A stretch of 64,000 bases of DNA from Parabacteroides faecis. Lineage in GTDB: Bacteria > Bacteroidota > Bacteroidia > Bacteroidales > Tannerellaceae. Where the stretch lies: NCBI RefSeq assembly GCF_014647375.1, contig NZ_BMPB01000007.1, positions 62,001 to 126,000 of the forward strand, read 5' to 3'. Of the stretch, positions 1 to 64,000 are shown piece by piece (the stretch's first letter is position 1; each line of letters opens with the position of its first letter). Position numbers and translations under genes: made by a program. A model generated the notes under the pieces. That model was not told the origin of the DNA and did no database searches. It saw only the letters and a program-made list of their open reading frames with translations.

Positions 1-1364
1 GTCAGGGTCGAACCGCTTTGAATGATTGTTATTTCCTGATCCTCTCCATTTACATCTATCTTAAAAGAGACTGATCTCTCTTCCGCTTTCGGATTGGCCT
101 CCACAGCCTTAAAGACGACATTGGCAGGCCCCTGATGTGTTATGGTTGCCCCCGGCTTGATCTCACTGCTGTCCAGCAAGGCTGACAACCAGAAAGGCAT
201 ATCGAATACCCACTGCTGTCCCGGACGGGCCGTGATCTGTATCTCTTTTTCACCGCCTTTCTTAGCGGGCATTCTGGTCGGATCTACCTCGATAGGAGGT
301 ATCTCACCGACAGTAATACGTTCGTCGGAAACGTCTATACCTATCAAAGTCACATTCATGGTATAGTGGGAATTGCGTACGATATCATAATTGTTCTTGT
401 CGCTACCGGGATAAAACCGGAACGTAACATCTTTATACGATACTCCACCCTGCACAGCCTCTCCGGTCAGTTCGATACAGGTTGCATTCGTCACCCCCGT
501 TCCAATCTTCTTTTTTTCAGCATCGACAGCATCAGCCCCGCTGACAGTACCCGCCATATTCTCAGGCAAATACCAGTAAACAGTCGCACCGGAACCACTC
601 GCCGTACCCGTATGTGTGGTATAACCGATACCATCCGTTGTCAACTGCGCTTTAGGAACTTCAATCTGCGACAGGGTCGGTGCGTTCTTTAAAACGACGG
701 AAGCCGGTTCAAATGTAAAATCACTACCTACCGAATAGGTAAACGTGATCTTGGCAATGAGACGGGTCAGTTCCACCGTAATATCTTTTATACCTTCAGC
801 CTGAACCACGCCCTCCCATTTCCCCATCATCTTACATAAGTTATTATCCGGCAATCCCTCAGCGGTTGAAGCATAAGCCAATGTATGCTTTTTTAAAGTC
901 GTTTCATCGGCTATCGCACCCAGATCACCGGCATTCGACACGAAATAAACACGGCTCTTACTGCCATCCTGGCTCTGTTTCAGTTTCAGGTTGAGAGTAG
1001 TACCGGTCATAGAAGGAAGATACTCATTCAGTAAACGCTTACCCGTCACCGCATCGTACTGTCCGACCCACAGGCTGGCTATCTGATTTTCCTGCACTTC
1101 CGATAACGGAGCAACAGCTTTGGTTTGTACCGAGTCCCTTGCTCCTACAGCCAGCGTATCCGAGTCGATCGTGCCGTCAGGTGTAAAAGTAATGCTACGG
1201 GTAACGGGAGTCCGGGTAGCCAACACATTCAGGTTAAAGCTGGCATCTACTTCTGCCAATGTATGCGGAGTAATTCCCCCTTCTTCTACTTCCGTCCGTG
1301 TACAACCGCCTGCAACCAACAGAAACAACAATACAAACAACCTTATTTTACTTACTCGTTTCAT
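1..1364 (-). CDS. Fimbrillin-type lipoprotein with C-terminal BACON-like domain (3' end outside window)
   Basis: The frame is open from the ATG at 1364 to the window edge, so the 3' end is missing. The N-terminus is a lipoprotein signal with lipobox VAGGC (Cys21), so the product should be an outer-membrane or fimbrial lipoprotein. An Arg-rich stretch (LATRTPVTRS) follows, resembling the protease-processing region of type V pilins. The middle has the beta-rich fimbrillin pattern (VELTRLIAKITFTY). The last part visible (KKGGEKEIQITARPG, then WVFDMPFWLS and a closing VSFKIDVNGEDQEITI) resembles a BACON domain, a glycan- or mucin-associated beta-sandwich. It is the last visible gene of the operon that starts at 9407. 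By position and domain fusion it may be a tip or accessory subunit; that role is inference. Confidence 0.75.
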   Translation of the reverse strand, partial: MKRVSKIRLFVLLFLLVAGGCTRTEVEEGGITPHTLAEVDASFNLNVLATRTPVTRSITFTPDGTIDSDTLAVGARDSVQTKAVAPLSEVQENQIASLWVGQYDAVTGKRLLNEYLPSMTGTTLNLKLKQSQDGSKSRVYFVSNAGDLGAIADETTLKKHTLAYASTAEGLPDNNLCKMMGKWEGVVQAEGIKDITVELTRLIAKITFTYSVGSDFTFEPASVVLKNAPTLSQIEVPKAQLTTDGIGYTTHTGTASGSGATVYWYLPENMAGTVSGADAVDAEKKKIGTGVTNATCIELTGEAVQGGVSYKDVTFRFYPGSDKNNYDIVRNSHYTMNVTLIGIDVSDERITVGEIPPIEVDPTRMPAKKGGEKEIQITARPGQQWVFDMPFWLSALLDSSEIKPGATITHQGPANVVFKAVEANPKAEERSVSFKIDVNGEDQEITIIQSGSTL

Positions 1365-1391
1365 TGTATTTCGATTATATATATTCGTCTA

Positions 1392-2534
1392 CTATCTCCC
1401 TCCGACATTACCATTTCCAGTCCACATTATTTCCTTCCACGTCACAACCGTTACAGTCGTACCGATCCCTTCATTGATATCGGGATCAGGATAAGGGGTG
1501 TCGGGACTTCCCACATTATCGTCTGTGAAAACGACTGCATTCCAGTCCAGCACCTTCATCAGCAAGCTACTTTCGTTATTCTTCACCTCAAGGGTAAAAA
1601 TATAGCGTTTGCCTTCATCAAAAGTGATATTCTTGTCGATAGTCGCTTTCAGGGTTGCCGTTTCATCGTTCCTCACCACTTCAATCTCTACCTCGAAAGG
1701 CTGGCTGTCTTTGGGAAGGATAACTCCTTTCGTCTTGTTCAGCCCCGAATTGTCCGGATCGGATTCCGGTTCCACCGGTTCGAACTCCCCTTCAACGAAT
1801 GCGACCTGTGCATCCGTCCCGCTACCGCCTCCCGTAGGAAGGATACCTGTATCGCTGCCCGCTATCAGATCGGCTCCCGAAGAGGATATCTTTTTTATCA
1901 CCAGCCCCGTTCCGTACAGTTTCTCAAAAGAGGAGGCATTGTCGGGGGAAGGGGCAACATTGAATACCAACATCGCACATTTCCGCCGGAAAGTTCCGAG
2001 CGTAACCTGTTGTGAATCTTTCGTCACCGCCACCCCGCGAACAAAGCCTGTCATCACATCTTCCTTATGGGGGACACCTGTTATCTTATAATAGCCATCC
2101 TCCCCTTTTTGTAGCGGACGAGCCGGAGAAACGGCATAGAAATCGTAAACGCCTCCCCGTACGATCAACCCCTTGCCCTCTCCTTCCACCCGCTTTCCTT
2201 CGGAATCTACCAAGCAGGGTGACAAAGAACCGTCCGCTTTTACCACATAGGTGGCCTCAAACGTAGGTGCCTCCGTAGAGAAGGAAGCCTCTTGCAGTTC
2301 ACCGCCTACCTTACCGGTAAGCCACGCCCCGACACGTACGGTCGTCCCTACAGGTAAAAGGGTCGGTGACGGAGAAACAGTTTCCCCCGCACGGGTCAGG
2401 AGCTCCGGAACACCCAGGTCTGGCTTACCGAAACTGACCGCCACCAGCCGCGCTGTATCCGGCATCTCCTCTACCGGACCGGCTGTGCAACCGGCCAGTA
2501 ATCCTATCAGATATATCAAATACCGTTTCATCAT
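1392..2534 (-). CDS. Fimbrillin-type lipoprotein
   Basis: The 380-residue product starts with a short lipoprotein signal (IGLLAGC, Cys16). A candidate pilin-processing arginine lies at Arg48 (ELLTRAGE), followed by beta-rich sequence typical of FimA/Mfa-like subunits. The C-terminus has the VLDWNAV tryptophan segment seen at the end of fimbrillin domains and then a Pro/Asp-rich extension of about 40 residues. It lies 27 bp before the next operon gene and 33 bp after the previous one, so co-transcription is likely. ATGs at 2534 and 2531 are both possible starts. Whether it is a shaft, tip or accessory subunit cannot be told from sequence. Confidence 0.7.
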   Translation of the reverse strand: MMKRYLIYLIGLLAGCTAGPVEEMPDTARLVAVSFGKPDLGVPELLTRAGETVSPSPTLLPVGTTVRVGAWLTGKVGGELQEASFSTEAPTFEATYVVKADGSLSPCLVDSEGKRVEGEGKGLIVRGGVYDFYAVSPARPLQKGEDGYYKITGVPHKEDVMTGFVRGVAVTKDSQQVTLGTFRRKCAMLVFNVAPSPDNASSFEKLYGTGLVIKKISSSGADLIAGSDTGILPTGGGSGTDAQVAFVEGEFEPVEPESDPDNSGLNKTKGVILPKDSQPFEVEIEVVRNDETATLKATIDKNITFDEGKRYIFTLEVKNNESSLLMKVLDWNAVVFTDDNVGSPDTPYPDPDINEGIGTTVTVVTWKEIMWTGNGNVGGR

Positions 2535-2567
2535 TATAATGCTTTTATATAGTAACTGATAGTTCCT

Positions 2568-3683
2568 TTATTCCATCGGAATATCATACTCCCCGCCATC
2601 ATTCCAGCCTGCCACCCGGATATCTGTCAATTCAATCCCCTGCGCCTGCATGCGGATATTATAGATATAATTATATCCCTTCTCCCACTTGGCCGTAAAT
2701 GTGCCCGGATCAGTTCCGCTACTCCCGGACGGCTTCATCGCAAAGACACGGCCGTCATGCAGCGTCAGTTCCAATGTGGCACTCACATCTGTCACCGGAA
2801 TAACCAACCCGAAAGCCTGGACAGGCGTTTGACCGATTTCATCCGCTGTCTGTACACTTCCGATACCGCGCATATCCCCATCTGCCGTAAACATCAGTTG
2901 ATCGACTGCCGTCAGCGTACCTTCCAAACCGCCTGTCGAAAGGTTCAGTTTGGCGGAGGTAGACTTTTTAAATCCTCCGCTACTTTTCAGTACTACCTTC
3001 TTTATCAGGCAACCGTCAAAAGCCTCTCCCTCCTCCGATACGCGGAAGCTCACCTTTGCCAGCGCATGTTGCATCAGAAGCGACACCTCCGGATGCCAAC
3101 GGTCTACCTGCCCTGTCGCCTTACAGTAGAGATAATCATCCTGATCGGTTTCCCATTGAACATCGGTCGTAGCATCCACCGGATTACCACCGTCATTAAA
3201 GTAGAACTTCTGCTTATCCAGCACCTTGACACCACTCATCAACGGTACTTTCGGAGTTCCCGAAAGCGACACACTTTTCTCGGACGGAGTATAACCATAG
3301 ACTGTCCCTTTCTCCGTATACAGGCAAAGGGGATCCTCTCCTTCCGCCAACTCCCAAGCCGGTACGGCAGCAACGGCATTGTAAGTAAACGACTGGCTTT
3401 TGATGCCGCTCGCATAGAAACCCACTGTACCGCTACTACTCTCTTTGGTGACGCATACGCCTACGGATGTGAGCGGATTAGGGTTAGGTTCCTTATCGCC
3501 GGGACCTCCCGTTACAACGCTTCTCGATTCCACCTCCAACGACAAGCCCAGGCTCTTTATACTCAGAGGAACACCCTCTTCCGCATCACCGCCACCGGGC
3601 CCGGGCGGAACAATTTCCGCCTCGGTACAAGCTGCACACAGCAATAGAAACACAGTCGGTAATAGGTATAAGAACTTTTTCAT
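2568..3683 (-). CDS. Fimbrillin-type lipoprotein
   Basis: This 371-residue lipoprotein has lipobox LCAAC (Cys19) and a Gly/Pro-rich linker. Its candidate processing site ESRSVVTGG around Arg54 matches sites in neighbouring genes. The conserved fimbrillin core motif appears as MQHALAKVSFRV, and the protein ends VAGWNDGGEYDIPME, very like the ends of the two upstream subunits (AWVDNEQDEIPL, AWTDHEQDDMPI). The shared ending marks a paralogous set within one operon. Family knowledge: Bacteroidales type V pilins are secreted as lipoproteins, cleaved after a basic residue by an outer-membrane protease and assembled by strand exchange. Confidence 0.8.
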   Translation of the reverse strand: MKKFLYLLPTVFLLLCAACTEAEIVPPGPGGGDAEEGVPLSIKSLGLSLEVESRSVVTGGPGDKEPNPNPLTSVGVCVTKESSSGTVGFYASGIKSQSFTYNAVAAVPAWELAEGEDPLCLYTEKGTVYGYTPSEKSVSLSGTPKVPLMSGVKVLDKQKFYFNDGGNPVDATTDVQWETDQDDYLYCKATGQVDRWHPEVSLLMQHALAKVSFRVSEEGEAFDGCLIKKVVLKSSGGFKKSTSAKLNLSTGGLEGTLTAVDQLMFTADGDMRGIGSVQTADEIGQTPVQAFGLVIPVTDVSATLELTLHDGRVFAMKPSGSSGTDPGTFTAKWEKGYNYIYNIRMQAQGIELTDIRVAGWNDGGEYDIPME

Positions 3684-3706
3684 GGGCTGTACTTTTTATG
3701 GAGTTA

Positions 3707-5017
3707 TTATAATGGGATTTCGTCCTGTTCGTTATCGACCCAGGCTTCTACCGCTACATCCACAACAGTCAGCTTGTTACGACCAGCCGAGAACGTATAG
3801 ATATAATTGTTACCAGCTTCCCAGGTGTTTCCCTGCAGAGTGATCGGATAAACGACTGCTGTATTTGAACCTTCCTGCAACGTGATTTCCACATCTATCT
3901 CATTATCGTCGAAAGTCGCTATCGGGTAAATTACCGCACTGACTGTCCGGGATACATTCTTTCCGTTTATCGAAGAGGTAGAAGTTCCTGTTGAAATAAA
4001 AGCATGTTCACCTTCTGTTCCTTCCTCGTCTATCTGTCTCATCAATATATAGTTTGTTACCGTACGGGACATACCGGTAGTAGTCGATGTTCCTGTGATC
4101 GCTCCGTCTGTCAATGCCATCATTCCATCTCCTGTCTTAAACTGATTTGAACCGCCGGTATGATTTTTAACTTCGAATTTGGTGAAGTTCACGTCCTTAT
4201 CGCTCAGATGTCCCCCATCATACACACGAAACGAAATCATTGCCATAGCATGTTTCATATCCAAATTGATCTTATAACCCGGATTATTTTCGTTTGTATT
4301 ATCCGGATCTGCATCCGGCGCAACGGGAGTCTGTCCACTGGCACGTCCGTTATTGACATTACGGCCCGCCTCTCCGGCAAAATACAGGTAGTCTTTTTCT
4401 GTTGAGAGTGAAAGGTTAACCAGATCGGCCTTAGCTGTCGCCGCCCATGCATTGGTTTTCCAATATTTTTTTGCATTGTTTGCTGTGGCATCGATTTCAC
4501 CGCTAGCGAGAACTTTTACCGGAATTTTAAGGTCGGATTCTCTGCTTATAGATAGTGAAATACTTGAATTATAGGGATAATAAGCATACACCTTGCCGAC
4601 CTCTTTTGTCAGATAATAAGGAACTTCTTTTGTTGATTCATAAGTATCTTTCTTTTCCTTAATCGAAATCCAGTTCTTTCCTGTATCATCACCCATATAC
4701 CAGACATGGTGACCTGTATATTCTGTTCCGTCGGGCATGTACCAGCCGGTTGCTCCGCTGTTTGTTACCAATACACCCAATCCCGGAGCATAATCAGAAC
4801 TGGTGAATTGTTTTACAGGATAAGTGATTGTTTCACCGCTTACTACCGATTTCGTTGCTGCTTTGGTTCCCGCATCCACTTTCAGGTTGGGAGTGATACC
4901 TAAAGATACCTGACCGTCGTTACCCGGTTCAGGGTCTATTCCTGTTTCTGTCTCCGAGCAGCTTGTCGCTGTCAGAAGGGCTATCAACATAACCCACATT
5001 GTCTTAGTTGTTTTCAT
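3707..5017 (-). CDS. Fimbrillin-type lipoprotein, probable major subunit
   Basis: I chose the ATG at 5017 rather than further upstream. It gives a clean lipoprotein signal (LLTATSC, Cys20) and is preceded by an AAAGGAAA ribosome-binding sequence. The 436-residue product has the fimbrillin motif MKHAMAMISFRV and the C-terminal AWVDNEQDEIPL. At the position where paralogues carry Arg, the processing motif reads TKSVVSGE with Lys56, so processing may need a protease accepting lysine. It is the largest complete pilin-like gene here, hence a guess at the shaft subunit. Upstream and downstream genes are within about 35 bp. Confidence 0.78.
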   Translation of the reverse strand: MKTTKTMWVMLIALLTATSCSETETGIDPEPGNDGQVSLGITPNLKVDAGTKAATKSVVSGETITYPVKQFTSSDYAPGLGVLVTNSGATGWYMPDGTEYTGHHVWYMGDDTGKNWISIKEKKDTYESTKEVPYYLTKEVGKVYAYYPYNSSISLSISRESDLKIPVKVLASGEIDATANNAKKYWKTNAWAATAKADLVNLSLSTEKDYLYFAGEAGRNVNNGRASGQTPVAPDADPDNTNENNPGYKINLDMKHAMAMISFRVYDGGHLSDKDVNFTKFEVKNHTGGSNQFKTGDGMMALTDGAITGTSTTTGMSRTVTNYILMRQIDEEGTEGEHAFISTGTSTSSINGKNVSRTVSAVIYPIATFDDNEIDVEITLQEGSNTAVVYPITLQGNTWEAGNNYIYTFSAGRNKLTVVDVAVEAWVDNEQDEIPL

Positions 5018-5051
5018 TTTCCTTTGTTTTAAAGTGTTTCTATTTAATATT

Positions 5052-6026
5052 TTATATCGGCATATCATCCTGTTCATGATCCGTCCAGGCTTCCACACCG
5101 ACAGATGTGGTCTGTATCTGGCTTTTATCTGTAAAGAAGAGGGTTACGACATGGCTTTTACCTGTCTGGAAACCGTCTTCGATATGGAAAGAGACTTCCG
5201 AAACTGTTTCATCTTCAGTTCCCCTGCCGTCTTTCGTCGTTGTTATCCGAAGGTGCAACGGGTGTTCTACTGTTCCGTCCACCGGAGAAACCGGGAGCAA
5301 GAGATATCCTTGCGGTTCGGGAAGATCTTCGCCGGCTGTTACCTCCGGGACCGGCAAGTTTGTTATATCCTGTACCGGGATATTTTTTATTCCATCATCT
5401 GACGATATATCATCCAAATGGGGAATCTCCTGTTCCAGATCCAGTTCCTGACGTGCATGTACGTCTACCGCTTCAATCATTTTTATTATTCCCCACCCAT
5501 CAGCACGGTCACTGTAACAAACCAAACGCACCTGTGTCAGTAAATGATGGAACGTACAGGTTTGTATCGGGGCATACCCACTACCCGTCAGGATTCCCGT
5601 TGACATAATATCGGTTGTACCATCCACTATAAAGGTCACTTTGCCCGTTCCTGCAACGACTCCCGACTCACCCTTTACCGGACAATAGCCGTGCAGGCGG
5701 ATATGACGACCATCCTCCGGGTATGACTGGGACTCGACAAACACGATCGGACGGTTCCCCTTACCTCCTGTTCGTACCGCCTCATATCTGTTCCACATGC
5801 CATAACTTTCTGTCGAAACGATCGTTTCATCCTGCCGGGCAAAGCAAACCTCTAAATCCTTTTCATAGCCGGAGCCAATCACTCCGCGCGTTGATTGTCC
5901 GATCGCCCCTTCCAGGCAGACCGCAGTTTCCGGGACTGGCTCCGGAGTAGGATTGCTGTCTGAACAGGCGGTGAGACCCGGAAGGATAGCGATGGATATG
6001 AATGCTGTTACTATGAAGTTGTTCAT
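5052..6026 (-). CDS. Fimbrillin-type lipoprotein
   Basis: The 324-residue product has a lipoprotein signal ending PGLTAC (Cys21). The candidate processing motif STRGVIGSGYE around Arg47 is almost the same as in the next gene upstream (ATRAVISGGYV). The fimbrillin core appears as CTFHHLLTQVRLVC, and the protein ends VGVEAWTDHEQDDMPI. Only 10 bp separate it from the upstream gene, so translation is probably coupled. With the 6037-6996 gene it forms a close paralogous pair (shared FARxD, AVRTGGxGN and HLLTQ segments), suggesting local duplication and divergence. Confidence 0.8.
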   Translation of the reverse strand: MNNFIVTAFISIAILPGLTACSDSNPTPEPVPETAVCLEGAIGQSTRGVIGSGYEKDLEVCFARQDETIVSTESYGMWNRYEAVRTGGKGNRPIVFVESQSYPEDGRHIRLHGYCPVKGESGVVAGTGKVTFIVDGTTDIMSTGILTGSGYAPIQTCTFHHLLTQVRLVCYSDRADGWGIIKMIEAVDVHARQELDLEQEIPHLDDISSDDGIKNIPVQDITNLPVPEVTAGEDLPEPQGYLLLPVSPVDGTVEHPLHLRITTTKDGRGTEDETVSEVSFHIEDGFQTGKSHVVTLFFTDKSQIQTTSVGVEAWTDHEQDDMPI

Positions 6027-6036
6027 GACTTTACGG

Positions 6037-6996
6037 TTACTTTCCGGGAGTTATTATTGTACTGCCATTATTACCCGGTTGCCATTCGGCGATACCGGTT
6101 TCTACCGCTATTTTACCATCCTCCGTAAAGGTGAGTGTGATAAGGTGGGAATAACCCGCTTTCACACCTTCGCTGATATTGGAGACGGTAACATCCAATA
6201 TTTTAGGACTCCCGTCATAAGTTCCTTTCACCTCTAAACCGATAGGTAAATCTTCTGTTCCCAGATTGACTGTTGGGTAAAGCAACAGATAGCCGGTCGA
6301 AGGTTTTTCAGCATCCGGGGCAGAAACTGTAGAAGGACAGTTTTTAACCGTTAGCGTTTGGTTGGCTGTTCCTGTTGCCGTCAGTTGAGCACCCTTGGTT
6401 TTATCGAGTGATAGTTTCAATCCCGTTGCTACATTCTTTACTTTGATGGAAGTTATCGCCGTCCATTTATCTATCGCTCCTGCAGAACCTGTACACCTGA
6501 ACTGCAATTGGGTTAACAGATGGCTGAAGGTGAAAGTCTCGAACTTATTCACCAGCGAACCGGTCTGAACTCCTGTTGCCATTATATCCTCCTCACCCGT
6601 GATAGTGTAAGTGACACTGACCGGGTTAGTAGTTCCGCTGTTCAACGTCTTGCGGGGATAGTAACCGATCAGGACAGACTCACCATCTTCCGTCAAATAG
6701 GTTTGCTCCGGTTCAAATGTAAGAACCGTGTTACCTGTACCTCCTGTACGGACTGCATCGATAGATGGGGTATTCCACACCGAACCTGTGGTACCCGGGT
6801 TATCCAGGCGGGCGAACGAGACTTCCAGGTCATTCACATAACCGCCGCTGATCACTGCACGGGTAGCCTCCGCTATTCCCGCATTCACTTCTATTGCTTG
6901 CGCCGTTCCATCCGTTACCGGCTCTTCCGTATTGGTACAACCGCCTAAGAAAGTAGTTCCCAACAGACTCATGATCAATAATTTTCCTGTTTTCAT
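6037..6996 (-). CDS. Fimbrillin-type lipoprotein
   Basis: The 319-residue product has lipobox FLGGC (Cys20) and a putative pilin-processing site EATRAVISGGYV at Arg46. Its core motif TFSHLLTQLQFRC and segment AVRTGGTGNTVL are shared with the downstream paralogue at 5052-6026. The C-terminus has the fimbrillin tryptophan segment (VETGIAEWQPG). The ATG at 6996 directly opens the signal peptide. It is 25 bp from the preceding FimB-like gene, in operon with the whole cluster. Subunit position in the pilus is unknown. Confidence 0.8.
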   Translation of the reverse strand: MKTGKLLIMSLLGTTFLGGCTNTEEPVTDGTAQAIEVNAGIAEATRAVISGGYVNDLEVSFARLDNPGTTGSVWNTPSIDAVRTGGTGNTVLTFEPEQTYLTEDGESVLIGYYPRKTLNSGTTNPVSVTYTITGEEDIMATGVQTGSLVNKFETFTFSHLLTQLQFRCTGSAGAIDKWTAITSIKVKNVATGLKLSLDKTKGAQLTATGTANQTLTVKNCPSTVSAPDAEKPSTGYLLLYPTVNLGTEDLPIGLEVKGTYDGSPKILDVTVSNISEGVKAGYSHLITLTFTEDGKIAVETGIAEWQPGNNGSTIITPGK

Positions 6997-7021
6997 TTTA
7001 TACCAGTGTTTTATATTGTTA

Positions 7022-7969
7022 TTAAGGAGTAACTACACCCGAACCGTCACTGCCCGGTTTCCAGTCCGTCAGCGTAATCGTCAAACCACTTATTTCATCA
7101 TAGCGGACAACCAGGTCTAGTATCACATGTGTCGTGACAGTTGCAGTGAATGCATCTTTCACCTCTTCCGTTATATCCGTAGATGAAGCAACCTCGCTCC
7201 CATCCGCCAGCGTCATCATCAAACTAAGGTCGACAGATTCTTTGCCTTCCTCTTCTTCCTCACCCGGGGATAAACCGAACAGACTCAGCGAAGAGGCATA
7301 CACACCCGGACTGACCTCTTCCGGTTCAAACGTCATAAAAGCAGGCGTATCGAACAGCGGCTTGCCGGAAGGTATATGAACCCGTGAAGAAACACCGGTC
7401 AACCTTCCCGACAAGACCGCAGGAACGACATCATCCTTATCTCCTCCTGTGACCTTTATATTCATTTCCAATGTACGGACAAGGTTTGCAGGAGTTAATT
7501 CTTTCGCTACCGTTTCACCCCCGACTACCTCGATCTGTTCCAGACCTGTGCCGTACAAGCTACCCGGACAGGCAATCTGTACGGAACTTGATTTTAACGA
7601 AGAAAGTTGTTGTGCTCTGCCGCAGGCTTCCTCATACCCCTTCTCCATTTCAAGCGTGACACCTGTACAACCTGTATTACAGACTGCAACCCGGTAACGC
7701 CCCAAAGGCAACGTGCCCTCATATCCCGAAGCATCCCCCGTACGCATTAGCGGACTTTCTGAATCTTCCGGATAGAAATACCAGGTCATATTATCCGGGC
7801 AACTATTGTCTGACCTTCGAAGCAGCAAACGTACTTTTCCGTTCTTTTCCCAATCCTCGTCAGTCATACGGTAGGCACAGGACGATACCGCCATAATCCA
7901 TGCGGCACTGATCAGCCAAACGGCTACCTGTATCATTACATATCTTTTATTTCTTTTATCTCTTTCCAT
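7022..7969 (-). CDS. FimB/Mfa2-like (DUF5119-type) fimbrial lipoprotein
   Basis: The 315-residue product has a long N-region and lipobox AVSSC (Cys31). The mature start (RMTDEDWEKNGKVRLLLRR, then MTWYFYPED) fits the DUF5119 / FimB-Mfa2-like proteins that sit second in Bacteroidales fimbrial operons. FimB and Mfa2 are known to anchor pili to the outer membrane and limit their length; that role is inferred here. No arginine processing motif of the neighbouring pilin type is evident, consistent with an anchor that keeps its lipid. A strong Shine-Dalgarno (GGAGGTA) lies 5 bases before the ATG, unusual for this phylum. Confidence 0.65.
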   Translation of the reverse strand: MERDKRNKRYVMIQVAVWLISAAWIMAVSSCAYRMTDEDWEKNGKVRLLLRRSDNSCPDNMTWYFYPEDSESPLMRTGDASGYEGTLPLGRYRVAVCNTGCTGVTLEMEKGYEEACGRAQQLSSLKSSSVQIACPGSLYGTGLEQIEVVGGETVAKELTPANLVRTLEMNIKVTGGDKDDVVPAVLSGRLTGVSSRVHIPSGKPLFDTPAFMTFEPEEVSPGVYASSLSLFGLSPGEEEEEGKESVDLSLMMTLADGSEVASSTDITEEVKDAFTATVTTHVILDLVVRYDEISGLTITLTDWKPGSDGSGVVTP

Positions 7970-7979
7970 AAAATACCTC

Positions 7980-9407
7980 CTATCTGATTTGAAAACGATA
8001 TGATAAGCTGATCTTTAAACCGACCATAAACCCCGTCGATGCAAAACGGGTTTCCAGATAATTACGGTTATCAAGCGGATCATACCGGTATTTCTTTCCA
8101 CTGAAAACGGAGCGGTAACCGGCACAGACACGCATACCTACTCCAAAACCACCGACCAGAGAGAAGCGATAACCCATCGACAGTCCTGCCGACCAGAAAC
8201 AACCTGTCCGCCCGTACAGCATATCTTCCGACAGGTCGATCGCGCTTCCACGCACATCAAAATCTCCGTATTCGGCAAACAAGCCGGTATTCAATCCGGT
8301 AAATCTCCCTAAAGAAGATAGCCAGATAGTAGGTTCGAGAGATATTTCGGACACAGCCCAACAGTCACGCGTCTTGTCTTTATAGGCAAAGTCGGAATAT
8401 ATGCCGGACAAAGCAACCGACCAACGACCGGAGAAACAACACTCCACTTCCAGGTTCGGCATGAATGCACCCGTTTCTATTTTGGTATCACCGGTTCCTA
8501 AACGGATCGATGGGACTACACCGCACCAGGAAAGAAGGTTCGTTTTCACAGCCAGATATACAGGGCTTTGCTTCACCGGAGTTTCTTCCATCCTCACAGA
8601 TTCGGTTGACCGTTTTTGTCCCTCGGGAATAACTTCTTTGCCGACTGTATTTTTCTGTTTTGTCACCACCCGCACTGTTTCCCTGGTTGTTACGGTAGTG
8701 GCTAAAGCAATGTCCGGCTCTTCTGTCCGTTTACTATGATGTACCGTATCTGTTACAGAAGCCAAATGGTAATCTTCCAGTTCCGTACGATCGAAAAGGG
8801 GATCGTCAATACGGTACACTTCACGGTCATAACCTCCTGTCTCACCACGACGGTACAGGTCTACATAAGGAACTGCACCATATTCACCGATGGCGGCCGC
8901 TACCGCTACCGGATAACGGCTTTCACTGTAATGGATCGAGATATTTGCAAACCAAGGAAGTGGTTTATATACCTTATAGACATGTACCTGATCGCGATAG
9001 TTTCCGCTACGGTCGATATAAAAGGCAACACAATCATGAGGAATATCGAAACGGGTTTTCAGGTAGGCACGGATACGACCCGCACGCAATGAGGCTTCGT
9101 TCACAACCTCTTTATCTTCGTATTCATAGGCATTCACATGCGAGACGATCAAAAGGTGGCAATCGCCTTTCAGGATTTGGTCGCGGGATGCGTCGAGTAA
9201 ACCGCCCATCCGTTCCAGTTGATAAGCGTTGTCTCCGTAGTCGGCAAGGAACAGGTCATTATCCTGGCGGAAAGAGAAAAGGAACGATTCTGCCTTATAA
9301 TAGGTCGTAGTCTGGGCATCCGCTCCTATCCCCAAAAGGAAGTTGAGCAGTAACAGGAAGATTGTTCTTACCTGTATTTTCCGGTGTGGACCTTTTATCC
9401 TATACAT
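7980..9407 (-). CDS. OmpA/DUF3575-type outer membrane protein, first gene of fimbrial operon
   Basis: I chose the ATG at 9407 because it gives a signal peptide (FLLLLNFLLGIGADAQ); an in-frame start at 9473 would add 22 atypical residues. The 475-residue product has an OmpA-like periplasmic segment (LLIVSHVNAYEYEDKEVV, then LRAGRIRAYL) and a C-terminal beta-barrel of the DUF3575 type beginning VYLAVKTNLLSW and ending in an aromatic YRFQI. Proteins of this kind open many Bacteroidales fimbrial operons and may help assembly or anchoring to peptidoglycan. No promoter-like sequence is visible between this gene and the inverted repeat at 9480, so transcription probably depends on the invertible segment. 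Confidence 0.7.
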   Translation of the reverse strand: MYRIKGPHRKIQVRTIFLLLLNFLLGIGADAQTTTYYKAESFLFSFRQDNDLFLADYGDNAYQLERMGGLLDASRDQILKGDCHLLIVSHVNAYEYEDKEVVNEASLRAGRIRAYLKTRFDIPHDCVAFYIDRSGNYRDQVHVYKVYKPLPWFANISIHYSESRYPVAVAAAIGEYGAVPYVDLYRRGETGGYDREVYRIDDPLFDRTELEDYHLASVTDTVHHSKRTEEPDIALATTVTTRETVRVVTKQKNTVGKEVIPEGQKRSTESVRMEETPVKQSPVYLAVKTNLLSWCGVVPSIRLGTGDTKIETGAFMPNLEVECCFSGRWSVALSGIYSDFAYKDKTRDCWAVSEISLEPTIWLSSLGRFTGLNTGLFAEYGDFDVRGSAIDLSEDMLYGRTGCFWSAGLSMGYRFSLVGGFGVGMRVCAGYRSVFSGKKYRYDPLDNRNYLETRFASTGFMVGLKISLSYRFQIR

Positions 9408-9427
9408 ATTAATATATAATACCAGTT

Positions 9428-9443
9428 TGTTCAATATTGAACA
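9428..9443. promoter_or_regulatory. 16-bp perfect palindrome in the leader of the fimbrial operon
   Basis: TGTTCAATATTGAACA is a perfect 16-bp palindrome located 21 bp upstream of the first fimbrial gene, between it and the left inverted repeat. It would lie in the 5' leader of the ON-state transcript. It looks like an operator for a dimeric regulator; no regulator is assigned. Confidence 0.4.
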
Positions 9444-9479
9444 GTGACTATGATTATCAATAACTCTCTGCAAATGTTC

Positions 9480-9897
9480 ACCTTATTTATATAATAAGGG
9501 TAGAGGGTGAAAAAAGCCCTTTCCCGAAGAACCTCCTTAGGGAGTTTTTAGGGTAAAAAATGAAGGATTGATGTCTTTTTGAGTCTTTTTGGAGGAAGAA
9601 ACGGAACTGTGGAAATAGCAGTTTTCTCTTAACAGATTAAAAAACGATAGCAGTCCCAGCCCGTCTTATGCCACCTTGTAATGAAAATCATATTCTATGG
9701 CTAAAAAATAGGTTAACTTGTGAAATTTAGTAAAATAAATATGCTTTTTTTAAGAAAACACCCTACACTCCTTGTTTTTTCATTTTTTTCTTCTTACGTT
9801 TGCCACGTACTTCATTACAATTCAGGATTTTTCTTATTTATAAGACACTGATTGTAAGATAGAAAGAGGATGTTCTCCCTTATTATATAAATAAGGT
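9480..9897. repeat. Invertible promoter segment (phase-variable switch) bounded by 21-bp inverted repeats
   Basis: The left repeat (9480-9500) and right repeat (9877-9897) are perfect reverse complements over 21 bp (left arm ACCTTATTTATATAATAAGG plus G). Each repeat is itself a recombinase-like site: CCTTATT and AATAAGG flank a 5-bp TATAT centre. The 376 bp between them hold no gene. They contain one clear Bacteroidota promoter and a small hairpin (CTCC-TTAG-GGAG then T5, 9533-9549). A tyrosine recombinase gene ends exactly at the right repeat and a fimbrial operon lies on the left. This is the layout of known phase-variable promoters in Bacteroides and Parabacteroides. Inversion itself has not been observed here. 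Confidence 0.85.
9772..9802 (+). promoter_or_regulatory. Promoter inside the invertible segment, pointing away from the fimbrial operon
   Basis: The -33 TTG (9772-9774), a 20-bp spacer and -7 TACGTTTG (9795-9802) match the Bacteroidota sigma-70-type consensus. Transcription would start near 9807 and run right, toward the 3' end of the recombinase gene, so the fimbrial operon is OFF as sequenced. After inversion the start would map near 9570 and give a leader of about 160 nt before the ATG at 9407. No TAnnTTTG element is present on the other strand of the segment. Confidence 0.75.
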
Positions 9898-10815
9898 TTA
9901 CCCCACCCGCAAATAGCAGCCGATCGTCTCAGAAACCTGCCTATTTGCTTTGGCAACTTCCGATACGTCAAACTCCTTTAAATAGATACGGGTTGTCCTT
10001 TCCGACGTATGTCCCAGTGCCTGGCTAATCACACCGATAGGTACATGCAGGTGATACGCCTCCGAAGCCCAGGCATGACGGAACGAATAGGTCGTCAACG
10101 TCTCCGGTAAATCCAGCATCACACTGATATCTTTCAGGTACCGGTTTTCCGTTGCCAGACAGGCTTTATACTGTTCGTGGGTCATATCTTCCGACAATAC
10201 CGGAAAAAGATAGTGCCGCTCTGCACTGCGGTAGCGGTCGATAAGCATCTGCATCTCCGCCGACACTTCCATTCGGATCAGCACCCCCGTCTTCTGACGA
10301 CGGTATTCCAGCACCGTACCGTTCTCCACCAGGTTCTCGCCTGTCAGATGCACGATATCCACAAAAGGGATACCGCAAGCAAGGAAAGTAAACAGTGCCA
10401 GATCGGCTGCCAGTTGCTTGGCCGGTTCCTTTTTCAGATCGAGCGAAGCGATCTTCTTTATCACTTCCACCGGCACAGCCCGTTTACGTGTCTCCTCCCG
10501 TTTCAGCCTCAGCCCGGCAAAAGGTGATCTCTCCTGCCGTCCCTTGCCGAACGGCAAAGCACGGTTATACATCGCCCGAAGGCAACTAAGGTAGCTGTTC
10601 ACCGTATTGACACGCAACCCTTTCCTCTGCAGCCACAACTGGAAGTCCTGCACGAGTTCCGCCGTCACATCCTTATGTGCCGGCCCCACATCTGTGATAA
10701 AGCATTCGAAATGGTTCCGCACAGCTCTATACAGATCGGCGGTACTCTCATCTCCCCGCCTACGTTTATCCTGTTCCTGCGTCGCCATCAGCCCGCAAAA
10801 ATCTTTTCTCTTCAT
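9898..10815 (-). CDS. Tyrosine recombinase (promoter invertase) with Arg I replaced by Cys
   Basis: The ATG at 10815 follows a GGAGGAAG Shine-Dalgarno, so I prefer it to in-frame ATGs at 10833 and 10866; this gives 305 residues. The N-terminal half is a SAM-like DNA-binding domain; the catalytic half has the Lys motif RRQKTG, the Arg II block YSFRHAWAS (Tyr instead of the usual HxxR His, common in Bacteroidales invertases), LGHTSERTT and the nucleophile in RIYL. The segment FTFLACGIPFVDIVHL aligns with the Arg I block (F-x-RG-M/I-x-FVD), but codon 147 is TGC (Cys) rather than CGC (Arg). The stop codon abuts the right inverted repeat, so its natural substrate is almost certainly that switch. 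Confidence 0.85.
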   Translation of the reverse strand: MKRKDFCGLMATQEQDKRRRGDESTADLYRAVRNHFECFITDVGPAHKDVTAELVQDFQLWLQRKGLRVNTVNSYLSCLRAMYNRALPFGKGRQERSPFAGLRLKREETRKRAVPVEVIKKIASLDLKKEPAKQLAADLALFTFLACGIPFVDIVHLTGENLVENGTVLEYRRQKTGVLIRMEVSAEMQMLIDRYRSAERHYLFPVLSEDMTHEQYKACLATENRYLKDISVMLDLPETLTTYSFRHAWASEAYHLHVPIGVISQALGHTSERTTRIYLKEFDVSEVAKANRQVSETIGCYLRVG

Positions 10816-10942
10816 AACTCTTCCTCCATTCATTTTCAGATTGATCAAAAAGATAAAGATAAACATTCCCCCCTTTCAAAATGTTCGTTTTTCACCTCCC
10901 CGGCTAACAGCACTCCCCACTCAAATCCTTGTTCCATAGGAA

Positions 10943-10950
10943 CAAACCTA
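10943..10950 (-). promoter_or_regulatory. Possible -7 element for the recombinase gene
   Basis: TAGGTTTG on the minus strand matches TAnnTTTG, about 130 bp upstream of the recombinase ATG. No convincing -33 TTG is seen at the right distance, so activation by a factor bound upstream would be plausible. The 22-bp-periodic array begins about 50 bp further upstream. Confidence 0.35.
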
Positions 10951-10996
10951 CCTCACCGCCCCGTTTCCCTCCCTTCATCCCCGTTCTTTCCGGAGA

Positions 10997-11096
10997 TCAT
11001 TGCAATGATTCTCCCCCATCATCACAATCTCCCCACGAAGTCATCACAATGACTCCGCACACTCATCACAATGAAGGGGGGTAATCATTGTGATGA
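10997..11096. repeat. Iteron-like array: 12-bp near-palindrome repeated five times at exact 22-bp spacing
   Basis: Copies start at 10997, 11019, 11041, 11063 and 11085: TCATTGCAATGA, TCATCACAATCT, TCATCACAATGA (twice) and TCATTGTGATGA, the last in inverted sense. The 10-bp spacers differ. Decayed half-copies in the same phase occur at 10975 (TCATC) and 10953 (TCAC). A further copy out of phase is at 11256 (ACATTGCAATGA). A 22-bp step is about two helical turns, placing all sites on one DNA face, as expected for cooperative binding of a regulator. The rest of 10816-11478 shows no gene. Confidence 0.7.
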
Positions 11097-11298
11097 AAAA
11101 TTTAACACTGCTAAATATCGGGGAATTTCCTTCGGGGTTGTACTCTGAAGCCGAGTTGATAGGACTTTTATAAAGCCAGATACTCTTTTGAATGATTCGT
11201 TTTCATTTGACAGATTGCAGCAGGTTTGATCTTATCTCTGTCACCTGTTCTAAAAACATTGCAATGATTGCATTTCCACCAACCCAAACATCTCCGCC

Positions 11299-11349
11299 AA
11301 AAAGAAAATCCCCTCAATCCGTCATCACTAAACTCCGGATCAAGGGGAT
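11299..11349 (-). terminator. Rho-independent-type terminator after the GNAT gene
   Basis: Arms 11308-11321 and 11336-11349 pair as ATCCCCT/AGGGGAT plus ATCCG/CGGAT with a two-base internal mismatch and a 14-nt loop. On the minus strand the stem is followed by TTTCTTTTT. It lies about 130 bp after the stop codon at 11479. Confidence 0.55.
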
Positions 11350-11478
11350 AAATGCTTTTGAATAGTCCTTCGCCTTGGTAGATGCCAAAGAAAAGGTATA
11401 TGAATTAACAGAATGTCAATTCGTCAATATCGGGTGGAATACTGAACCCAAGTATTGTAATATTCATAATTGAATGAT

Positions 11479-11994
11479 TTAACGATCTATTATTACTTTT
11501 CTATAGTCTCCGTCGCTTTTCTTCTGAAAGCCATTTCTCAGTAATACCTTTATAGAAATGATATTTTCCTCCACTGGATCTGCTGCAATTTCTTTGCCTC
11601 CGATTTCAACAAGTTTTTCCTCCAACATCTGAATAATCCTTTTGCCAAGACCTTTATTCAAATATTCCTCCTCACCGATCAGATAACCAATTTCAAATGT
11701 ATGATTTTCCTCTACTACATCTCCATACAGTGCATTAAAATCATGCCCGTCTTCTTCCAAATCTTTCAAGAAAAAGCAATCAGTATAAAGACAATACCCA
11801 ATCCTCTGATCCTCATGGCAAACAATAAAGTGCTTTAAGAAATCATATTTCCCGTCTCTTTCCCTTATCTCATCCAGCCAATCCTCTTTATCACCAAACC
11901 ATTTCCATATATACTCCTTATCCAACCATTTATTAAAATATGGAATATCTTCATCCATCAGAGGTTTTAATACAAGTTCTTTCTTATTTATCAT
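11479..11994 (-). CDS. GNAT-family N-acetyltransferase
   Basis: The ATG at 11994 (MINKKELV) is chosen; an in-frame start at 12042 would add 16 residues unlike the family. The 171-residue product looks like a single GNAT fold of the AAC(6')-like or RimJ-like kind: an opening LVLKPLMDEDIPYFNKWL, the central FEIGYLIGEEEYLNKGLGKRI acetyl-CoA-binding segment, then NIISIKVLLRNGFQK. It should transfer an acetyl group from acetyl-CoA to an amine; the substrate cannot be told. It resembles aminoglycoside acetyltransferases loosely, but resistance should not be assumed. It stands 97 bp from the upstream DUF4143 gene. Confidence 0.75.
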   Translation of the reverse strand: MINKKELVLKPLMDEDIPYFNKWLDKEYIWKWFGDKEDWLDEIRERDGKYDFLKHFIVCHEDQRIGYCLYTDCFFLKDLEEDGHDFNALYGDVVEENHTFEIGYLIGEEEYLNKGLGKRIIQMLEEKLVEIGGKEIAADPVEENIISIKVLLRNGFQKKSDGDYRKVIIDR

Positions 11995-12091
11995 GAATTT
12001 TTCGTTATAGTATTTTATTTGATAACATCCATTCCTTTGCACTCAAACAAAAGCCATTCAGTCCTAGCTGGCATCAAAATATGAAAGCTCC

Positions 12092-13357
12092 TTACAAACT
12101 TAAAAGCCATTTCCATACAGGAAGGACTTCAATTGTTTTTCCGCCCATCTCTATCGTCCGTTCCGTATCGCGGGTAATAATCAATAGTTTCTTACATTCT
12201 AAGACTTCGGTAATTTTCAGCAAGGCTTTTACTTCCCGGTCAAATGTTCCATCGCTATTGTCAAGATTGTAACAAACTTGAATAACTGTGTAATCATCAG
12301 GAATGTAGAAGTCTACCTCAATACTTTGATTATAAAAATAAACAGCATCATTTCGCCCGTATTTACGCAATAAATTCACGGCTACCATATTCTCCAATAA
12401 AGAAGTATTCCCATCCAATAAAAAAAGATTCAGAATACCGTTATCCGTGAAATAATACTTAGGTGAAGTTTCTTTATCGACCAATTTCCCAGCAATATTT
12501 TGTATAGGATTAATAAGCCATGCATCTCTAGCGTATTCCATGTAGTTTATAACTGTCTGCGTTCCAACCTTTGCTCCGGTAGATGATACAATATTTGCAA
12601 TCCGGGTAAATGACAAAGGTTGCTTGACGCTTTCGGCCAGTTTCTTGAACATGATACGTAAAGCGAATGTGTTATCTACCGTATGACGGGCTGCTATATC
12701 TCCCAGATAGATTTTTTGATAAACACTGGTCAGATAATCCCGTTTAACCAATAAATCAGCTCCTTCCGGGAATCCGCCAAAATAGAAATAGTCATTGAAT
12801 TTTCGCAATACTTCGGCTTTGCCTTCCGTTGATAACAGGTGATTGGAAGTAACAGAAACATCGTTTGCTGTCAAAAACTCTTTGAAAGAATACGGATAAA
12901 CATCAATAGGAATATAACGTCCACCTAAAGTTGTCTGAATGTCCTGGCTTAACATTTTAGCATTACTTCCCGTAATGTAAACTCGATGTTTCGTATCAGC
13001 CATACGACGAGCAAATTTTTCCCATCCGGAAACGTTTTGTACCTCATCTAAAAACAAAAGAGGTTTCTTTCCATACATTTCTAAATGAACTTCCAATAAC
13101 AGATTTAAATCTTCTGCTTTCATTCCGGTAAGACGTTCATCTTCAAAATTGATATAAAGCATTTCATCCCACTGTACACCTTGTGCTAGTAGTTGCTGCA
13201 TCCGTTGATATAACAGGTAAGACTTTCCCGCTCGCCGAATACCCACAAAAACATAATTTCCAAACTCCTCAAAAGTGAAACTTCGTGGAATCACCTTATA
13301 TTTGGGGACTTCCACTTGATTGTCTGCGATAACCGTTTTCAGAATATTTTTATCCAT
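12092..13357 (-). CDS. DUF4143-type AAA ATPase
   Basis: The 421-residue product has a Walker A (GIRRAGKS, residues 39-46) and a Walker B (LLFLDE, residues 100-105) of the AAA_14 type, a middle HTH-like region (TRIANIVSSTGAKVGTQTV) and a C-terminal DUF4143 segment with VDFYI, which in this family resembles a nuclease-like fold. These ATPases are widespread and often variable between strains; function is largely unknown, with toxin-antitoxin or defence roles sometimes proposed. It is a single-gene unit whose promoter is duplicated by a 33-bp tandem repeat. The gene is more AT-rich than the fimbrial operon. Confidence 0.8.
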   Translation of the reverse strand: MDKNILKTVIADNQVEVPKYKVIPRSFTFEEFGNYVFVGIRRAGKSYLLYQRMQQLLAQGVQWDEMLYINFEDERLTGMKAEDLNLLLEVHLEMYGKKPLLFLDEVQNVSGWEKFARRMADTKHRVYITGSNAKMLSQDIQTTLGGRYIPIDVYPYSFKEFLTANDVSVTSNHLLSTEGKAEVLRKFNDYFYFGGFPEGADLLVKRDYLTSVYQKIYLGDIAARHTVDNTFALRIMFKKLAESVKQPLSFTRIANIVSSTGAKVGTQTVINYMEYARDAWLINPIQNIAGKLVDKETSPKYYFTDNGILNLFLLDGNTSLLENMVAVNLLRKYGRNDAVYFYNQSIEVDFYIPDDYTVIQVCYNLDNSDGTFDREVKALLKITEVLECKKLLIITRDTERTIEMGGKTIEVLPVWKWLLSL

Positions 13358-13413
13358 ATCTTTCTATATTTATTCTCCAAACAATACAAATATAGTCCAT
13401 TTTTATTTTATAC

Positions 13414-13492
13414 ACAAAACAAAAATACACATTTATCGTTTTGCAGACAAAACAAAAATACACATTTATCGTTTTGCAGACAAAACAAAAAT
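13414..13492 (-). repeat. 33-bp tandem repeat (2.4 copies) that duplicates the promoter of the DUF4143 gene
   Basis: Units 13414-13446 and 13447-13479 are identical; a partial third copy follows to 13492. Read on the minus strand, each junction forms TTTTG, 20 bp, TATTTTTG, a full match to the Bacteroidota promoter. The -7 elements lie at 13420-13427 and 13453-13460, so there are two tandem promoters 33 bp apart. Leaders would be roughly 55 and 90 nt before the ATG at 13357. Adding or losing units would change promoter number. Confidence 0.7.
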
Positions 13493-13515
13493 CATTCTAC
13501 CCTAAAGTTTGTATG

Positions 13516-13562
13516 TCTAAAAAATAATACAATACAGTGCAGGAATCCAAAGAAACCTGCAC
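13516..13562 (-). terminator. Probable terminator after rsgA
   Basis: GTGCAGG (13537-13543) pairs with CCTGCAC (13556-13562) around a 12-nt loop. On the minus strand the stem is followed by an AT-rich stretch ending in a T6 run. It starts 14 bp beyond the rsgA stop codon. Confidence 0.45.
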
Positions 13563-13576
13563 CATATAAATAAAAA

Positions 13577-14632
13577 TCAGGAATCAGCTTTGCGCTTCTT
13601 CACTTCTTCCACGAGCTTTGTAAAAGATTTATCCCTTTTACGTTTCTCATGTTCGGAGGCGGAGAAATGCCAGGCTTCCCGCTTTAGTTTCAGATAGCTT
13701 TCATACACTTTTGTATCTAACAGGCCCTTGTCGACCGCTTCCAGCACAGCACAACCAGGTTCATTGGTATGTGTACAATCCTTGAAGCGACACGATTCTG
13801 CATAGTTGGAAATTTCCAACATTTCAGCAAGTGAATCAGGATTATCTACAGCCAATCCAAATTCACGGATCCCCGGAGTGTCTATTAAAACACCTGAACC
13901 GTCCATCAAGACCATCTCCCGGCAGGTGGAAGTATGCCTTCCTTTTCCTGTGGACTGGCTTATATCCGATGTCAGCAGCACTGATCTTTCACAAAGTGCA
14001 TTAACAAGAGAACTCTTCCCCACACCCGACGAACCGACAAACACCACTGTTTCGCCTTCCGATATGGATTCCCTTAATCGGGAAACTGTCTCAGGATGAT
14101 GGATACTGGTGAAAAACACCGGCATCCTGCTAGCAAGATGTTTGATCGCCTCTTCTACCACCTGTCTATCAAAAGACAGATCGGATTTATTGAGTATCAA
14201 TACAGGATCGATATTTTCTTCCAGTATCTGAACCATGAAACGTTCGACCCTGCGGATATTGAAATTATCATCGAGGCTCTGCACAATAAACGCCTTATCC
14301 ACATACGATGCAATCGCCTGTTTCTCGGCTACTGTCCCACTTTTCTTACGGTACAATGTCCGTTCACGGGGCAGCATATCGACTATAATCCCTTTACTGT
14401 CATCGAAAGGTTGAAACAGGACCCAATCGCCCGTACAGGGCAACTCAAAGTCAGATCTTCCATACATCATATTTCCCGTCAACTCGCATTGAAACAATCC
14501 GTTTTCGGAAATAACTTCATAACAGGTGCGATGCACGACGGCTATCCGTCCGTGAGATAACGTATTATATGCCGATTCTTGTTTCAGTTGGTTCAACCTG
14601 TCATTCCAACCATACATATCCAAGCAGATCAT
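13577..14632 (-). CDS. rsgA: Ribosome small subunit-dependent GTPase A
   Basis: This is a circularly permuted GTPase acting in late maturation of the 30S ribosomal subunit. In 351 residues it shows an N-terminal OB-fold, G4 NKSD (148-151), then G1 GSSGVGKS (200-207), G3 DTPG (251-254) and the zinc-binding Cys281, Cys286, His288 and Cys294. It is about 40 residues longer than the usual RsgA, matching a longer variant found in Bacteroidota and Firmicutes. The start ATG at 14632 overlaps the stop of the upstream methyltransferase gene by four bases (ATGA), so translation is probably coupled; an ATG at 14617 is also possible. Confidence 0.9.
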
Positions 14633-15408
14633 AGCGTTATCTTTTTAGCGATATAAAACACATAGCCGTAGAATCCTTTGTGCTTACGGTATAATTCCTC
14701 TTCATGATGTGACATCGCGACAAGTTCTTCGGCAGTTTTATTTCCCGGATATTTGGCTAGAAACTTTTCCCGTGCTTTAACCAAAGGCGCAAAATAATGC
14801 TCTGTCCAGCAAGTTTCAGGCAAAACAAAGGAAGCGACAGGAAGATACCCTGCCTTTTGTATCAGAGCTACCTGATTGGGAATGGTATCTATTTCCGGAT
14901 AAGCCTCCATCCAAAAATCATGGATCTCTGCGGGACGTTCTTCGGTAAACCATGTGCTTTCGGAAACAGCGATATATCCTCCTGTTTTCAGATATTTACG
15001 CCATTCGTTTAATCCACGTTCAAAGCCGATATTATAAATGGCTCCTTCCGACCAGATCAGGTCTAATTCACCTTCTCCAAAAGGAAGGTTATCCATTGAA
15101 CCGACGATTCCTTCCACTCTATCCTGAAGATTCAGTTTCCTGGCATTGTCGTTGAACCGGTCGATGAATCCCGGAAAAAAGTCGAGACCTGTAATATGTC
15201 CCGGAGCATGCTGCGCCAATGTCACTGTCTGCCCGCCTGTACCACAACCCAAATCGGCAATAAGAGACCGGTCGGTCAGGTTGTCTATAAAGCTCAATGC
15301 TTTAAGGGTCACTTCGGGACTTCCGGGTCCCTGACGTTCCGTGTTTAAAAAATATTCGCAGATTAAATTAAAATCGAATTCGTGAATTGTTTTATTTTCG
15401 TTACTCAT
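14629..15408 (-). CDS. Class I SAM-dependent methyltransferase
   Basis: The ATG at 15408 (MSNENK) is chosen over an in-frame start at 15459. The 259-residue product has the SAM-binding motif DLGCGTG (residues 52-58), an acidic motif II (GLDF) and the post-motif [16 protein letters not shown], typical of small-molecule methyltransferases of the UbiE/Methyltransf_11 type. The substrate is unknown. It overlaps rsgA by four bases; co-expression with a ribosome-maturation factor does not by itself assign it to rRNA. Confidence 0.8.
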
Positions 15409-15634
15409 TTTCTTTATGTATATAGCATACCCGTGAAAGCATAACAATGCCGTCATCATTGTACACTGGTTAAAATTGAATTAATACAATAGAAATTACA
15501 CCCGAGCAGAATTACCCGAGAATAAACGAAAGGACAACCTGTACAAGGAATACAGATTGTTTACTACACCAAATCCGATTTAAATAGGTTGTTTAACATG
15601 TGGCAAAGGTACATAATATTTTGTATTATGCTAA

Positions 15635-17002
15635 TTATATATGCAGAAACTCCACCACAAACACAGTCCCTTCACCCGGATAAGAATGAACGTAGATATT
15701 TCCTTTGTGGAGGAAAACGATCTTTTGAACCAACGCCATCCCTATTCCATTGCCGACAGCATAGTTACGGTTACTGCCACGGTGAAAAGCGGTAAAGAGA
15801 TGTTCCATATCCTCTGCGGGGATTCCAATGCCTGAATCGGAAAAGCGGAGGATGGATTTTTCTTCATAGAAAGATATCTGCACCGAGGAAGTTTTATCGT
15901 CGGAGAATTTACAGTTATTCTCCATCAGGTTGACAAAGGCAGTTTTCAATAGATAAGCATTCCCGGAAACGGTGATCATAGCATCGTCGTCAGTCTCTTC
16001 TTCAAAAAGCAGATTGACCTTATACTCCTTATTGGCTTTTAAAACCAGTTCGCGGGCATCGAGCAACAGCTCATCCAGGCGTACCTCTTCCATACAGATC
16101 TGCTCCGGCTGATAACTGGCACGAGCCAGATTAAGTAAGCCCTCAGATAATTTCACAACCTTATCCGCATCCGTCAAAGCCTCTTCCACCGCTTTCCGAT
16201 AGGCTTCACCGGAACGCTCCTTGAGAAGCGTAACCTCCAGACCACCGATCAAGGCAGCCATAGGCGTACGAAGTTCGTGGGAGACATTACTGACAAACAT
16301 TTTCTGCGCATCAAACGACTGCTCCAACCGGTCGAGCGTATGGTTGAAGGTCACAGCCAACTCTCCCAACTCGTCTTTTTCGTCCGCTACCGGAACTCTT
16401 TCGTCCAGATTGGATGCCGTTATCTTCTCCACCTTCCTGACGATATTCGAGACGGGCGACAAAGCACTTCGCGACAGAAAATACCCCACAACAGCCAGTA
16501 CCGCAAGCCCGACACCCCATAATATCAACAGGATATTCCGTAAAGCATCGAGCTTCGCATAGCCATAACCGTCAAATGCAGCAGCCGTGATAACATAGTC
16601 TTTCCCCTCAAACGGATACAAAAGTCCGACCACCTGATAATCTCCTTCAAAGAATTCGATGGATTTCTTTTCGACAATACGCCGAATCATTTCCGGAGTT
16701 TCTTTCACCCGATCTATCTCTTTGGCATCATGATAGAGTAGATTGAAATCCGGTTCGTAGACAGCCACCTCCACCTCATCAATAAACTCCCGGTTATTCA
16801 TGTAAATGGATTGCATGGTAACGGCATCGACCTTATGTTGCAGGAATAGATTAGCTTTCGTAATCCCCTCCTTTTTCAGGTCACGATAGAAAACACTTTT
16901 CCGGTTACTTTCCGACAAGAACCAGATCATGCCCATCAGGAACAGGAAGACAGTAGCTGTGACTGCCGTATAACGGATCGTCAGTTTAGTCCTGATTTTC
17001 AT
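15635..17002 (-). CDS. Sensor histidine kinase (HAMP-HisKA-HATPase)
   Basis: The 455-residue inner-membrane kinase has transmembrane segments at about 11-30 and 156-177 enclosing a periplasmic sensor of about 125 residues, then HAMP, HisKA with phospho-acceptor His242 in SNVSHELRTP, and HATPase boxes (N in ENNCKF, G1 DSGIGIP, G2 GNGIGMAL). This arrangement is like CusS/ArlS-type kinases. It overlaps the response regulator gene by 17 bp, so the two form one translation-coupled two-component system. The signal is unknown; no metal-binding cluster is evident in the sensor. Confidence 0.88.
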   Translation of the reverse strand: MKIRTKLTIRYTAVTATVFLFLMGMIWFLSESNRKSVFYRDLKKEGITKANLFLQHKVDAVTMQSIYMNNREFIDEVEVAVYEPDFNLLYHDAKEIDRVKETPEMIRRIVEKKSIEFFEGDYQVVGLLYPFEGKDYVITAAAFDGYGYAKLDALRNILLILWGVGLAVLAVVGYFLSRSALSPVSNIVRKVEKITASNLDERVPVADEKDELGELAVTFNHTLDRLEQSFDAQKMFVSNVSHELRTPMAALIGGLEVTLLKERSGEAYRKAVEEALTDADKVVKLSEGLLNLARASYQPEQICMEEVRLDELLLDARELVLKANKEYKVNLLFEEETDDDAMITVSGNAYLLKTAFVNLMENNCKFSDDKTSSVQISFYEEKSILRFSDSGIGIPAEDMEHLFTAFHRGSNRNYAVGNGIGMALVQKIVFLHKGNIYVHSYPGEGTVFVVEFLHI

Positions 17003-17684
17003 CGGTACGCAGTATAAAACCCATACCTGGCTTAGTATGGATCAGTTTAACAGGAAAATCACGGTCGACTTTCTTTCGGAGATAATTGATATAGACATCG
17101 ATAAAATTAGTCCCCGTATCGAAATGAGTGTTCCAAACCTTATCGGCTATCTCCGCACGCGACAGGACACGTTCCGGATTCTCCATCATATAAGCCAGCA
17201 AATTAAACTCTTTAGGTGTCAGTTTTATCTCACGTCCATCGCGAAAGACAGACTTACCGGACAGATCGATACGAAGATCGGCATAGTTTAACTCCTGGGG
17301 TTGTGCAGTTTGCGAAGCGACAACTTTTCTTTTCAGCAGCACCCTGATACGGGCATCCAGTTCGCGGAAATCGAAAGGTTTGACCATATAATCGTCTGCC
17401 CCGGCATCGAAGCCGTCCAGCTTGTCGTCGGTTGTACCCAAAGCTGTAAGCATCAGAACGGGGATATCCGGATTCAGTTGCCGCACCTCTTTCGTCAGCT
17501 CAAAGCCATTCATCTTCGGTAGGATAATATCAGAGATCACCAGATCGAACCCCGAAGCCCGAAAAAGACGCAACCCCATCTCCCCGTCAAAAGCCACCGA
17601 TACCTGATAGCCGGAATCTTCCAGACCGACCTTCAGGAGCTCCGCTACACGCTGTTCATCTTCTACTACCAGTATTCTTGTCAT
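16986..17684 (-). CDS. OmpR-family response regulator
   Basis: The 232-residue product has a receiver domain with acidic pocket VVEDE, phospho-acceptor Asp52 (ISDIILP) and conserved Lys (VKPFDF), then a winged-helix DNA-binding domain (LTPKEFNLLAYMM, ending NYLRKKVDRD). It is the partner of the overlapping kinase gene. A TATATTTG -7-like element lies at 17723-17730 on the minus strand, without a clear -33. Targets are not identifiable, although autoregulation is usual in this family. Confidence 0.9.
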   Translation of the reverse strand: MTRILVVEDEQRVAELLKVGLEDSGYQVSVAFDGEMGLRLFRASGFDLVISDIILPKMNGFELTKEVRQLNPDIPVLMLTALGTTDDKLDGFDAGADDYMVKPFDFRELDARIRVLLKRKVVASQTAQPQELNYADLRIDLSGKSVFRDGREIKLTPKEFNLLAYMMENPERVLSRAEIADKVWNTHFDTGTNFIDVYINYLRKKVDRDFPVKLIHTKPGMGFILRTDENQD

Positions 17685-17797
17685 GGGAAAAGGCTTTTAC
17701 AAATTACAGTGAATGATATCTGCAAATATAATCATTAATTATAAATCAGGCATCACCCCTCTCAGGTATGCATCTATCCCATACAAAGATGAAAACA

Positions 17798-18307
17798 TTA
17801 TTCTTCCGACAAACTGAACTCCTTATTAGAAAATAATTCGGCCAATCCCGATATCTGCTTCAAACGCAATATTTCATCTTTATCCATTCCTATATTACGT
17901 TGTATCCAGGCATCGGACATACCACATTTGGAAAGTTCGGAGACTATATGACTCATCAACTCGATATTATGGGTGCCGCGTGCCCTGTTATGGCGAATCG
18001 TCGATGCCATTCTATTGGACAGATCTTTTTCTATGACAGTAACGGGAAGCATTCCGTGTTCACGTTCATATATACGTTTCGACGTTTTCATGACCATATA
18101 ACGGTGATAACCGTCAACCAATTCATACATATCTTTCTCCGGTACGTAATAGCATACGCAAGGTGAGGTGAAGCCATCTTCCCAGATGGAGACTTCCAGT
18201 AATTGCATTTCCGGGGGAGCAACCACATTGGGGTTATAGCTGTTAGCCATTACTTTTTCAACCGGAACAGGTCTTACTTTGTAGACAGGGCTAGTATATT
18301 CCTCCAT
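17798..18307 (-). CDS. ParB/sulfiredoxin-like protein, IbrB-like
   Basis: The ATG at 18307 (MEEYTSPVYKV) is preferred because it starts the conserved domain; an in-frame start lies at 18358. The 169-residue product has a ParB N-terminal-like domain: PVEKVMANSYNPN, the ELVDGYHRYMVM motif (cf. GxxR/H box) and IRHNRARG. It overlaps the DUF3440 gene by 17 bp. This pairing is that of IbrA/IbrB, known from Escherichia coli as activators of prophage-borne genes. The biochemical role is unresolved; no chromosome-partition role is suggested, since no ParA is present. Confidence 0.78.
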   Translation of the reverse strand: MEEYTSPVYKVRPVPVEKVMANSYNPNVVAPPEMQLLEVSIWEDGFTSPCVCYYVPEKDMYELVDGYHRYMVMKTSKRIYEREHGMLPVTVIEKDLSNRMASTIRHNRARGTHNIELMSHIVSELSKCGMSDAWIQRNIGMDKDEILRLKQISGLAELFSNKEFSLSEE

Positions 18308-19595
18308 ATAATTCAGAGTTATAAAGTTGTAAAATATTTTCCTTTTGCTTTCTCTCATGAATATTCAATGAGAATCCCATATATTTACAATAGTAATCGT
18401 TTTTCAGAATACAGATACAAACCCGTTTATAGGTCGGCAGTTCCTTAAATTCCGGAATATCGATATCATCCAGATATTCCATACGGACCGGTTTCTTTTT
18501 TGTCTTATAATTCGTGCTGTCTTCCACCCGGATAGGGATCCCGATCTGTTGCAGTTTCTCGATCGTTTCCTCTGCAAGGCATCCTCCTTTATCCCGCCAG
18601 AATTTTATGCTGACAGACAACTTCTGTAAATAACCGTTACGCGTCTTATCTGGCAATGTTTTTAACAGGAATTCCATATAAGACTTCCAGGTCATTCCTT
18701 TAGGCAACTTGACCGATTGCCATCCCAAAGCGGAAGTGCCGCCATATAATCCGGCAAAACCGACACCGTTGACCCGTCCGATCATCTTTCCCCACATATC
18801 GGGATCTATCGCCCGGTATAGTTTCAGGCTAGCCAGCGCCTGGGAAATAAAAGGACTTGCTACCCGCTGTTTTTCAAGAGGCACTCCGGCTTGATAATAC
18901 AGGTCGTACAAATGATTATAATCCCATTGAAACTTACCGTTGGCAATCCATATATCTTTCGTTTTCCAATCAAAGATAGGATAAGCGTTATAGACACGAG
19001 GCATTACCTGATGAACCCATTTCAAACGCCGATAGGTCTGTACCTTACTTTTTATATGGATAGCCCTCCATCTGTTGAAGCTCTCCTGAGTACGTATCCC
19101 GATCAAACAGCAAGTTCTTCCAGCCTGCTTTTTCTCATGCAGCCATCCTGCAAACAACAACTGAAACTGATAATCCCACATATCTTCATTATAGAATGGA
19201 AAATCTTCAGCTTTCAAAGAGTTTTCAGGCATTTTGTTTACCCAGATATTTTGCTGTAGCTTATCCCAGGGACGCCAATAGTTCTGGAACATCGAGGTAC
19301 AGGTCGGTACTTTGAAGGGAACACAAACTCTATATATTTCCAAAATATCCGCATTAGAAGCCAGTGTCCGGTCTACATAAGATGTCGTTTCCTGGTACTG
19401 CACCTCATAATCCATATGAAATACACCCAGTTTTCGCTTCAACCGGTGTTCACGTATATAGTCGATACACAAATTCAACAGCACACCGCTGTCTTTACCA
19501 CCGGAAAAGGACACATATATATTATCGAAGTCGGAAAATATCTTATCCAACCGCGCTTGTACTGCTTCGTAAACATTTATCTTTTCTCTCATCAT
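18291..19595 (-). CDS. DUF3440 PAPS-reductase-like protein, IbrA-like
   Basis: The 434-residue product has a PP-loop ATP-pyrophosphatase motif SGGKDS (31-36) of the PAPS reductase/DndC type, the DUF3440 core (LIGIRTQESFNRWRAI, then YPIFDWKTKDIW) and a C-terminal extension. Family members adenylate or activate a substrate with ATP; the substrate of DUF3440 proteins is unknown. The start overlaps the GNAT-like gene by 53 bp and the end overlaps the IbrB-like gene by 17 bp, so the three are one coupled operon. Confidence 0.85.
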   Translation of the reverse strand: MMREKINVYEAVQARLDKIFSDFDNIYVSFSGGKDSGVLLNLCIDYIREHRLKRKLGVFHMDYEVQYQETTSYVDRTLASNADILEIYRVCVPFKVPTCTSMFQNYWRPWDKLQQNIWVNKMPENSLKAEDFPFYNEDMWDYQFQLLFAGWLHEKKQAGRTCCLIGIRTQESFNRWRAIHIKSKVQTYRRLKWVHQVMPRVYNAYPIFDWKTKDIWIANGKFQWDYNHLYDLYYQAGVPLEKQRVASPFISQALASLKLYRAIDPDMWGKMIGRVNGVGFAGLYGGTSALGWQSVKLPKGMTWKSYMEFLLKTLPDKTRNGYLQKLSVSIKFWRDKGGCLAEETIEKLQQIGIPIRVEDSTNYKTKKKPVRMEYLDDIDIPEFKELPTYKRVCICILKNDYYCKYMGFSLNIHERKQKENILQLYNSELYGGIY

Positions 19596-19986
19596 CGCAT
19601 CTATATTCCATTTTAATATATAGTTTCCACTTTTGAGTTACAAAAAAATGATTTGAAGCAAAAATATCTTCATGCCGGGTATGAACGACGGCCCGTATGA
19701 TTGAAGTGCTTTTGAAATGCTCCAGAACAGCATCGATCAGGGATGACATCGTTTTATTGTCCTCTCCTCTCACATAATAGTTATTGATAACTACGCAGGT
19801 ACTTTTGATCTCAACAGGTATAAAGCCTGTAACCATGTCTCCTTCAATGGCGACGAACCATAAATAGTGTTTAGAAGTTTTGAATGGGTAATTATTATTT
19901 TGCCGCAGCACACTACAGTTCATCACCAGTGGAGCGACCAGTTCGTATAGCCTCGGGGCAATTCCGGATAATACTTCTATACTCAT
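19543..19986 (-). CDS. Small GNAT-like protein, first gene of the IbrA/IbrB-like operon
   Basis: The 147-residue product is not clearly recognised. The segment VINNYYVRGEDNKTMSSLI followed by IIRAVVHTRHEDIF resembles the acetyl-CoA-binding core of GNAT acetyltransferases, but the R/Q-x-x-G-x-G/A motif is degenerate (VRGEDNKT). It overlaps the next gene by 53 bp in another frame, so the C-terminal tail (about 18 charged residues) may be of low constraint. A possible -7 (TAATTTTG, minus strand) lies at 20026-20033. Context suggests it works with the DUF3440/ParB pair. Confidence 0.55.
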   Translation of the reverse strand: MSIEVLSGIAPRLYELVAPLVMNCSVLRQNNNYPFKTSKHYLWFVAIEGDMVTGFIPVEIKSTCVVINNYYVRGEDNKTMSSLIDAVLEHFKSTSIIRAVVHTRHEDIFASNHFFVTQKWKLYIKMEYRCDDERKDKCLRSSTSAVG

Positions 19987-20225
19987 ATTCCAAAGAGACT
20001 AGGACAACAAAAATCTTTTGAAATACAAAATTAAACAAAATACTGTTCCAGGTTCATTATTTGCAAATGTTTTAACTTTAAATAGCGAGCTTCACCCTTT
20101 AATTTTCAAAAGTAGCAGAAAATAAAACATATTATCATCCCAACAAGATACGTCACAAAAAGTTTGTCATTCGGGACAACAAGATCATCCTACCTTTTGT
20201 TATTCAATTAGAAAAACGAAAGATC

Positions 20226-20690
20226 ATGAGAAAAGCATTGAATATTATTATCCCTATCCTGATTTGTTTCCTGGTAGGACTTTCCGCCAGTTATTTTCAA
20301 GCTGACGCAATAAAGAACTGGTATCCGACTCTTATAAAACCGGTATTAACTCCTCCAAACATCACCTTTCCTATTGCCTGGAGTATTATTTATCTATGTA
20401 TGGGATTATCTATCGGATCAATGATCAATTCAGGGAGTGAACGAACAAGGTTTTTCATTAAAGCTTTTATCTTCCAACTTTTCTTCAATTTCACATGGAG
20501 CATCGGTTTCTTCTATTTTCAGAATCCGCTTATCGGCTTCCTGAATATCATATTGCTCGATATCTTCGTGATTAATTACACCTTAAAAAGTTATCCTGTC
20601 AACAAAGTTAGTTCACTACTCTTCATTCCCTATCTAATATGGCTACTGTTTGCAACTTATTTGAATGGGTATATTTTGATGTATAATTGA
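20226..20690 (+). CDS. tspO: TspO/MBR family membrane protein
   Basis: The 154-residue protein has five transmembrane helices and the family's signatures: SYFQADAIKNWYPTLIKP, PPNITFPIAWSIIYLCMG and FNFTWSIGFFYFQNP. TspO proteins bind porphyrins and cholesterol-like ligands and are implicated in stress regulation. It is a single gene divergent from the IbrA/IbrB-like operon across 239 bp and convergent with the nuclease gene, 27 bp away. A TACCTTTTG sequence about 30 bp upstream resembles a -7 element. Confidence 0.93.
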   Translation: MRKALNIIIPILICFLVGLSASYFQADAIKNWYPTLIKPVLTPPNITFPIAWSIIYLCMGLSIGSMINSGSERTRFFIKAFIFQLFFNFTWSIGFFYFQNPLIGFLNIILLDIFVINYTLKSYPVNKVSSLLFIPYLIWLLFATYLNGYILMYN

Positions 20691-20717
20691 TTAGCAAGAA
20701 CCCAGATAAAAGGACCC

Positions 20718-21782
20718 TTATTTATATTGTTCTTCGATCAACTTCTTCAAAGTCTCTTTACTTGGCAATATAGTCTGATATTTACTTGCAAAAATTTGAT
20801 TATTTTCTTTTGGAAGAGTAATTTCGACCATCGCATCACTTTTATCAGCACACAAAAGAATGCCAATAGTAGGACTTTCATCTTCTAATTTGACAAAACG
20901 ATCATAATAATTGACATACATCTGCATTTGTCCCAAATCCTGATGTTTCAGCATTCCTCGTTTTAGGTCAATTAAAACAAAAGCGCGAAGTAAACGATTA
21001 TAAAAGACAAGATCCACCCGGAAATGTTGTTCATCAAAAGTGAAACGAACTTGCCTTCCAACAAAAGTAAAACCTTTTCCCAATTCCAACAAAAATATTT
21101 GCAAATTATCAATAAGTCGTTGTTCCAATTCACTTTCATTATATTGGGGAAGTTCCGGTAATCCAATAAACTCTAAAACATACGGATCTTTTATAACATC
21201 TTGCGGATTCTCTATAAGTTGTCCTTTCTCAGACAAGGATTGCACGGCCTCTTTATCACGACTCAAAACCAAACGTTCATAAAGAGAAGAATCATATTGC
21301 CGCTCTAGTTCACGCAGGCTCCAATTATTATTTATTGCTTCTATTTCATAGAAATTACGTTCTTCCGGATTAGTTATACGCATTAGTTTTAGATAATGAG
21401 ACCAACTAAGTGAAAAATTAAACTCATGAGTTACAATCTGATTATTTTCAGATTTTCTAGACAGTGTCTGGAAAATTCGAGAAGAGTACATCTTGTAAAG
21501 TTGTCTCATATTTGCAAGGTTCTGTGGAGAAAATCCTTTTCCAAATCTGGCTGTCAGATGAATAGATAGATTTTCTAATAGTTTTTTACCATATTCAGCT
21601 CTTTCCTCTCCGTTCTGCTCTTCTTCTACGATCACTCTTCCTATCTCAAAATAGGTATAGACCATAGTCGTATTAACAGCAGAAACCACCCGCTTACGAG
21701 CTTCCGTTATCAATGCTTCTATGCGTTCAACCAATGAATTATTACCTGAAAGCTCTTGAATAAAATAAGTGTCGGTTTTCAT
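20718..21782 (-). CDS. PDDEXK nuclease-domain protein (YhcG/DUF1016 family)
   Basis: The 354-residue product has the DUF1016 N-terminal region (ARKRVVSAVNTTMVYTYFEIG, then FSPQNLANMRQLY) and a C-terminal PDDEXK-type nuclease domain: FRVDLVFYNRLL and VLIDLKRG give the D-(x)n-D-x-K core. These proteins are common in accessory regions and often accompany restriction or defence genes; none is adjacent here. It is a single gene. Nuclease activity is inferred from family. Confidence 0.85.
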   Translation of the reverse strand: MKTDTYFIQELSGNNSLVERIEALITEARKRVVSAVNTTMVYTYFEIGRVIVEEEQNGEERAEYGKKLLENLSIHLTARFGKGFSPQNLANMRQLYKMYSSRIFQTLSRKSENNQIVTHEFNFSLSWSHYLKLMRITNPEERNFYEIEAINNNWSLRELERQYDSSLYERLVLSRDKEAVQSLSEKGQLIENPQDVIKDPYVLEFIGLPELPQYNESELEQRLIDNLQIFLLELGKGFTFVGRQVRFTFDEQHFRVDLVFYNRLLRAFVLIDLKRGMLKHQDLGQMQMYVNYYDRFVKLEDESPTIGILLCADKSDAMVEITLPKENNQIFASKYQTILPSKETLKKLIEEQYK

Positions 21783-21816
21783 GCTAAGATTTTTTAATTA
21801 AATATATATTACCCTA

Positions 21817-23136
21817 TCAATCCAAATTATAAAGTTTCAACTTATTATACAACGTTTTCCGATCGATTCCCAATAGTTGGGCGGCACGGGTTTTATTGTT
21901 GCCGGATTCCTGGAGGGCACGTTTGATCAATTCGCTTTCGTGAGCTTCGTCTTTCAAGAGGATGCGGGTGTCTTTTGCAGGGGCATCCGTTAGTTCTTCA
22001 GGAAGTTCATGACGCGTAATATAACGTCCTGTGGCCAGAAGTGTTGCATATTTGATGACATTCTTCATCTGACGCAGGTTTCCCGGCCATGAATAAGACT
22101 GGAAAAGTCGGATCGTCTCGTTATCGAAACCGATAATATCTTTCTGTAATTCCGCATTTGCCTGGTCAAGGAAATTATTAGCAAAAAGCAATAAGTCCTC
22201 TTTACGTTCTTTCAGGTCCGGAATACGAACCGTAAATTCGTTGATACGGTGATAAAGGTCTTCGCGAAAATCACCTTTCTCTATTGCAGTACGCAGATTC
22301 TCATTCGTTGCCGAAATTAACCGTACATTAATAGCTATTTCATCGTTCGTTCCAATCGGTTTTATTTTACGCTCCTGCAGGGCACGAAGCAACTGTACTT
22401 GTACCTCATAAGTCAGGTTACCTATTTCATCCAGAAAAATCGTACCGCCTTGTGCCGCCACAAATGCACCGGTTTTATTATCTATCGCCCCGGTAAACGA
22501 ACCTTTCACATGGCCGAAAAACTCGGATGCAGCCAAATCTTTCGGGATAGCACCGCAATCTACAGCGATAAACGGCGCTTTACTACGGTTACTCTGCTCG
22601 TGAATACGACGGGCAATATATTCTTTTCCAGTACCACTCGCCCCCGTTATCAACACGGACATATCCGTCGGAGCCACCAGACGAACATGGTCGAATAACT
22701 GTCGGGCAGCAGGACTTTGACCTTCAATATAAGTATTACTCTCCAATGATTTTGCAGCCGGACGATGTTCTGCCGGTACCGTTTTTATCAATTCACGTAT
22801 CTTTCCCAATAATTCTTCCGGATTCAACGGTTTGGCTATATAGTCAGAAGCACCCAGCTTGATTGCCTGAACAGCCGTTTGTATTTCTGCATAGCTTGTC
22901 ATCATGATCAGCGGCAAAGAGGTCTGTTTCTCTTTTACCCATTTCAACAGATCGATCCCGTCGCCATCCGGTAAACGCAAATCGGACAGGATAAGATCGT
23001 AACCTCCGTTTTCTATCTGACGCTTTGCATCTGAAACAGAGCTAAATGTTTTTACTTCGAAGCCCTTTTTACCCAACCAGGTCTTTAGCATCAAAGAAAA
23101 AGTTATATCATCTTCTACTATAAGAATCGACGGCAT
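21817..23136 (-). CDS. Sigma-54-dependent response regulator (NtrC/AtoC type)
   Basis: The 439-residue product has an N-terminal receiver (EDD pocket, phospho-acceptor in LILSDLRLP), an AAA+ sigma-54 interaction domain with Walker A GASGTGKE and the sigma-54 contact loop GSFTGA (usual form GAFTGA), and a C-terminal Fis-type helix-turn-helix ending LLGIDRKTLYNKLKLY. It activates sigma-54 promoters after phosphorylation. No kinase gene is directly adjacent; the hybrid kinase at 24729-27212 is the nearest candidate partner. A TATCTTTG -7-like element lies at 23161-23168. Confidence 0.92.
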   Translation of the reverse strand: MPSILIVEDDITFSLMLKTWLGKKGFEVKTFSSVSDAKRQIENGGYDLILSDLRLPDGDGIDLLKWVKEKQTSLPLIMMTSYAEIQTAVQAIKLGASDYIAKPLNPEELLGKIRELIKTVPAEHRPAAKSLESNTYIEGQSPAARQLFDHVRLVAPTDMSVLITGASGTGKEYIARRIHEQSNRSKAPFIAVDCGAIPKDLAASEFFGHVKGSFTGAIDNKTGAFVAAQGGTIFLDEIGNLTYEVQVQLLRALQERKIKPIGTNDEIAINVRLISATNENLRTAIEKGDFREDLYHRINEFTVRIPDLKERKEDLLLFANNFLDQANAELQKDIIGFDNETIRLFQSYSWPGNLRQMKNVIKYATLLATGRYITRHELPEELTDAPAKDTRILLKDEAHESELIKRALQESGNNKTRAAQLLGIDRKTLYNKLKLYNLD

Positions 23137-23185
23137 ACATTATTAGATTAAAACCTCTGACAAAGATATATATTTTAACGGAAAA

Positions 23186-24361
23186 TCAGGAACAAATCCA
23201 AGTCGCTTTACGCCATGCTCCTTCGAACGGCCCCTGTTTATGATTCTTTAACCACCAATGACAGAAGCCTAACTGAAGGATGAACAACAACACTCCTACT
23301 CCGAAACTGGCAGTGACACCCAGGTATTTATACAATCCCAGACCATAACCGAAATAGATAAACGAACCTATGATCGACTGGCTCAGATAATTAGTCAAGC
23401 TCATCTTTCCATAAGGAACTAATCCATATAAAATTTTATGGGAAGTTGCCTGTTGCCACAGAAAAACAAAGACAGAAACCAGAACACACATGAATGAAAA
23501 GTTACGGAAAGAGGATACAATCGTATTCATCGGAGTAAGCATGCTCCTGTTCGTCAATAAATCCGGCAACGACAAAGACAAATAATACAGAGGGATGAAA
23601 CAAATAAGACCGATCAAAAAGGTTCGTTGCCAAAAAGTACGGTGTTCCGCAAGATTCACAAACAACTGTTTACGTCCGATCAACATACCCAACATGAACA
23701 AAGATGCAGTCTGGAAAAAGCGTCCGTAGCTCCAGCCCCATAGAATGCTGAACAGTTGGCCATCCCATAAATTCGATTTGACCATCTCCCAAAAATCAGG
23801 CTGGCTGAGGAATGGATACATTTTTCTGTGATGCACCAGCCATTGCTCGGCCGAAGCCATATAATCAGGATGCAGCATTGCATAAAAGAATTTACCCCAT
23901 TCCACAGGCTGAAGCATCAGGATAACGGCAACAATTAATACAGCACGATCACTCCAGCGGCAAACAAGAATGAGTACGACACCGATTATTGCATAAAGGA
24001 CAAGTATATCTCCCGGAAAGAAAGCCCCGTTGAAGCAACCTATAACAAACAATAAACAGAGCCGCCACAGAAAACGCAAACGGAAATCCTTGCCTTTCCT
24101 GGCCTGGTTATTATACTGAATAAAAAAGCTGAACCCGAACAATAAAGAGAAGATCGCATAGGCCTTCCCTCCAAAAAGGAAAAACAGTGTGTCCCAGACT
24201 CCTTTATCCAGGCTTTTCATAAAATCAGAAGTGACTTCCGGAAATTCGTAGAAATTAAAATGTTCGATATTATGTAAAAACATAATCGCCATAACGGCGA
24301 ATCCTCTTAATGCGTCAACAACTTCAATGCGTGGTGACTTGAGTGGCATTTCGTGCTCCAT
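23186..24361 (-). CDS. DUF418 / YeiB-like multi-pass membrane protein
   Basis: The ATG at 24361 (MEHEMPLKSPRIEVVDALRG) is preferred over an in-frame start at 24403. The 391-residue product has about ten hydrophobic segments, the acyltransferase-like start RIEVVDALRGFAVMAI and the DUF418 C-terminal YGLVPYGKMSLTNYLSQS. The family includes putative transport or acyltransferase-like envelope proteins without a settled role. It lies between the sigma-54 regulator and the hybrid kinase on the same strand. Confidence 0.85.
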   Translation of the reverse strand: MEHEMPLKSPRIEVVDALRGFAVMAIMFLHNIEHFNFYEFPEVTSDFMKSLDKGVWDTLFFLFGGKAYAIFSLLFGFSFFIQYNNQARKGKDFRLRFLWRLCLLFVIGCFNGAFFPGDILVLYAIIGVVLILVCRWSDRAVLIVAVILMLQPVEWGKFFYAMLHPDYMASAEQWLVHHRKMYPFLSQPDFWEMVKSNLWDGQLFSILWGWSYGRFFQTASLFMLGMLIGRKQLFVNLAEHRTFWQRTFLIGLICFIPLYYLSLSLPDLLTNRSMLTPMNTIVSSFRNFSFMCVLVSVFVFLWQQATSHKILYGLVPYGKMSLTNYLSQSIIGSFIYFGYGLGLYKYLGVTASFGVGVLLFILQLGFCHWWLKNHKQGPFEGAWRKATWICS

Positions 24362-24420
24362 GGTAAAATAGGTCTTTTTTAATATTGGGCACGAATTTAA
24401 CAAATAAACCTAACCAAACA

Positions 24421-24450
24421 AAAAAAGCATCCCCAACAGATGCCTTTTTT
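24421..24450 (-). terminator. Rho-independent terminator
   Basis: An A-run, GCATC, a seven-base loop, GATGC and a T-run form a symmetric hairpin able to end transcription from the hybrid kinase gene on the minus strand, 279 bp after its stop codon. The remaining 24451-24728 holds no gene that I can support. Confidence 0.65.
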
Positions 24451-24728
24451 GTTTCGCAGACTTAAATAGAATACTCAGAAATAATCTTTCTTTGTTTTAA
24501 ACGGCTTAAATGTAGAAACGTCCACTTACGATTCTGTAAATATGAATGCGAATACCGTGCCAGAATCCGTAAAAGGTCTTCGTCTATTTCATAAACTCTT
24601 ATAACTTAACAGAAAAGAGAGATAAAATGTTTTAGCTAACAAAAATATAACAAGGAAGACACTGGGGAACATAATACACAATTGGGGATTTTTTCTACAA
24701 ACCTGTTCCACAAAAAGGCTGTTATCAA

Positions 24729-27212
24729 CTAACAACTGCCGACTAGGCTCGCTGCCTGATCAATAATCTTTTTCACTTCGGCAATTACCTCTGAAAGCAA
24801 CGATTTCCATTCTTCTTCAGGCAATGTGGCAGCATTCTTCTCTATAGTTCGTAGCTTTTCAACCAGAGATGTTACACCCAGCATTGTGAACAAGGGAACC
24901 ATTTTATGAGATGTTTTTGCAGATAGTTCCCGATCGTTATCACGTAAAGAGTCTTCAAGCAGAGCATTACTCTTACCTGTTTCTTCAATAAATGTTTTCA
25001 GGATAGATACGGAAGCATCCCTGTCTTCACCGGCAAAAGCCGTCAGCGAATCAAAGTTGAAATCGGAAGTTACCACCAATTCCGTCGACAACAGTTTATT
25101 CAATAAAGAAATTAACTGGCGGGCAGTAAAAGGCTTATTCAGAAAACCGGTAAAACCGGATTCCAGATAATGGTCATGCTCATTCTCCACACTGGCGGAA
25201 AGTGCAATAACCGGGATCGAATCACTACCCGGAATGCCGGATTTACGTATGCTTTCCAACAACTGATAACCATCCATTCCCGGCATCTGAATGTCCGTAA
25301 TGACAGCATCGAAAGCGGTGTTCTGCAATAAAGAAACTACCGAGAGCGGATCGGTACAACAAGTTACTTCCACATGATTCTGCCGCAGATATTCTTCTGT
25401 AAGAGCCAACTGTAGCGGATCATCATCGACCAGCAGGCAATAAACTTCACGCCCGGCAAAAGACGGTCCGGACGGCTCCACCGCAATTTCTTCCTCCAGT
25501 GCAGGAAGAACCTGAACATCGGCCACAGTAAGCGGCAACTCGATGGTAAAGTCGCAACCCTGTCCGACTACACTCTTCAATGAAAGTTCTCCTCCCATCA
25601 ATGCCGTCATCTTCCGGGTGATAGATAAGCCCAATCCAAACCCTTCGGCTTTTTCAGTGGCAGAAAGACGGGTAAATTCTCCGAATATACGTTCCTGCTC
25701 TTCGGGAGGGATTCCCGGACCGGAATCACTTACCAGCACATTCAGCCGAGCACTGTTATCTGTTAAAGCAGTGATGGATATCACCATGACAACCCGTCCC
25801 TCACGTGTAAACTTAAGGGCATTCGACAACAAATTACCCACCACCTGGCGGATACGGATCGGATCTCCGATATATAACTTATCCGTCCCTTCTTCTTTCA
25901 GATTCAAGACAAATGTAAGATCCTTCGATTCGGCAATCGGCCGGAAACTGGTAAATATCTCATTGAACAAGGCCGACACGCTGAATGGAACTCGCTGTAT
26001 CTCCATTTTCCCCGATTCAAGCCGGTGAAAATCCAGCAGGTCATTGACCAGTGACAAGATATGACTGGAAGAACCGGACATATTTTCCAGATAATACTGC
26101 TGCCGTTCGTCCGGATGCCTTTTCAGCAAAAGATCTATATATCCGATGATGGAAGAGAGCGGAGCCCTGATATCATGGCTGATCGTCAACATCATCTTTT
26201 CCCGGCTATGCAACAGGTCTTCGGCATACTGCTTCGCCTTCTCCAATTGCATTCTGTAATATTTACTTTTCGAGACATCACGGGTGATCATAAAGATAAA
26301 GATGATCACAATAATGACAGAGACGACGGCAATACCGGCAATCAGCAAAGATGTTTCACGCAAAATCAACTGTTTGTTCTGCATACGTTCCAGCGAAGCG
26401 TTCACCTCTTCTTCTTCGATATCACGTAATATCTGGTTGATCTTACGGGTAACTATACTATTATTATACCTCAGATTGGCAGCGCGTTCCAGTAACTGAT
26501 CCGCCAACAGTTTACGTTGTCCCGCAACACTATCCTGCAGGCTTTTCAGCACACTGGCAATCGTATCCGAAGGATTATAAGCGTTCACCAGGGTATCCGT
26601 CACGATCTGGCGGGTTGTATTGACGATAATACTCGTATCTTCACGGCTGGGAGAGAAAGCATCTGCCAGACGGCGGAAAAAACCGCGCGGCTTCTTTTGG
26701 GAAAAGATGGTATCCTGCTTGACTACCACATGTTCTTTTATCTCCTTTTGCTCGATGAATGTATCCTGTTCGGCTATCACCTTTTCGATATTGATCGTAT
26801 AAAGATGTTCCGTATTCGTTTCTTTCCAGGTTTCCAGCAAACGTCGGGTATTCAACCGTTTCTGCCTTAACAGCATATCGATCGTATCGATCTTCAATAA
26901 TTGAACTGAGTCGGTGATCAGGACACGCAGTGAATCCATATTGCTGTGAGCCTTATTCAATGTCCGGTTAAAGTGATTTACATCATTCTGAGGCATACCG
27001 ACCAACTGCCCCAATGCCTCACTTTCATAAAGCAGTGATAACGTATTTGTTACAAGGTAAACTTTCTGGCGGGCTTTTCCGTCCGGTTCTTCTTCACCGG
27101 CCACCTGTTCGATGATCCGATAGATATATACGACAGAGCAGATCGCTATTGCAATCAACAACAAATATCCCAGAATAACCTTAAGGGTAATATGTCCACT
27201 TTGTTCTGCCAT
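24729..27212 (-). CDS. Hybrid sensor histidine kinase with receiver and HPt domains
   Basis: The 827-residue inner-membrane protein has transmembrane helices at about 11-31 and 288-309 around a large, mainly helical periplasmic sensor. HisKA follows with His346 in TISHDIRAP, then HATPase (DSGPGIP, GFGLGLSI), a receiver (VDDDP pocket, DIQMPGMDGY) and a C-terminal HPt with TSHKM. This makes a complete phosphorelay able to pass phosphate to a separate regulator, plausibly the sigma-54 regulator at 21817-23136. The predicted promoter (27217-27246) ends five bases before the ATG. Confidence 0.92.
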   Translation of the reverse strand: MAEQSGHITLKVILGYLLLIAIAICSVVYIYRIIEQVAGEEEPDGKARQKVYLVTNTLSLLYESEALGQLVGMPQNDVNHFNRTLNKAHSNMDSLRVLITDSVQLLKIDTIDMLLRQKRLNTRRLLETWKETNTEHLYTINIEKVIAEQDTFIEQKEIKEHVVVKQDTIFSQKKPRGFFRRLADAFSPSREDTSIIVNTTRQIVTDTLVNAYNPSDTIASVLKSLQDSVAGQRKLLADQLLERAANLRYNNSIVTRKINQILRDIEEEEVNASLERMQNKQLILRETSLLIAGIAVVSVIIVIIFIFMITRDVSKSKYYRMQLEKAKQYAEDLLHSREKMMLTISHDIRAPLSSIIGYIDLLLKRHPDERQQYYLENMSGSSSHILSLVNDLLDFHRLESGKMEIQRVPFSVSALFNEIFTSFRPIAESKDLTFVLNLKEEGTDKLYIGDPIRIRQVVGNLLSNALKFTREGRVVMVISITALTDNSARLNVLVSDSGPGIPPEEQERIFGEFTRLSATEKAEGFGLGLSITRKMTALMGGELSLKSVVGQGCDFTIELPLTVADVQVLPALEEEIAVEPSGPSFAGREVYCLLVDDDPLQLALTEEYLRQNHVEVTCCTDPLSVVSLLQNTAFDAVITDIQMPGMDGYQLLESIRKSGIPGSDSIPVIALSASVENEHDHYLESGFTGFLNKPFTARQLISLLNKLLSTELVVTSDFNFDSLTAFAGEDRDASVSILKTFIEETGKSNALLEDSLRDNDRELSAKTSHKMVPLFTMLGVTSLVEKLRTIEKNAATLPEEEWKSLLSEVIAEVKKIIDQAASLVGSC

Positions 27213-27216
27213 AAAA

Positions 27217-27246
27217 CAAAGGTAGAAGTTTATCTCAAAAAATCAA
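27217..27246 (-). promoter_or_regulatory. Promoter of the hybrid kinase gene, possibly leaderless
   Basis: On the minus strand TTG (27244-27246), a 19-bp spacer and TACCTTTG (27217-27224) fit the Bacteroidota consensus. Only four bases (TTTT) separate the -7 element from the ATG at 27212, so the transcript would start at or next to the start codon. Confidence 0.5.
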
Positions 27247-28964
27247 TCCTTGTCGTAAACAATTCCCCATTTGTCCAACATATCGAAGTCGGTTTTCTTC
27301 AGTCCGACTTTCCAGAAAGGTACGGGATCATCATGATCTCCAAGGTACATACGATCACGGACCGTAAAAGACGGATTGGACACCGCCAATGTAGAATCGG
27401 AAACATCCGTATGTATTCCGGCAAGATCCAGCACTGTATGGAACACGCTGTTCGTGCTGACCGGCAGAGCCTGATGTGCTTCTGCCATCTGATATTTTTC
27501 CGGATAAGCTTCGCGGTATGTATCCGAGAACCAGATCACATAGGGTATATGCAACTGATAATAAGTAGGGATCGGAGATGCATGCAGATAACGCGCACGG
27601 GCATCATCGAAAATATCTTCACCATGGTCGCTCAGATAAAGCATGGAAGCACAGGCATTCGTTTTTGCCAGCATACCGGCAATTTCGCTCAGTACGTAAT
27701 CTGTATAAAGGATTGAATTATCATAAGCATTGCGCAATTCCTTTTTATAGGAGGCACGAATTCCTTCCGCTTTATCCGGCTTAAACAGAGAAAAATCTTT
27801 CGGATAACGTTCGTGATAATTAAAATGCGATCCGTAAGTATGAATCACAAAAAACAGGTTTCCTTCTGTCTTATCCAGTTCTTTTTGCAGATAAGGGAGC
27901 AATTCTCCGTCATGTAGCGAAGTAAGATAAGCTGATTTCGGTTTGAATGTACTCATATCGATGAAAGCATCCGCCTCTCGGTAAAACGAACCGATCATCG
28001 AAGTACTCAGATTTTGATTGGCTATCACCACCGTATGAAAACCGGCTTCCCTAAAAGCGGTAACGATACTTTTTTCATCATATATCACTCCGTAATTTTC
28101 CGCACTGGCTGCCGACAGAATGATGGGGACACTCTTATGCGTATTATTGGATTGTGTCACCACATCGGTAAAATGAACCAGTCCATCCAGTTTTTCCATC
28201 CGGGGAGTCGTTTCACGCTCATAGCCATACAAGCTCCATTCCATAGCACGTGAAGTCTCTCCGACTACCAGCACATAAATTTCACGCTTCCCGCTGGCCT
28301 GTTCCGGCTTCATTGCATTGAATCTGAAATCAGCGGATGTGATATGATAGTTGCTGTTTTTCTCCGCTTTATTGATCGCGAAGTAAAGATTATAAAGGGC
28401 ATTTCCCGGATAAAAATCATCTTTCAGAGAGACCTGATGTCCCTGGATCGGAGCCAACAAACAAAGAATAATCCCCAAAATGAAAACACCAAAACTCCGT
28501 ATGGCCCATTTCTTACGGAAAGGCCCTGTCAATTTCGCTTTCATCCGGACAGACCAGGTAGCCAGCAATAAAGTCGGCAACGTATAAAAGAAAAAGACAC
28601 CTATAATCACCAGAAAGATATTTCCAAGCAATTCACTGGCTTCGGAGGCTGTCGAGCTGGTCAGATTCAGGAACATATCCACAGCAATGACCGATTCGCC
28701 GAAAAGGTGAAGCAGCACCAATTGCCCTCCGTCCAGTATGACTTTCGGCAACAGACACCAGACTATGATTCCCGGCTTACGTGCCAGTAAAAGGAGGCCG
28801 ACCCAAAAAGCATAAGGTAATATCAAAGAAGCAATCCCAACTGTGACAGGCAACGGTTCCGTAAAGAACAAGACACAATTAGGAACAATAAACAGCAACG
28901 CAAACAGGAACAGTAAATGTTCCTGGGATGTGAACCAATCCCTCAACTTTATAAAATAACTCAT
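27243..28964 (-). CDS. eptA: Phosphoethanolamine transferase, EptA-like
   Basis: The 573-residue protein has five N-terminal transmembrane helices and a periplasmic alkaline-phosphatase/sulfatase-fold domain with the zinc-binding and nucleophile region VVGETSR (Thr237 the expected nucleophile), LYLSDHGED and YGSHFNYHER. Such enzymes move phosphoethanolamine from phosphatidylethanolamine to lipid A or other glycans, altering surface charge and cationic peptide sensitivity. It lies upstream of the hybrid kinase, whose promoter overlaps its 3' end. Acceptor (lipid A or other) is not determined by sequence. Confidence 0.85.
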   Translation of the reverse strand: MSYFIKLRDWFTSQEHLLFLFALLFIVPNCVLFFTEPLPVTVGIASLILPYAFWVGLLLLARKPGIIVWCLLPKVILDGGQLVLLHLFGESVIAVDMFLNLTSSTASEASELLGNIFLVIIGVFFFYTLPTLLLATWSVRMKAKLTGPFRKKWAIRSFGVFILGIILCLLAPIQGHQVSLKDDFYPGNALYNLYFAINKAEKNSNYHITSADFRFNAMKPEQASGKREIYVLVVGETSRAMEWSLYGYERETTPRMEKLDGLVHFTDVVTQSNNTHKSVPIILSAASAENYGVIYDEKSIVTAFREAGFHTVVIANQNLSTSMIGSFYREADAFIDMSTFKPKSAYLTSLHDGELLPYLQKELDKTEGNLFFVIHTYGSHFNYHERYPKDFSLFKPDKAEGIRASYKKELRNAYDNSILYTDYVLSEIAGMLAKTNACASMLYLSDHGEDIFDDARARYLHASPIPTYYQLHIPYVIWFSDTYREAYPEKYQMAEAHQALPVSTNSVFHTVLDLAGIHTDVSDSTLAVSNPSFTVRDRMYLGDHDDPVPFWKVGLKKTDFDMLDKWGIVYDKD

Positions 28965-29107
28965 CGATATACCGTAATATTCCTAAAAAAACAACTATTC
29001 TTTTCTCTTCTCCCGCATTCATTTACGGGCGAACTGCAAAAGTAGGTGTTATTCAGCATATACTCATACTCAGCACATACAAAAAAAGTTATTTCATGAT
29101 TATTAAA

Positions 29108-29139
29108 AATGCAAGTCCTTTTGATTAAGAACTTGCATT
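29108..29139 (-). terminator. Terminator after the DUF4838 gene
   Basis: AATGCAAGT (29108-29116) pairs with ACTTGCATT (29131-29139) in a nine-base perfect stem. On the minus strand it is followed by TTTAATA. It lies 24 bp after the stop codon at 29163. Confidence 0.6.
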
Positions 29140-29162
29140 CTGCTATTTATGACAAATAAACA

Positions 29163-31361
29163 TTACTGAACAGTAACCTCATCCAGGAAGAACCAGGCCG
29201 GATAACCTACTCCATAATGCCAGGACGGACAGGTTTTAACACCTTCAATCTCCACTTTTATATAGCGGGCCGTTACAGGAGAAGGAACATCGCACTTGAC
29301 TCCTACAAATTTCACCTGTACGGAACGGTCTTCCTCCAGGCTCTTTTCGCCGAACGGCTGCCAGGTCTTATTATCTGAAGAGATAGAATAAGTTACTTTT
29401 CGGGGAAGTAATATCCATGCCCCCAGCTGGTGAAGGAAGTCACTTTCAACCGAACGGACAGGCATGTCTTTTCCCAGATCGAGAATAAAGGAACCATCGA
29501 TTCCCTCCCATCCTATCCAGCTTTCCACGAAAGTGGTTCCACCGAACAGTTCATCGGTCAGGGCTGCCTCACCTAAAGTTTTATATTTACCGGACGGTTC
29601 CTGCAACCAGATAATCTTCGCACCCTTTGCCAGGTTCTTTGCCTTGCCGGGCAGATAACGCTCAGTATATAGTTTACAATATTCAGCCGGCGGATTGTTT
29701 CGTTCATTCAGGGTCGGAATATTGAACTCGCACGTACGTTCTTCAAACAGAGCCAGATTGGCTTTTACCTCTTCCAGGTCGTGATTTCCTTCAGCACGTG
29801 CTATTTCCAGTCCGGCATATTGCAACGGCAAACGCGATAACCGTACCCGTTTCAACAGAACGGGATCATCAGCAACCGCTTGCTCTGCCTGGTCGAACAA
29901 TTCGTTATAACGCTTACGGCAATTCGTATTCAGCATACCATCCTTATGCGTAACCGGAGAATCATAGATCCAGAGACGTTGTTTACTGGCGAGCAAACCG
30001 CCTTCCAATAGTTTCTCATATTGATAGATATAGGGAGATGCTGCCCCATAATAACCATCCATAAATGCCCGCATCAGTGAATCGGCATTCTGATAAGGGT
30101 TCCACATCAGCTTACTGACCATATAAGCGCGCATCTCCGGGAAATCTCCGCCCTTCGATCCTCCGATCTGCGAAAAATGCATGGTAGCATGGTGATCTTT
30201 AAATAACTGAATATTCTTTTGCAGAATCGGGAAATTCGGGAAAGGGGAAACGTAATTATCAAAATTGATTCCGTAATCCCATACAAATATATTATTACTG
30301 ATAGCAGACCAGCCTTCCATCGCTTTCATAAAATCCTGCCCGGAAGCATTGTCTGTTAACGGCACTTCGCGATCACAGTCAATATCACAAAGCATGATGT
30401 TGACATTCGGCAGCGGCTTGACATGTTTGGGCGGATGCATGGTATATAAATAAGCCAACGTCGAAAATTCCTTATCCGGAAAACGGGCCGCCAGTTTATT
30501 CAGGAAATGGATCAGACTACCGGACGGACCTCCCTCCTGTTCATCGAGTGCCTTACATGACGGACAACTGCAATTGGTAAAATTACCATCGTTCTGGCTG
30601 ACGGAGATCATATTCTTTCCGGGATTGGCCTTAAAGATCGAATCGATCTTCTGCGCAGCCATCTCGAATACTTCCGGGTTGGTCAGACACCACTGGCTGG
30701 CTTTCCCGGGGCGGCGTTCGCCATTGATGAACGAATAATATTCGGGATGCGATTCTCCATATACGTCCGAAGGAAGAATACGATCGAACGTATGCACCCA
30801 CATTCCTCCGGCAAAGACTTCGGATGGTTCTTCAAAACGGAACCATAATTTATAGACAGGGTCTTCCCGCAAGGCATAGCACTGGCTTTGGCGGTAACGG
30901 AAGGCTGGATTCTCCGCACGGTCCAGCTCCGGAATAACCACAGTAGAACATTTCTCCAACCTATAAGCATCTGCACTATAATAGGCTACTCCGAGATAAT
31001 CTTCCAGCAAAGTTACGGCTCCATAGATATTCCCTTTATCGCCGCCACTGCTGATATAAACAATTCCATTATCTGTTTTCAGGCGAAATCCGTCTTCAGT
31101 CAGACCGGAGGTATCTTTTCCTCCAATCACGATATCTCCTTTACGGGGGGATTTATCCGTCAGTACAGGCAAAGAAGCTCCGCTTATCCGTTGCACAAAA
31201 TCCTGCAGAAGAAGTGCCGCCTGATTATCTACGGAATTATCCTTTTCTATCAGAATACGGGATGCAGGTTTACCCTCTTTCACTACAGTCACCTGGGCTT
31301 GCAGGCAGGTGGCTACAGATAAAAGGAATGCAGTACATAGGTTTAGTGTTCTCATGTTCAT
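29163..31361 (-). CDS. DUF4838 glycoside-hydrolase-like protein with C-terminal F5/8-type domain
   Basis: The 732-residue secreted protein has a signal peptide (AFLLSVATCLQAQ), an alpha-glucuronidase-like N-terminal domain (GDIVIGGKD), the DUF4838 core (MISVSQNDGNFTNCSCPSC and LAYLYTMHPPKHVKPLPNV) and a C-terminal discoidin-like carbohydrate-binding region (SVESDFLHQLGAWILLPRKV). The family is linked to glycan breakdown, with substrate unknown for most members. The CSCPSC cysteine cluster is typical of the family. It follows the small gene at 31381 by 19 bp, and no SusC/D genes are near, so it is outside the PUL. Confidence 0.82.
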   Translation of the reverse strand: MNMRTLNLCTAFLLSVATCLQAQVTVVKEGKPASRILIEKDNSVDNQAALLLQDFVQRISGASLPVLTDKSPRKGDIVIGGKDTSGLTEDGFRLKTDNGIVYISSGGDKGNIYGAVTLLEDYLGVAYYSADAYRLEKCSTVVIPELDRAENPAFRYRQSQCYALREDPVYKLWFRFEEPSEVFAGGMWVHTFDRILPSDVYGESHPEYYSFINGERRPGKASQWCLTNPEVFEMAAQKIDSIFKANPGKNMISVSQNDGNFTNCSCPSCKALDEQEGGPSGSLIHFLNKLAARFPDKEFSTLAYLYTMHPPKHVKPLPNVNIMLCDIDCDREVPLTDNASGQDFMKAMEGWSAISNNIFVWDYGINFDNYVSPFPNFPILQKNIQLFKDHHATMHFSQIGGSKGGDFPEMRAYMVSKLMWNPYQNADSLMRAFMDGYYGAASPYIYQYEKLLEGGLLASKQRLWIYDSPVTHKDGMLNTNCRKRYNELFDQAEQAVADDPVLLKRVRLSRLPLQYAGLEIARAEGNHDLEEVKANLALFEERTCEFNIPTLNERNNPPAEYCKLYTERYLPGKAKNLAKGAKIIWLQEPSGKYKTLGEAALTDELFGGTTFVESWIGWEGIDGSFILDLGKDMPVRSVESDFLHQLGAWILLPRKVTYSISSDNKTWQPFGEKSLEEDRSVQVKFVGVKCDVPSPVTARYIKVEIEGVKTCPSWHYGVGYPAWFFLDEVTVQ

Positions 31362-31380
31362 AAGTGTTTAGTAGCTGTTT

Positions 31381-31722
31381 TTACAGCTTTTGTATGATTC
31401 CTATAAATTCTTCATTCGTTATATCCAGTTCCGGCTCTTTGTAATTCACATAATCTTCAAAATAATCACTGGCGATATCGGCAACGATCTCTTTCCCTTC
31501 CAGACCATAGGAAGAAACCAAATCTTCCACCTTACTTCTTATCTGCCGGATCACCTGCAAACGATCTTCATATCGATCCGGTTTTTCCATATCTGTAACA
31601 TGTTCATTACGGGCAATCAGATATACGACTGTGTAAAATTTATCTACATTACCAAACACTGGGATAAACAACGCTTTTTTATCTTCCGGCAGAGCAGCCA
31701 GAAATTCTTGTATCTTAGTCAT
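31381..31722 (-). CDS. Small conserved-looking hypothetical protein
   Basis: The 113-residue product is soluble, acidic and probably all-helical, with no signal peptide and no motif I recognise. It opens MTKIQEFLAALPEDKKALFI and ends DITNEEFIGIIQKL. It is 19 bp upstream of the DUF4838 gene on the same strand and divergent from the hydrolase gene. Coding is supported by a clean ATG, length and lack of a better overlapping frame. Function unknown. Confidence 0.6.
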   Translation of the reverse strand: MTKIQEFLAALPEDKKALFIPVFGNVDKFYTVVYLIARNEHVTDMEKPDRYEDRLQVIRQIRSKVEDLVSSYGLEGKEIVADIASDYFEDYVNYKEPELDITNEEFIGIIQKL

Positions 31723-31865
31723 AATTCTCTTTCAATTAAATTCTGTAGGACAAATCTACACAAAATATCCCTGACTCACGAAAACACACCGACACATTTT
31801 TGAGAATCCGTAAATTAGGTAAATATATCCTTGATTCTGGTACAAAGCCGCTTGTTGTAATCCGG

Positions 31866-31873
31866 TAATTTTG
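31866..31873 (+). promoter_or_regulatory. -7 element for the hydrolase gene
   Basis: TAATTTTG matches TAnnTTTG and sits 50 bp upstream of the ATG at 31923. The -33 region is not clear. Confidence 0.4.
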
Positions 31874-31922
31874 TAATGTGAAATTAATAGAGAATGACAT
31901 TACCTAATTAAACATTAAAAGT

Positions 31923-33050
31923 ATGGCAAGAAATTCATTCCGGAAACTACGTATTATAATGGTCGCATGCTTTTGCATCATGGGAAGCTTATTCGTTGCA
32001 AGCTCCACTAAAAATGTTGTTACAACGACAGACATATCCGAAGCGACAAGTACTCATTTAAAAACTGATATAACAATGAACGAAAATCAGAATTTAACGC
32101 AGGTGTGGGACAAAGTGTTCCCACAAAGCGACAAGGTTGATCACAGTAAAGTGACCTTCCGTAACCGCTACGGTATTACGCTCGTAGCAGATTTGTATAT
32201 ACCTAAGAATGTCACCGGCAAACTGGCTGCCATCGCTGTCTCCGGTCCGTTCGGTGCCGTAAAGGAACAGTCGTCGGGCCTCTATGCCCAGACACTTGCC
32301 GAGCGCGGATTCCTGACTATTGCATTCGATCCTTCGTATACGGGCGAGAGTAGCGGTGAACCCCGATATGTAGCATCACCTGACATCAATACAGAGGATT
32401 TCAGTGCAGCAGTCGATTACCTCTCGACGCGCGATGACGTCGATCCCGAACGTATCGGTATCCTCGGTATTTGTGGTTGGGGTGGCATGGCACTCAACGC
32501 AGCAGCTATCGACACCCGCATCAAGGCAACGGTAACTTCGACGATGTACGACATGAGCCGCGTCAATGCCAACGGCTATTTCGACTCGATGGATGCCAAT
32601 GCCCGTTACGAACTCCGGAAACAACTCAACGCCCAGCGGACGGAGGATGCGAAGAACGGTACGTATGCGCTTGCCGGTGGTGTAGTCGATCCGCTGCCTT
32701 CCGATGCTCCGCAATTCGTGAAAGACTATTATGACTATTACAAGACCGAACGCGGTTACCATCCCCGTTCACTCAACTCGAATAATGGTTGGAACAAGAC
32801 CTCGTCCTTGCCGTTCATCAACATGCCGCTGCTCTCTTATAGCGACGAGATCCGTAGTGCCGTACTCGTAATGCACGGAGAGAAAGCTCACTCCCGCTAT
32901 TTCAGTGAAGATGCTTTCAAAAAACTAAAAGGAGATAATAAGGAGCTGATGATTATCCCGGGAGCGAACCACGTAGATTTATACGATCGGATGGACGTAA
33001 TACCTTTTGATAAGTTGGAAATATTTTTCAATAAGAATCTATCCAACTGA
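31923..33050 (+). CDS. Alpha/beta hydrolase, dienelactone-hydrolase-like, with Cys nucleophile
   Basis: The 375-residue protein has an N-terminal signal or anchor (MVACFCIMGSLFVASS) and an alpha/beta-hydrolase fold. The nucleophile elbow reads GICGWGG with Cys184 in place of Ser, as in dienelactone hydrolases. The end has AVLVMHGEKAHSR and IIPGANHVDLYD, giving the acid and His of the triad. Proteins of this size are annotated as DltE-like or xylan esterase-like hydrolases; the substrate is unknown. The middle (about 32140-32860) is richer in G+C and CG-type codons than its neighbours, which hints at acquisition. An internal Met52 could be an alternative start, giving a cytoplasmic form. Confidence 0.75.
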   Translation: MARNSFRKLRIIMVACFCIMGSLFVASSTKNVVTTTDISEATSTHLKTDITMNENQNLTQVWDKVFPQSDKVDHSKVTFRNRYGITLVADLYIPKNVTGKLAAIAVSGPFGAVKEQSSGLYAQTLAERGFLTIAFDPSYTGESSGEPRYVASPDINTEDFSAAVDYLSTRDDVDPERIGILGICGWGGMALNAAAIDTRIKATVTSTMYDMSRVNANGYFDSMDANARYELRKQLNAQRTEDAKNGTYALAGGVVDPLPSDAPQFVKDYYDYYKTERGYHPRSLNSNNGWNKTSSLPFINMPLLSYSDEIRSAVLVMHGEKAHSRYFSEDAFKKLKGDNKELMIIPGANHVDLYDRMDVIPFDKLEIFFNKNLSN

Positions 33051-33129
33051 ACCACGGATGAAAAAATCTATTAACTTTAGGGCCTATAAACGAATTAAAA
33101 TCTGATATTCCGACTAAAATTAACGCATT

Positions 33130-33636
33130 ATGATTAAAAGAGAGAAAAGTATTGAACTGCTGAACAGAGCAGTAGCTGATGAAATGACAGCAGTCAACCA
33201 GTACATGTATTTCCACTTCCGTCTGGATGATATGGGATATGACTTGTTATCAAGCCTTTTCAAACGTACTGCCATTACTGAAATGATGCACGTAGAACGC
33301 CTTGCCGAACGTATCCTGTTTCTGAAAGGTGAAGTAGAAATGAAATGCTCCGGCCCGGTAGAAAAAATCCACGATGTAAAAGCAATGCTCGAAAAAGCGG
33401 CAGAAATGGAAACCGGAAGTGTAGACGATTACAATGCATGGGCTAACGAATGTGCCCAACATGCAGATTCTGCTACCAAGAAGGTATTTGAAGGTTTGGT
33501 TATCGAAGAAGAAGGTCATCTCGACCAGTTCGAAACAGAAATCGAAAACATGGAAAACTTCGGTGCAAACTATCTGGCATTACAATCTATCGAACGTAGT
33601 AAAATTATTTCTTCGGGTGGCACTCCGGCAGAATAA
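33130..33636 (+). CDS. bfr: Bacterioferritin/ferritin-like iron-storage protein
   Basis: The 168-residue product is a four-helix ferritin-like protein with di-iron ligands in VADEMTAVNQYMYF, MMHVERLAER and VIEEEGHLDQFE. It should oxidise and store iron in the cytoplasm. The Met-rich segment MGYDLLSSLFKRTAITEMMH could supply the haem-axial Met of bacterioferritins, but ferritin-like non-haem members cannot be excluded. It is a single gene following the hydrolase gene by 79 bp and ends in a strong hairpin. Confidence 0.88.
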   Translation: MIKREKSIELLNRAVADEMTAVNQYMYFHFRLDDMGYDLLSSLFKRTAITEMMHVERLAERILFLKGEVEMKCSGPVEKIHDVKAMLEKAAEMETGSVDDYNAWANECAQHADSATKKVFEGLVIEEEGHLDQFETEIENMENFGANYLALQSIERSKIISSGGTPAE

Positions 33637-33644
33637 TATAAAAA

Positions 33645-33688
33645 GTTGTTATAAAAGACCACTATATACAGTGGTCTTTTATAACAAC
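33645..33688. terminator. Bidirectional terminator with an 18-bp perfect stem
   Basis: Arms 33645-33662 and 33671-33688 are perfect reverse complements around an eight-base loop, with a T-run on either strand within the stem (AAAAGACC / GGTCTTTT). It separates the convergent bfr gene and the end of the PUL (stop at 33712) and can serve both. Confidence 0.8.
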
Positions 33689-33711
33689 AATCTTTTCAAA
33701 AATATTGAACA

Positions 33712-36700
33712 TCAATTTATTATCATTCTAACGGTCTCAACTAGCCTCAACGGAGCTAATGTAGTATCGACTTGTCTTAAAAACCATTTTTCATTGTACG
33801 TCAATTGTTCCCCAAGTTGTAACACGGTATATGGTCCATGATTTTCCAATTCTATATAAGTCCCTTCCTTCTGAGCAAAAATCTCAATCTCACCTTGACC
33901 CGGAGAAAGTTCCGTAATTGATATATCTGGATATTTTTTGATAAATAACAAGTTATCTATCAAATGGGCCAGCCATCCTTCTTTAGCTGTAGAAAATAAC
34001 TTTTGAGGTTCCGGAACAGAGTCTTTGTTAAAATGATACCAAAGTATGTCATCATTAACAAATACCCCTTTCAAAGAAGATGCTGGTAAATCCGTATTTT
34101 TATCAATAGGGAAAAAACTAACTCCGCCTTTTGTACGACAAACATCCCATGCCGCCACTTTTTTCTCTTCTCGCGAAATATTAAAAATAGAATATGCAAT
34201 CCTTACAGAAGAATCTCTCATATCAATACTGAATTTTTTCTGAAAACGAAAACCACTGACAGTATCAGGTTTACTATCCAATACTAAAGTATCCTGATCC
34301 ATCCTAACGACATAAGACTCTGTATCTAATACTGGATATGGAGGCCATCCCCAATCACGCTGGGGAGACGGCCAAAGAGTCGAACCATAATTCAACTGAT
34401 GCACTGAAGCAGGACTCAGTATTTCTCTTCCATTATAAGTATAAGAAAGTATACGTCCACCTTCGCTGGATGAAACAGAAAACGTATTGTTCCCTACAGA
34501 TAATGTATGTACTCCTTCATTATTGTATTTGGTCATGGAAGGTGGAACACTACCCATCGAAATACCAAATGTAGAAGAAGGACGAGGCCCCATTACAAAC
34601 ACCAACGTTCCTCCCGCCATGATATCCTGATGACGGAGATACAACTTATTATAATCCATCCCATTTAACGAGGCTGATTGAATATAAATATTTTCCGAAG
34701 TTAAATTCTTGACTTGCACTTCAAAAGGCTTGTTGCCGACATTCAAAGTGGCCTGATCGATCATTGGTTTACCAAAAACATATAATCCTTCCGCCGGATT
34801 AACAGGATAAAAACCTAAAGCACTAAAAACATACCAGGCAGACATCTGCCCACAATCCTCATTACCACAAAGTCCATCAGGCAAGGTTGTATAAAGTGTA
34901 GTCATAATCTCATGTAGCTTTTCCTGACTTTTCCAAGGCACTCCTGCATAATTATATAAATAAGCAACCTGATGGCTTGGTTCGTTACCATGAACATACT
35001 GTCCTATAAAACCAGAAATATCTAAAGGGACATCTTCTCCTGAGACATTTGAGTGCAAACTAAATAAGGAATCCAAAGCATTAATAAATTCATTATCCGA
35101 ACCAAATAAATTTATCAATCCCTGAACATCATGGGGAACAAAAAAAGAATATTGCCAAGAGTTTCCTTCCACCCAATCACATTCGCCATACGAAGAATAG
35201 AAAGGATCAAAAGGACGGCGTGGTTTCCCTATAGAAGAAACACCATTCATCAATTTATATTCTTTATCAAAATAGACGGAATAAGATGCCGCTCTTTTCA
35301 TAAAATAAGCAAAATCATCCGTTTTCCCCAGTTCTTTAGCTAATTGTGCAATGCACCAGTCATCATAACAATATTCTAAAGCAGTTGCTACTGATTTATT
35401 ATATTTATCATAAGGGATATAGCCATACTCTTTCAGATATTTCACACCAAAATCATTTTGCATAGCCGACGTGACCATTGCTTGATATGCTTTTTCCACG
35501 TCATACCCACGAATACCCTTAAAATAAGCATCAACAATAACAGGAATAGCATGATAGCCAATCATACAATTGGTTTCACTTGCCCATAAAGGCCAAACCG
35601 GCAATAAACCGTACTCATCATACTGACGAAGCATAGAATTTATGATATCATTAACCGTATTCGGAGCTATAAGAGTAAACAAAGGATTAGCAGACCGGAA
35701 AGTATCCCATAAAGACATTACTGTATAATTATTAGAACCATCTGTTTTATGAACCTTTTTATCGAAACCCCAATAATCATTATTGACATCAGAAAACAGA
35801 TAGGGGGCCAATAAGGAATGATACAAAGCTGTATAAAATTTTTTCATCTCTGCCCTATCAGCTTTCACTGCGATTTTTGATAATTCTTTTTCCCAGCTAT
35901 CACAAGCCCGTTTATGAACACCATCAAAATCCCAACCGGGGATTTCCGTATCCAGATTCCGTAATGCATTCTCGATACTTACCGCAGAAAGACCAACCTT
36001 AACAAAGATGACTTCTCCTTTTTCCGTATCATAATTAATCAACGCTTTTAGATTTTTCCCTACCGCCTGCTTCAAACCACCAGAGACGACCTGATCGTCT
36101 ATAACCAGATTACAAGATTTAAAAGGTTTTGAAAAACGAGCAACAAAAAACAACTGCTGGTTACTCCAGTATTTCTCACCTGGTTCACCCCAACCTTTCG
36201 ACAAACGCTTCCCTGCCAATGTCTGATCATCCACGATCTGCAAAGAAGTCTCTTTTACACTATCTGTCGAATAATGATGAAACAGATCCAATAAAATATG
36301 CGCATCATCCGTTGCCGGATAAGTATATTTATGGAAACCACAACGAGGAGAGACAGTGAGTTCCACCATAATATCATAATCCAGTAGTTTCACTTTATAA
36401 TATCCAGGCGACGCAGACTCCTCTTGATGAGAGAAACGGGAACGGTATCCGGTATCTGGATTTTCGCGTGTTCCGGGTACCACATTAACCGCTCCAACAG
36501 TCGGCATCAGTAAAACATCCATCAAATCACTACGTCCTGTACCGGATAAATGCGTATGGCTAAAACCGATTATAGAGCTATCTGTATAATGATAACCAGA
36601 ACACCAGTCCCATCCTTCTAAATGCGTATCAGGACTTAATTGAACCATTCCAAAAGGAACAGCTGCACCAGGAAATGTATGTCCGTGTCCATCTGTCCCA

Positions 36701-36813
36701 ATAAAAGGGTCAACATAACTTAGAAATTCACTATTCTCAATGTTCGTTACTTTACCTGAGCTACATGCTATCAACAGAGTGAACAATATAAAAATAGAAT
36801 AATAGTATTTCAT
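33712..36813 (-). CDS. GH92 alpha-mannosidase fused to a DUF4380 domain
   Basis: The true ATG is at 36813 (an upstream TTG at 36819 is less likely). The 1033-residue lipoprotein (LLIACSSG) carries a full GH92 domain: YVDPFIGTDGHGHTFPGA, GFSHTHLSG, NDYWGFDK, SLWDTFRSANPL and the catalytic-acid region GNEDCGQMSAWYVFS. GH92 enzymes are Ca-dependent exo-alpha-mannosidases. From about residue 740 a second domain follows (GGRILSYTYNGREIL, LNYGSTLWPSPQRDWGWPP), matching DUF4380, which usually occurs as a separate protein. It is the last gene of the PUL operon, 88 bp after the previous gene. Confidence 0.9.
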   Translation of the reverse strand: MKYYYSIFILFTLLIACSSGKVTNIENSEFLSYVDPFIGTDGHGHTFPGAAVPFGMVQLSPDTHLEGWDWCSGYHYTDSSIIGFSHTHLSGTGRSDLMDVLLMPTVGAVNVVPGTRENPDTGYRSRFSHQEESASPGYYKVKLLDYDIMVELTVSPRCGFHKYTYPATDDAHILLDLFHHYSTDSVKETSLQIVDDQTLAGKRLSKGWGEPGEKYWSNQQLFFVARFSKPFKSCNLVIDDQVVSGGLKQAVGKNLKALINYDTEKGEVIFVKVGLSAVSIENALRNLDTEIPGWDFDGVHKRACDSWEKELSKIAVKADRAEMKKFYTALYHSLLAPYLFSDVNNDYWGFDKKVHKTDGSNNYTVMSLWDTFRSANPLFTLIAPNTVNDIINSMLRQYDEYGLLPVWPLWASETNCMIGYHAIPVIVDAYFKGIRGYDVEKAYQAMVTSAMQNDFGVKYLKEYGYIPYDKYNKSVATALEYCYDDWCIAQLAKELGKTDDFAYFMKRAASYSVYFDKEYKLMNGVSSIGKPRRPFDPFYSSYGECDWVEGNSWQYSFFVPHDVQGLINLFGSDNEFINALDSLFSLHSNVSGEDVPLDISGFIGQYVHGNEPSHQVAYLYNYAGVPWKSQEKLHEIMTTLYTTLPDGLCGNEDCGQMSAWYVFSALGFYPVNPAEGLYVFGKPMIDQATLNVGNKPFEVQVKNLTSENIYIQSASLNGMDYNKLYLRHQDIMAGGTLVFVMGPRPSSTFGISMGSVPPSMTKYNNEGVHTLSVGNNTFSVSSSEGGRILSYTYNGREILSPASVHQLNYGSTLWPSPQRDWGWPPYPVLDTESYVVRMDQDTLVLDSKPDTVSGFRFQKKFSIDMRDSSVRIAYSIFNISREEKKVAAWDVCRTKGGVSFFPIDKNTDLPASSLKGVFVNDDILWYHFNKDSVPEPQKLFSTAKEGWLAHLIDNLLFIKKYPDISITELSPGQGEIEIFAQKEGTYIELENHGPYTVLQLGEQLTYNEKWFLRQVDTTLAPLRLVETVRMIIN

Positions 36814-36901
36814 AAACAATTAGTTATATTAAAAAGATCTCTGTTCAATTCCAAAATATGTTTGGCAAGACAAAGCTACATTCTATTAAATTCATAATCT
36901 T

Positions 36902-39900
36902 CTATTTAGCAAATGAAAACTCCAATTCATTTGCCCAATGTTCTTTCCAATCTGGATGAAAAGCACGACTGTTTTTCTTGGAAACACTTCGTTTACGTGC
37001 CAGTTCCATACAAGCTCCGCGAGCACCATCATCATTTACCCGACAGGAGAATTTTATCTTTTCTCCGTTATCCAACGATTTTTTAACATCCGGTATTTCA
37101 CTCCATGGAATAGCACATTCCGTATATAATGTATTACCTTCACGACGTGTTACTAATTTTCCATCCTTCACCGCACCATCATAAGGTGATTTAGGTTGGC
37201 GAGGATAGAAATGTTTACGGGGCATTCCCGGAACCAACATACGCCATATCTCAAAGCCTCCTCCATATTCGGGTGCTACAGTATTCAAGGCATATTCATA
37301 ATCTGTACATTTATAACCTACGTAGCGAGGTATCGTTCCCTTTGGATGTGACTCCATTCCATCTTCACCAATTGGCAAAACATTGAATGCTATCAAAATA
37401 TTATCGGTAGGTTTATCCATAGAGGCATCAGGCAATACGGGGTCTTTCCGGTATGAAAAACGACGAACACCTTCCGGCCATTTCAGTTCAACAAGATCAT
37501 CATAATCAACGGTTTCGCAAGAAACTCCAACTGGTAATTCCGGAGTAAATCCAACCAGATAATAACCGTTTTGACCATAGATAGATTTCCAGTTTCCTAA
37601 TGTATCAAAGTCTTTTTTTACCATAGTAGCAGCAGTTTTCCCCGTAACGTTCTGTCCAGCTACATCAAAAAACAGACCGCCGAGTTTAACTGTATACCAC
37701 CAACCTTCTGCTGTGCAACGAATTCTTACTTTCCCAGATAGATCCAATATCAAATAAGTACCATCCCAGACTTTAGGAATACGTTGAGTCATCAACTCTT
37801 TTCCTGTTTCCTGATCGTACACAACAACCTCGATATTATATTGGTCTATATCCGGAAAATAGAGAGCTGTACGAATAAATTTATCAGCTGGTAAATCCAA
37901 ATCCACACCTATGGAACGGGTTGTTTCCGTATTTTCAATATAATTCATGATACGGGATTGACCATCCGGAGCTTGAAGAGCTCTTTGGTCTCCGTTATCA
38001 GCACTCTGCTTCCTCTCCTCGGAGTGCATAGCCCAAACTGTTTGCATACGAGCCACATCCGGATAAAAGAAATCATCGTCATTACGAGTTTCAAAACGAT
38101 AAGTCCCTTTATTGGGTGTTTGATCTGCTACTTTTGCCGCAAAATAAAAATATTGATCATCGTAAGCTAAATAAGCTGTGGCCATACCATCTGCATTCGT
38201 TTCAAACTCCTTGAACGGATACCAGGCTGCTTCTGTCAACGAAACACTTGCACTGGAAGAACCTTTTATGGTTTGGGGAATCACATTTGCCCAATCGTCT
38301 AATTTTCCATCTACTTGAATAGTTTTTCTAGAAATGTAGTTAACATGCATATCTTCCCAATGTGCAGCTACCCCATCCTTGCCTCCATCAAAATAGACAT
38401 CCAATGGATATGTATTATCTGCAGTTGCTTCTCCTCCGGCTATATTTACAGAAATAGTCCTTGTCTCATTAGGTCCTAATGAGACTTTTTCCGGATAATT
38501 CAGTTGTAAATTTCCTAATTTCACTTGGAGTCTACCACTAACTTTCCTATTCAATATATTCGTCAGAACAAGATCCATTGATGAATGATCCGATACCGGT
38601 ACAGTCATATCCTTTGCCATTATTTCCAAAGGTTCATATCCCTCAATACGAGCATTTTTCAACGCATACAAAAGCTGTGAAAATGAGCCTTTACGACCAT
38701 CAGTTCGCATATAATACCCCCTATAGTTAAGTGGAATTTCATACTTGCCATGATGAGGTTGTATCACATTCCCGTAAAAATCATATAAGATAAAAGAAGA
38801 TTGTGCGTTCAAAATAAGACTTCCATCTTCCATTGCTTTATAACTGTTTAGGGCATCTTCTGCCTTAGCACGTTCTACCGAGCCTTGCGGCATAGTTACT
38901 ATTTTTTTCCGGAGTGCAATCTTTTCCGCAATTTCCTTCTGGCTTCTTACATTACGGAACAAGATGTTTTCCGCACCGAAAGCTTCCCCCAAATCTCCGG
39001 TAATAACAACAGTCCCGTCATCTACATTTTTTTCATACCCATCGAAAACCATTACCCAAGGTAATCCGTTCTTAAATAATAATTCTTTAAAGTCTCTCTC
39101 TCCGATCAGAGCCTGTACAGCCCCCATGGCAGCTGCTGGTGACCAAGAACTATGAATGGATGGTATTATCTCCACTCCGTTCGTCGTACGAACTTCCATA
39201 TTCGGAACTGTATTATGAGGATCGCCAGAATACATATATCCGCCATAAATTCCCATCGAACGATCATATCCTGCAGAACGATTGGCTGCCACAACCAGCC
39301 CTATACGGTCATCCGTATTTCCAACCCAACTTTCAGTATCCCAAATCAAAACCCTTCCTTTATGATCTTTACGGTTATTCCATTCGGGATATAGAACCGG
39401 GGATTCCATTCCCTGATAATGAATAGACAAAAAATCAAAAAACGGTAACATATCCATTGTTCCGTCACTGAACAATTTATCCCAAGCATTAGAATTCGAG
39501 TCACAGCCACCTATCAATACGTCCACTCCCTCCTTACGTGCTTCCATTACACCTTCGGCCATCGCTTTATAGATTTCACGATAACGTAGCATGTCGGCCT
39601 GCCAACCGGAAATAGAAATACCCTCCCAGGGTTCGTTCCAAAGGGAAACTGCTGTAACCGGCCCATTCGGCCATCCATGTTTCAGACACAATTCTTTTAC
39701 ATATTTCTTAAAATCTTCATCCAGTGAAGGAAGCCAGGAATAATCCTGTTTTGTCCGTTTATAAACTCCATTTTCATCCAGAAAAGAACGCTGAGTACCC
39801 AGAGGTGTCTGTGACTGTCCTTCACCAAACATCAATAGGACAGTTATATTATTGTCTTTATAACGTTTCATCTCTGCATCCATCCGACGCATTTCATTTT

Positions 39901-40519
39901 GATAATTACTCATAGTAGTCGGACAGTAAGATGCTCCGTATCGGATAGCTTGTACACCAATCCTGCTTAAAAAATCGACACCCAAATCATCCAATGATTG
40001 TTTCGGATACTGCATCTTGACAGGTGATGGTTTCATACTACGTACAAAACTGGTAGCCAAACGCCTACCATATTTTCCTAAATCGAACACAATAGCATAA
40101 CCTCCGAAGATATCCGGAATTTCCGGTAAAATTTCCATATCAATATATCCATTCGGAGATATTTTGACAGGAGTAGAAATCGTCTGAAGCTCTTCAATCT
40201 TATACATCTCCGGTAACCAAATATCATTAGGTACACCCCTTGCTCCATAATGTATCACATATATAGATGCATTTACATCAATAAAGTCTTCCGTATTACT
40301 TATCAATTGAAAAGTAAATTTCACTTTTTCTCCTGGCCAGAATACATTAGCTGGAGCACTTGAATAAATAGTTTTGATATCATAATCGTAATGCCGTAGA
40401 CCATTTTTTACTCCCATGACATTTTCATATCCAATCCACTCATAAGGTTCTTTCATTTGTGCATGCAATAAGCAGGAGAACACACATAAAAATACCAATA
40501 ACAAATATCGCCTTTTCAT
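36902..40519 (-). CDS. Large clan-A-like glycoside hydrolase with C-terminal CBM9-like domain
   Basis: The 1205-residue exported protein (signal FLCVFSCLLHAQ) has an N-terminal beta-sandwich (about 25-160), a TIM-barrel domain with acid/base-like Glu296 in LWNEPWEG and nucleophile-like Glu396 in IWDTESW, the two glutamates typical of clan GH-A (cf. GH39/GH5). The C-terminal half contains a CBM9-like or DOMON-like segment (QVDGKLDDWANVI, AYLAYDDQYFYFAAKV), present in parts twice. I do not recognise the exact family. It lies 11 bp from the GH28-like gene in the PUL operon, so its substrate should be a linkage in the same glycan. Confidence 0.7.
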   Translation of the reverse strand: MKRRYLLLVFLCVFSCLLHAQMKEPYEWIGYENVMGVKNGLRHYDYDIKTIYSSAPANVFWPGEKVKFTFQLISNTEDFIDVNASIYVIHYGARGVPNDIWLPEMYKIEELQTISTPVKISPNGYIDMEILPEIPDIFGGYAIVFDLGKYGRRLATSFVRSMKPSPVKMQYPKQSLDDLGVDFLSRIGVQAIRYGASYCPTTMSNYQNEMRRMDAEMKRYKDNNITVLLMFGEGQSQTPLGTQRSFLDENGVYKRTKQDYSWLPSLDEDFKKYVKELCLKHGWPNGPVTAVSLWNEPWEGISISGWQADMLRYREIYKAMAEGVMEARKEGVDVLIGGCDSNSNAWDKLFSDGTMDMLPFFDFLSIHYQGMESPVLYPEWNNRKDHKGRVLIWDTESWVGNTDDRIGLVVAANRSAGYDRSMGIYGGYMYSGDPHNTVPNMEVRTTNGVEIIPSIHSSWSPAAAMGAVQALIGERDFKELLFKNGLPWVMVFDGYEKNVDDGTVVITGDLGEAFGAENILFRNVRSQKEIAEKIALRKKIVTMPQGSVERAKAEDALNSYKAMEDGSLILNAQSSFILYDFYGNVIQPHHGKYEIPLNYRGYYMRTDGRKGSFSQLLYALKNARIEGYEPLEIMAKDMTVPVSDHSSMDLVLTNILNRKVSGRLQVKLGNLQLNYPEKVSLGPNETRTISVNIAGGEATADNTYPLDVYFDGGKDGVAAHWEDMHVNYISRKTIQVDGKLDDWANVIPQTIKGSSSASVSLTEAAWYPFKEFETNADGMATAYLAYDDQYFYFAAKVADQTPNKGTYRFETRNDDDFFYPDVARMQTVWAMHSEERKQSADNGDQRALQAPDGQSRIMNYIENTETTRSIGVDLDLPADKFIRTALYFPDIDQYNIEVVVYDQETGKELMTQRIPKVWDGTYLILDLSGKVRIRCTAEGWWYTVKLGGLFFDVAGQNVTGKTAATMVKKDFDTLGNWKSIYGQNGYYLVGFTPELPVGVSCETVDYDDLVELKWPEGVRRFSYRKDPVLPDASMDKPTDNILIAFNVLPIGEDGMESHPKGTIPRYVGYKCTDYEYALNTVAPEYGGGFEIWRMLVPGMPRKHFYPRQPKSPYDGAVKDGKLVTRREGNTLYTECAIPWSEIPDVKKSLDNGEKIKFSCRVNDDGARGACMELARKRSVSKKNSRAFHPDWKEHWANELEFSFAK

Positions 40520-40530
40520 ATCTTCATTTT

Positions 40531-41934
40531 TTATTTAAACTGTTTAATATCCGATCCTTTTATATCTCCAGAATCTTTTACAACCAAAGGTTTAACATTC
40601 TGAACTAACTTACATTCCACATTCGTCAGCGTTGTAGCCATTACATTATCAAGAAAAAAAGCCGGGCGAACTTCGGAACCATTATATGACAACTTTACAT
40701 TTTCACATATCAGTTGTTTTACATTCCGAATAAACCATCCCCAACAAGGTAATATGCGTGAATCTACATGCGGTTGTCCAACTTCAATATTATGCAGCGA
40801 CGGATCGTCATGTCCTTCATATTCAATCGAGATATCACACAACCGAACTCGTTCGAAAGTACCACCTTTCCAACTCTCCACTGAGGATGCAGATTTTGTT
40901 ATACGAGTCGCTTTTATTCGTTCTACTTCTATCGTACCACACTCATTGTCCTCATTCAAGATAAACATGAAAGGATTATCCAGATTATCTATTGTCAAAT
41001 CGTGAATAGAAACATTGTCGACTCTTCTCGGAGCATTTCCCCATCCTCCTGGCTGTAATAAAACAGCAGATAGCATATTGGTTCGTTTATGTTCCTTTGA
41101 GGTTCGATGAGGAAACACTCCCGGTCCTTTAAATGTACAGTGAGTTATTCTTAGACCAGTTGCCGGCATAATCATGCGAATACCATTACAAGAAGAGTTA
41201 ATATAACAATCGGTTATTGTCATATTTTCCCAGTAACCTCCGGCTATCGCGTCGTCACCGGTATAAAATTCAGAATTACGTATCAAAATATTTTTACCTC
41301 CGCGAATATGTATACCGTCCCATCCTTCCTTAATCGTAAGATGCTGAAAAGTTGCATTTTCTATTTCATAGGCCATAAAAGCATAATTTGCAGCATGAAT
41401 AACTGTGATACCAGATAATGTTATATTCCGCGACTCTCCGAGCAAAATAGTGTGAGGTCCCCTCATGTTTTCCTCTCCATCCGGATCAAAAACATGGTCG
41501 CCATCAATTACTCCTTCACCAGAAATAGAAACATCTTCAACTCCAACCCCTAATATCAAAGCTCGGTTCCAGTTATATTTATCTGCATTATCATATTTCT
41601 CCATCTCTTTGGCCGGTATATAAGGAGCATAGTCTTCTAATTCCGAAACACCTTTAATAACAGCCTCCTTTTCAAGAAAAAGTGACACATGATCCTGGAG
41701 ACGGATCGTTCCGGTCAAAAAAACACCGGATGGTACAACAACCGTTCCTCCTCCTTGTTCGGAGCAATACCGAATAGCTTGATCGAATGCATGTGTATTC
41801 AATGTTTTTCCATTTCCCTTTGCACCGTAATCCCGCACATTAACTCTTAAATCGGCAGATGACGCAATAGCCCGTACTGCCCCATGAAGCAAAACCAGAC
41901 AAATGAATAACTTTATTATAATCTTTACATTCAT
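40531..41934 (-). CDS. GH28-like right-handed beta-helix glycosidase
   Basis: The 467-residue secreted protein (signal LLHGAVRAIAS) shows the pectate-lyase/GH28 start VNVRDYGAKGNGKTLNTHAF, GGGTVVVPSGVFLTG, the helix repeats and a catalytic-like GWDGIHIRG, TGDDAIAGG and CNGIRM. In GH28 polygalacturonases the acids lie in NxD, DD and the HG box; here Asn/Asp and DD are present but the GHG is replaced by CNG. Activity on polygalacturonan should therefore not be assumed. It is 11 bp from each neighbour in the PUL. Confidence 0.75.
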   Translation of the reverse strand: MNVKIIIKLFICLVLLHGAVRAIASSADLRVNVRDYGAKGNGKTLNTHAFDQAIRYCSEQGGGTVVVPSGVFLTGTIRLQDHVSLFLEKEAVIKGVSELEDYAPYIPAKEMEKYDNADKYNWNRALILGVGVEDVSISGEGVIDGDHVFDPDGEENMRGPHTILLGESRNITLSGITVIHAANYAFMAYEIENATFQHLTIKEGWDGIHIRGGKNILIRNSEFYTGDDAIAGGYWENMTITDCYINSSCNGIRMIMPATGLRITHCTFKGPGVFPHRTSKEHKRTNMLSAVLLQPGGWGNAPRRVDNVSIHDLTIDNLDNPFMFILNEDNECGTIEVERIKATRITKSASSVESWKGGTFERVRLCDISIEYEGHDDPSLHNIEVGQPHVDSRILPCWGWFIRNVKQLICENVKLSYNGSEVRPAFFLDNVMATTLTNVECKLVQNVKPLVVKDSGDIKGSDIKQFK

Positions 41935-41945
41935 GACTATGATCT

Positions 41946-44168
41946 TTATATTGTATAAGTATAGACCTGATTCTTCGAAGCTCGTATTTCTTTCATTCGA
42001 GAACTTTTACCGGAAAGAATTGTCTTTACAACCGAACTTTTAGGTAGATGATGGTGAAAATCGCTAAAAGCCCATAAAACATATGTATTATCTTTATGAT
42101 ACAGCACACCTGCCTCATTTTCCAGTATTTCGCGATCATATAAATAAGGTTCTACTTCATTATATGCTTTAAAGAAATCGAATGTCGGAAACTCATCGTC
42201 TTTACCTCTGACCGGAACAAGCTTTTCTTTATCAACATCCCAAAAGACGAACCAGGACATTCTGTAAGCCAACCCTTTAAATAAAACATCAAGAGGATCA
42301 AAACCCAAATTCCGTATCTCCTGTGGTTCAAATGTTGCGATACAATCCGTCCAAATATACATACAATCGAGCCTCATCTTTACTCCCGGACCACTGCGAT
42401 GGACACCAAACACACCAATATCTTCCCCTGTATAATGATACCCCATTTCCTGCATATCACGTATCATGCTGATATGGGCCGGATACTGGGAAAAAATGCC
42501 CTTCACTGGCTCTTTTTTGGGGCGATAATATCCTAAATTATCTAACTGGTCCAATGTGGCACCACCTTTACGAACAGCATTCATATTTTGAACATGATGA
42601 AATTTATTACTCGTCATATTGAATGAACTATCCAGAAAAATCCCCCGGATACCGATATCATCATGTAGTTTTTTCCAGCATTTCATCCAATAAGCATAAA
42701 TATCAGGATCACGCATATTCAATGCACAAAAACGTGGTGTATAATGATCTGCCTCTATCGCATTAGAAGCATTTCTTATCCAAGGCATTTGTGCTTTCTG
42801 CACAACCTCCATCACCGAACCCTCGACCGGAAGACGTCTCAGACGATCAGTTGGTTTTTCTTCCGCATAACTAAACATCTCTGCTAAAGAAGAAATAGCA
42901 GTATTTCCCCACATCTCGACCGTCACACCTGCATCATTTGCCTTTTTACATAATTGACGCATATTATCTTCACCTACAGTATCAGCTATTTTATAATCGA
43001 TATTACAACACATATTAGAGACTCCATATACATTCATCGTATTCTGACATTCATTAGGCAAAAAAACAGTTTTCAATTCGGCAGCAATAAATGCAGGCAT
43101 TGCCCGATTTATATACTTATCCATATCTGGTATCTGCCATTCTTCAATCACACCATAGGTAGTCACACGTTCCCGTTTCAATCCAGCATTTTCATGCAAA
43201 ATATCATAAATAACATCTTTGGCTGCTTCATATATATTAGCCGCTTGAACTTCGGTTAATTCTCCTGGTAACCACAACACTTCAACCGGAGATGTTTTCA
43301 GTTCATGCCCTAAATCTGCACAATGTTCATGATAATGAACTAACTCCGACTTTCCTTCCTCTTTTTCAAACAAAGAATTAATATGTTTAACCTCATTAGG
43401 CCAGGTAAGCAATGTTCCTTTTGAAGAGGTTGTGAAAGTGAAGCCCTGTAATGTTGTTTGCAAAGGATGAAACTGGAAAATATTAGGATTCTCAATACCC
43501 GGTAAATACCATTCGGAAGAATAGAAATCTTTATTTGTTCCAAATTTAACCTTAGAAGGAACTACGCCACTACGCATCCAGAATTCATTTCCTATCACAT
43601 CACCCCCTATTTCCCAAGTTCCTCTATCCAGAATTCGATAGATAGGAAGTGTACTACTATTATACACATACTGATAAGTAAATCCCTGCCACGTTTTATT
43701 CCCGATTTCACGTGTCAAAGGTTTCAATATGAGTTTAAGTGTGGTGTCCTTTGCCGGTTGCGGACCTTCTGTCCAATCCGATAAATTCCGTCTGTTACGC
43801 ACCGTATGAAGCATCCATTCCATAAGACCGTCATTTATTTGATCTGCCGAAAATATCAGTTCTATAGAATCATCCGTTATTTTCTGATCAACCAAACGAT
43901 AATTCAGTAAACGAATTCCATCAGGTGTCGTAATCTCTACAAACATAGGTCTTCTTGGACTTCTAAGTTCAATCCCTCCTATGCTAATACTTCCCAACCC
44001 TAAAAATTCGTCTCCGATCATTATCGTTTCAATCATTACATCGTTCTTCAATATTGATCGAGTTGTTTTTCTGGTTCTATTCTCTCCGGTCGTTAGTACA
44101 GAGGGAACTGCCAACAAACCTAATGCAGCAGTAGTAGATTGTTTTAAAAAGGTTCTTCTTGTCTTCAT
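41946..44168 (-). CDS. Tat-exported glycoside-hydrolase-like protein (unassigned family)
   Basis: The 740-residue protein starts with a twin-arginine signal (KTRRTFLKQS, then a hydrophobic stretch), so it is probably folded in the cytoplasm before export. An N-terminal beta-rich domain (about 40-330) is followed by a TIM-barrel-like region with GIRGIFLDSSFN, where the Asp resembles nucleophiles of clan GH-D/GH31 type, and GEDIGVFGVHRSGPG. I do not know its CAZy family. Position in the PUL (11-20 bp gaps) implies a role in the same glycan. Confidence 0.6.
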   Translation of the reverse strand: MKTRRTFLKQSTTAALGLLAVPSVLTTGENRTRKTTRSILKNDVMIETIMIGDEFLGLGSISIGGIELRSPRRPMFVEITTPDGIRLLNYRLVDQKITDDSIELIFSADQINDGLMEWMLHTVRNRRNLSDWTEGPQPAKDTTLKLILKPLTREIGNKTWQGFTYQYVYNSSTLPIYRILDRGTWEIGGDVIGNEFWMRSGVVPSKVKFGTNKDFYSSEWYLPGIENPNIFQFHPLQTTLQGFTFTTSSKGTLLTWPNEVKHINSLFEKEEGKSELVHYHEHCADLGHELKTSPVEVLWLPGELTEVQAANIYEAAKDVIYDILHENAGLKRERVTTYGVIEEWQIPDMDKYINRAMPAFIAAELKTVFLPNECQNTMNVYGVSNMCCNIDYKIADTVGEDNMRQLCKKANDAGVTVEMWGNTAISSLAEMFSYAEEKPTDRLRRLPVEGSVMEVVQKAQMPWIRNASNAIEADHYTPRFCALNMRDPDIYAYWMKCWKKLHDDIGIRGIFLDSSFNMTSNKFHHVQNMNAVRKGGATLDQLDNLGYYRPKKEPVKGIFSQYPAHISMIRDMQEMGYHYTGEDIGVFGVHRSGPGVKMRLDCMYIWTDCIATFEPQEIRNLGFDPLDVLFKGLAYRMSWFVFWDVDKEKLVPVRGKDDEFPTFDFFKAYNEVEPYLYDREILENEAGVLYHKDNTYVLWAFSDFHHHLPKSSVVKTILSGKSSRMKEIRASKNQVYTYTI

Positions 44169-44188
44169 CTGTATAAACTTATTATTTG

Positions 44189-45784
44189 CTATTTATAAAT
44201 ATGGAATTTCACTTTTCTTATGGAAGGAGTCGTCATTCTAATAGACAATTCATCCCCATTCATCCGACGTTCAGAATGCCACACACCATCGTCAAAAGAG
44301 CCTTCTTCATGTAATAAGAACTCAATCTGCATATCAGATTTTTCAGAAACCGGATAGAAAGACAGTTGCATACCAAATCCACAAATAAAAAACTCATCTT
44401 TATCCGTTTGCAAAATCAAACCACCAGATTCAGATCGATATTCATTTTCATTACGTTGCTGATTATAACGCACTTGTATCCGATAATTCCCTAGTTGACA
44501 AATTTCTTCTTCCCGACCAGTGTACAATAAACCGATATTCCGATCTTTGCCACAATGCTGACTAAAGAAGGGTAAAAAACCCTTTAATGATTGATACGAA
44601 CGTGCCACAACAGCAGCTGTTTCCGAGTTAAAACCATCTATTGCAAAAGGAGCAAAACACATAGCATTCCTACCCAAAGCATAATAAACATAAGCTGCCT
44701 GTCGCACAGACGGTGCTAACTCTGGCAAAAACAAAGGATTCCCTTGTTGTGTATATTGATCACAAACTTTTTTAAAATCATCCAAATAAACATCCGCCCC
44801 ATACAAATCTATCGAAGGAGCACCTGCACGCCATACATCAAACATTTTTGAAACCGGACCACCACTGGGATAATTAGGAACCAAATCCTTCGAAAAACTG
44901 CCATCCAACCAAGCATTCACATACATAGGTATGGCATATTCCGCTTTACCAGCCAGAATTATGTCTTCTACATATTGAGAAACATACCAAGCAGAAAAGA
45001 CTTCATCCGCACCATAACCAAAAACTTCACGCCATGTTCCTGTTAATTTATTTCCTGTAAGCTGAAGCATATTTTTCATTTCAGATGTAAGATTCAGTTT
45101 GTTTTGCTTCAGATATTCTATTAAAGTAACCGGTACTTGTTCTTTAAATGCAGCTTCAGCGATATTACTCCGATCCCTGGATGTACCTAACAAGCCTGTC
45201 TCATTTTCCACTTGCATCATCAATACAGTCTGTTCCTTTGCATCATACTCTCGTATATATCGCATCAACTCCGCAAAAGCTTTAGCATCAGCCTTTCTGG
45301 TATTTTCTCCAAAAGCAGATAAAGCACCAGAATTGATTCCATTTTTAATTTGCATTCTCGGAAAGCGCTTAATATTAGTCTTGACCCATTCTGGAGCATA
45401 CGTCGACCACGTATTTTTCCAAGTACCAAACCAAATCAAAATCAGTTTCATGTCATTTTCCCGAGCTTGGTCTATAATACCCTTTACCAATGCATAATCA
45501 TATTCTCCTTCACGAGGCTCAAACAGCTCCCAAGAAACTGTTGCTATGACTGAATTTAAATAACGTTCTTTCAAATCTTTCATTCGCGGAGATAAATATC
45601 TTAGATTGGAAGCTGTAGAATTATGTAGTTCCCCACTTAGAAAGATAAAAGGTTTTTCATCGACAATCAATTGTTTGACTCCTTCCCGATTCACGGTGAT
45701 ATAAGGTAATTTTTGTGCATCCACACAAAAGGTTGTAACAATTAAAACTACAGTTACAAGACTAAATACTCTGTTTTTTTTCAT
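44189..45784 (-). CDS. GH35-like beta-galactosidase with DUF5597 domain
   Basis: The 531-residue secreted protein (signal VVLIVTTFCVDAQ) has a clan GH-A barrel: FIFLSGELHNSTASNLRYL, VSWELFEPREGEYDY, LILIWFGTWKNTWSTYAPEW and the acid/base Glu in MQVENETG; the nucleophile Glu may be in LFLPELAPS. The C-terminal region from about 400 fits DUF5597. Family members are annotated as beta-galactosidase-like, but specificity is little tested. It sits 112 bp downstream of the second GH92 gene. Confidence 0.8.
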   Translation of the reverse strand: MKKNRVFSLVTVVLIVTTFCVDAQKLPYITVNREGVKQLIVDEKPFIFLSGELHNSTASNLRYLSPRMKDLKERYLNSVIATVSWELFEPREGEYDYALVKGIIDQARENDMKLILIWFGTWKNTWSTYAPEWVKTNIKRFPRMQIKNGINSGALSAFGENTRKADAKAFAELMRYIREYDAKEQTVLMMQVENETGLLGTSRDRSNIAEAAFKEQVPVTLIEYLKQNKLNLTSEMKNMLQLTGNKLTGTWREVFGYGADEVFSAWYVSQYVEDIILAGKAEYAIPMYVNAWLDGSFSKDLVPNYPSGGPVSKMFDVWRAGAPSIDLYGADVYLDDFKKVCDQYTQQGNPLFLPELAPSVRQAAYVYYALGRNAMCFAPFAIDGFNSETAAVVARSYQSLKGFLPFFSQHCGKDRNIGLLYTGREEEICQLGNYRIQVRYNQQRNENEYRSESGGLILQTDKDEFFICGFGMQLSFYPVSEKSDMQIEFLLHEEGSFDDGVWHSERRMNGDELSIRMTTPSIRKVKFHIYK

Positions 45785-45896
45785 GGTCGTAAAGAATTAA
45801 AAAATAAAACAATGCCCTCATGAGAAAAGCCACAACCTCTCCCACGAATAATAATTTATTATATTTCAATCTATTATATTAGATAAATCACAAATA

Positions 45897-48110
45897 TTAT
45901 TCTTCCAGAACAATATCCAATATACCTCCACGCACTAAATCGGAGTGATTTATAGTAAAGCCTGCATATCTCTCTCCATCCAACTTCATATTTTTAATAT
46001 ATGATTTTTCACAAGCATTTACTCCCGCATTTATCGTAAAAAACTTCCCTGAATAATAGCTTTCTTGTAATCGAATTTTCACCTTATCAAAAATCGGAGC
46101 CGTTAACTGATAGACTGGTTTAGCTGGACAATCCGGATAAAATCCTAGCATCGAAAAAACCAACCAGGCAGACATGGTTCCACAATCATCATTATCCGTT
46201 ATACCATTCTGATCGTCACCAAAATAAGTATCTATACAATGTCGCGTCCAATATTGGGTTCGCTTTTCCTCCCCTTTTACATAATTAAATAAATACGGGT
46301 ATGAGATATCTGGTTCATTTCCCATATTATAATAACCTTTTTCAAAACATTCAGCCAACTTATTAATAAAAGCTTTTTCTCCTCCATTCAACTGTATAAG
46401 TTCCGACATATCAAAGGGTACAAAAAAATTATAATGCCAAGAACACCCTTCCACAAATCCTGGTTGACTATGCCATGCCGGAACACCCGGATTTGGGTCA
46501 AAATCAACCAACCATCGTCCATCTTTATATTTAGGTCTCATAAATCCAACTAACGAATCATAATAGTTCCGATAATAACCAGCACGCTTCATAAAAAGCA
46601 AATAATCGGAATCTTTACCAACTATTTTAGCCATGCTTGCTAATGCATAATCTGCCATACAATATTCCAAACCAGTAGAAACACTTCCCCAAACAGAGGC
46701 TTCGTTATCTTTCTTCCCGTCCGGTTCGGGTATATAGCCTAACTCTAAAAACTTCTTATAGCCAGGACGAACAATATCTGCATCCATTCTTCCGGTATCA
46801 GCATTTTCTAACATAGCCTGATAAGCTATTTCAATATCAAAATCGCATATACCACGCACATAAGAATCAACAAGAACCGGAATGGCCGGATCACCAACCA
46901 TTACATTCGTCTCCATACTACACAATTCCCATTTTGGAAGACGACCTCCTTCCCGATACATATCTATCAATGAATTAACCATATCTGATTGACGTTCTGG
47001 ATACACTAACGAAAGCAATGGATGTACTGTACGATATGTATCCCACAATGAGAACAAAGTATATCTGCTTCGGTTTCCTGAATTTCTGATCTCACCGGAA
47101 AGATAAGCTGGATATTCACCATTAATATCATTCAGGATATTCGGATGAATTAACACATGATAAAGTGCTGTATAAAACATACGTTTATATTTTTCTGTAC
47201 CTCCCTCCAGGCTGATACGGGACAATTCTGTATCCCAACTTCCAATGGCATTTTTACGGACAGTATCAAACTGAAAGCCAGACTGTTCCGTATCCAGATT
47301 CAAACGCGCATTGTCTATACTAACATATGAAACGCCAACCTGAATTTCAACATGTTCTCCATCTTTCATATTATATGTAAAGTAAGCCCCTACGTCATCT
47401 CCTTCTGTTTCGATTGTTTGCAGGCCACATAATTCCTTATTATTCCAAAGACCTGATTTCTGAGGTTGCTTATTTACCCTTGCTACAAAATAAACAGTAC
47501 TCTCCATTCCATTTCCACAGAAATTCCCTATCTTCTTATATCCTTCAATCTCTGTTGAAGAAACAATTTTAACAAATGCTCCCGAAACAGTTGATACAGA
47601 CATACCGGCATTAAACAAGATATGTCCTTCACCCCCAGAAAAAGTAAAACGTTCAATTCCGCTTCTGAGGGTTGCAGAAGCTTCCGCCCTAATCCCATAC
47701 TCCGGTAATGAAAGAGCATAATAACCAGGATGTGCAACCTCTTCTGAATATCTACATACATAATTGGCCGGAGTAATTTTTAACTCTCCAGAAATAGGCA
47801 TTACAACAAACGTTCCCAAATCTGGACAACCGACACCACTCATATTCGTGTGGGTAAACCCCGAAAAGAAAGGATCCCCATAAAAATATGTGTAAGGTTT
47901 GTGTTCACTAAATGCAGGGTCATCAAACGGATCATACGAATTGAAAGGACTTACCGAAACCATTCCGAAAGGGCACATTGCACCGGGATGTGTATGGCCA
48001 CCATTGGAGGTTCCAATAAAAGGATTCACGTAATCGGTAGGAGATTCATCAGCCCTCACTACAAAAGAGGCCAATAAAAATAGCCCTATAAAACAGTTAT
48101 ACCATCTCAT
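45897..48110 (-). CDS. GH92 alpha-mannosidase
   Basis: The ATG at 48110 (MRWYNCFIGLFLL) is chosen; a GTG at 48119 would add KK to the signal peptide and is also possible. The product of about 737 residues has a signal peptide and the GH92 blocks YVNPFIGTSNGGHTHPGA, GFTHTNMSGVG, TLFSLWDTYRTVHPL and NDDCGTMSAWLVFSM with the catalytic acid region. It lacks the DUF4380 domain of the other GH92 in this locus. Two GH92 enzymes suggest a substrate with more than one alpha-mannosyl linkage. It lies 10 bp from the carbamoyltransferase gene. Confidence 0.9.
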   Translation of the reverse strand: MRWYNCFIGLFLLASFVVRADESPTDYVNPFIGTSNGGHTHPGAMCPFGMVSVSPFNSYDPFDDPAFSEHKPYTYFYGDPFFSGFTHTNMSGVGCPDLGTFVVMPISGELKITPANYVCRYSEEVAHPGYYALSLPEYGIRAEASATLRSGIERFTFSGGEGHILFNAGMSVSTVSGAFVKIVSSTEIEGYKKIGNFCGNGMESTVYFVARVNKQPQKSGLWNNKELCGLQTIETEGDDVGAYFTYNMKDGEHVEIQVGVSYVSIDNARLNLDTEQSGFQFDTVRKNAIGSWDTELSRISLEGGTEKYKRMFYTALYHVLIHPNILNDINGEYPAYLSGEIRNSGNRSRYTLFSLWDTYRTVHPLLSLVYPERQSDMVNSLIDMYREGGRLPKWELCSMETNVMVGDPAIPVLVDSYVRGICDFDIEIAYQAMLENADTGRMDADIVRPGYKKFLELGYIPEPDGKKDNEASVWGSVSTGLEYCMADYALASMAKIVGKDSDYLLFMKRAGYYRNYYDSLVGFMRPKYKDGRWLVDFDPNPGVPAWHSQPGFVEGCSWHYNFFVPFDMSELIQLNGGEKAFINKLAECFEKGYYNMGNEPDISYPYLFNYVKGEEKRTQYWTRHCIDTYFGDDQNGITDNDDCGTMSAWLVFSMLGFYPDCPAKPVYQLTAPIFDKVKIRLQESYYSGKFFTINAGVNACEKSYIKNMKLDGERYAGFTINHSDLVRGGILDIVLEE

Positions 48111-48120
48111 TTTCTTCACA

Positions 48121-49959
48121 TCAGTCTATTAATTCCTTATTTATTTCTTTGATATTTTCTTTCGGTTGATCATTTTTACAAAAGAACCAATTTCCAAGAA
48201 CCAAAAAATCTATTTCCGTACTCATAAAACAGGTATAAGCATCTTCCGGAGTACAAACAATCGGTTCGCCACGCACATTAAAACTTGTATTGACCAAAAC
48301 ACTACATCCTGTCAGTTCTTTAAAGGCTTTTAGCAAAGCATAATAACGAAAATTTGACAACTCCGTCACCGTTTGTACACGCCCCGTAAAATCCACATGT
48401 GTTATCGCTTGTAATACAGAACGATGATAATATAGTTTTTCAAAATAAGAGAAATCATTATAATCATCCGGAACCGCAAGCCTATATTCAGGTTTAATTT
48501 CAGCAACCAACAACATATAGGGAGAAGGTACATCCAATTCAAAATACCGGGCAACATCCTCTTCCAATACAGTAGGGGCAAAAGGACGAAAACTTTCACG
48601 GTATTTAATTTTCAGATTCAACTTTTTCTGCATATCCGTATTACGTGGATCCGCCAGGATAGAACGATTGCCTAATGCTCTGGGACCAAACTCCATACAT
48701 CCTTGAAACCATCCTACAATAAAGCCTTTATCCAACAAAACAGCTGTTTTATCATATAAAGCCACATCGTCAAGCCTCTTGGCTACCGCTCCAGCTTTCC
48801 GTATCATATTCCGGATATCTTTATCCGAAAAAGAAGGACCTAAATATGCACCAGACATTCCATCTGGTTTTTCACACGTACGTTTTTCCTGAAGATAAAT
48901 ATGCCACACAGCAAAAGCTGCTCCGATTGCTCCACCTGCATCTCCGGCAGCCGGCTGAATATAGTAATTTTCAAATAATCCACTTCTTTGAATTTTCCCA
49001 TTTGCCACACAGTTCAAGGCAACGCCACCAGCCATTACCAAATTTTCACATCCGCTTAGTTGCTTGGCAGTGGCTACAAGTTTCAGTAAAATTTCTTCCG
49101 TAACCTGTTGAATAGCATAAGCCATATCCATATATTCCTGTGTAAGTTCGCCTTCCGGCTTTCGCGGAGGCAAGCCAAACAATTTCGTCCATTTCCGGTT
49201 GTTCGTCATTTTTAAACCCGTGGCATAATCAAAATAGTCCATATTTAAAAGAAAAGAACCGTCTTCCCGAATATCCACCAAAAAATCTTTTATCAAAGAA
49301 ATATATTGCAACGTTCTTTCTGACAACATACCATAAGGAGCCAACCCCATTAATTTATATTCGCCACTATTTACACGGAACCCGCAATAATAGGTGAAAG
49401 CAGAATACAATAACCCCAAAGAATGAGGAAATTGAAGTTCCCGTAATAACGTTATAGTTTCTTTATTACCCCGACAAATCGTAGTAGTAGCCCATTCTCC
49501 AACTCCATCCACTGTCAGAACAACAGCTTCCTCATAAGGCGACGGATAAAATGCGCTTGCCGCATGCGATAAATGATGTTCTGGAAAAAGAATTTTTGAA
49601 CAAATACCGAATGTTTCTAACTCTTTCTTCAGGATTCGTTTCATATATAGTTTATCCTTAATCCATACCGGAATCGCTTTGACAAAACTTTGTAAACCTT
49701 TCGGAGCAAAAGCATGATATGTCTCCAACAATCGTTCAAATTTTATAAAAGGCTTCTCGTAAAAAGCGACATACGAAATATCCTTACCATCCAAACCAGC
49801 CTCCTGCAAAACATAAGCAATAGCATGTTTCGGAAAAGACGAATCATGTTTCTTTCGTGTGAAACGCTCCTCCTGTGCAGCTGCTACAATACAGCCATCT
49901 ATTAATAAAATCGCTGCACTGTCATGATAATATGCCGATATACCTATGATTGCCTTCAT
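48121..49959 (-). CDS. NodU/SxtI-type O-carbamoyltransferase
   Basis: The ATG at 49959 (MKAIIGISAYYHDSAA) is the true start; a TTG six bases upstream is unlikely. The 612-residue cytoplasmic enzyme has the Kae1-like N-terminal domain (EERFTRKKHDSSFP, HHLSHAASAFYPSP metal-binding, TVDGVGEW) and the C-terminal domain (FQGCMEFGPRALGNRSIL, LVNTSFNVRGEP). Enzymes of this family transfer a carbamoyl group from carbamoyl phosphate, through carbamoyl-adenylate, to a sugar or alcohol hydroxyl. It is two bases from the DUF5989 gene and in the PUL operon. Usually such genes are in biosynthetic clusters. Confidence 0.92.
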   Translation of the reverse strand: MKAIIGISAYYHDSAAILLIDGCIVAAAQEERFTRKKHDSSFPKHAIAYVLQEAGLDGKDISYVAFYEKPFIKFERLLETYHAFAPKGLQSFVKAIPVWIKDKLYMKRILKKELETFGICSKILFPEHHLSHAASAFYPSPYEEAVVLTVDGVGEWATTTICRGNKETITLLRELQFPHSLGLLYSAFTYYCGFRVNSGEYKLMGLAPYGMLSERTLQYISLIKDFLVDIREDGSFLLNMDYFDYATGLKMTNNRKWTKLFGLPPRKPEGELTQEYMDMAYAIQQVTEEILLKLVATAKQLSGCENLVMAGGVALNCVANGKIQRSGLFENYYIQPAAGDAGGAIGAAFAVWHIYLQEKRTCEKPDGMSGAYLGPSFSDKDIRNMIRKAGAVAKRLDDVALYDKTAVLLDKGFIVGWFQGCMEFGPRALGNRSILADPRNTDMQKKLNLKIKYRESFRPFAPTVLEEDVARYFELDVPSPYMLLVAEIKPEYRLAVPDDYNDFSYFEKLYYHRSVLQAITHVDFTGRVQTVTELSNFRYYALLKAFKELTGCSVLVNTSFNVRGEPIVCTPEDAYTCFMSTEIDFLVLGNWFFCKNDQPKENIKEINKELID

Positions 49960-49961
49960 TT

Positions 49962-50111
49962 TCAAAATATTGAATAGATAAAAGGAGCCAAAGCCGAACC
50001 TTGGGTCAATACGATCAGCAAGCTAAAGAGAAGAAGAATTAATATTAATGGTATCAACCAATACTTCTTCCTCGTTCTCAAAAAACATAAAAATTCTTTT
50101 AGAAAATCCAT
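49962..50111 (-). CDS. DUF5989 small membrane protein (SxtK-like)
   Basis: A 49-residue frame from ATG 50111: a charged start (MDFLKEFLCFLRTRKKYW), one hydrophobic helix (LIPLILILLLFSLLIVL) and TQGSALAPFIYSIF at the end. This TQGSA-APFIY ending is the hallmark of DUF5989. Such genes sit between SxtJ-like genes and carbamoyltransferase genes in many bacteria. It is only two bases upstream of the carbamoyltransferase ATG, so translation is coupled; role unknown, perhaps anchoring the enzyme at the membrane. Confidence 0.85.
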   Translation of the reverse strand: MDFLKEFLCFLRTRKKYWLIPLILILLLFSLLIVLTQGSALAPFIYSIF

Positions 50112-50145
50112 ATCTCTATATTTTTATTACTTTGACAATCAAATA

Positions 50146-50517
50146 CTAAAACTGTTTTTCCACATCTTCTGCTTTATATATCTTACCTTTCACGACAAAC
50201 ACACTGCCTGCTCCTTTTTTAAAACTACGCAAACGTAAAGTATCTTCAAAAAACAATTTACGCAACAAAGCCATAGGTGTTACTATCAAATAAAAGATCA
50301 AAGCCAGTATAATTACTGAAAAAAAACGCTCTGCCTGCTGAGCTATGCCAAACCACAACCAAGAGAGCGGCACATAGATAACTGGAACCAAAGCCGTAAC
50401 CAACAGAGTTAAGACTGCCATTTTATACCATAACGTCTCTCCCGACACTAATCCAACAATCAATAAGACCAACCCCAGGACCAGTCCTACATCTGTATTT
50501 TGTTTCCGACTTATCAT
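50146..50517 (-). CDS. SxtJ-family membrane protein
   Basis: The 123-residue product has three or so hydrophobic segments (VGLVLGLVLLIVGLVSG, VLTLLVTALVPVIYVPLSWLW split, SVIILALIFYLIVTP) and a basic C-terminus (LRLRSFKKGAG). This fits the SxtJ family, first named in the saxitoxin cluster next to the carbamoyltransferase SxtI; function unknown. It overlaps the SGNH gene by four bases (ATGA), so the four-gene cassette is translation-coupled. Confidence 0.8.
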   Translation of the reverse strand: MISRKQNTDVGLVLGLVLLIVGLVSGETLWYKMAVLTLLVTALVPVIYVPLSWLWFGIAQQAERFFSVIILALIFYLIVTPMALLRKLFFEDTLRLRSFKKGAGSVFVVKGKIYKAEDVEKQF

Positions 50518-52337
50518 ATATTTCCATATTTTGCAGCAGCATCTCTGTTCCCTATCTTTGAATAAAGGGAAAATATCTCCTGCTTTAGTTTTACATTACC
50601 CGGCTCTTCAACCAATCTATTTTTATAAAATACTATTTTCTGAGCAATCTCTTTCATCGGTCTAAAATCAATTTTTTCACTTTCAGCAATCAAAATATCA
50701 AGATAAGGCAATGCCTTCTCCGGCATATCTGATTTCATGTAAAGTATAGCCAACTGGCGAACCATTGCCGGATCCTTTTTCAACTTATATGCACGGGTTG
50801 CATACCGGATACCTTTATTATATTCTTTTGCATCTATACACAAATTTACAGTTTGTTCATACACTACATATTCATAAGGATATTCCAAAATAAATGCCTC
50901 CCCGACTTTAATTGCATGATATAAGTCTTTTCTCGCTACAAATTCTTTTAGCAATTTATACATAGCAGCTTCCCATTTTATCGTATTAACTGCTAAACCT
51001 CCAGCTAAAGCCTCTTCCAACGACTTCTCTTTCTTATCATCAGGAGCGATTGGTTCATTAAAAGGCCACCCTTCTTTCAGCAGCAAAGTTGCATATTCCC
51101 CACACAAAGAGTCTACAACAGTCAGCGGTAATTCTTTGAACTCCGCTTCTACATTGGTCTGTTTATCATTATTTGCATATAAAAAAGAAGACTGTTTAAA
51201 ACTCTCGACTAATGCTTCTGAAATCAGGAAATGACCTTTCAAATTAGGATGCAAATGTTCCAACATCAACTCTTTGCCGATAATCGAATCCAGAGCATAC
51301 CCTTCAAACATCCTTTCTACATCCACAAACACAACATTTTTATATTTATAAGCCAAACGCTCCGTTATTTCATTTATTTCTTTCGGTGCTCTAAAACGTA
51401 GAGCATCCAATTCTTTTGCCCGGATATACATTTCCCGCGCTCGTTCTTTATTCTTTTTTTCATAAGCAAGATCGGCCTGTTCAAAACAAAAGGAAGCATT
51501 CAAAGAATCCGGTCCTTCCATACTGATAAAAGGTTCTTGGTCTTTTAAATTACAAACTGTATTAGTTAAAAACACACGTATTCCGGCTTTTTCATATTTT
51601 GTTAAAGTCTCATCTAAATTCTTTTCATATTGCTTTACACCAGCCTTGTACAAATCAGAACCCAATGGAATCTCCTGCTTCTTAACCATCCTCTCCATTA
51701 AGGTATGATCATAATCAGTCTTGTTTGCATCAGGTGATAAAACAGATATCATTTTTGACAACAATTGTCCTATTTTCGTTTTCCTCAATTCTATGCCTAA
51801 TCGCGCAATAATAATGTTACTACCGAAAGTTCCGGTCGAACCAATACCCAAAGCTCCGTAATATTCATTATGTCCAGCATTGATAATAACAGCATCCGGA
51901 TGCTGTGCGATGATCTCATCGGCAAAATCATAAATGGCATATGAATTCAACGCCGTCATCGAAAGATTGATCAATTCCAGGTTAATATCCGAAAAATCCT
52001 GATGTAAGCGATAATCCAACATACGTGGAAAAGCAGCATTATGAAAATAAGGAAATCCTACTGCTGTTGATTCTCCTTGTACAAAAATACGAATCAAATT
52101 ATCCGGCTTTTGCTTTAAAAACAATTCCGTATTTCCATTGGTCGCATTTTTTTCCTTCAAAAAGTAACGTAATGAGACCTTATCATTCAAATGCAACAAA
52201 TAAGGTTGCCTCTTATCTATTACAAAAAGAGAAAGATCGTGCCCAAAGTTAATTACATGTAATGCACCTTCCAATAACAATATAAGAAGTACAGGCAATA
52301 AAGCAGCTACTATTTTAAAAACACGATCTTTCTTCAT
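50514..52337 (-). CDS. SGNH-hydrolase-like protein with C-terminal TPR region
   Basis: The 607-residue protein has an N-terminal membrane anchor (VAALLPVLLILLLEGAL) and an SGNH fold: block I QGESTAVG (Ser90), block III NAGHNEYYG (Asn157) and block V EHLHPNLKGH (His). The C-terminal 200 residues form TPR-like helices (YNKGIRYATRAYKLKKDP, PEKALPYLDILIAE). SGNH proteins of this form are frequent next to carbamoyltransferase genes and may (de)acylate or carry the carbamoyl-accepting sugar; unproven. Starts 29 bp after susD and overlaps the SxtJ gene by four bases. Confidence 0.82.
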   Translation of the reverse strand: MKKDRVFKIVAALLPVLLILLLEGALHVINFGHDLSLFVIDKRQPYLLHLNDKVSLRYFLKEKNATNGNTELFLKQKPDNLIRIFVQGESTAVGFPYFHNAAFPRMLDYRLHQDFSDINLELINLSMTALNSYAIYDFADEIIAQHPDAVIINAGHNEYYGALGIGSTGTFGSNIIIARLGIELRKTKIGQLLSKMISVLSPDANKTDYDHTLMERMVKKQEIPLGSDLYKAGVKQYEKNLDETLTKYEKAGIRVFLTNTVCNLKDQEPFISMEGPDSLNASFCFEQADLAYEKKNKERAREMYIRAKELDALRFRAPKEINEITERLAYKYKNVVFVDVERMFEGYALDSIIGKELMLEHLHPNLKGHFLISEALVESFKQSSFLYANNDKQTNVEAEFKELPLTVVDSLCGEYATLLLKEGWPFNEPIAPDDKKEKSLEEALAGGLAVNTIKWEAAMYKLLKEFVARKDLYHAIKVGEAFILEYPYEYVVYEQTVNLCIDAKEYNKGIRYATRAYKLKKDPAMVRQLAILYMKSDMPEKALPYLDILIAESEKIDFRPMKEIAQKIVFYKNRLVEEPGNVKLKQEIFSLYSKIGNRDAAAKYGNI

Positions 52338-52366
52338 CTTTTTTTATTAAAAAACAAACTTATGAT

Positions 52367-53980
52367 TTATTTCCATGCAGGACTCTGTACAATCGCAGCA
52401 TTTGCATCCAACTCTTTCTGCGGTATCGGATAATACAAATCTCTGGCATCATAACGGGGCATTCCTGATAATGTTACCGAATACCATTCTTTTATTTCTT
52501 TATCCAATCTTTTCCAACGGCAGACATCTACCCAATGTTGAACACCTTCTCCACAAAATTCTTTGAAACGTTCTTCTACCAAATCGTTAAATAGCTGATC
52601 ACCGCTTGATTTAAGATCAATATCCGAAGGCGAATCTATCGGCAAATCATAGGCACGACGCCTAACTTTATTTAAATATTCACGAGCTGTAGCTTCATCT
52701 CCATTTTTCAGACTTGCTTCCGCATACATCTGATACACGTCCGCCAAACGCATCAAGTACATATTTATTCCACATGTTAATTGACTTGAAGCTGCGCTCT
52801 TTTTCAAATATTGGTATTTTCGAACTGCCCAACCTCTATAATCATCATTTTTTCTATCAAGGATATACTTACATGTAACAGTTTGAACATCATTCATAAT
52901 AACTGGTGTACCCGGTTCCAAAGCAACAACGTTTAAACGAGGATCAGCTCCGAAGCGATCAATATTCGCATCATTAAAACATAAGTTAGACCAAGCAGAA
53001 GCAGCAGGTTTACCTTCTTCATTTTCATAACATAAGGCTATCAATGAAATATGCATCGATCCTTCTGCACCACTCCAGTTACCCCAACCTGTAGAAGAAG
53101 AACCTTCCTTGAAATTCAATTCCAAAATAGATTCATCATTAAATTTGGACTGATCGTCATTAAACATTTTTTCATACTCTGCATAATCGACCAAGCGTTT
53201 GCCACTCTTATCAATCACCTCTTTTAAATCCTTCGCTGCTTGAACGTAATTACCAACATACAATTCAGCCTGTCCTTTAAAACTACGACATGTCCATTTT
53301 GTAGGACGAGGTTTATCTGCTCGTTCAGACCACGTATCAGGCAGCAAACTCTCTGCCTCCGCGTAATCTTTCAATATCTGATCGTACACCTCATTTACTG
53401 TACTACGACCTAAATTAACCTGATCTATAGCTGTAGCTGTACGAACCCGTAAAGGGATACCCAATTTATCTCCATCGCCGTTACATGGAAAACCTTCTCC
53501 CCAATACTGAACCAAATGTTGATGGGCCCAACCACGCCAGAACAAACCCTCACCAATGATTTGAGATAAGCGGGCTTCAATTTCCGGAGAACGTTCTCCT
53601 TTATAATTCTGAGCTTCTTCAATTACTGTATTTGCAGCATTCACCGTTTTATATAAACCATCCCATAATAACAGAATATTTTCATTATCTGTGGATACTT
53701 CATGCAAAACCTGCTGATTCCAAACTTGGTCAGCCGACCAAGCCATATCCACAGTATGGTCACAAATAAAGGAATGTTTCCCCATCATATAAAAACCATA
53801 CATGTGCATTGAGTTCGGCTGAGCATATAATGCATTTACAATCAACTCCATATCATCTATGGTCTTAGGAAAATATTCCGGAGACAAAGCTGATGGGTTC
53901 GATAATTCCAAAAAGCTATCAGAGCAACTGCTGAATGATACAGCACAAGCTACCATTAATGAATAGATTATCTTTTTCAT
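52367..53980 (-). CDS. SusD/RagB-family surface glycan-binding lipoprotein
   Basis: The 537-residue lipoprotein has lipobox SFSSC and the SusD pattern (SDSFLELSNPSALSPEYF, GLFWRGWAHQHLVQYWG, YLMRLADVYQMYAEA, EFCGEGVQHWVDVCRW). It forms the lid on the SusC transporter and binds the glycan at the cell surface. It follows the SusC gene by 18 bp. No SusE/SusF-like gene follows; carbamoylation genes follow directly instead. Confidence 0.93.
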   Translation of the reverse strand: MKKIIYSLMVACAVSFSSCSDSFLELSNPSALSPEYFPKTIDDMELIVNALYAQPNSMHMYGFYMMGKHSFICDHTVDMAWSADQVWNQQVLHEVSTDNENILLLWDGLYKTVNAANTVIEEAQNYKGERSPEIEARLSQIIGEGLFWRGWAHQHLVQYWGEGFPCNGDGDKLGIPLRVRTATAIDQVNLGRSTVNEVYDQILKDYAEAESLLPDTWSERADKPRPTKWTCRSFKGQAELYVGNYVQAAKDLKEVIDKSGKRLVDYAEYEKMFNDDQSKFNDESILELNFKEGSSSTGWGNWSGAEGSMHISLIALCYENEEGKPAASAWSNLCFNDANIDRFGADPRLNVVALEPGTPVIMNDVQTVTCKYILDRKNDDYRGWAVRKYQYLKKSAASSQLTCGINMYLMRLADVYQMYAEASLKNGDEATAREYLNKVRRRAYDLPIDSPSDIDLKSSGDQLFNDLVEERFKEFCGEGVQHWVDVCRWKRLDKEIKEWYSVTLSGMPRYDARDLYYPIPQKELDANAAIVQSPAWK

Positions 53981-53998
53981 AAATACTTTTCTTCTAAA

Positions 53999-56900
53999 TT
54001 ATAAATTCAAACTAATGCCAAATGTTACATTGCGTGTCACCGGTTCACGAAGCGGTGTATAATTATTACGCGTTAACTGATATCCGCCCATTTCCGGATC
54101 ATCCCCTTTAAAATTGGTTATAGTCCACAAATTCGATCCATTAACAAATACTTCAGCTCCGGACAAACCCACTTTTGCCAACAATGTCTTCGGTAAAGAA
54201 TATCCAAAATGTAACTTTTTCAGTTTAAAATAACGAACATCATCAACAAAGTAGGTTGAAAATTTTCTGAAATTTCCATTTGGATCATCCAACGTCACAC
54301 GAGGATTCTCTGCTCCTCTATTATCCGGAGTCCATGCTTTAAATACATCATAAGTAGTGTTTTGATCACCACTGAATGTATTATACATCGTTCTTCCCTG
54401 ATTATTAATAGAGAACTCACTTGTTCCTGACCATGCCATCGACAAATTAAAACCTTTCCAAGAGAAATTCGTATTTAACCCGTAAATAAATTCAGGCCAC
54501 GGATTACCGATAATTTTACGGTCTTCATTTGTAATTCGGCCATCACCATCCAAATCCACATATTTGAAATCACCCGGAGCCGTACCGGCAGTCTGATAAT
54601 AACCACCTTCTGCCTTTGCATTCAAAGCATCGATTTCGCTCTGTTCCTGAAATATTTTTTCGACAACGAAACCATACATTTGCCCCATTGGAGAACCATT
54701 TTCTGTCAAATAGTTTGCATCAGCATAACCTGTATTGAACCACAATTGAGGATTCAATTCATCACTTAGTTTTTCTACCTTATTCTTATTTTGTGAGAAT
54801 GTTAAACTGATATCATAATTAAACTCTTTCACATTATCACGCCATTGTAACATCAAATCCCAACCTTTATTAGAAATCTCACCTAAATTTGCTGAAAAGT
54901 TCAAGTCAGGTACACCAACTGAATAAGCTACTGGTATTTTATATAACATATCTGTTGTTTTCTTATTATAATATTCAAGAGACACATTCAAACGATTGTT
55001 GAACAAACCTAAATCCAAGCCGACATCACCTTGCGCCACTTTTTCACACTGAATGCCACGATTAGCCATATATTTATACCAAAAACCTCTTACTACACTC
55101 TGATCATCCCAGGAATAATATAAGTTATCGTTTACAAAAGCTGATTCATACATGAACTTCGCAATATTGTTACTACCTATCTTACCCCAACCGCCACGTA
55201 ATTTCAACAGGGAAATAGCAGGCACATTATCTGCTATAAACGCTTCCCTATGCAAATTCCAGCCAACTGAAAATGAAGGAAATACAGCATATCTATTATC
55301 AGGTCCAAATGTATCATACCCATCACGTCGAACCGTTGCTTCCAACATATATTTATTATCGTAAGCATAATTAAAACGAGCAAACTGCGAAATGCTTCTA
55401 CTCTGTTCTTCCTTACCTGTAATATCCATATTTCCCGTACCCAAAGAAATATCTTTCGGATCTGTCACAGAGAATCCCATTTTAAAACCTCCAGATGAAT
55501 TTTTCAACCATTTGTAAGCTTCATAACCCGCCATTATCTTAAAATCATGCTTTTCCCAGAAAGTCTTGCCATAAGTCAATGTATAGAACATTCGTAAATT
55601 CTGTTCAGAAGCAAAATCTTTTTGTAGTTTGGATTCCTGGGTCAACGGACCTACATGCCAATAATCATAATTTGTATTCTTTGCCTGAGAGCTAAAAGAT
55701 CCGGTAAAATAAGCCTGAAAATCTAAACCATCAATAATATTCCAGTCAAAATTCAACTGAACAGAACCACCATATCCTTTTTTATTATTATGAATAGTCA
55801 TTTCATTCGCGAATGGATTCCCCCCCTGATATCCATCAGGTTGAGTACCCCAGCCACCACCTTCTTTATTACTTGGATCATAAACTGGCATTGTAGGTAT
55901 CTGGCGAGGCTGCAAAATTCTATTTCCCGGTTCAAAATCACTATTCATGCTTACGCTTGTTATTTGAGAGAATTTAAAACGATCGCTGAATTTAGTTTCT
56001 GTTGCAACACGAAATGATGCCCCTTCATTTTTATTTTTATCAGGCATCATAGTATATTCGCCATGATAATAACTACCGGACATATTATAGGTTGTTTTTT
56101 CACCGCCACCTGTCAATTGTAAATAATAGTTATGCCCAAAAGATGTGTCAAACAATAAATCATTCCAGTCAGTATCGGGTAAAGACTCTGGATGATCCCA
56201 GGAACCATCCGCAGGTTCAGCAAAACCGAACTTACGCTTTGCTGCAATAAAATCAGCCGTATTCAACATATCCGGCAATCCCATTGGCATGGTAAAACCA
56301 AATTCTGCACGGGCATTCACTCTCAACTTTCCTTTAGTACCTTTTTTGGTAGTAACCAAAATCACACCGGCTCCGGCTTGTGCTCCATAGATAGCCGTAG
56401 AGGATGCATCCTTCAATACCTGGATTGTCTCAATATCCTCGATATCAGGGGCACCACCAGGCATACCATCCACAATCCATAACGGATTCATATCATTAAT
56501 AGATGCCTGACCACGAATTATTATACGTCCTTTAGTTACATCGACACCGGAAACACGCCCTGACAAAATATCTGTAACCCCCATACCTTTATTCTTAAAC
56601 TCTTCAGGTTTAACCGAAACTACAGCCCCTGTGATATTTGACTTTTTCTGAGAACCATAACCAACAACGACTACTTCATCCAGCGTCTTATTATCTTCTA
56701 TAATAATAATATCGTAAGCTGTTTTTCCTGCTACTACTTTGACCTCTTTTTCCAAATATCCGATATAAGATATTTTCAAAAGAGAACCTACAGGCGCAGA
56801 AATCTCAAATCGTCCGCTCATATCGCTAACCGTACCATTAGTTGTCCCTATAACAAATATGTTAGCTCCAATGACAGGATCACCATTTACATCAGTGACA

Positions 56901-57334
56901 ATTCCTGAAATTTTCCCGACAACCTGCTGCTCTATCGCATCTTTAGTATATAAAGCAATATGCCGATCTGTAATTTTATATCCCAATGCATTATTACTAA
57001 ATAGGACCTCTAGTACATCATTAATAGACTGATCTTTGAATTTGACAGATACTCTTTTATTCAGGTTAACATCATTGACATTATATACGAACGTAAAATC
57101 CGTTCTTTTTTCTATCTCTTTAATCACCTGAGAAATAGTACCATTTTTCACATCAAGAGTGAGTCTTGCTGTTTGAGAGTAAGAAGTTGCCATTGCCCCC
57201 CATATACTCATGAAGAAAAATAGAATAGTGAATCTCATAATAATAGTTGATTTTTTTACATTCTCACAGGGTATACAAATTCCCCTTAAGTACTTTTTGA
57301 GATAAAAAAGTACTCTTATTAAATGATTATTCAT
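53999..57334 (-). CDS. SusC-type TonB-dependent transporter with N-terminal STN domain
   Basis: The 1111-residue outer-membrane protein begins with a long N-region; an ATG at 57238 (MRFTILFFFMSIWGAMAT) gives a shorter start with the same signal peptide. An STN domain (DVKNGTISQVIKEIEKRT to HIALYTKD), a carboxypeptidase-D-like repeat (GKISGIVTDVNGDPVIGAN), a TonB box-like VVVGYGSQKK and the plug and barrel ending TRNVTFGISLNL follow. The STN domain is used for signalling to FecR anti-sigma factors, which fits the FecR gene directly upstream. It imports the glycan pieces bound by SusD. Confidence 0.93.
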   Translation of the reverse strand: MNNHLIRVLFYLKKYLRGICIPCENVKKSTIIMRFTILFFFMSIWGAMATSYSQTARLTLDVKNGTISQVIKEIEKRTDFTFVYNVNDVNLNKRVSVKFKDQSINDVLEVLFSNNALGYKITDRHIALYTKDAIEQQVVGKISGIVTDVNGDPVIGANIFVIGTTNGTVSDMSGRFEISAPVGSLLKISYIGYLEKEVKVVAGKTAYDIIIIEDNKTLDEVVVVGYGSQKKSNITGAVVSVKPEEFKNKGMGVTDILSGRVSGVDVTKGRIIIRGQASINDMNPLWIVDGMPGGAPDIEDIETIQVLKDASSTAIYGAQAGAGVILVTTKKGTKGKLRVNARAEFGFTMPMGLPDMLNTADFIAAKRKFGFAEPADGSWDHPESLPDTDWNDLLFDTSFGHNYYLQLTGGGEKTTYNMSGSYYHGEYTMMPDKNKNEGASFRVATETKFSDRFKFSQITSVSMNSDFEPGNRILQPRQIPTMPVYDPSNKEGGGWGTQPDGYQGGNPFANEMTIHNNKKGYGGSVQLNFDWNIIDGLDFQAYFTGSFSSQAKNTNYDYWHVGPLTQESKLQKDFASEQNLRMFYTLTYGKTFWEKHDFKIMAGYEAYKWLKNSSGGFKMGFSVTDPKDISLGTGNMDITGKEEQSRSISQFARFNYAYDNKYMLEATVRRDGYDTFGPDNRYAVFPSFSVGWNLHREAFIADNVPAISLLKLRGGWGKIGSNNIAKFMYESAFVNDNLYYSWDDQSVVRGFWYKYMANRGIQCEKVAQGDVGLDLGLFNNRLNVSLEYYNKKTTDMLYKIPVAYSVGVPDLNFSANLGEISNKGWDLMLQWRDNVKEFNYDISLTFSQNKNKVEKLSDELNPQLWFNTGYADANYLTENGSPMGQMYGFVVEKIFQEQSEIDALNAKAEGGYYQTAGTAPGDFKYVDLDGDGRITNEDRKIIGNPWPEFIYGLNTNFSWKGFNLSMAWSGTSEFSINNQGRTMYNTFSGDQNTTYDVFKAWTPDNRGAENPRVTLDDPNGNFRKFSTYFVDDVRYFKLKKLHFGYSLPKTLLAKVGLSGAEVFVNGSNLWTITNFKGDDPEMGGYQLTRNNYTPLREPVTRNVTFGISLNL

Positions 57335-57362
57335 ACATTTGTAATGCTAAAAGGTTATTACT

Positions 57363-57435
57363 CGGTAGTTAGTAGCTACCGTTGAATTAAAAACATTTAG
57401 TTTTAAATTGGGAATGTTAGTAGCGTTCCCAATTT
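57363..57435. promoter_or_regulatory. Two hairpins in the FecR-SusC intergenic region
   Basis: CGGTAG (57363-57368) pairs with CTACCG (57376-57381); AAATTGGGAA (57405-57414) pairs with TTCCCAATTT (57426-57435) across an 11-nt loop. They lie in the 155 bp between the FecR stop and the SusC start. On the plus strand the second hairpin is followed by TTTTAT, so it could end an antisense transcript; on the minus strand the run is poor, more like a leader or attenuator. Confidence 0.4.
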
Positions 57436-57489
57436 TTTATCAAAATCATGTTGAATCCATAATATGCCTGCTTTTAAGGTTAAACATCT

Positions 57490-58407
57490 TTATTTATTTG
57501 TGATATAAATTTCTCCTTTGACTTTTTGATATTTATATTTAGCAGAGACCTGAAGTATAGATAATATTTCATCCAATGTTTCATGATGAAAAAACTGAGC
57601 AGTAAACTTTTTCTTGGCAAGCATATCACTTTCGATATGAATAGAGACATCAAAAGCTCGGCTCAAAGTTCTCATAACCTCCTCCAACGTATTATTTTCA
57701 AAATGAAAAACACCATTCACCCACGCAGAATATAAAGCTCCACTTACTTTTTGAACCTTCACTTCTCCATCTGTTCTGTTATATAAAACCTGTTCATTAG
57801 GTGATAATATAACATCAGCCTTTCCCGTGTTATTATTGTCGGCAAAAACTGCAACCGTTCCATCCAACAGTGTGGTTTCAATTATATCTGTCTTCGAATC
57901 AGAATGTATATTAAAAACCGTTCCCAGAACTTCCACCTTCATTCCATCCATTACTACAATAAAAGGTTTTTCTTTATCTTTAGTTATAGAAAATAAAGCC
58001 TCCCCGGTAAACTCAACTTCCCGGTTTTGACTCGTAAACACTTGTGGATAACGAATACTGGCATTACTATTCAGCCATACAACAGAACTATCAGGTAGTA
58101 CAACTCTGGTTTTTGAACCGGATATCGATTTTACCTCCAGATAAGACATCTGAGATACGTTCTTCTCGCTGGAAGATATTATAAATAAAGAAGAAACGAT
58201 CAACAAAGCCAAAGAAGCTGCAATCGAAAGATATTTCCATACAGAAGAAACTCCGATAGTTCTGCTTCTACCACATTTGATCCTATAGCAAACCTTATCA
58301 AATAGGGTATTTGGATCAGAAACGATCGGAACAAAATGAACTCGTTCAATATATTTCTGCAATTTCTCATCTCCAATTATATCATCATGCTTTTTCATTC
58401 TATACAT
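57490..58407 (-). CDS. FecR-family anti-sigma factor
   Basis: The 305-residue inner-membrane protein has a cytoplasmic N-region, one transmembrane helix (YLSIAASLALLIVSSLFII, about 65-83) and a periplasmic FecR domain (SGSKTRVVLPDSSVVWLNS, VEFTGEALFSITKDKEKPF, HFENNTLEEVMRTLSRAFDV), plus a C-terminal STN-like DUF4974. It should hold the ECF sigma factor inactive until SusC signals substrate. Unusually, it is transcribed divergently from the sigma gene. ATGs at 58407 and 58398 are both possible starts. Confidence 0.92.
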   Translation of the reverse strand: MYRMKKHDDIIGDEKLQKYIERVHFVPIVSDPNTLFDKVCYRIKCGRSRTIGVSSVWKYLSIAASLALLIVSSLFIISSSEKNVSQMSYLEVKSISGSKTRVVLPDSSVVWLNSNASIRYPQVFTSQNREVEFTGEALFSITKDKEKPFIVVMDGMKVEVLGTVFNIHSDSKTDIIETTLLDGTVAVFADNNNTGKADVILSPNEQVLYNRTDGEVKVQKVSGALYSAWVNGVFHFENNTLEEVMRTLSRAFDVSIHIESDMLAKKKFTAQFFHHETLDEILSILQVSAKYKYQKVKGEIYITNK

Positions 58408-58730
58408 TCGTTTCTAATAAAGATGATATTTTGGGGCCTCCCCCCTAATAGTAAAACCTACTTTTTTTATTATTTTTTTCATCATGCAGACACAGACGTC
58501 TCAAAAAGAGGTTCAAACTATTATATATCAATAGTTTAAAGCATACATTTTCTAGGTTTAATTCTATCGTTTCAAATTTACTTACCATGTAAAGCATAAA
58601 CATTTAAATATCTATCCAACCTATTCATCATTAATATTCAACACCTAAAATCACTACAATTAAAATAAAATAACCATAAAAAAAAATCTAAGTCCCTTTA
58701 TTTTCTTCATTCAACTTTCACTTTTTATTC

Positions 58731-58738
58731 TACCTTTG
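58731..58738 (+). promoter_or_regulatory. -7 element for the ECF sigma gene
   Basis: TACCTTTG matches the consensus and lies 26 bp before the ATG at 58765, giving a leader of about 20 nt. No good -33 is visible. The rest of the 357-bp divergent region (58408-58764) is AT-rich with poly-T tracts and a G-run (58435-58446 in GGGGCCTCCCCCC) but no gene. Confidence 0.5.
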
Positions 58739-58764
58739 CGAGACAAAATAGTAAGAGATAAGTA

Positions 58765-59358
58765 ATGAGTGACAATATAGAAGATAAAAACCTGATCAAA
58801 AAAATTTCACAAGGAGATGAAGGGGCTTTTCGTGCTCTTTTCGATCAATATTATCAAAGCTTACTCAGTCTTTCATTCTATTTTTTAAAATCCAGGGAAC
58901 TTGCAGAAGAAGTGGTAGCTGATGTTTTTTACGCTATTTGGTTAAAAAAAGAATCACTGAACAAAGTAAACGATATTAAGAACTACCTTTATATTTCTAC
59001 TAAGAACCAAGCGTTGTTGTATATTAGAAAATCTCCATTTATTGACAAACAACCTATTGATTTATATACGATTAATATTGCATCAGAAGAGTCTGATCCG
59101 GAAACAAAGTTACTGGACAAAGAATATCAAAAAATAATTCAAGAGGCAATTTTATCTCTTCCCGAAAAATGCAGAGAAGTGTTCCGGCTTTTCCTATCTG
59201 AAAAGTTGAAACATAAAGAAATAGCACAAATACTCAACATTTCAGAAAAAACAGTAGAAGCACATATCACAACTGCTTATAAACGAATTGCTTCATATGT
59301 AAATAAAGAATATAGTAAAGAGAAAAACATCAACAAAATGTTAAGCATTTTTTTCTAA
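58765..59358 (+). CDS. ECF-type RNA polymerase sigma factor
   Basis: The 197-residue product has sigma region 2 (FRALFDQYYQSLLSLSFYF, ELAEEVVADVFYAIW) and region 4 (LPEKCREVFRLFLSEKLKH, IAQILNISEKTVEAHI) of the Bacteroidota ECF group paired with FecR. It should direct transcription of the fecR-susC-susD operon on the minus strand. It is divergent from fecR and convergent with the DUF456 gene 31 bp away. Confidence 0.93.
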   Translation: MSDNIEDKNLIKKISQGDEGAFRALFDQYYQSLLSLSFYFLKSRELAEEVVADVFYAIWLKKESLNKVNDIKNYLYISTKNQALLYIRKSPFIDKQPIDLYTINIASEESDPETKLLDKEYQKIIQEAILSLPEKCREVFRLFLSEKLKHKEIAQILNISEKTVEAHITTAYKRIASYVNKEYSKEKNINKMLSIFF

Positions 59359-59389
59359 ACAAATATTTACGAACCATTTATTGCGGTAT

Positions 59390-59878
59390 TTACAACACAA
59401 CCACAAACAGACTTTTTATAAAACAATAGACAAAATATCCGCAAAGCGCCATCTTCACCACCACACTGAGCAGGAATCCGATAAACGCTCCTATTCCGGC
59501 TTTAAAAGCATCTATAGACTTTTTACCTCCAAACAATTCGCCTATCACTGCACCGGCAAACGGTCCAAACAATATACCCCAGGGAGGAAAAATGAATATC
59601 CCCGCAATCGTCCCTATCACACAACCCCAGTTGCCCCATTTACTTCCTCCGCCATACTTTGTACCAAGTACCGGGGTCAGATAATCCAGCAACTGTACTA
59701 CCACGACTAAAACTCCCCATATAACCAGTTGAGTAACGGAGAACTGCACTTTATCCGTAAAATGAAGCAGCCAAAGTCCCAGATAAGACAAAGGCGGTCC
59801 CGGCAGAACGGGTAAAAAACAACCCGCCAACCCGACCAGCAGGCAAATAGCCCCTAATATGATCAAAAAGATATCCAT
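59390..59878 (-). CDS. DUF456 membrane protein
   Basis: The 162-residue product has four or five transmembrane helices and glycine-rich loops (GCFLPVLPGPPLSYLGL, FGPFAGAVIGELFGGK) of the DUF456 family, of unknown function. It lies nine bases after the M48 protease gene and may be the last gene of a three-gene operon with LemA. Confidence 0.85.
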   Translation of the reverse strand: MDIFLIILGAICLLVGLAGCFLPVLPGPPLSYLGLWLLHFTDKVQFSVTQLVIWGVLVVVVQLLDYLTPVLGTKYGGGSKWGNWGCVIGTIAGIFIFPPWGILFGPFAGAVIGELFGGKKSIDAFKAGIGAFIGFLLSVVVKMALCGYFVYCFIKSLFVVVL

Positions 59879-59887
59879 CTCTTCCCG

Positions 59888-60868
59888 CTAAAACTGTTCC
59901 AGAATCTGAATCCGTTTCTCTATCGGCGGATGCGTTGCAAACAAACCGCTCATTCCACTCAATGCACTCTCAGCTTGCTTTCCCGGGTGCTGGATGAATA
60001 ACTGGGCGACATCGTCACGTTCGACAGCCTCGATATCGGGATCTGCTGAAATCTTCCGTAACGCACTTGCTAAAGCTAACGGATTCTTTGTCATCTCCGC
60101 CGATCCGGCATCCGCCAGATATTCCCTTTTCCGGGAGATGGCAAAACGCATCAGTATGGAAAAGAAATAACCGACCGCTGCCACCAACAAAACCAGTAGC
60201 ATCAGCAGAACGGCTCCGTTCTTTTCATCTCTCCTTCTTGAAAAAGAAGAATAATAAGCCGAACGCATAGCCAGCTGCGCCACCATCGCGAAGATGCCGA
60301 CAAACACAATCGATATGATAAGCAGCCGGACATCATGATTACGGATATGCGACAGTTCGTGAGCGATCACTGCTTCCAGCTCCTGATCATCCAACTTATC
60401 GATGATTCCCCGCGAAAGTGTCACCGTATAGCTCCTCTCATTGATTCCACTGGCAAAAGCATTCAGAGAATCATCGTCTATCACATTGATTTTCGGCATC
60501 GTCATACCCTGACTCATACAGAGGTTCTCTACCAGATTATACACCCGTTTGTTTTCCATACGGCTCAAAGGCCTGGAGCCGGTCGCTGAATTGATAATAC
60601 TCGTATTGGCAAAATAAGCAATCAGAAACCAAATCAGCACACCACCCAGCACATACGGTGCGATCTGTACGAAAAAGCCCATAGCCAACTGCATCTGTGT
60701 AACCTCCCCCGGCATCCGATAGTCTCCTCCGCCACCGCCGAGAAGCATCACATACAGATAACAAAAAAGCAACACCAGCACACAGACCAGCACCGGAAAA
60801 AGACAAAGCAAGAGCAGCGAACGAAAATTATTCCTGCTCTGCTGTGTTTGTATACCAACGTATTGCAT
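59888..60868 (-). CDS. M48-family membrane zinc metalloprotease (HtpX-like)
   Basis: The 326-residue membrane protein has two N-terminal transmembrane helices, the zinc motif HELSH (170-174) in AVIAHELSHIRNHD, the third ligand in REYLADAGSAEMT, and a further membrane hairpin. HtpX-like proteases degrade misfolded membrane proteins. The gene follows lemA by two bases, a pairing seen in many bacteria. The C-terminal FATHPPIEKRI is typical. Confidence 0.9.
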   Translation of the reverse strand: MQYVGIQTQQSRNNFRSLLLLCLFPVLVCVLVLLFCYLYVMLLGGGGGDYRMPGEVTQMQLAMGFFVQIAPYVLGGVLIWFLIAYFANTSIINSATGSRPLSRMENKRVYNLVENLCMSQGMTMPKINVIDDDSLNAFASGINERSYTVTLSRGIIDKLDDQELEAVIAHELSHIRNHDVRLLIISIVFVGIFAMVAQLAMRSAYYSSFSRRRDEKNGAVLLMLLVLLVAAVGYFFSILMRFAISRKREYLADAGSAEMTKNPLALASALRKISADPDIEAVERDDVAQLFIQHPGKQAESALSGMSGLFATHPPIEKRIQILEQF

Positions 60869-60870
60869 AC

Positions 60871-61428
60871 TTAGAATTCAATTTTGGGAGCTTCTTCCAA
60901 AGTGGCCCGCTGTGCGCCCAGATCGAACATGATCTCCTTACGGAATCCAAACATTCCGGCGATCAGATTGGACGGGAATGTCTCCACTGCATTATTCAAC
61001 TCTTTAGTAGCCGAATTGAAATAACGTCTTACAGCAGACAATTTATTTTCCAGATCGGCAATTTCTTCCTGCAACTGAAGGAAGTTCTGATTTGCTTTCA
61101 GGTCGGGATAAGCCTCCAAAGTGATCTTCAACCCTGCCAATGCAGATGACAACGCATTTTCCGCCTTGATCTTTTCGTCAATCGTATGAGCGCTCATCGC
61201 ACCGTTACGCGCATTGATCACCCGTTCAAGCGTATCTTTTTCATGGGCAGCATATCCTTTAACCGTTGCAACCAACTGAGGGATCAGATCGTGCCGTTGC
61301 TTGAGCTGCACATCTATATCCGCAAAAGCATTTTCACGGTTGTTCCGCAGCTTGACCAGCGAATTATACAACGAGATTATCCACAACGCCAGCACGACAA
61401 TTACTACAATAGAAACTATTAGTACCAT
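60871..61428 (-). CDS. lemA: LemA-family protein
   Basis: The 185-residue product has an N-terminal signal-anchor (VLIVSIVVIVVLALWII) and the conserved coiled segment YNSLVKLRNNRENAFADIDV followed by LKQRHDLIPQLVATV. LemA proteins are small helical envelope proteins of unclear function, often next to M48 proteases as here. It has a CAAAGATA (minus-strand TATCTTTG) -7-like element at 61462-61469. Confidence 0.93.
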   Translation of the reverse strand: MVLIVSIVVIVVLALWIISLYNSLVKLRNNRENAFADIDVQLKQRHDLIPQLVATVKGYAAHEKDTLERVINARNGAMSAHTIDEKIKAENALSSALAGLKITLEAYPDLKANQNFLQLQEEIADLENKLSAVRRYFNSATKELNNAVETFPSNLIAGMFGFRKEIMFDLGAQRATLEEAPKIEF

Positions 61429-61668
61429 TTTCTTTCTTTATTATATAAGTTAGAATCTGCCCAAAGATATAAAAAGTATTTTGTAGTCATGATTCTTCGC
61501 CCGATATTTGTAATTCAATACAACTATTTCAGTATCATTTGCGCATCCGCAAAATAGTTTCATCCCAAATACAACCAGGCTGGTACGCTGCTATTACAGG
61601 AAGCTAAACAGATGATCATTTAATCAAGATTTAATATCAAACTCCTCTTTTTTCCCGACAGATTTTAA

Positions 61669-61676
61669 TACCTTTG
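61669..61676 (+). promoter_or_regulatory. -7 element for the M24 peptidase gene
   Basis: TACCTTTG matches TAnnTTTG, 26 bp before the ATG at 61703. No -33 TTG is evident. Confidence 0.45.
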
Positions 61677-61702
61677 AAGCCACATAAAAATAAAAGTTGG
61701 AG

Positions 61703-62878
61703 ATGATACAAAAAGAACTGATCGACGACCTGCAACTCAAATGGGGTCGTATACAACAGGCAATGCAAGCACAGCATGCAGATGCCTGCCTGCTGAGTGT
61801 AGATGTAAACCTGTATTATACAACCGGACGGATTTTCAGCGGATATTTCTATCTGCCTGCAGAAGGAGCACCCTGGTTCTTCGTCAAACGTCCGAACGGC
61901 CTGACCGACGATCATATCGAATATATCCGCAAACCCGAACAAATAGCCGAGATATTCGCCGCCCGCGGTATCCCGATGCCGGAAAAACTGTTACTGGAAG
62001 CCGACGAGTTGACATACAACGATTATATCCGCCTGCAATCCATATTCAACCCGAAAGAAACAGGTAATGCAACCGCCTTGATGAGAACCCTGCGCGAGAT
62101 CAAAACACCGTGGGAAATCTCGCAGTTCCGTATCTCAGCCGAAAAACATGCCAAGACATACTCGGAAATTACCGAATGTTTCCGTCCGGGAATGACCGAC
62201 CTCGAATTTCAGTATGAAATAGAAAAACGCATGCGTCAGAACGGTTCGATCGGAATCTTCCGTGCATTCGGAGCTAACATGGATATCTTTATGGGAAGTA
62301 TCCTGGCAGGTGAAAATGCAGAAGCTCCCTCTCCTTTCGACTTTGCCCTGGGAGGCAACGGCATGGACGCATCCTGCCCGCTCGGAGCTAACGGCACAAT
62401 CCTGAAAGACGGGACAGCCATCATGGTAGATATGGCAGGTAATTATACACCGTATATGACCGACATGACCCGCGTATTTTCTGTCGGTAAACTGACGGAA
62501 GATGCTTATCGTGCGCACCAGACCTCATTAACGATACAAAATGAAATAGAAAATGTCGTCCGTCCGGGTGTCGTCTGTTCGGAATTATATAACATTGCTG
62601 CCGGTATCGCAGAGAAAGAAGGATTTGCCGGAAACTTCATGGGAACCAAACAGCAGGCTAAATTCGTCGGACACGGTATCGGTATCCAGATCAACGAGCT
62701 TCCGGTGCTGACTCCCCGTTCCAAAGAAGAGCTGCAACCGAATATGGTATTTGCCCTCGAACCTAAATTCGTCATTCCGGGCGTAGGAGCCGTCGGTATC
62801 GAGAACAGTTTCCTGGTTACCGAAACAGGTATCGAGAAACTGACTCATTTCGTAGAAGAGATCATTCAATTACATTAA
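61703..62878 (+). CDS. M24-family metallopeptidase (Xaa-Pro aminopeptidase-like)
   Basis: The ATG at 61703 (MIQKELIDDL) is preferred; a TTG six bases upstream would add two residues. The 391-residue protein has a creatinase-like N-domain and the pita-bread fold with metal ligands in MVDMAGNYTPYMTDMTR, VGHGIGIQINELP, ALEPKF and VGIENSFLV. It should cleave N-terminal residues next to proline, in the cytoplasm. Alkaline phosphatase follows 20 bp later on the same strand. Confidence 0.9.
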   Translation: MIQKELIDDLQLKWGRIQQAMQAQHADACLLSVDVNLYYTTGRIFSGYFYLPAEGAPWFFVKRPNGLTDDHIEYIRKPEQIAEIFAARGIPMPEKLLLEADELTYNDYIRLQSIFNPKETGNATALMRTLREIKTPWEISQFRISAEKHAKTYSEITECFRPGMTDLEFQYEIEKRMRQNGSIGIFRAFGANMDIFMGSILAGENAEAPSPFDFALGGNGMDASCPLGANGTILKDGTAIMVDMAGNYTPYMTDMTRVFSVGKLTEDAYRAHQTSLTIQNEIENVVRPGVVCSELYNIAAGIAEKEGFAGNFMGTKQQAKFVGHGIGIQINELPVLTPRSKEELQPNMVFALEPKFVIPGVGAVGIENSFLVTETGIEKLTHFVEEIIQLH

Positions 62879-62898
62879 TTAATAAACAATAAAAGCAC

Positions 62899-64000
62899 AT
62901 GAAAAAGACGATTACTTTTCTGCTTCTACTGGCATTCATCTTTATGCCGGCAAAAGCTGCAGATGTAGAAAATGTAAAACCGGTCAAGAACGTTATTCTT
63001 CTGATACCGGACGGAACTTCACTGGCTACCGTTTCTATGGCACGCTGGTTGCAATGGTATACCAACCCGGACAAACCCAACCTGAATCTGGACCCGTACC
63101 TGTGCGGTACCGTACGTACACACTCTTCGAACGCTCCGATCGGTGACTCCGCTCCGACTACTTCCTGTTATATGACAGGCTATCCGAGCCGTACCGGTTA
63201 TGTCTCTACTTATCCGGAAAATGACGGTGACAACGATATCTATCCGACCGATCCCGAACGTGCTTTCCAGCCACTTACAACTGTGTTGGAAGCCGCAAAA
63301 ATAACACAGGGCAAATCGACCGGCCTTGTTTTCACCTGTGAATTTCCTCATGCTACACCGGCAGACTGTTCCGCCCATAGCTACAACCGTGGCAAATATG
63401 AATGGATCGCTCCACAGATGGCTCATAACGATCTGAATGTAGTGATCGGTGGTGGTGTTTCCCTCCTTCCGGAAGAAAGTGAGGCCTACCTGAAAGGTAA
63501 CGGATACGGCGTATTCAAAAACGACATCAACGGTATGCGCAACTATAACGGCGACAATATGTGGGCTTTATTCGCAGACCGCGAAATGGCTTACGACATC
63601 GACCGTGACCCGGCTCAACAACCGGACCTAGAAGAGATGACCCGCATCGCTATCCAGAAACTATCCAAAAACCCGGAAGGTTTCTTCCTGATGGTAGAAG
63701 GCAGTAAAGTAGACTGGGCCGCTCACGCAAACGACCCTGTCGGCATGGCTACAGACATGTTGGCTTACGACCGTGCCTGCGGTGCCGCACTCGAATTTGC
63801 CCGCCAGAACGGTGAAACAGCCGTTATCATGGTTCCGGATCACGGAAACAGCGGCATCAGTATCGGTAGTTCCAGATGTCCGGGTTACGACAAACTTAGC
63901 AAAGACCAGTTATTCCACCAGTTCTCACAGTATAAACTGACGGCTGAAGGTTTCGCAAAAAAAATAAACAGCGAACCAAATTCGGAAGTACAGAACATCT
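62899..64000 (+). CDS. Alkaline phosphatase (3' end outside window)
   Basis: The ATG at 62899 opens a signal peptide (FLLLLAFIFMPAKAAD) and the frame stays open to the window edge, giving about 367 residues of an alkaline phosphatase of PhoA type. Seen are the first metal site VILLIPDG, the nucleophile region GDSAPTTS, GLVFTCEFPHATPA, MVEGSKVDWAAHANDP and VPDHGNS. It is expected in the periplasm. The remaining C-terminal part, with the last metal His, is outside the window. Confidence 0.9.
   Translation, partial: MKKTITFLLLLAFIFMPAKAADVENVKPVKNVILLIPDGTSLATVSMARWLQWYTNPDKPNLNLDPYLCGTVRTHSSNAPIGDSAPTTSCYMTGYPSRTGYVSTYPENDGDNDIYPTDPERAFQPLTTVLEAAKITQGKSTGLVFTCEFPHATPADCSAHSYNRGKYEWIAPQMAHNDLNVVIGGGVSLLPEESEAYLKGNGYGVFKNDINGMRNYNGDNMWALFADREMAYDIDRDPAQQPDLEEMTRIAIQKLSKNPEGFFLMVEGSKVDWAAHANDPVGMATDMLAYDRACGAALEFARQNGETAVIMVPDHGNSGISIGSSRCPGYDKLSKDQLFHQFSQYKLTAEGFAKKINSEPNSEVQNI

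Follow-up and report, generated by a model that had tools for sequence, protein, structure and literature searches.

The type V pili of gut Bacteroidales remain poorly understood; if and when they are switched on should bear on adhesion and biofilm behaviour. The window analysed here, a stretch of 64,000 nucleotides from a Parabacteroides faecis genome of 6.66 Mb in 33 contigs, carries a putative pilus operon and a tyrosine recombinase gene, with a segment of 418 bp between them that begins and ends in inverted repeats. This arrangement raises the question of whether the segment is a promoter that the recombinase inverts, and of what holds it in the orientation in which it is found. An invertible-promoter (phase-variation) switch of the pilus operon is, in our assessment, very probable.

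Table 1. Features of the pilus operon, the putative switch and the recombinase region, in window positions
Feature	Position	Strand	Remarks
Tip-like protein, 5' part	1..1364	-	1008 aa in all; continues past the window to G000:C7:60338
Mfa_like_2 / Mfa_like_1 fimbrillin	1392..2534	-	
Mfa_like_1 fimbrillin	2568..3683	-	
Mfa_like_1 fimbrillin	3707..5098	-	
Fimbrillin paralogue of 6037-6996	5052..6026	-	34% identical; lipobox TAC; no Pfam match of its own
Mfa_like_1 fimbrillin	6037..6996	-	lipobox GGC
DUF5119 protein	7022..7969	-	translation shows a lipoprotein-like signal
First operon gene, DUF3575 at C-terminus	7980..9407	-	475 aa
Leader, distal arm to first operon gene	9408..9479	-	72 nt; no Bacteroidales promoter above 6 of 9
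Left (operon-side) recombination site, putative	9480..9500	+	21-bp palindromic arm
Putative invertible segment	9501..9876	.	376 bp between arms; orientation common to 17/17 subfamily loci
Bacteroidales-type promoter TTG-N20-TACGTTTG	9772..9802	+	points away from the operon (OFF)
Right (recombinase-side) recombination site, putative	9877..9897	-	perfect inverted copy of the left arm
Tyrosine recombinase	9898..10815	-	305 aa when read from ATG; a start at 10866 would give a longer protein
Array of five 12-bp palindromes, TCATTGYRATGA type	10997..11096	-	phased at 22 bp; fourth degenerate
Remote copy of the array palindrome	11256..11267	-	171 bp upstream of the array

Arms, promoter and neighbouring genes

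An earlier note on this DNA had described perfect 21-bp inverted repeats at 9480-9500 and 9877-9897 and a recombinase gene touching the right one. Both observations are borne out to the base: the arms are 100% complementary and 376 nt apart, and the recombinase stop codon abuts the right arm. They are the sole perfect inverted repeat of at least 13 nt at a distance of 150-800 nt in the window, and the longest inverted repeat among 60 dinucleotide-preserving shuffles was 16 nt, so the arms are beyond chance. Each arm is in addition a palindrome of its own, CCTTATT-TATAT-AATAAGG, with a spacer of 5 bp. The core sites of tyrosine recombinases have the same layout, in which two half-sites flank a spacer.

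Bacteroidales promoters follow the consensus TTG-N19..21-TANNTTTG. The segment contains one full match to it (9 of 9), whose TTG lies 126 nt from the recombinase-side end, and few non-arm positions of the segment are as well conserved as its -33 and -7 elements. In the operon direction, the best score inside the segment is 7 of 9, and nothing exceeds 6 of 9 from 60 nt before to 90 nt past the outer end of the distal arm. Two weak minus-strand matches to the E. coli sigma-70 promoter in the leader (9480-9453 and 9460-9433) are at chance level, as 5 such matches were found in 9000-11500 and 4.5 are expected. The single internal promoter that the earlier note saw reading away from the operon is therefore confirmed, as is its statement that no other promoter stands between the repeat and the first fimbrial gene, and by promoter position and direction it was right to call the orientation OFF. 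A search of 9300-11600 against Rfam returned two matches, with E values of 0.39 and 0.57, that are far under the gathering scores.

Judged from its genes alone, the operon has the parts of a type V pilus operon, namely fimbrillin-like lipoprotein pilins and a tip protein with a C-terminal domain. Five fimbrillin-like genes lie in 1392-6996, and Pfam reports Mfa_like matches in four of them. The tip-like protein contains DUF4906, BACON and a borderline Lcl_C domain (34.1 bits, cut-off 34.9). Its C-terminal 150 amino acids matched only three other searched modules, at 30-34% identity, in a comparison in which several of the fetched stretches end before this part of the gene. A diversity-generating retroelement acting on the tip protein was considered and rejected, as the genome's only RVT_1 match, in a frame of 586 amino acids, is on another contig (C21).

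The recombinase matches Phage_int_SAM_5 and Phage_integrase (PF00589, above the cut-off). Its catalytic set includes the beta-hairpin lysine, Arg II, the LGH box and the nucleophilic tyrosine, and K175, R246, H269 and Y278 are invariant in an alignment of 11 recombinases. The canonical Arg I of the RKHRHY set is absent, with G-I-P in place of G-L-R, and the first histidine of the set is replaced by tyrosine. Aligned members of the family, including those beside inverted segments and L040, a distant relative, likewise have G-[MIL]-[PAST] at the Arg I place and tyrosine for the first histidine. The CTnDOT integrase also lacks Arg I, which is reported to be functionally replaced by another arginine (PMC8138268).

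Module copies and inversion among relatives

In the window's genome, two copies of the repeat core spaced 397 bp apart are found at three places: in the window, on contig C3 (segment at 184333-184750) and on contig C11 (segment at 177839-178256). At the latter two the pair likewise lies between a recombinase gene and an operon of the same kind. The three 418-bp segments are 95-96% identical, have identical sites and all face the same way with respect to their operons. In five genomes of the genus we find 17 such modules (the three above, five in G022, four each in G024 and G019, and one in G004), which we treat as a subfamily. Their segments are 411-421 bp in whole length, with the promoter at a fixed place and the sites inverted, and a recombinase gene is next to the segment in all 17. 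Two conserved stretches of the segment (~241-264 and ~318-333, counted in the recombinase sense) align well throughout most of the subfamily, whereas segments outside it match them no better, or hardly better, than background. The recombinases are 63-75% identical to that of the window where measured, and 99% identical in the orthologue, L031 of G022; those of L104-L107 were assigned by profile score only. By similarity to the window's first operon gene, the first gene in these modules encodes a DUF3575 protein (from Pfam for L105 and L107, and by inspecting the translation for L104 and L106).

Sixteen of the 17 recombinases are conserved and free of internal stop codons. In L037 (G004:C77) the recombinase gene is broken by a stop codon and the operon genes also look broken; its segment is still in the OFF orientation. 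A search for the paired-core pattern in 124 genomes of the family recovered 15 of the 17 modules and none outside the five genomes. The window's genome has two further loci: on C1 (L011) the recombinase is 45% identical to that of the window and is followed downstream by an HU-DNA-binding/DUF4469 protein and then a protein of 1153 amino acids without a Pfam match, and on C23 (L120) a tandem helix-turn-helix (HTH) gene and a fimbrillin gene lie downstream. Public genome contigs yielded one distant relative, L040, which is without inverted repeats, and no relatives were found in public viral contigs.

Module parts differ in which relatives they resemble most. At the DNA level, the window's recombinase gene is 96-99% identical to that of orthologue L031 and 68-89% identical to those of paralogues L009, L010 and L030. 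The distal pilin genes, from ~4.9 kb after the first arm, are 92-100% identical to the orthologue, and to the paralogues 52-88% identical up to 8.8 kb, with one stretch at 37% relative to L030. By contrast, in the last third of the switch the paralogues are the closer, at 97-98% identity versus 89% for the orthologue. For the first operon genes, identity to orthologue or paralogues is mostly 88-97%, with one stretch at 74-75% relative to L010 and L030. Because the switch is nearer to the paralogues while the recombinase and the distal pilins are nearer to the orthologue, switch and operon front are homogenised among the modules compared, presumably by gene conversion, and by the same identities the recombinases and distal pilins stay different. 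Three modules with homogenised switches and different distal pilins would therefore give this bacterium at least three switchable types of pilus. With three homologous modules here and one to five in four related genomes, each with its own recombinase and switch, the modules would give a cell a choice of alternative pili to display or conceal.

The wider recombinase family comprises at least 97 matches in 33 of the 124 genomes, with at most 18 candidates scored per genome. We examined 55 loci, which are 54 of the 97 listed matches (the 56 best less two) and L040. When the half-sites alone, TTATT-N5-AATAA, are sought between 60 nt before and 900 nt past the recombinase end, a proximal and a distal site are found in 46 of the 55 loci; the background of this pattern is 0.13 per kb of fetched DNA. 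Spacers differ between loci (TATAT, TGTGA, TATGT, TATGA, TATGG, CGCGA and others), and in all 46 site pairs the two spacers are reverse-complementary to each other. This regular pairing is explained by selection for the spacer identity that strand exchange needs. Among the nine remaining loci, three have a proximal site followed by the contig end and L122 has distal sites only. No half-sites were found within the same range at L040, L086, L102, L114 or L116; the perfect pair of L086 is made of another half-site.

Two further observations concern the architecture of these loci. The core has additional copies, at a distance of 23-34 bp from the first, at one end of the segment or at both in L088, L089, L093, L095, L108, L109, L112, L119 and L121. 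At five loci the first gene after the switch encodes 365-428 amino acids (L120:7965-9065, L121:7924-9204, L089:5600-6886, L093:5978-7075 and L117:8683-9780). The proteins of L120 and L121, the two that were scanned, have HTH matches at several places along their length, and a tandem-HTH regulator inside the switched operon is a possible reading of these matches.

Direct signs of inversion come from comparing all segments with one another after orienting them by their recombinase. Three pairs align over the full length in opposite orientation with both flanks collinear, the inversion lying exactly between the arms. In L094/L095 the flanks are 96.6 and 96.7% identical and the inverted segment 82%; in L089/L121 the flanks are 79 and 75% identical and the segment 75%; and in L099/L100 the flanks are 88 and 85% identical (the second over 172 nt to the contig end) and the segment 83%. 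Four other pairs, with partial minus-strand matches of 30-46 nt, were left out of this count. DUF3575, DUF3868 and fimbrillin genes follow the switch in L095, with near-identical translations in L094, and in L089 and L121 a further gene (tandem HTH in L121) precedes DUF3575 and DUF3868. Thus two of the three inverted pairs control DUF3575-DUF3868 operons, with a fimbrillin shown for L095, and comparison of these genomes establishes inversion in the wider family, including at a type V pilus operon.

A census of 48 segments with perfect arms of at least 13 nt beside a recombinase gene reveals a marked preference for one state. A promoter scoring 8 or 9 of 9 lies 93-128 nt from one arm in 34 segments; the background is 16 of 514 slots of ~50 nt. 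Classified by promoters of this score whose TTG is 85-135 nt from the arm through which they fire, 32 segments are OFF (toward the recombinase), two are ON (toward the operon, L095 and L100), and 14, those with no promoter at the canonical place, are unclassified. Two census segments, L102 and L116, have no core half-sites; of these, L116 is one of the 32 that count as OFF. The 32 OFF segments are not independent and form 27, 18 or 13 groups at 90, 75 and 65% segment identity. All 17 segments of the window's subfamily are OFF, and neither an ON copy nor an inverted alignment was found among them. OFF is therefore strongly favoured in assembled genomes, and the all-OFF subfamily, together with the 32 of 34 classifiable segments that are OFF overall, speaks against a fast random switch here. 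Such uniformity also suggests that these pili may be missed in ordinary cultures.

Proposed switch mechanism, its control and alternative explanations

These observations support the earlier note's proposal that the type V pili encoded here are phase-variable: the locus has the full anatomy of a switch, the module occurs 17 times, and three pairs of relatives are inverted. We infer that the same reaction takes place at 9480-9897. The recombinase would exchange strands at the two palindromic sites, whose 5-bp spacers are identical, and so invert the segment. In the ON state, the internal promoter would read through the distal arm and the 72-nt leader into the DUF3575-DUF5119-fimbrillin operon, whose product would be a type V-like pilus. 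In the OFF state, the promoter would read through the right arm and antisense into the recombinase gene, leaving the operon without a recognised promoter. Promoter and arm are separated by the same leader in either orientation, so antisense reading into the recombinase is expected in OFF and could stabilise that state. Low recombinase expression, antisense transcription, directional recombination and selection in culture are all candidate causes of the OFF bias.

The segment might control the recombinase as well as the pilus operon, with OFF antisense locking the state in a manner like that of fimE. This idea is compatible with the invertible-promoter reading, and we consider it rather unlikely. 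The promoter faces the 3' end of the recombinase gene in 32 of 34 classifiable loci, and the leader read through in ON would also be read into the recombinase in OFF. A precedent is the E. coli fim switch, in which inversion is described as attaching or detaching a terminator of fimE, with a strong OFF bias when FimE is present (PMC9993118). However, there is no consistent orientation-dependent terminator among the 17 subfamily segments. Hairpin-plus-T candidates of -2.5 kcal/mol or lower for the recombinase transcript occur in 10 of the 17 in the ON direction and 9 of the 17 in the OFF direction, counts taken without a shuffle control. These candidates are scattered, mostly weak and found in both directions, and we therefore reject a fimE-type orientation-dependent intrinsic terminator as the general mechanism; the search covered intrinsic terminators only.

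The least expected part of the locus is the palindrome array upstream of the recombinase gene. It is present in 11 of the 16 subfamily loci scanned (L037 lies outside the scan). In these 11 loci, 40 spacings are exactly 22 bp and three are 21 bp, and every one of the 11 also has the remote palindrome, 171-173 bp upstream of the array. Among divergent loci, the array sites are 88-89% identical versus 51-53% for the linkers between them. The TCATTGYRATGA-type array was not found in the other five scanned loci, which include L032 and L035. In a scan that presupposes no motif, four or more phased copies occur in 8 of 55 upstream regions versus 0 of 330 shuffles, and exactly three in 10 of 55 versus 8 of 330. 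The same scan finds other motifs in phase, in three copies at L032 and L037 and in four at L119, and L035 has, by eye, a similar phased pattern with another motif.

The genomic distribution of the array is mixed. All six exact 22-bp repeats of its 8-bp core in the window's genome are at the three recombinases. In G022, 7 of 11 such repeats are at recombinases, and the other 4 of 11 are at two places with no recombinase within 1.5 kb. These two places, L146 (G022:C8:80.9 kb) and L161 (G022:C8:1042.7 kb), retain the array but only the first ~116 and ~25 bp, respectively, of a recombinase gene; similarity to the L010 module extends across the array and stops at these points. L146 and L161 are therefore apparent remnants of lost pilus modules. 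Away from any such recombinase, the array's motif pair also turns up in G030, a genome of this genus, and in seven belonging to other genera. Recombinase-free occurrences of the ATTGTGAT pair at 22-bp spacing include L140, L148, L153, L156, L159 and L162 in G045, and L135, L147 and L152 in G082. In other genera the ATTGTGAT pair is possibly a dispersed repeat or the site of a general regulator. Because the pair also occurs without a related recombinase, the array may serve as an operator through which the recombinase is regulated, or it may be a dispersed repeat that was recruited here. The tandem-HTH protein was considered as the reader of the array, but in the scan the five loci listed with its gene (L089, L093, L117, L120 and L121) show no array upstream of their recombinase; it is a lead at most.

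A stronger proposal is that a dedicated DNA-binding regulator acts at the array and the remote site and restrains the recombinases of at least three modules until a cue frees them all at once, with antisense transcription reinforcing OFF between cues. The presence of the array in 11 of 16 loci, the conservation of its sites over its linkers and the confinement of the repeats in the window's genome to recombinases are consistent with such coordination. Nevertheless, five of the 16 loci are without the motif, and the same pair stands apart from recombinases in other genera and, in one case, in this genus; we regard the proposal as unlikely. If it were true, the pilus switches of the subfamily would not be independent coin-flips. 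The array in any case offers a concrete handle for finding what turns the recombinases on.

The uniform orientation of the subfamily could also mean that the switch is frozen, either as a relic or locked OFF, with the operon silent or driven by an unrecognised promoter. A single orientation in 17 of 17 loci and the interrupted recombinase of L037 would fit this explanation. However, the two arms of a locus keep identical spacers even though spacers vary from locus to locus, 16 of the 17 recombinases are conserved without an internal stop, and the promoter elements are among the best conserved positions outside the arms. Moreover, the Tsr19 system of B. fragilis is described as having a comparable OFF bias and yet it switches (PMC4747536). 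We consider a frozen switch very unlikely.

That the recombinase instead belongs to a mobile element, with the repeats as its ends or integration target and the promoter incidental, is extremely unlikely: a tyrosine recombinase, modules at several places and the two apparent module remnants kept in G022 would suit such an element, but in the subfamily the sites are inverted and delimit segments of 411-421 bp in whole length, which have a promoter at a fixed place and stand between recombinase and pilus operon, the segments carry no cargo gene, and relatives are found inverted.

Comparison with known invertible promoters

By its repeats, promoter and adjoining recombinase, the locus appears to belong with the known invertible promoters (invertons) of gut Bacteroidales. 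Weinacht et al. 2004 reportedly described a phase-variable locus of B. fragilis of the outer-surface-protein or fimbrial type. Such a locus of B. fragilis is described in a review as containing an ORF that matches a fimbrial N-terminal sequence, although fimbriae could not be shown (PMC12632263); the likeness to the present locus is one of description only. In gut Bacteroidota more broadly, fimbrillin genes and tyrosine invertases are reported to be enriched at inverton groups, and one tyrosine invertase family is consistently oriented such that the promoter cannot drive it (PMC11892184). The window shares both the nearby fimbrillin genes and a tyrosine invertase in the non-regulatable orientation. 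The main text of that paper does not contain the string AATAAG and does not name Parabacteroides, and inversion sites have been reported for Parabacteroides distasonis elsewhere (PMC5903667).

A near parallel is B. fragilis Tsr19 (BF2766), which, as reported, inverts IVp-I, a promoter immediately downstream of it; the ON state made up 1.03% in a mouse inoculum, and six of seven stool samples were OFF (PMC4747536). The likeness is one of arrangement, in that both have a tyrosine recombinase, an adjoining downstream invertible promoter, a surface operon and a strong OFF bias. They differ in that Tsr19 is described as controlling an exopolysaccharide operon and a distant promoter, whereas each switch here has its own recombinase and a pilus operon. 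The E. coli fim switch (fimS with FimB and FimE) likewise has a short invertible promoter, with a recombinase gene on one side and a fimbrial operon on the other, and an OFF bias (PMC9993118). However, its fimbriae are of another class, it uses two recombinases and not one, and the fimE-type terminator has no consistent counterpart here.

Capsule switches with 20-bp repeats 289-290 bp apart are reported at several places in one gut Bacteroidales genome (PMC12118408). Features of the present locus in its own right are the multiplicity of its modules, their uniform OFF state and the phased palindrome array.
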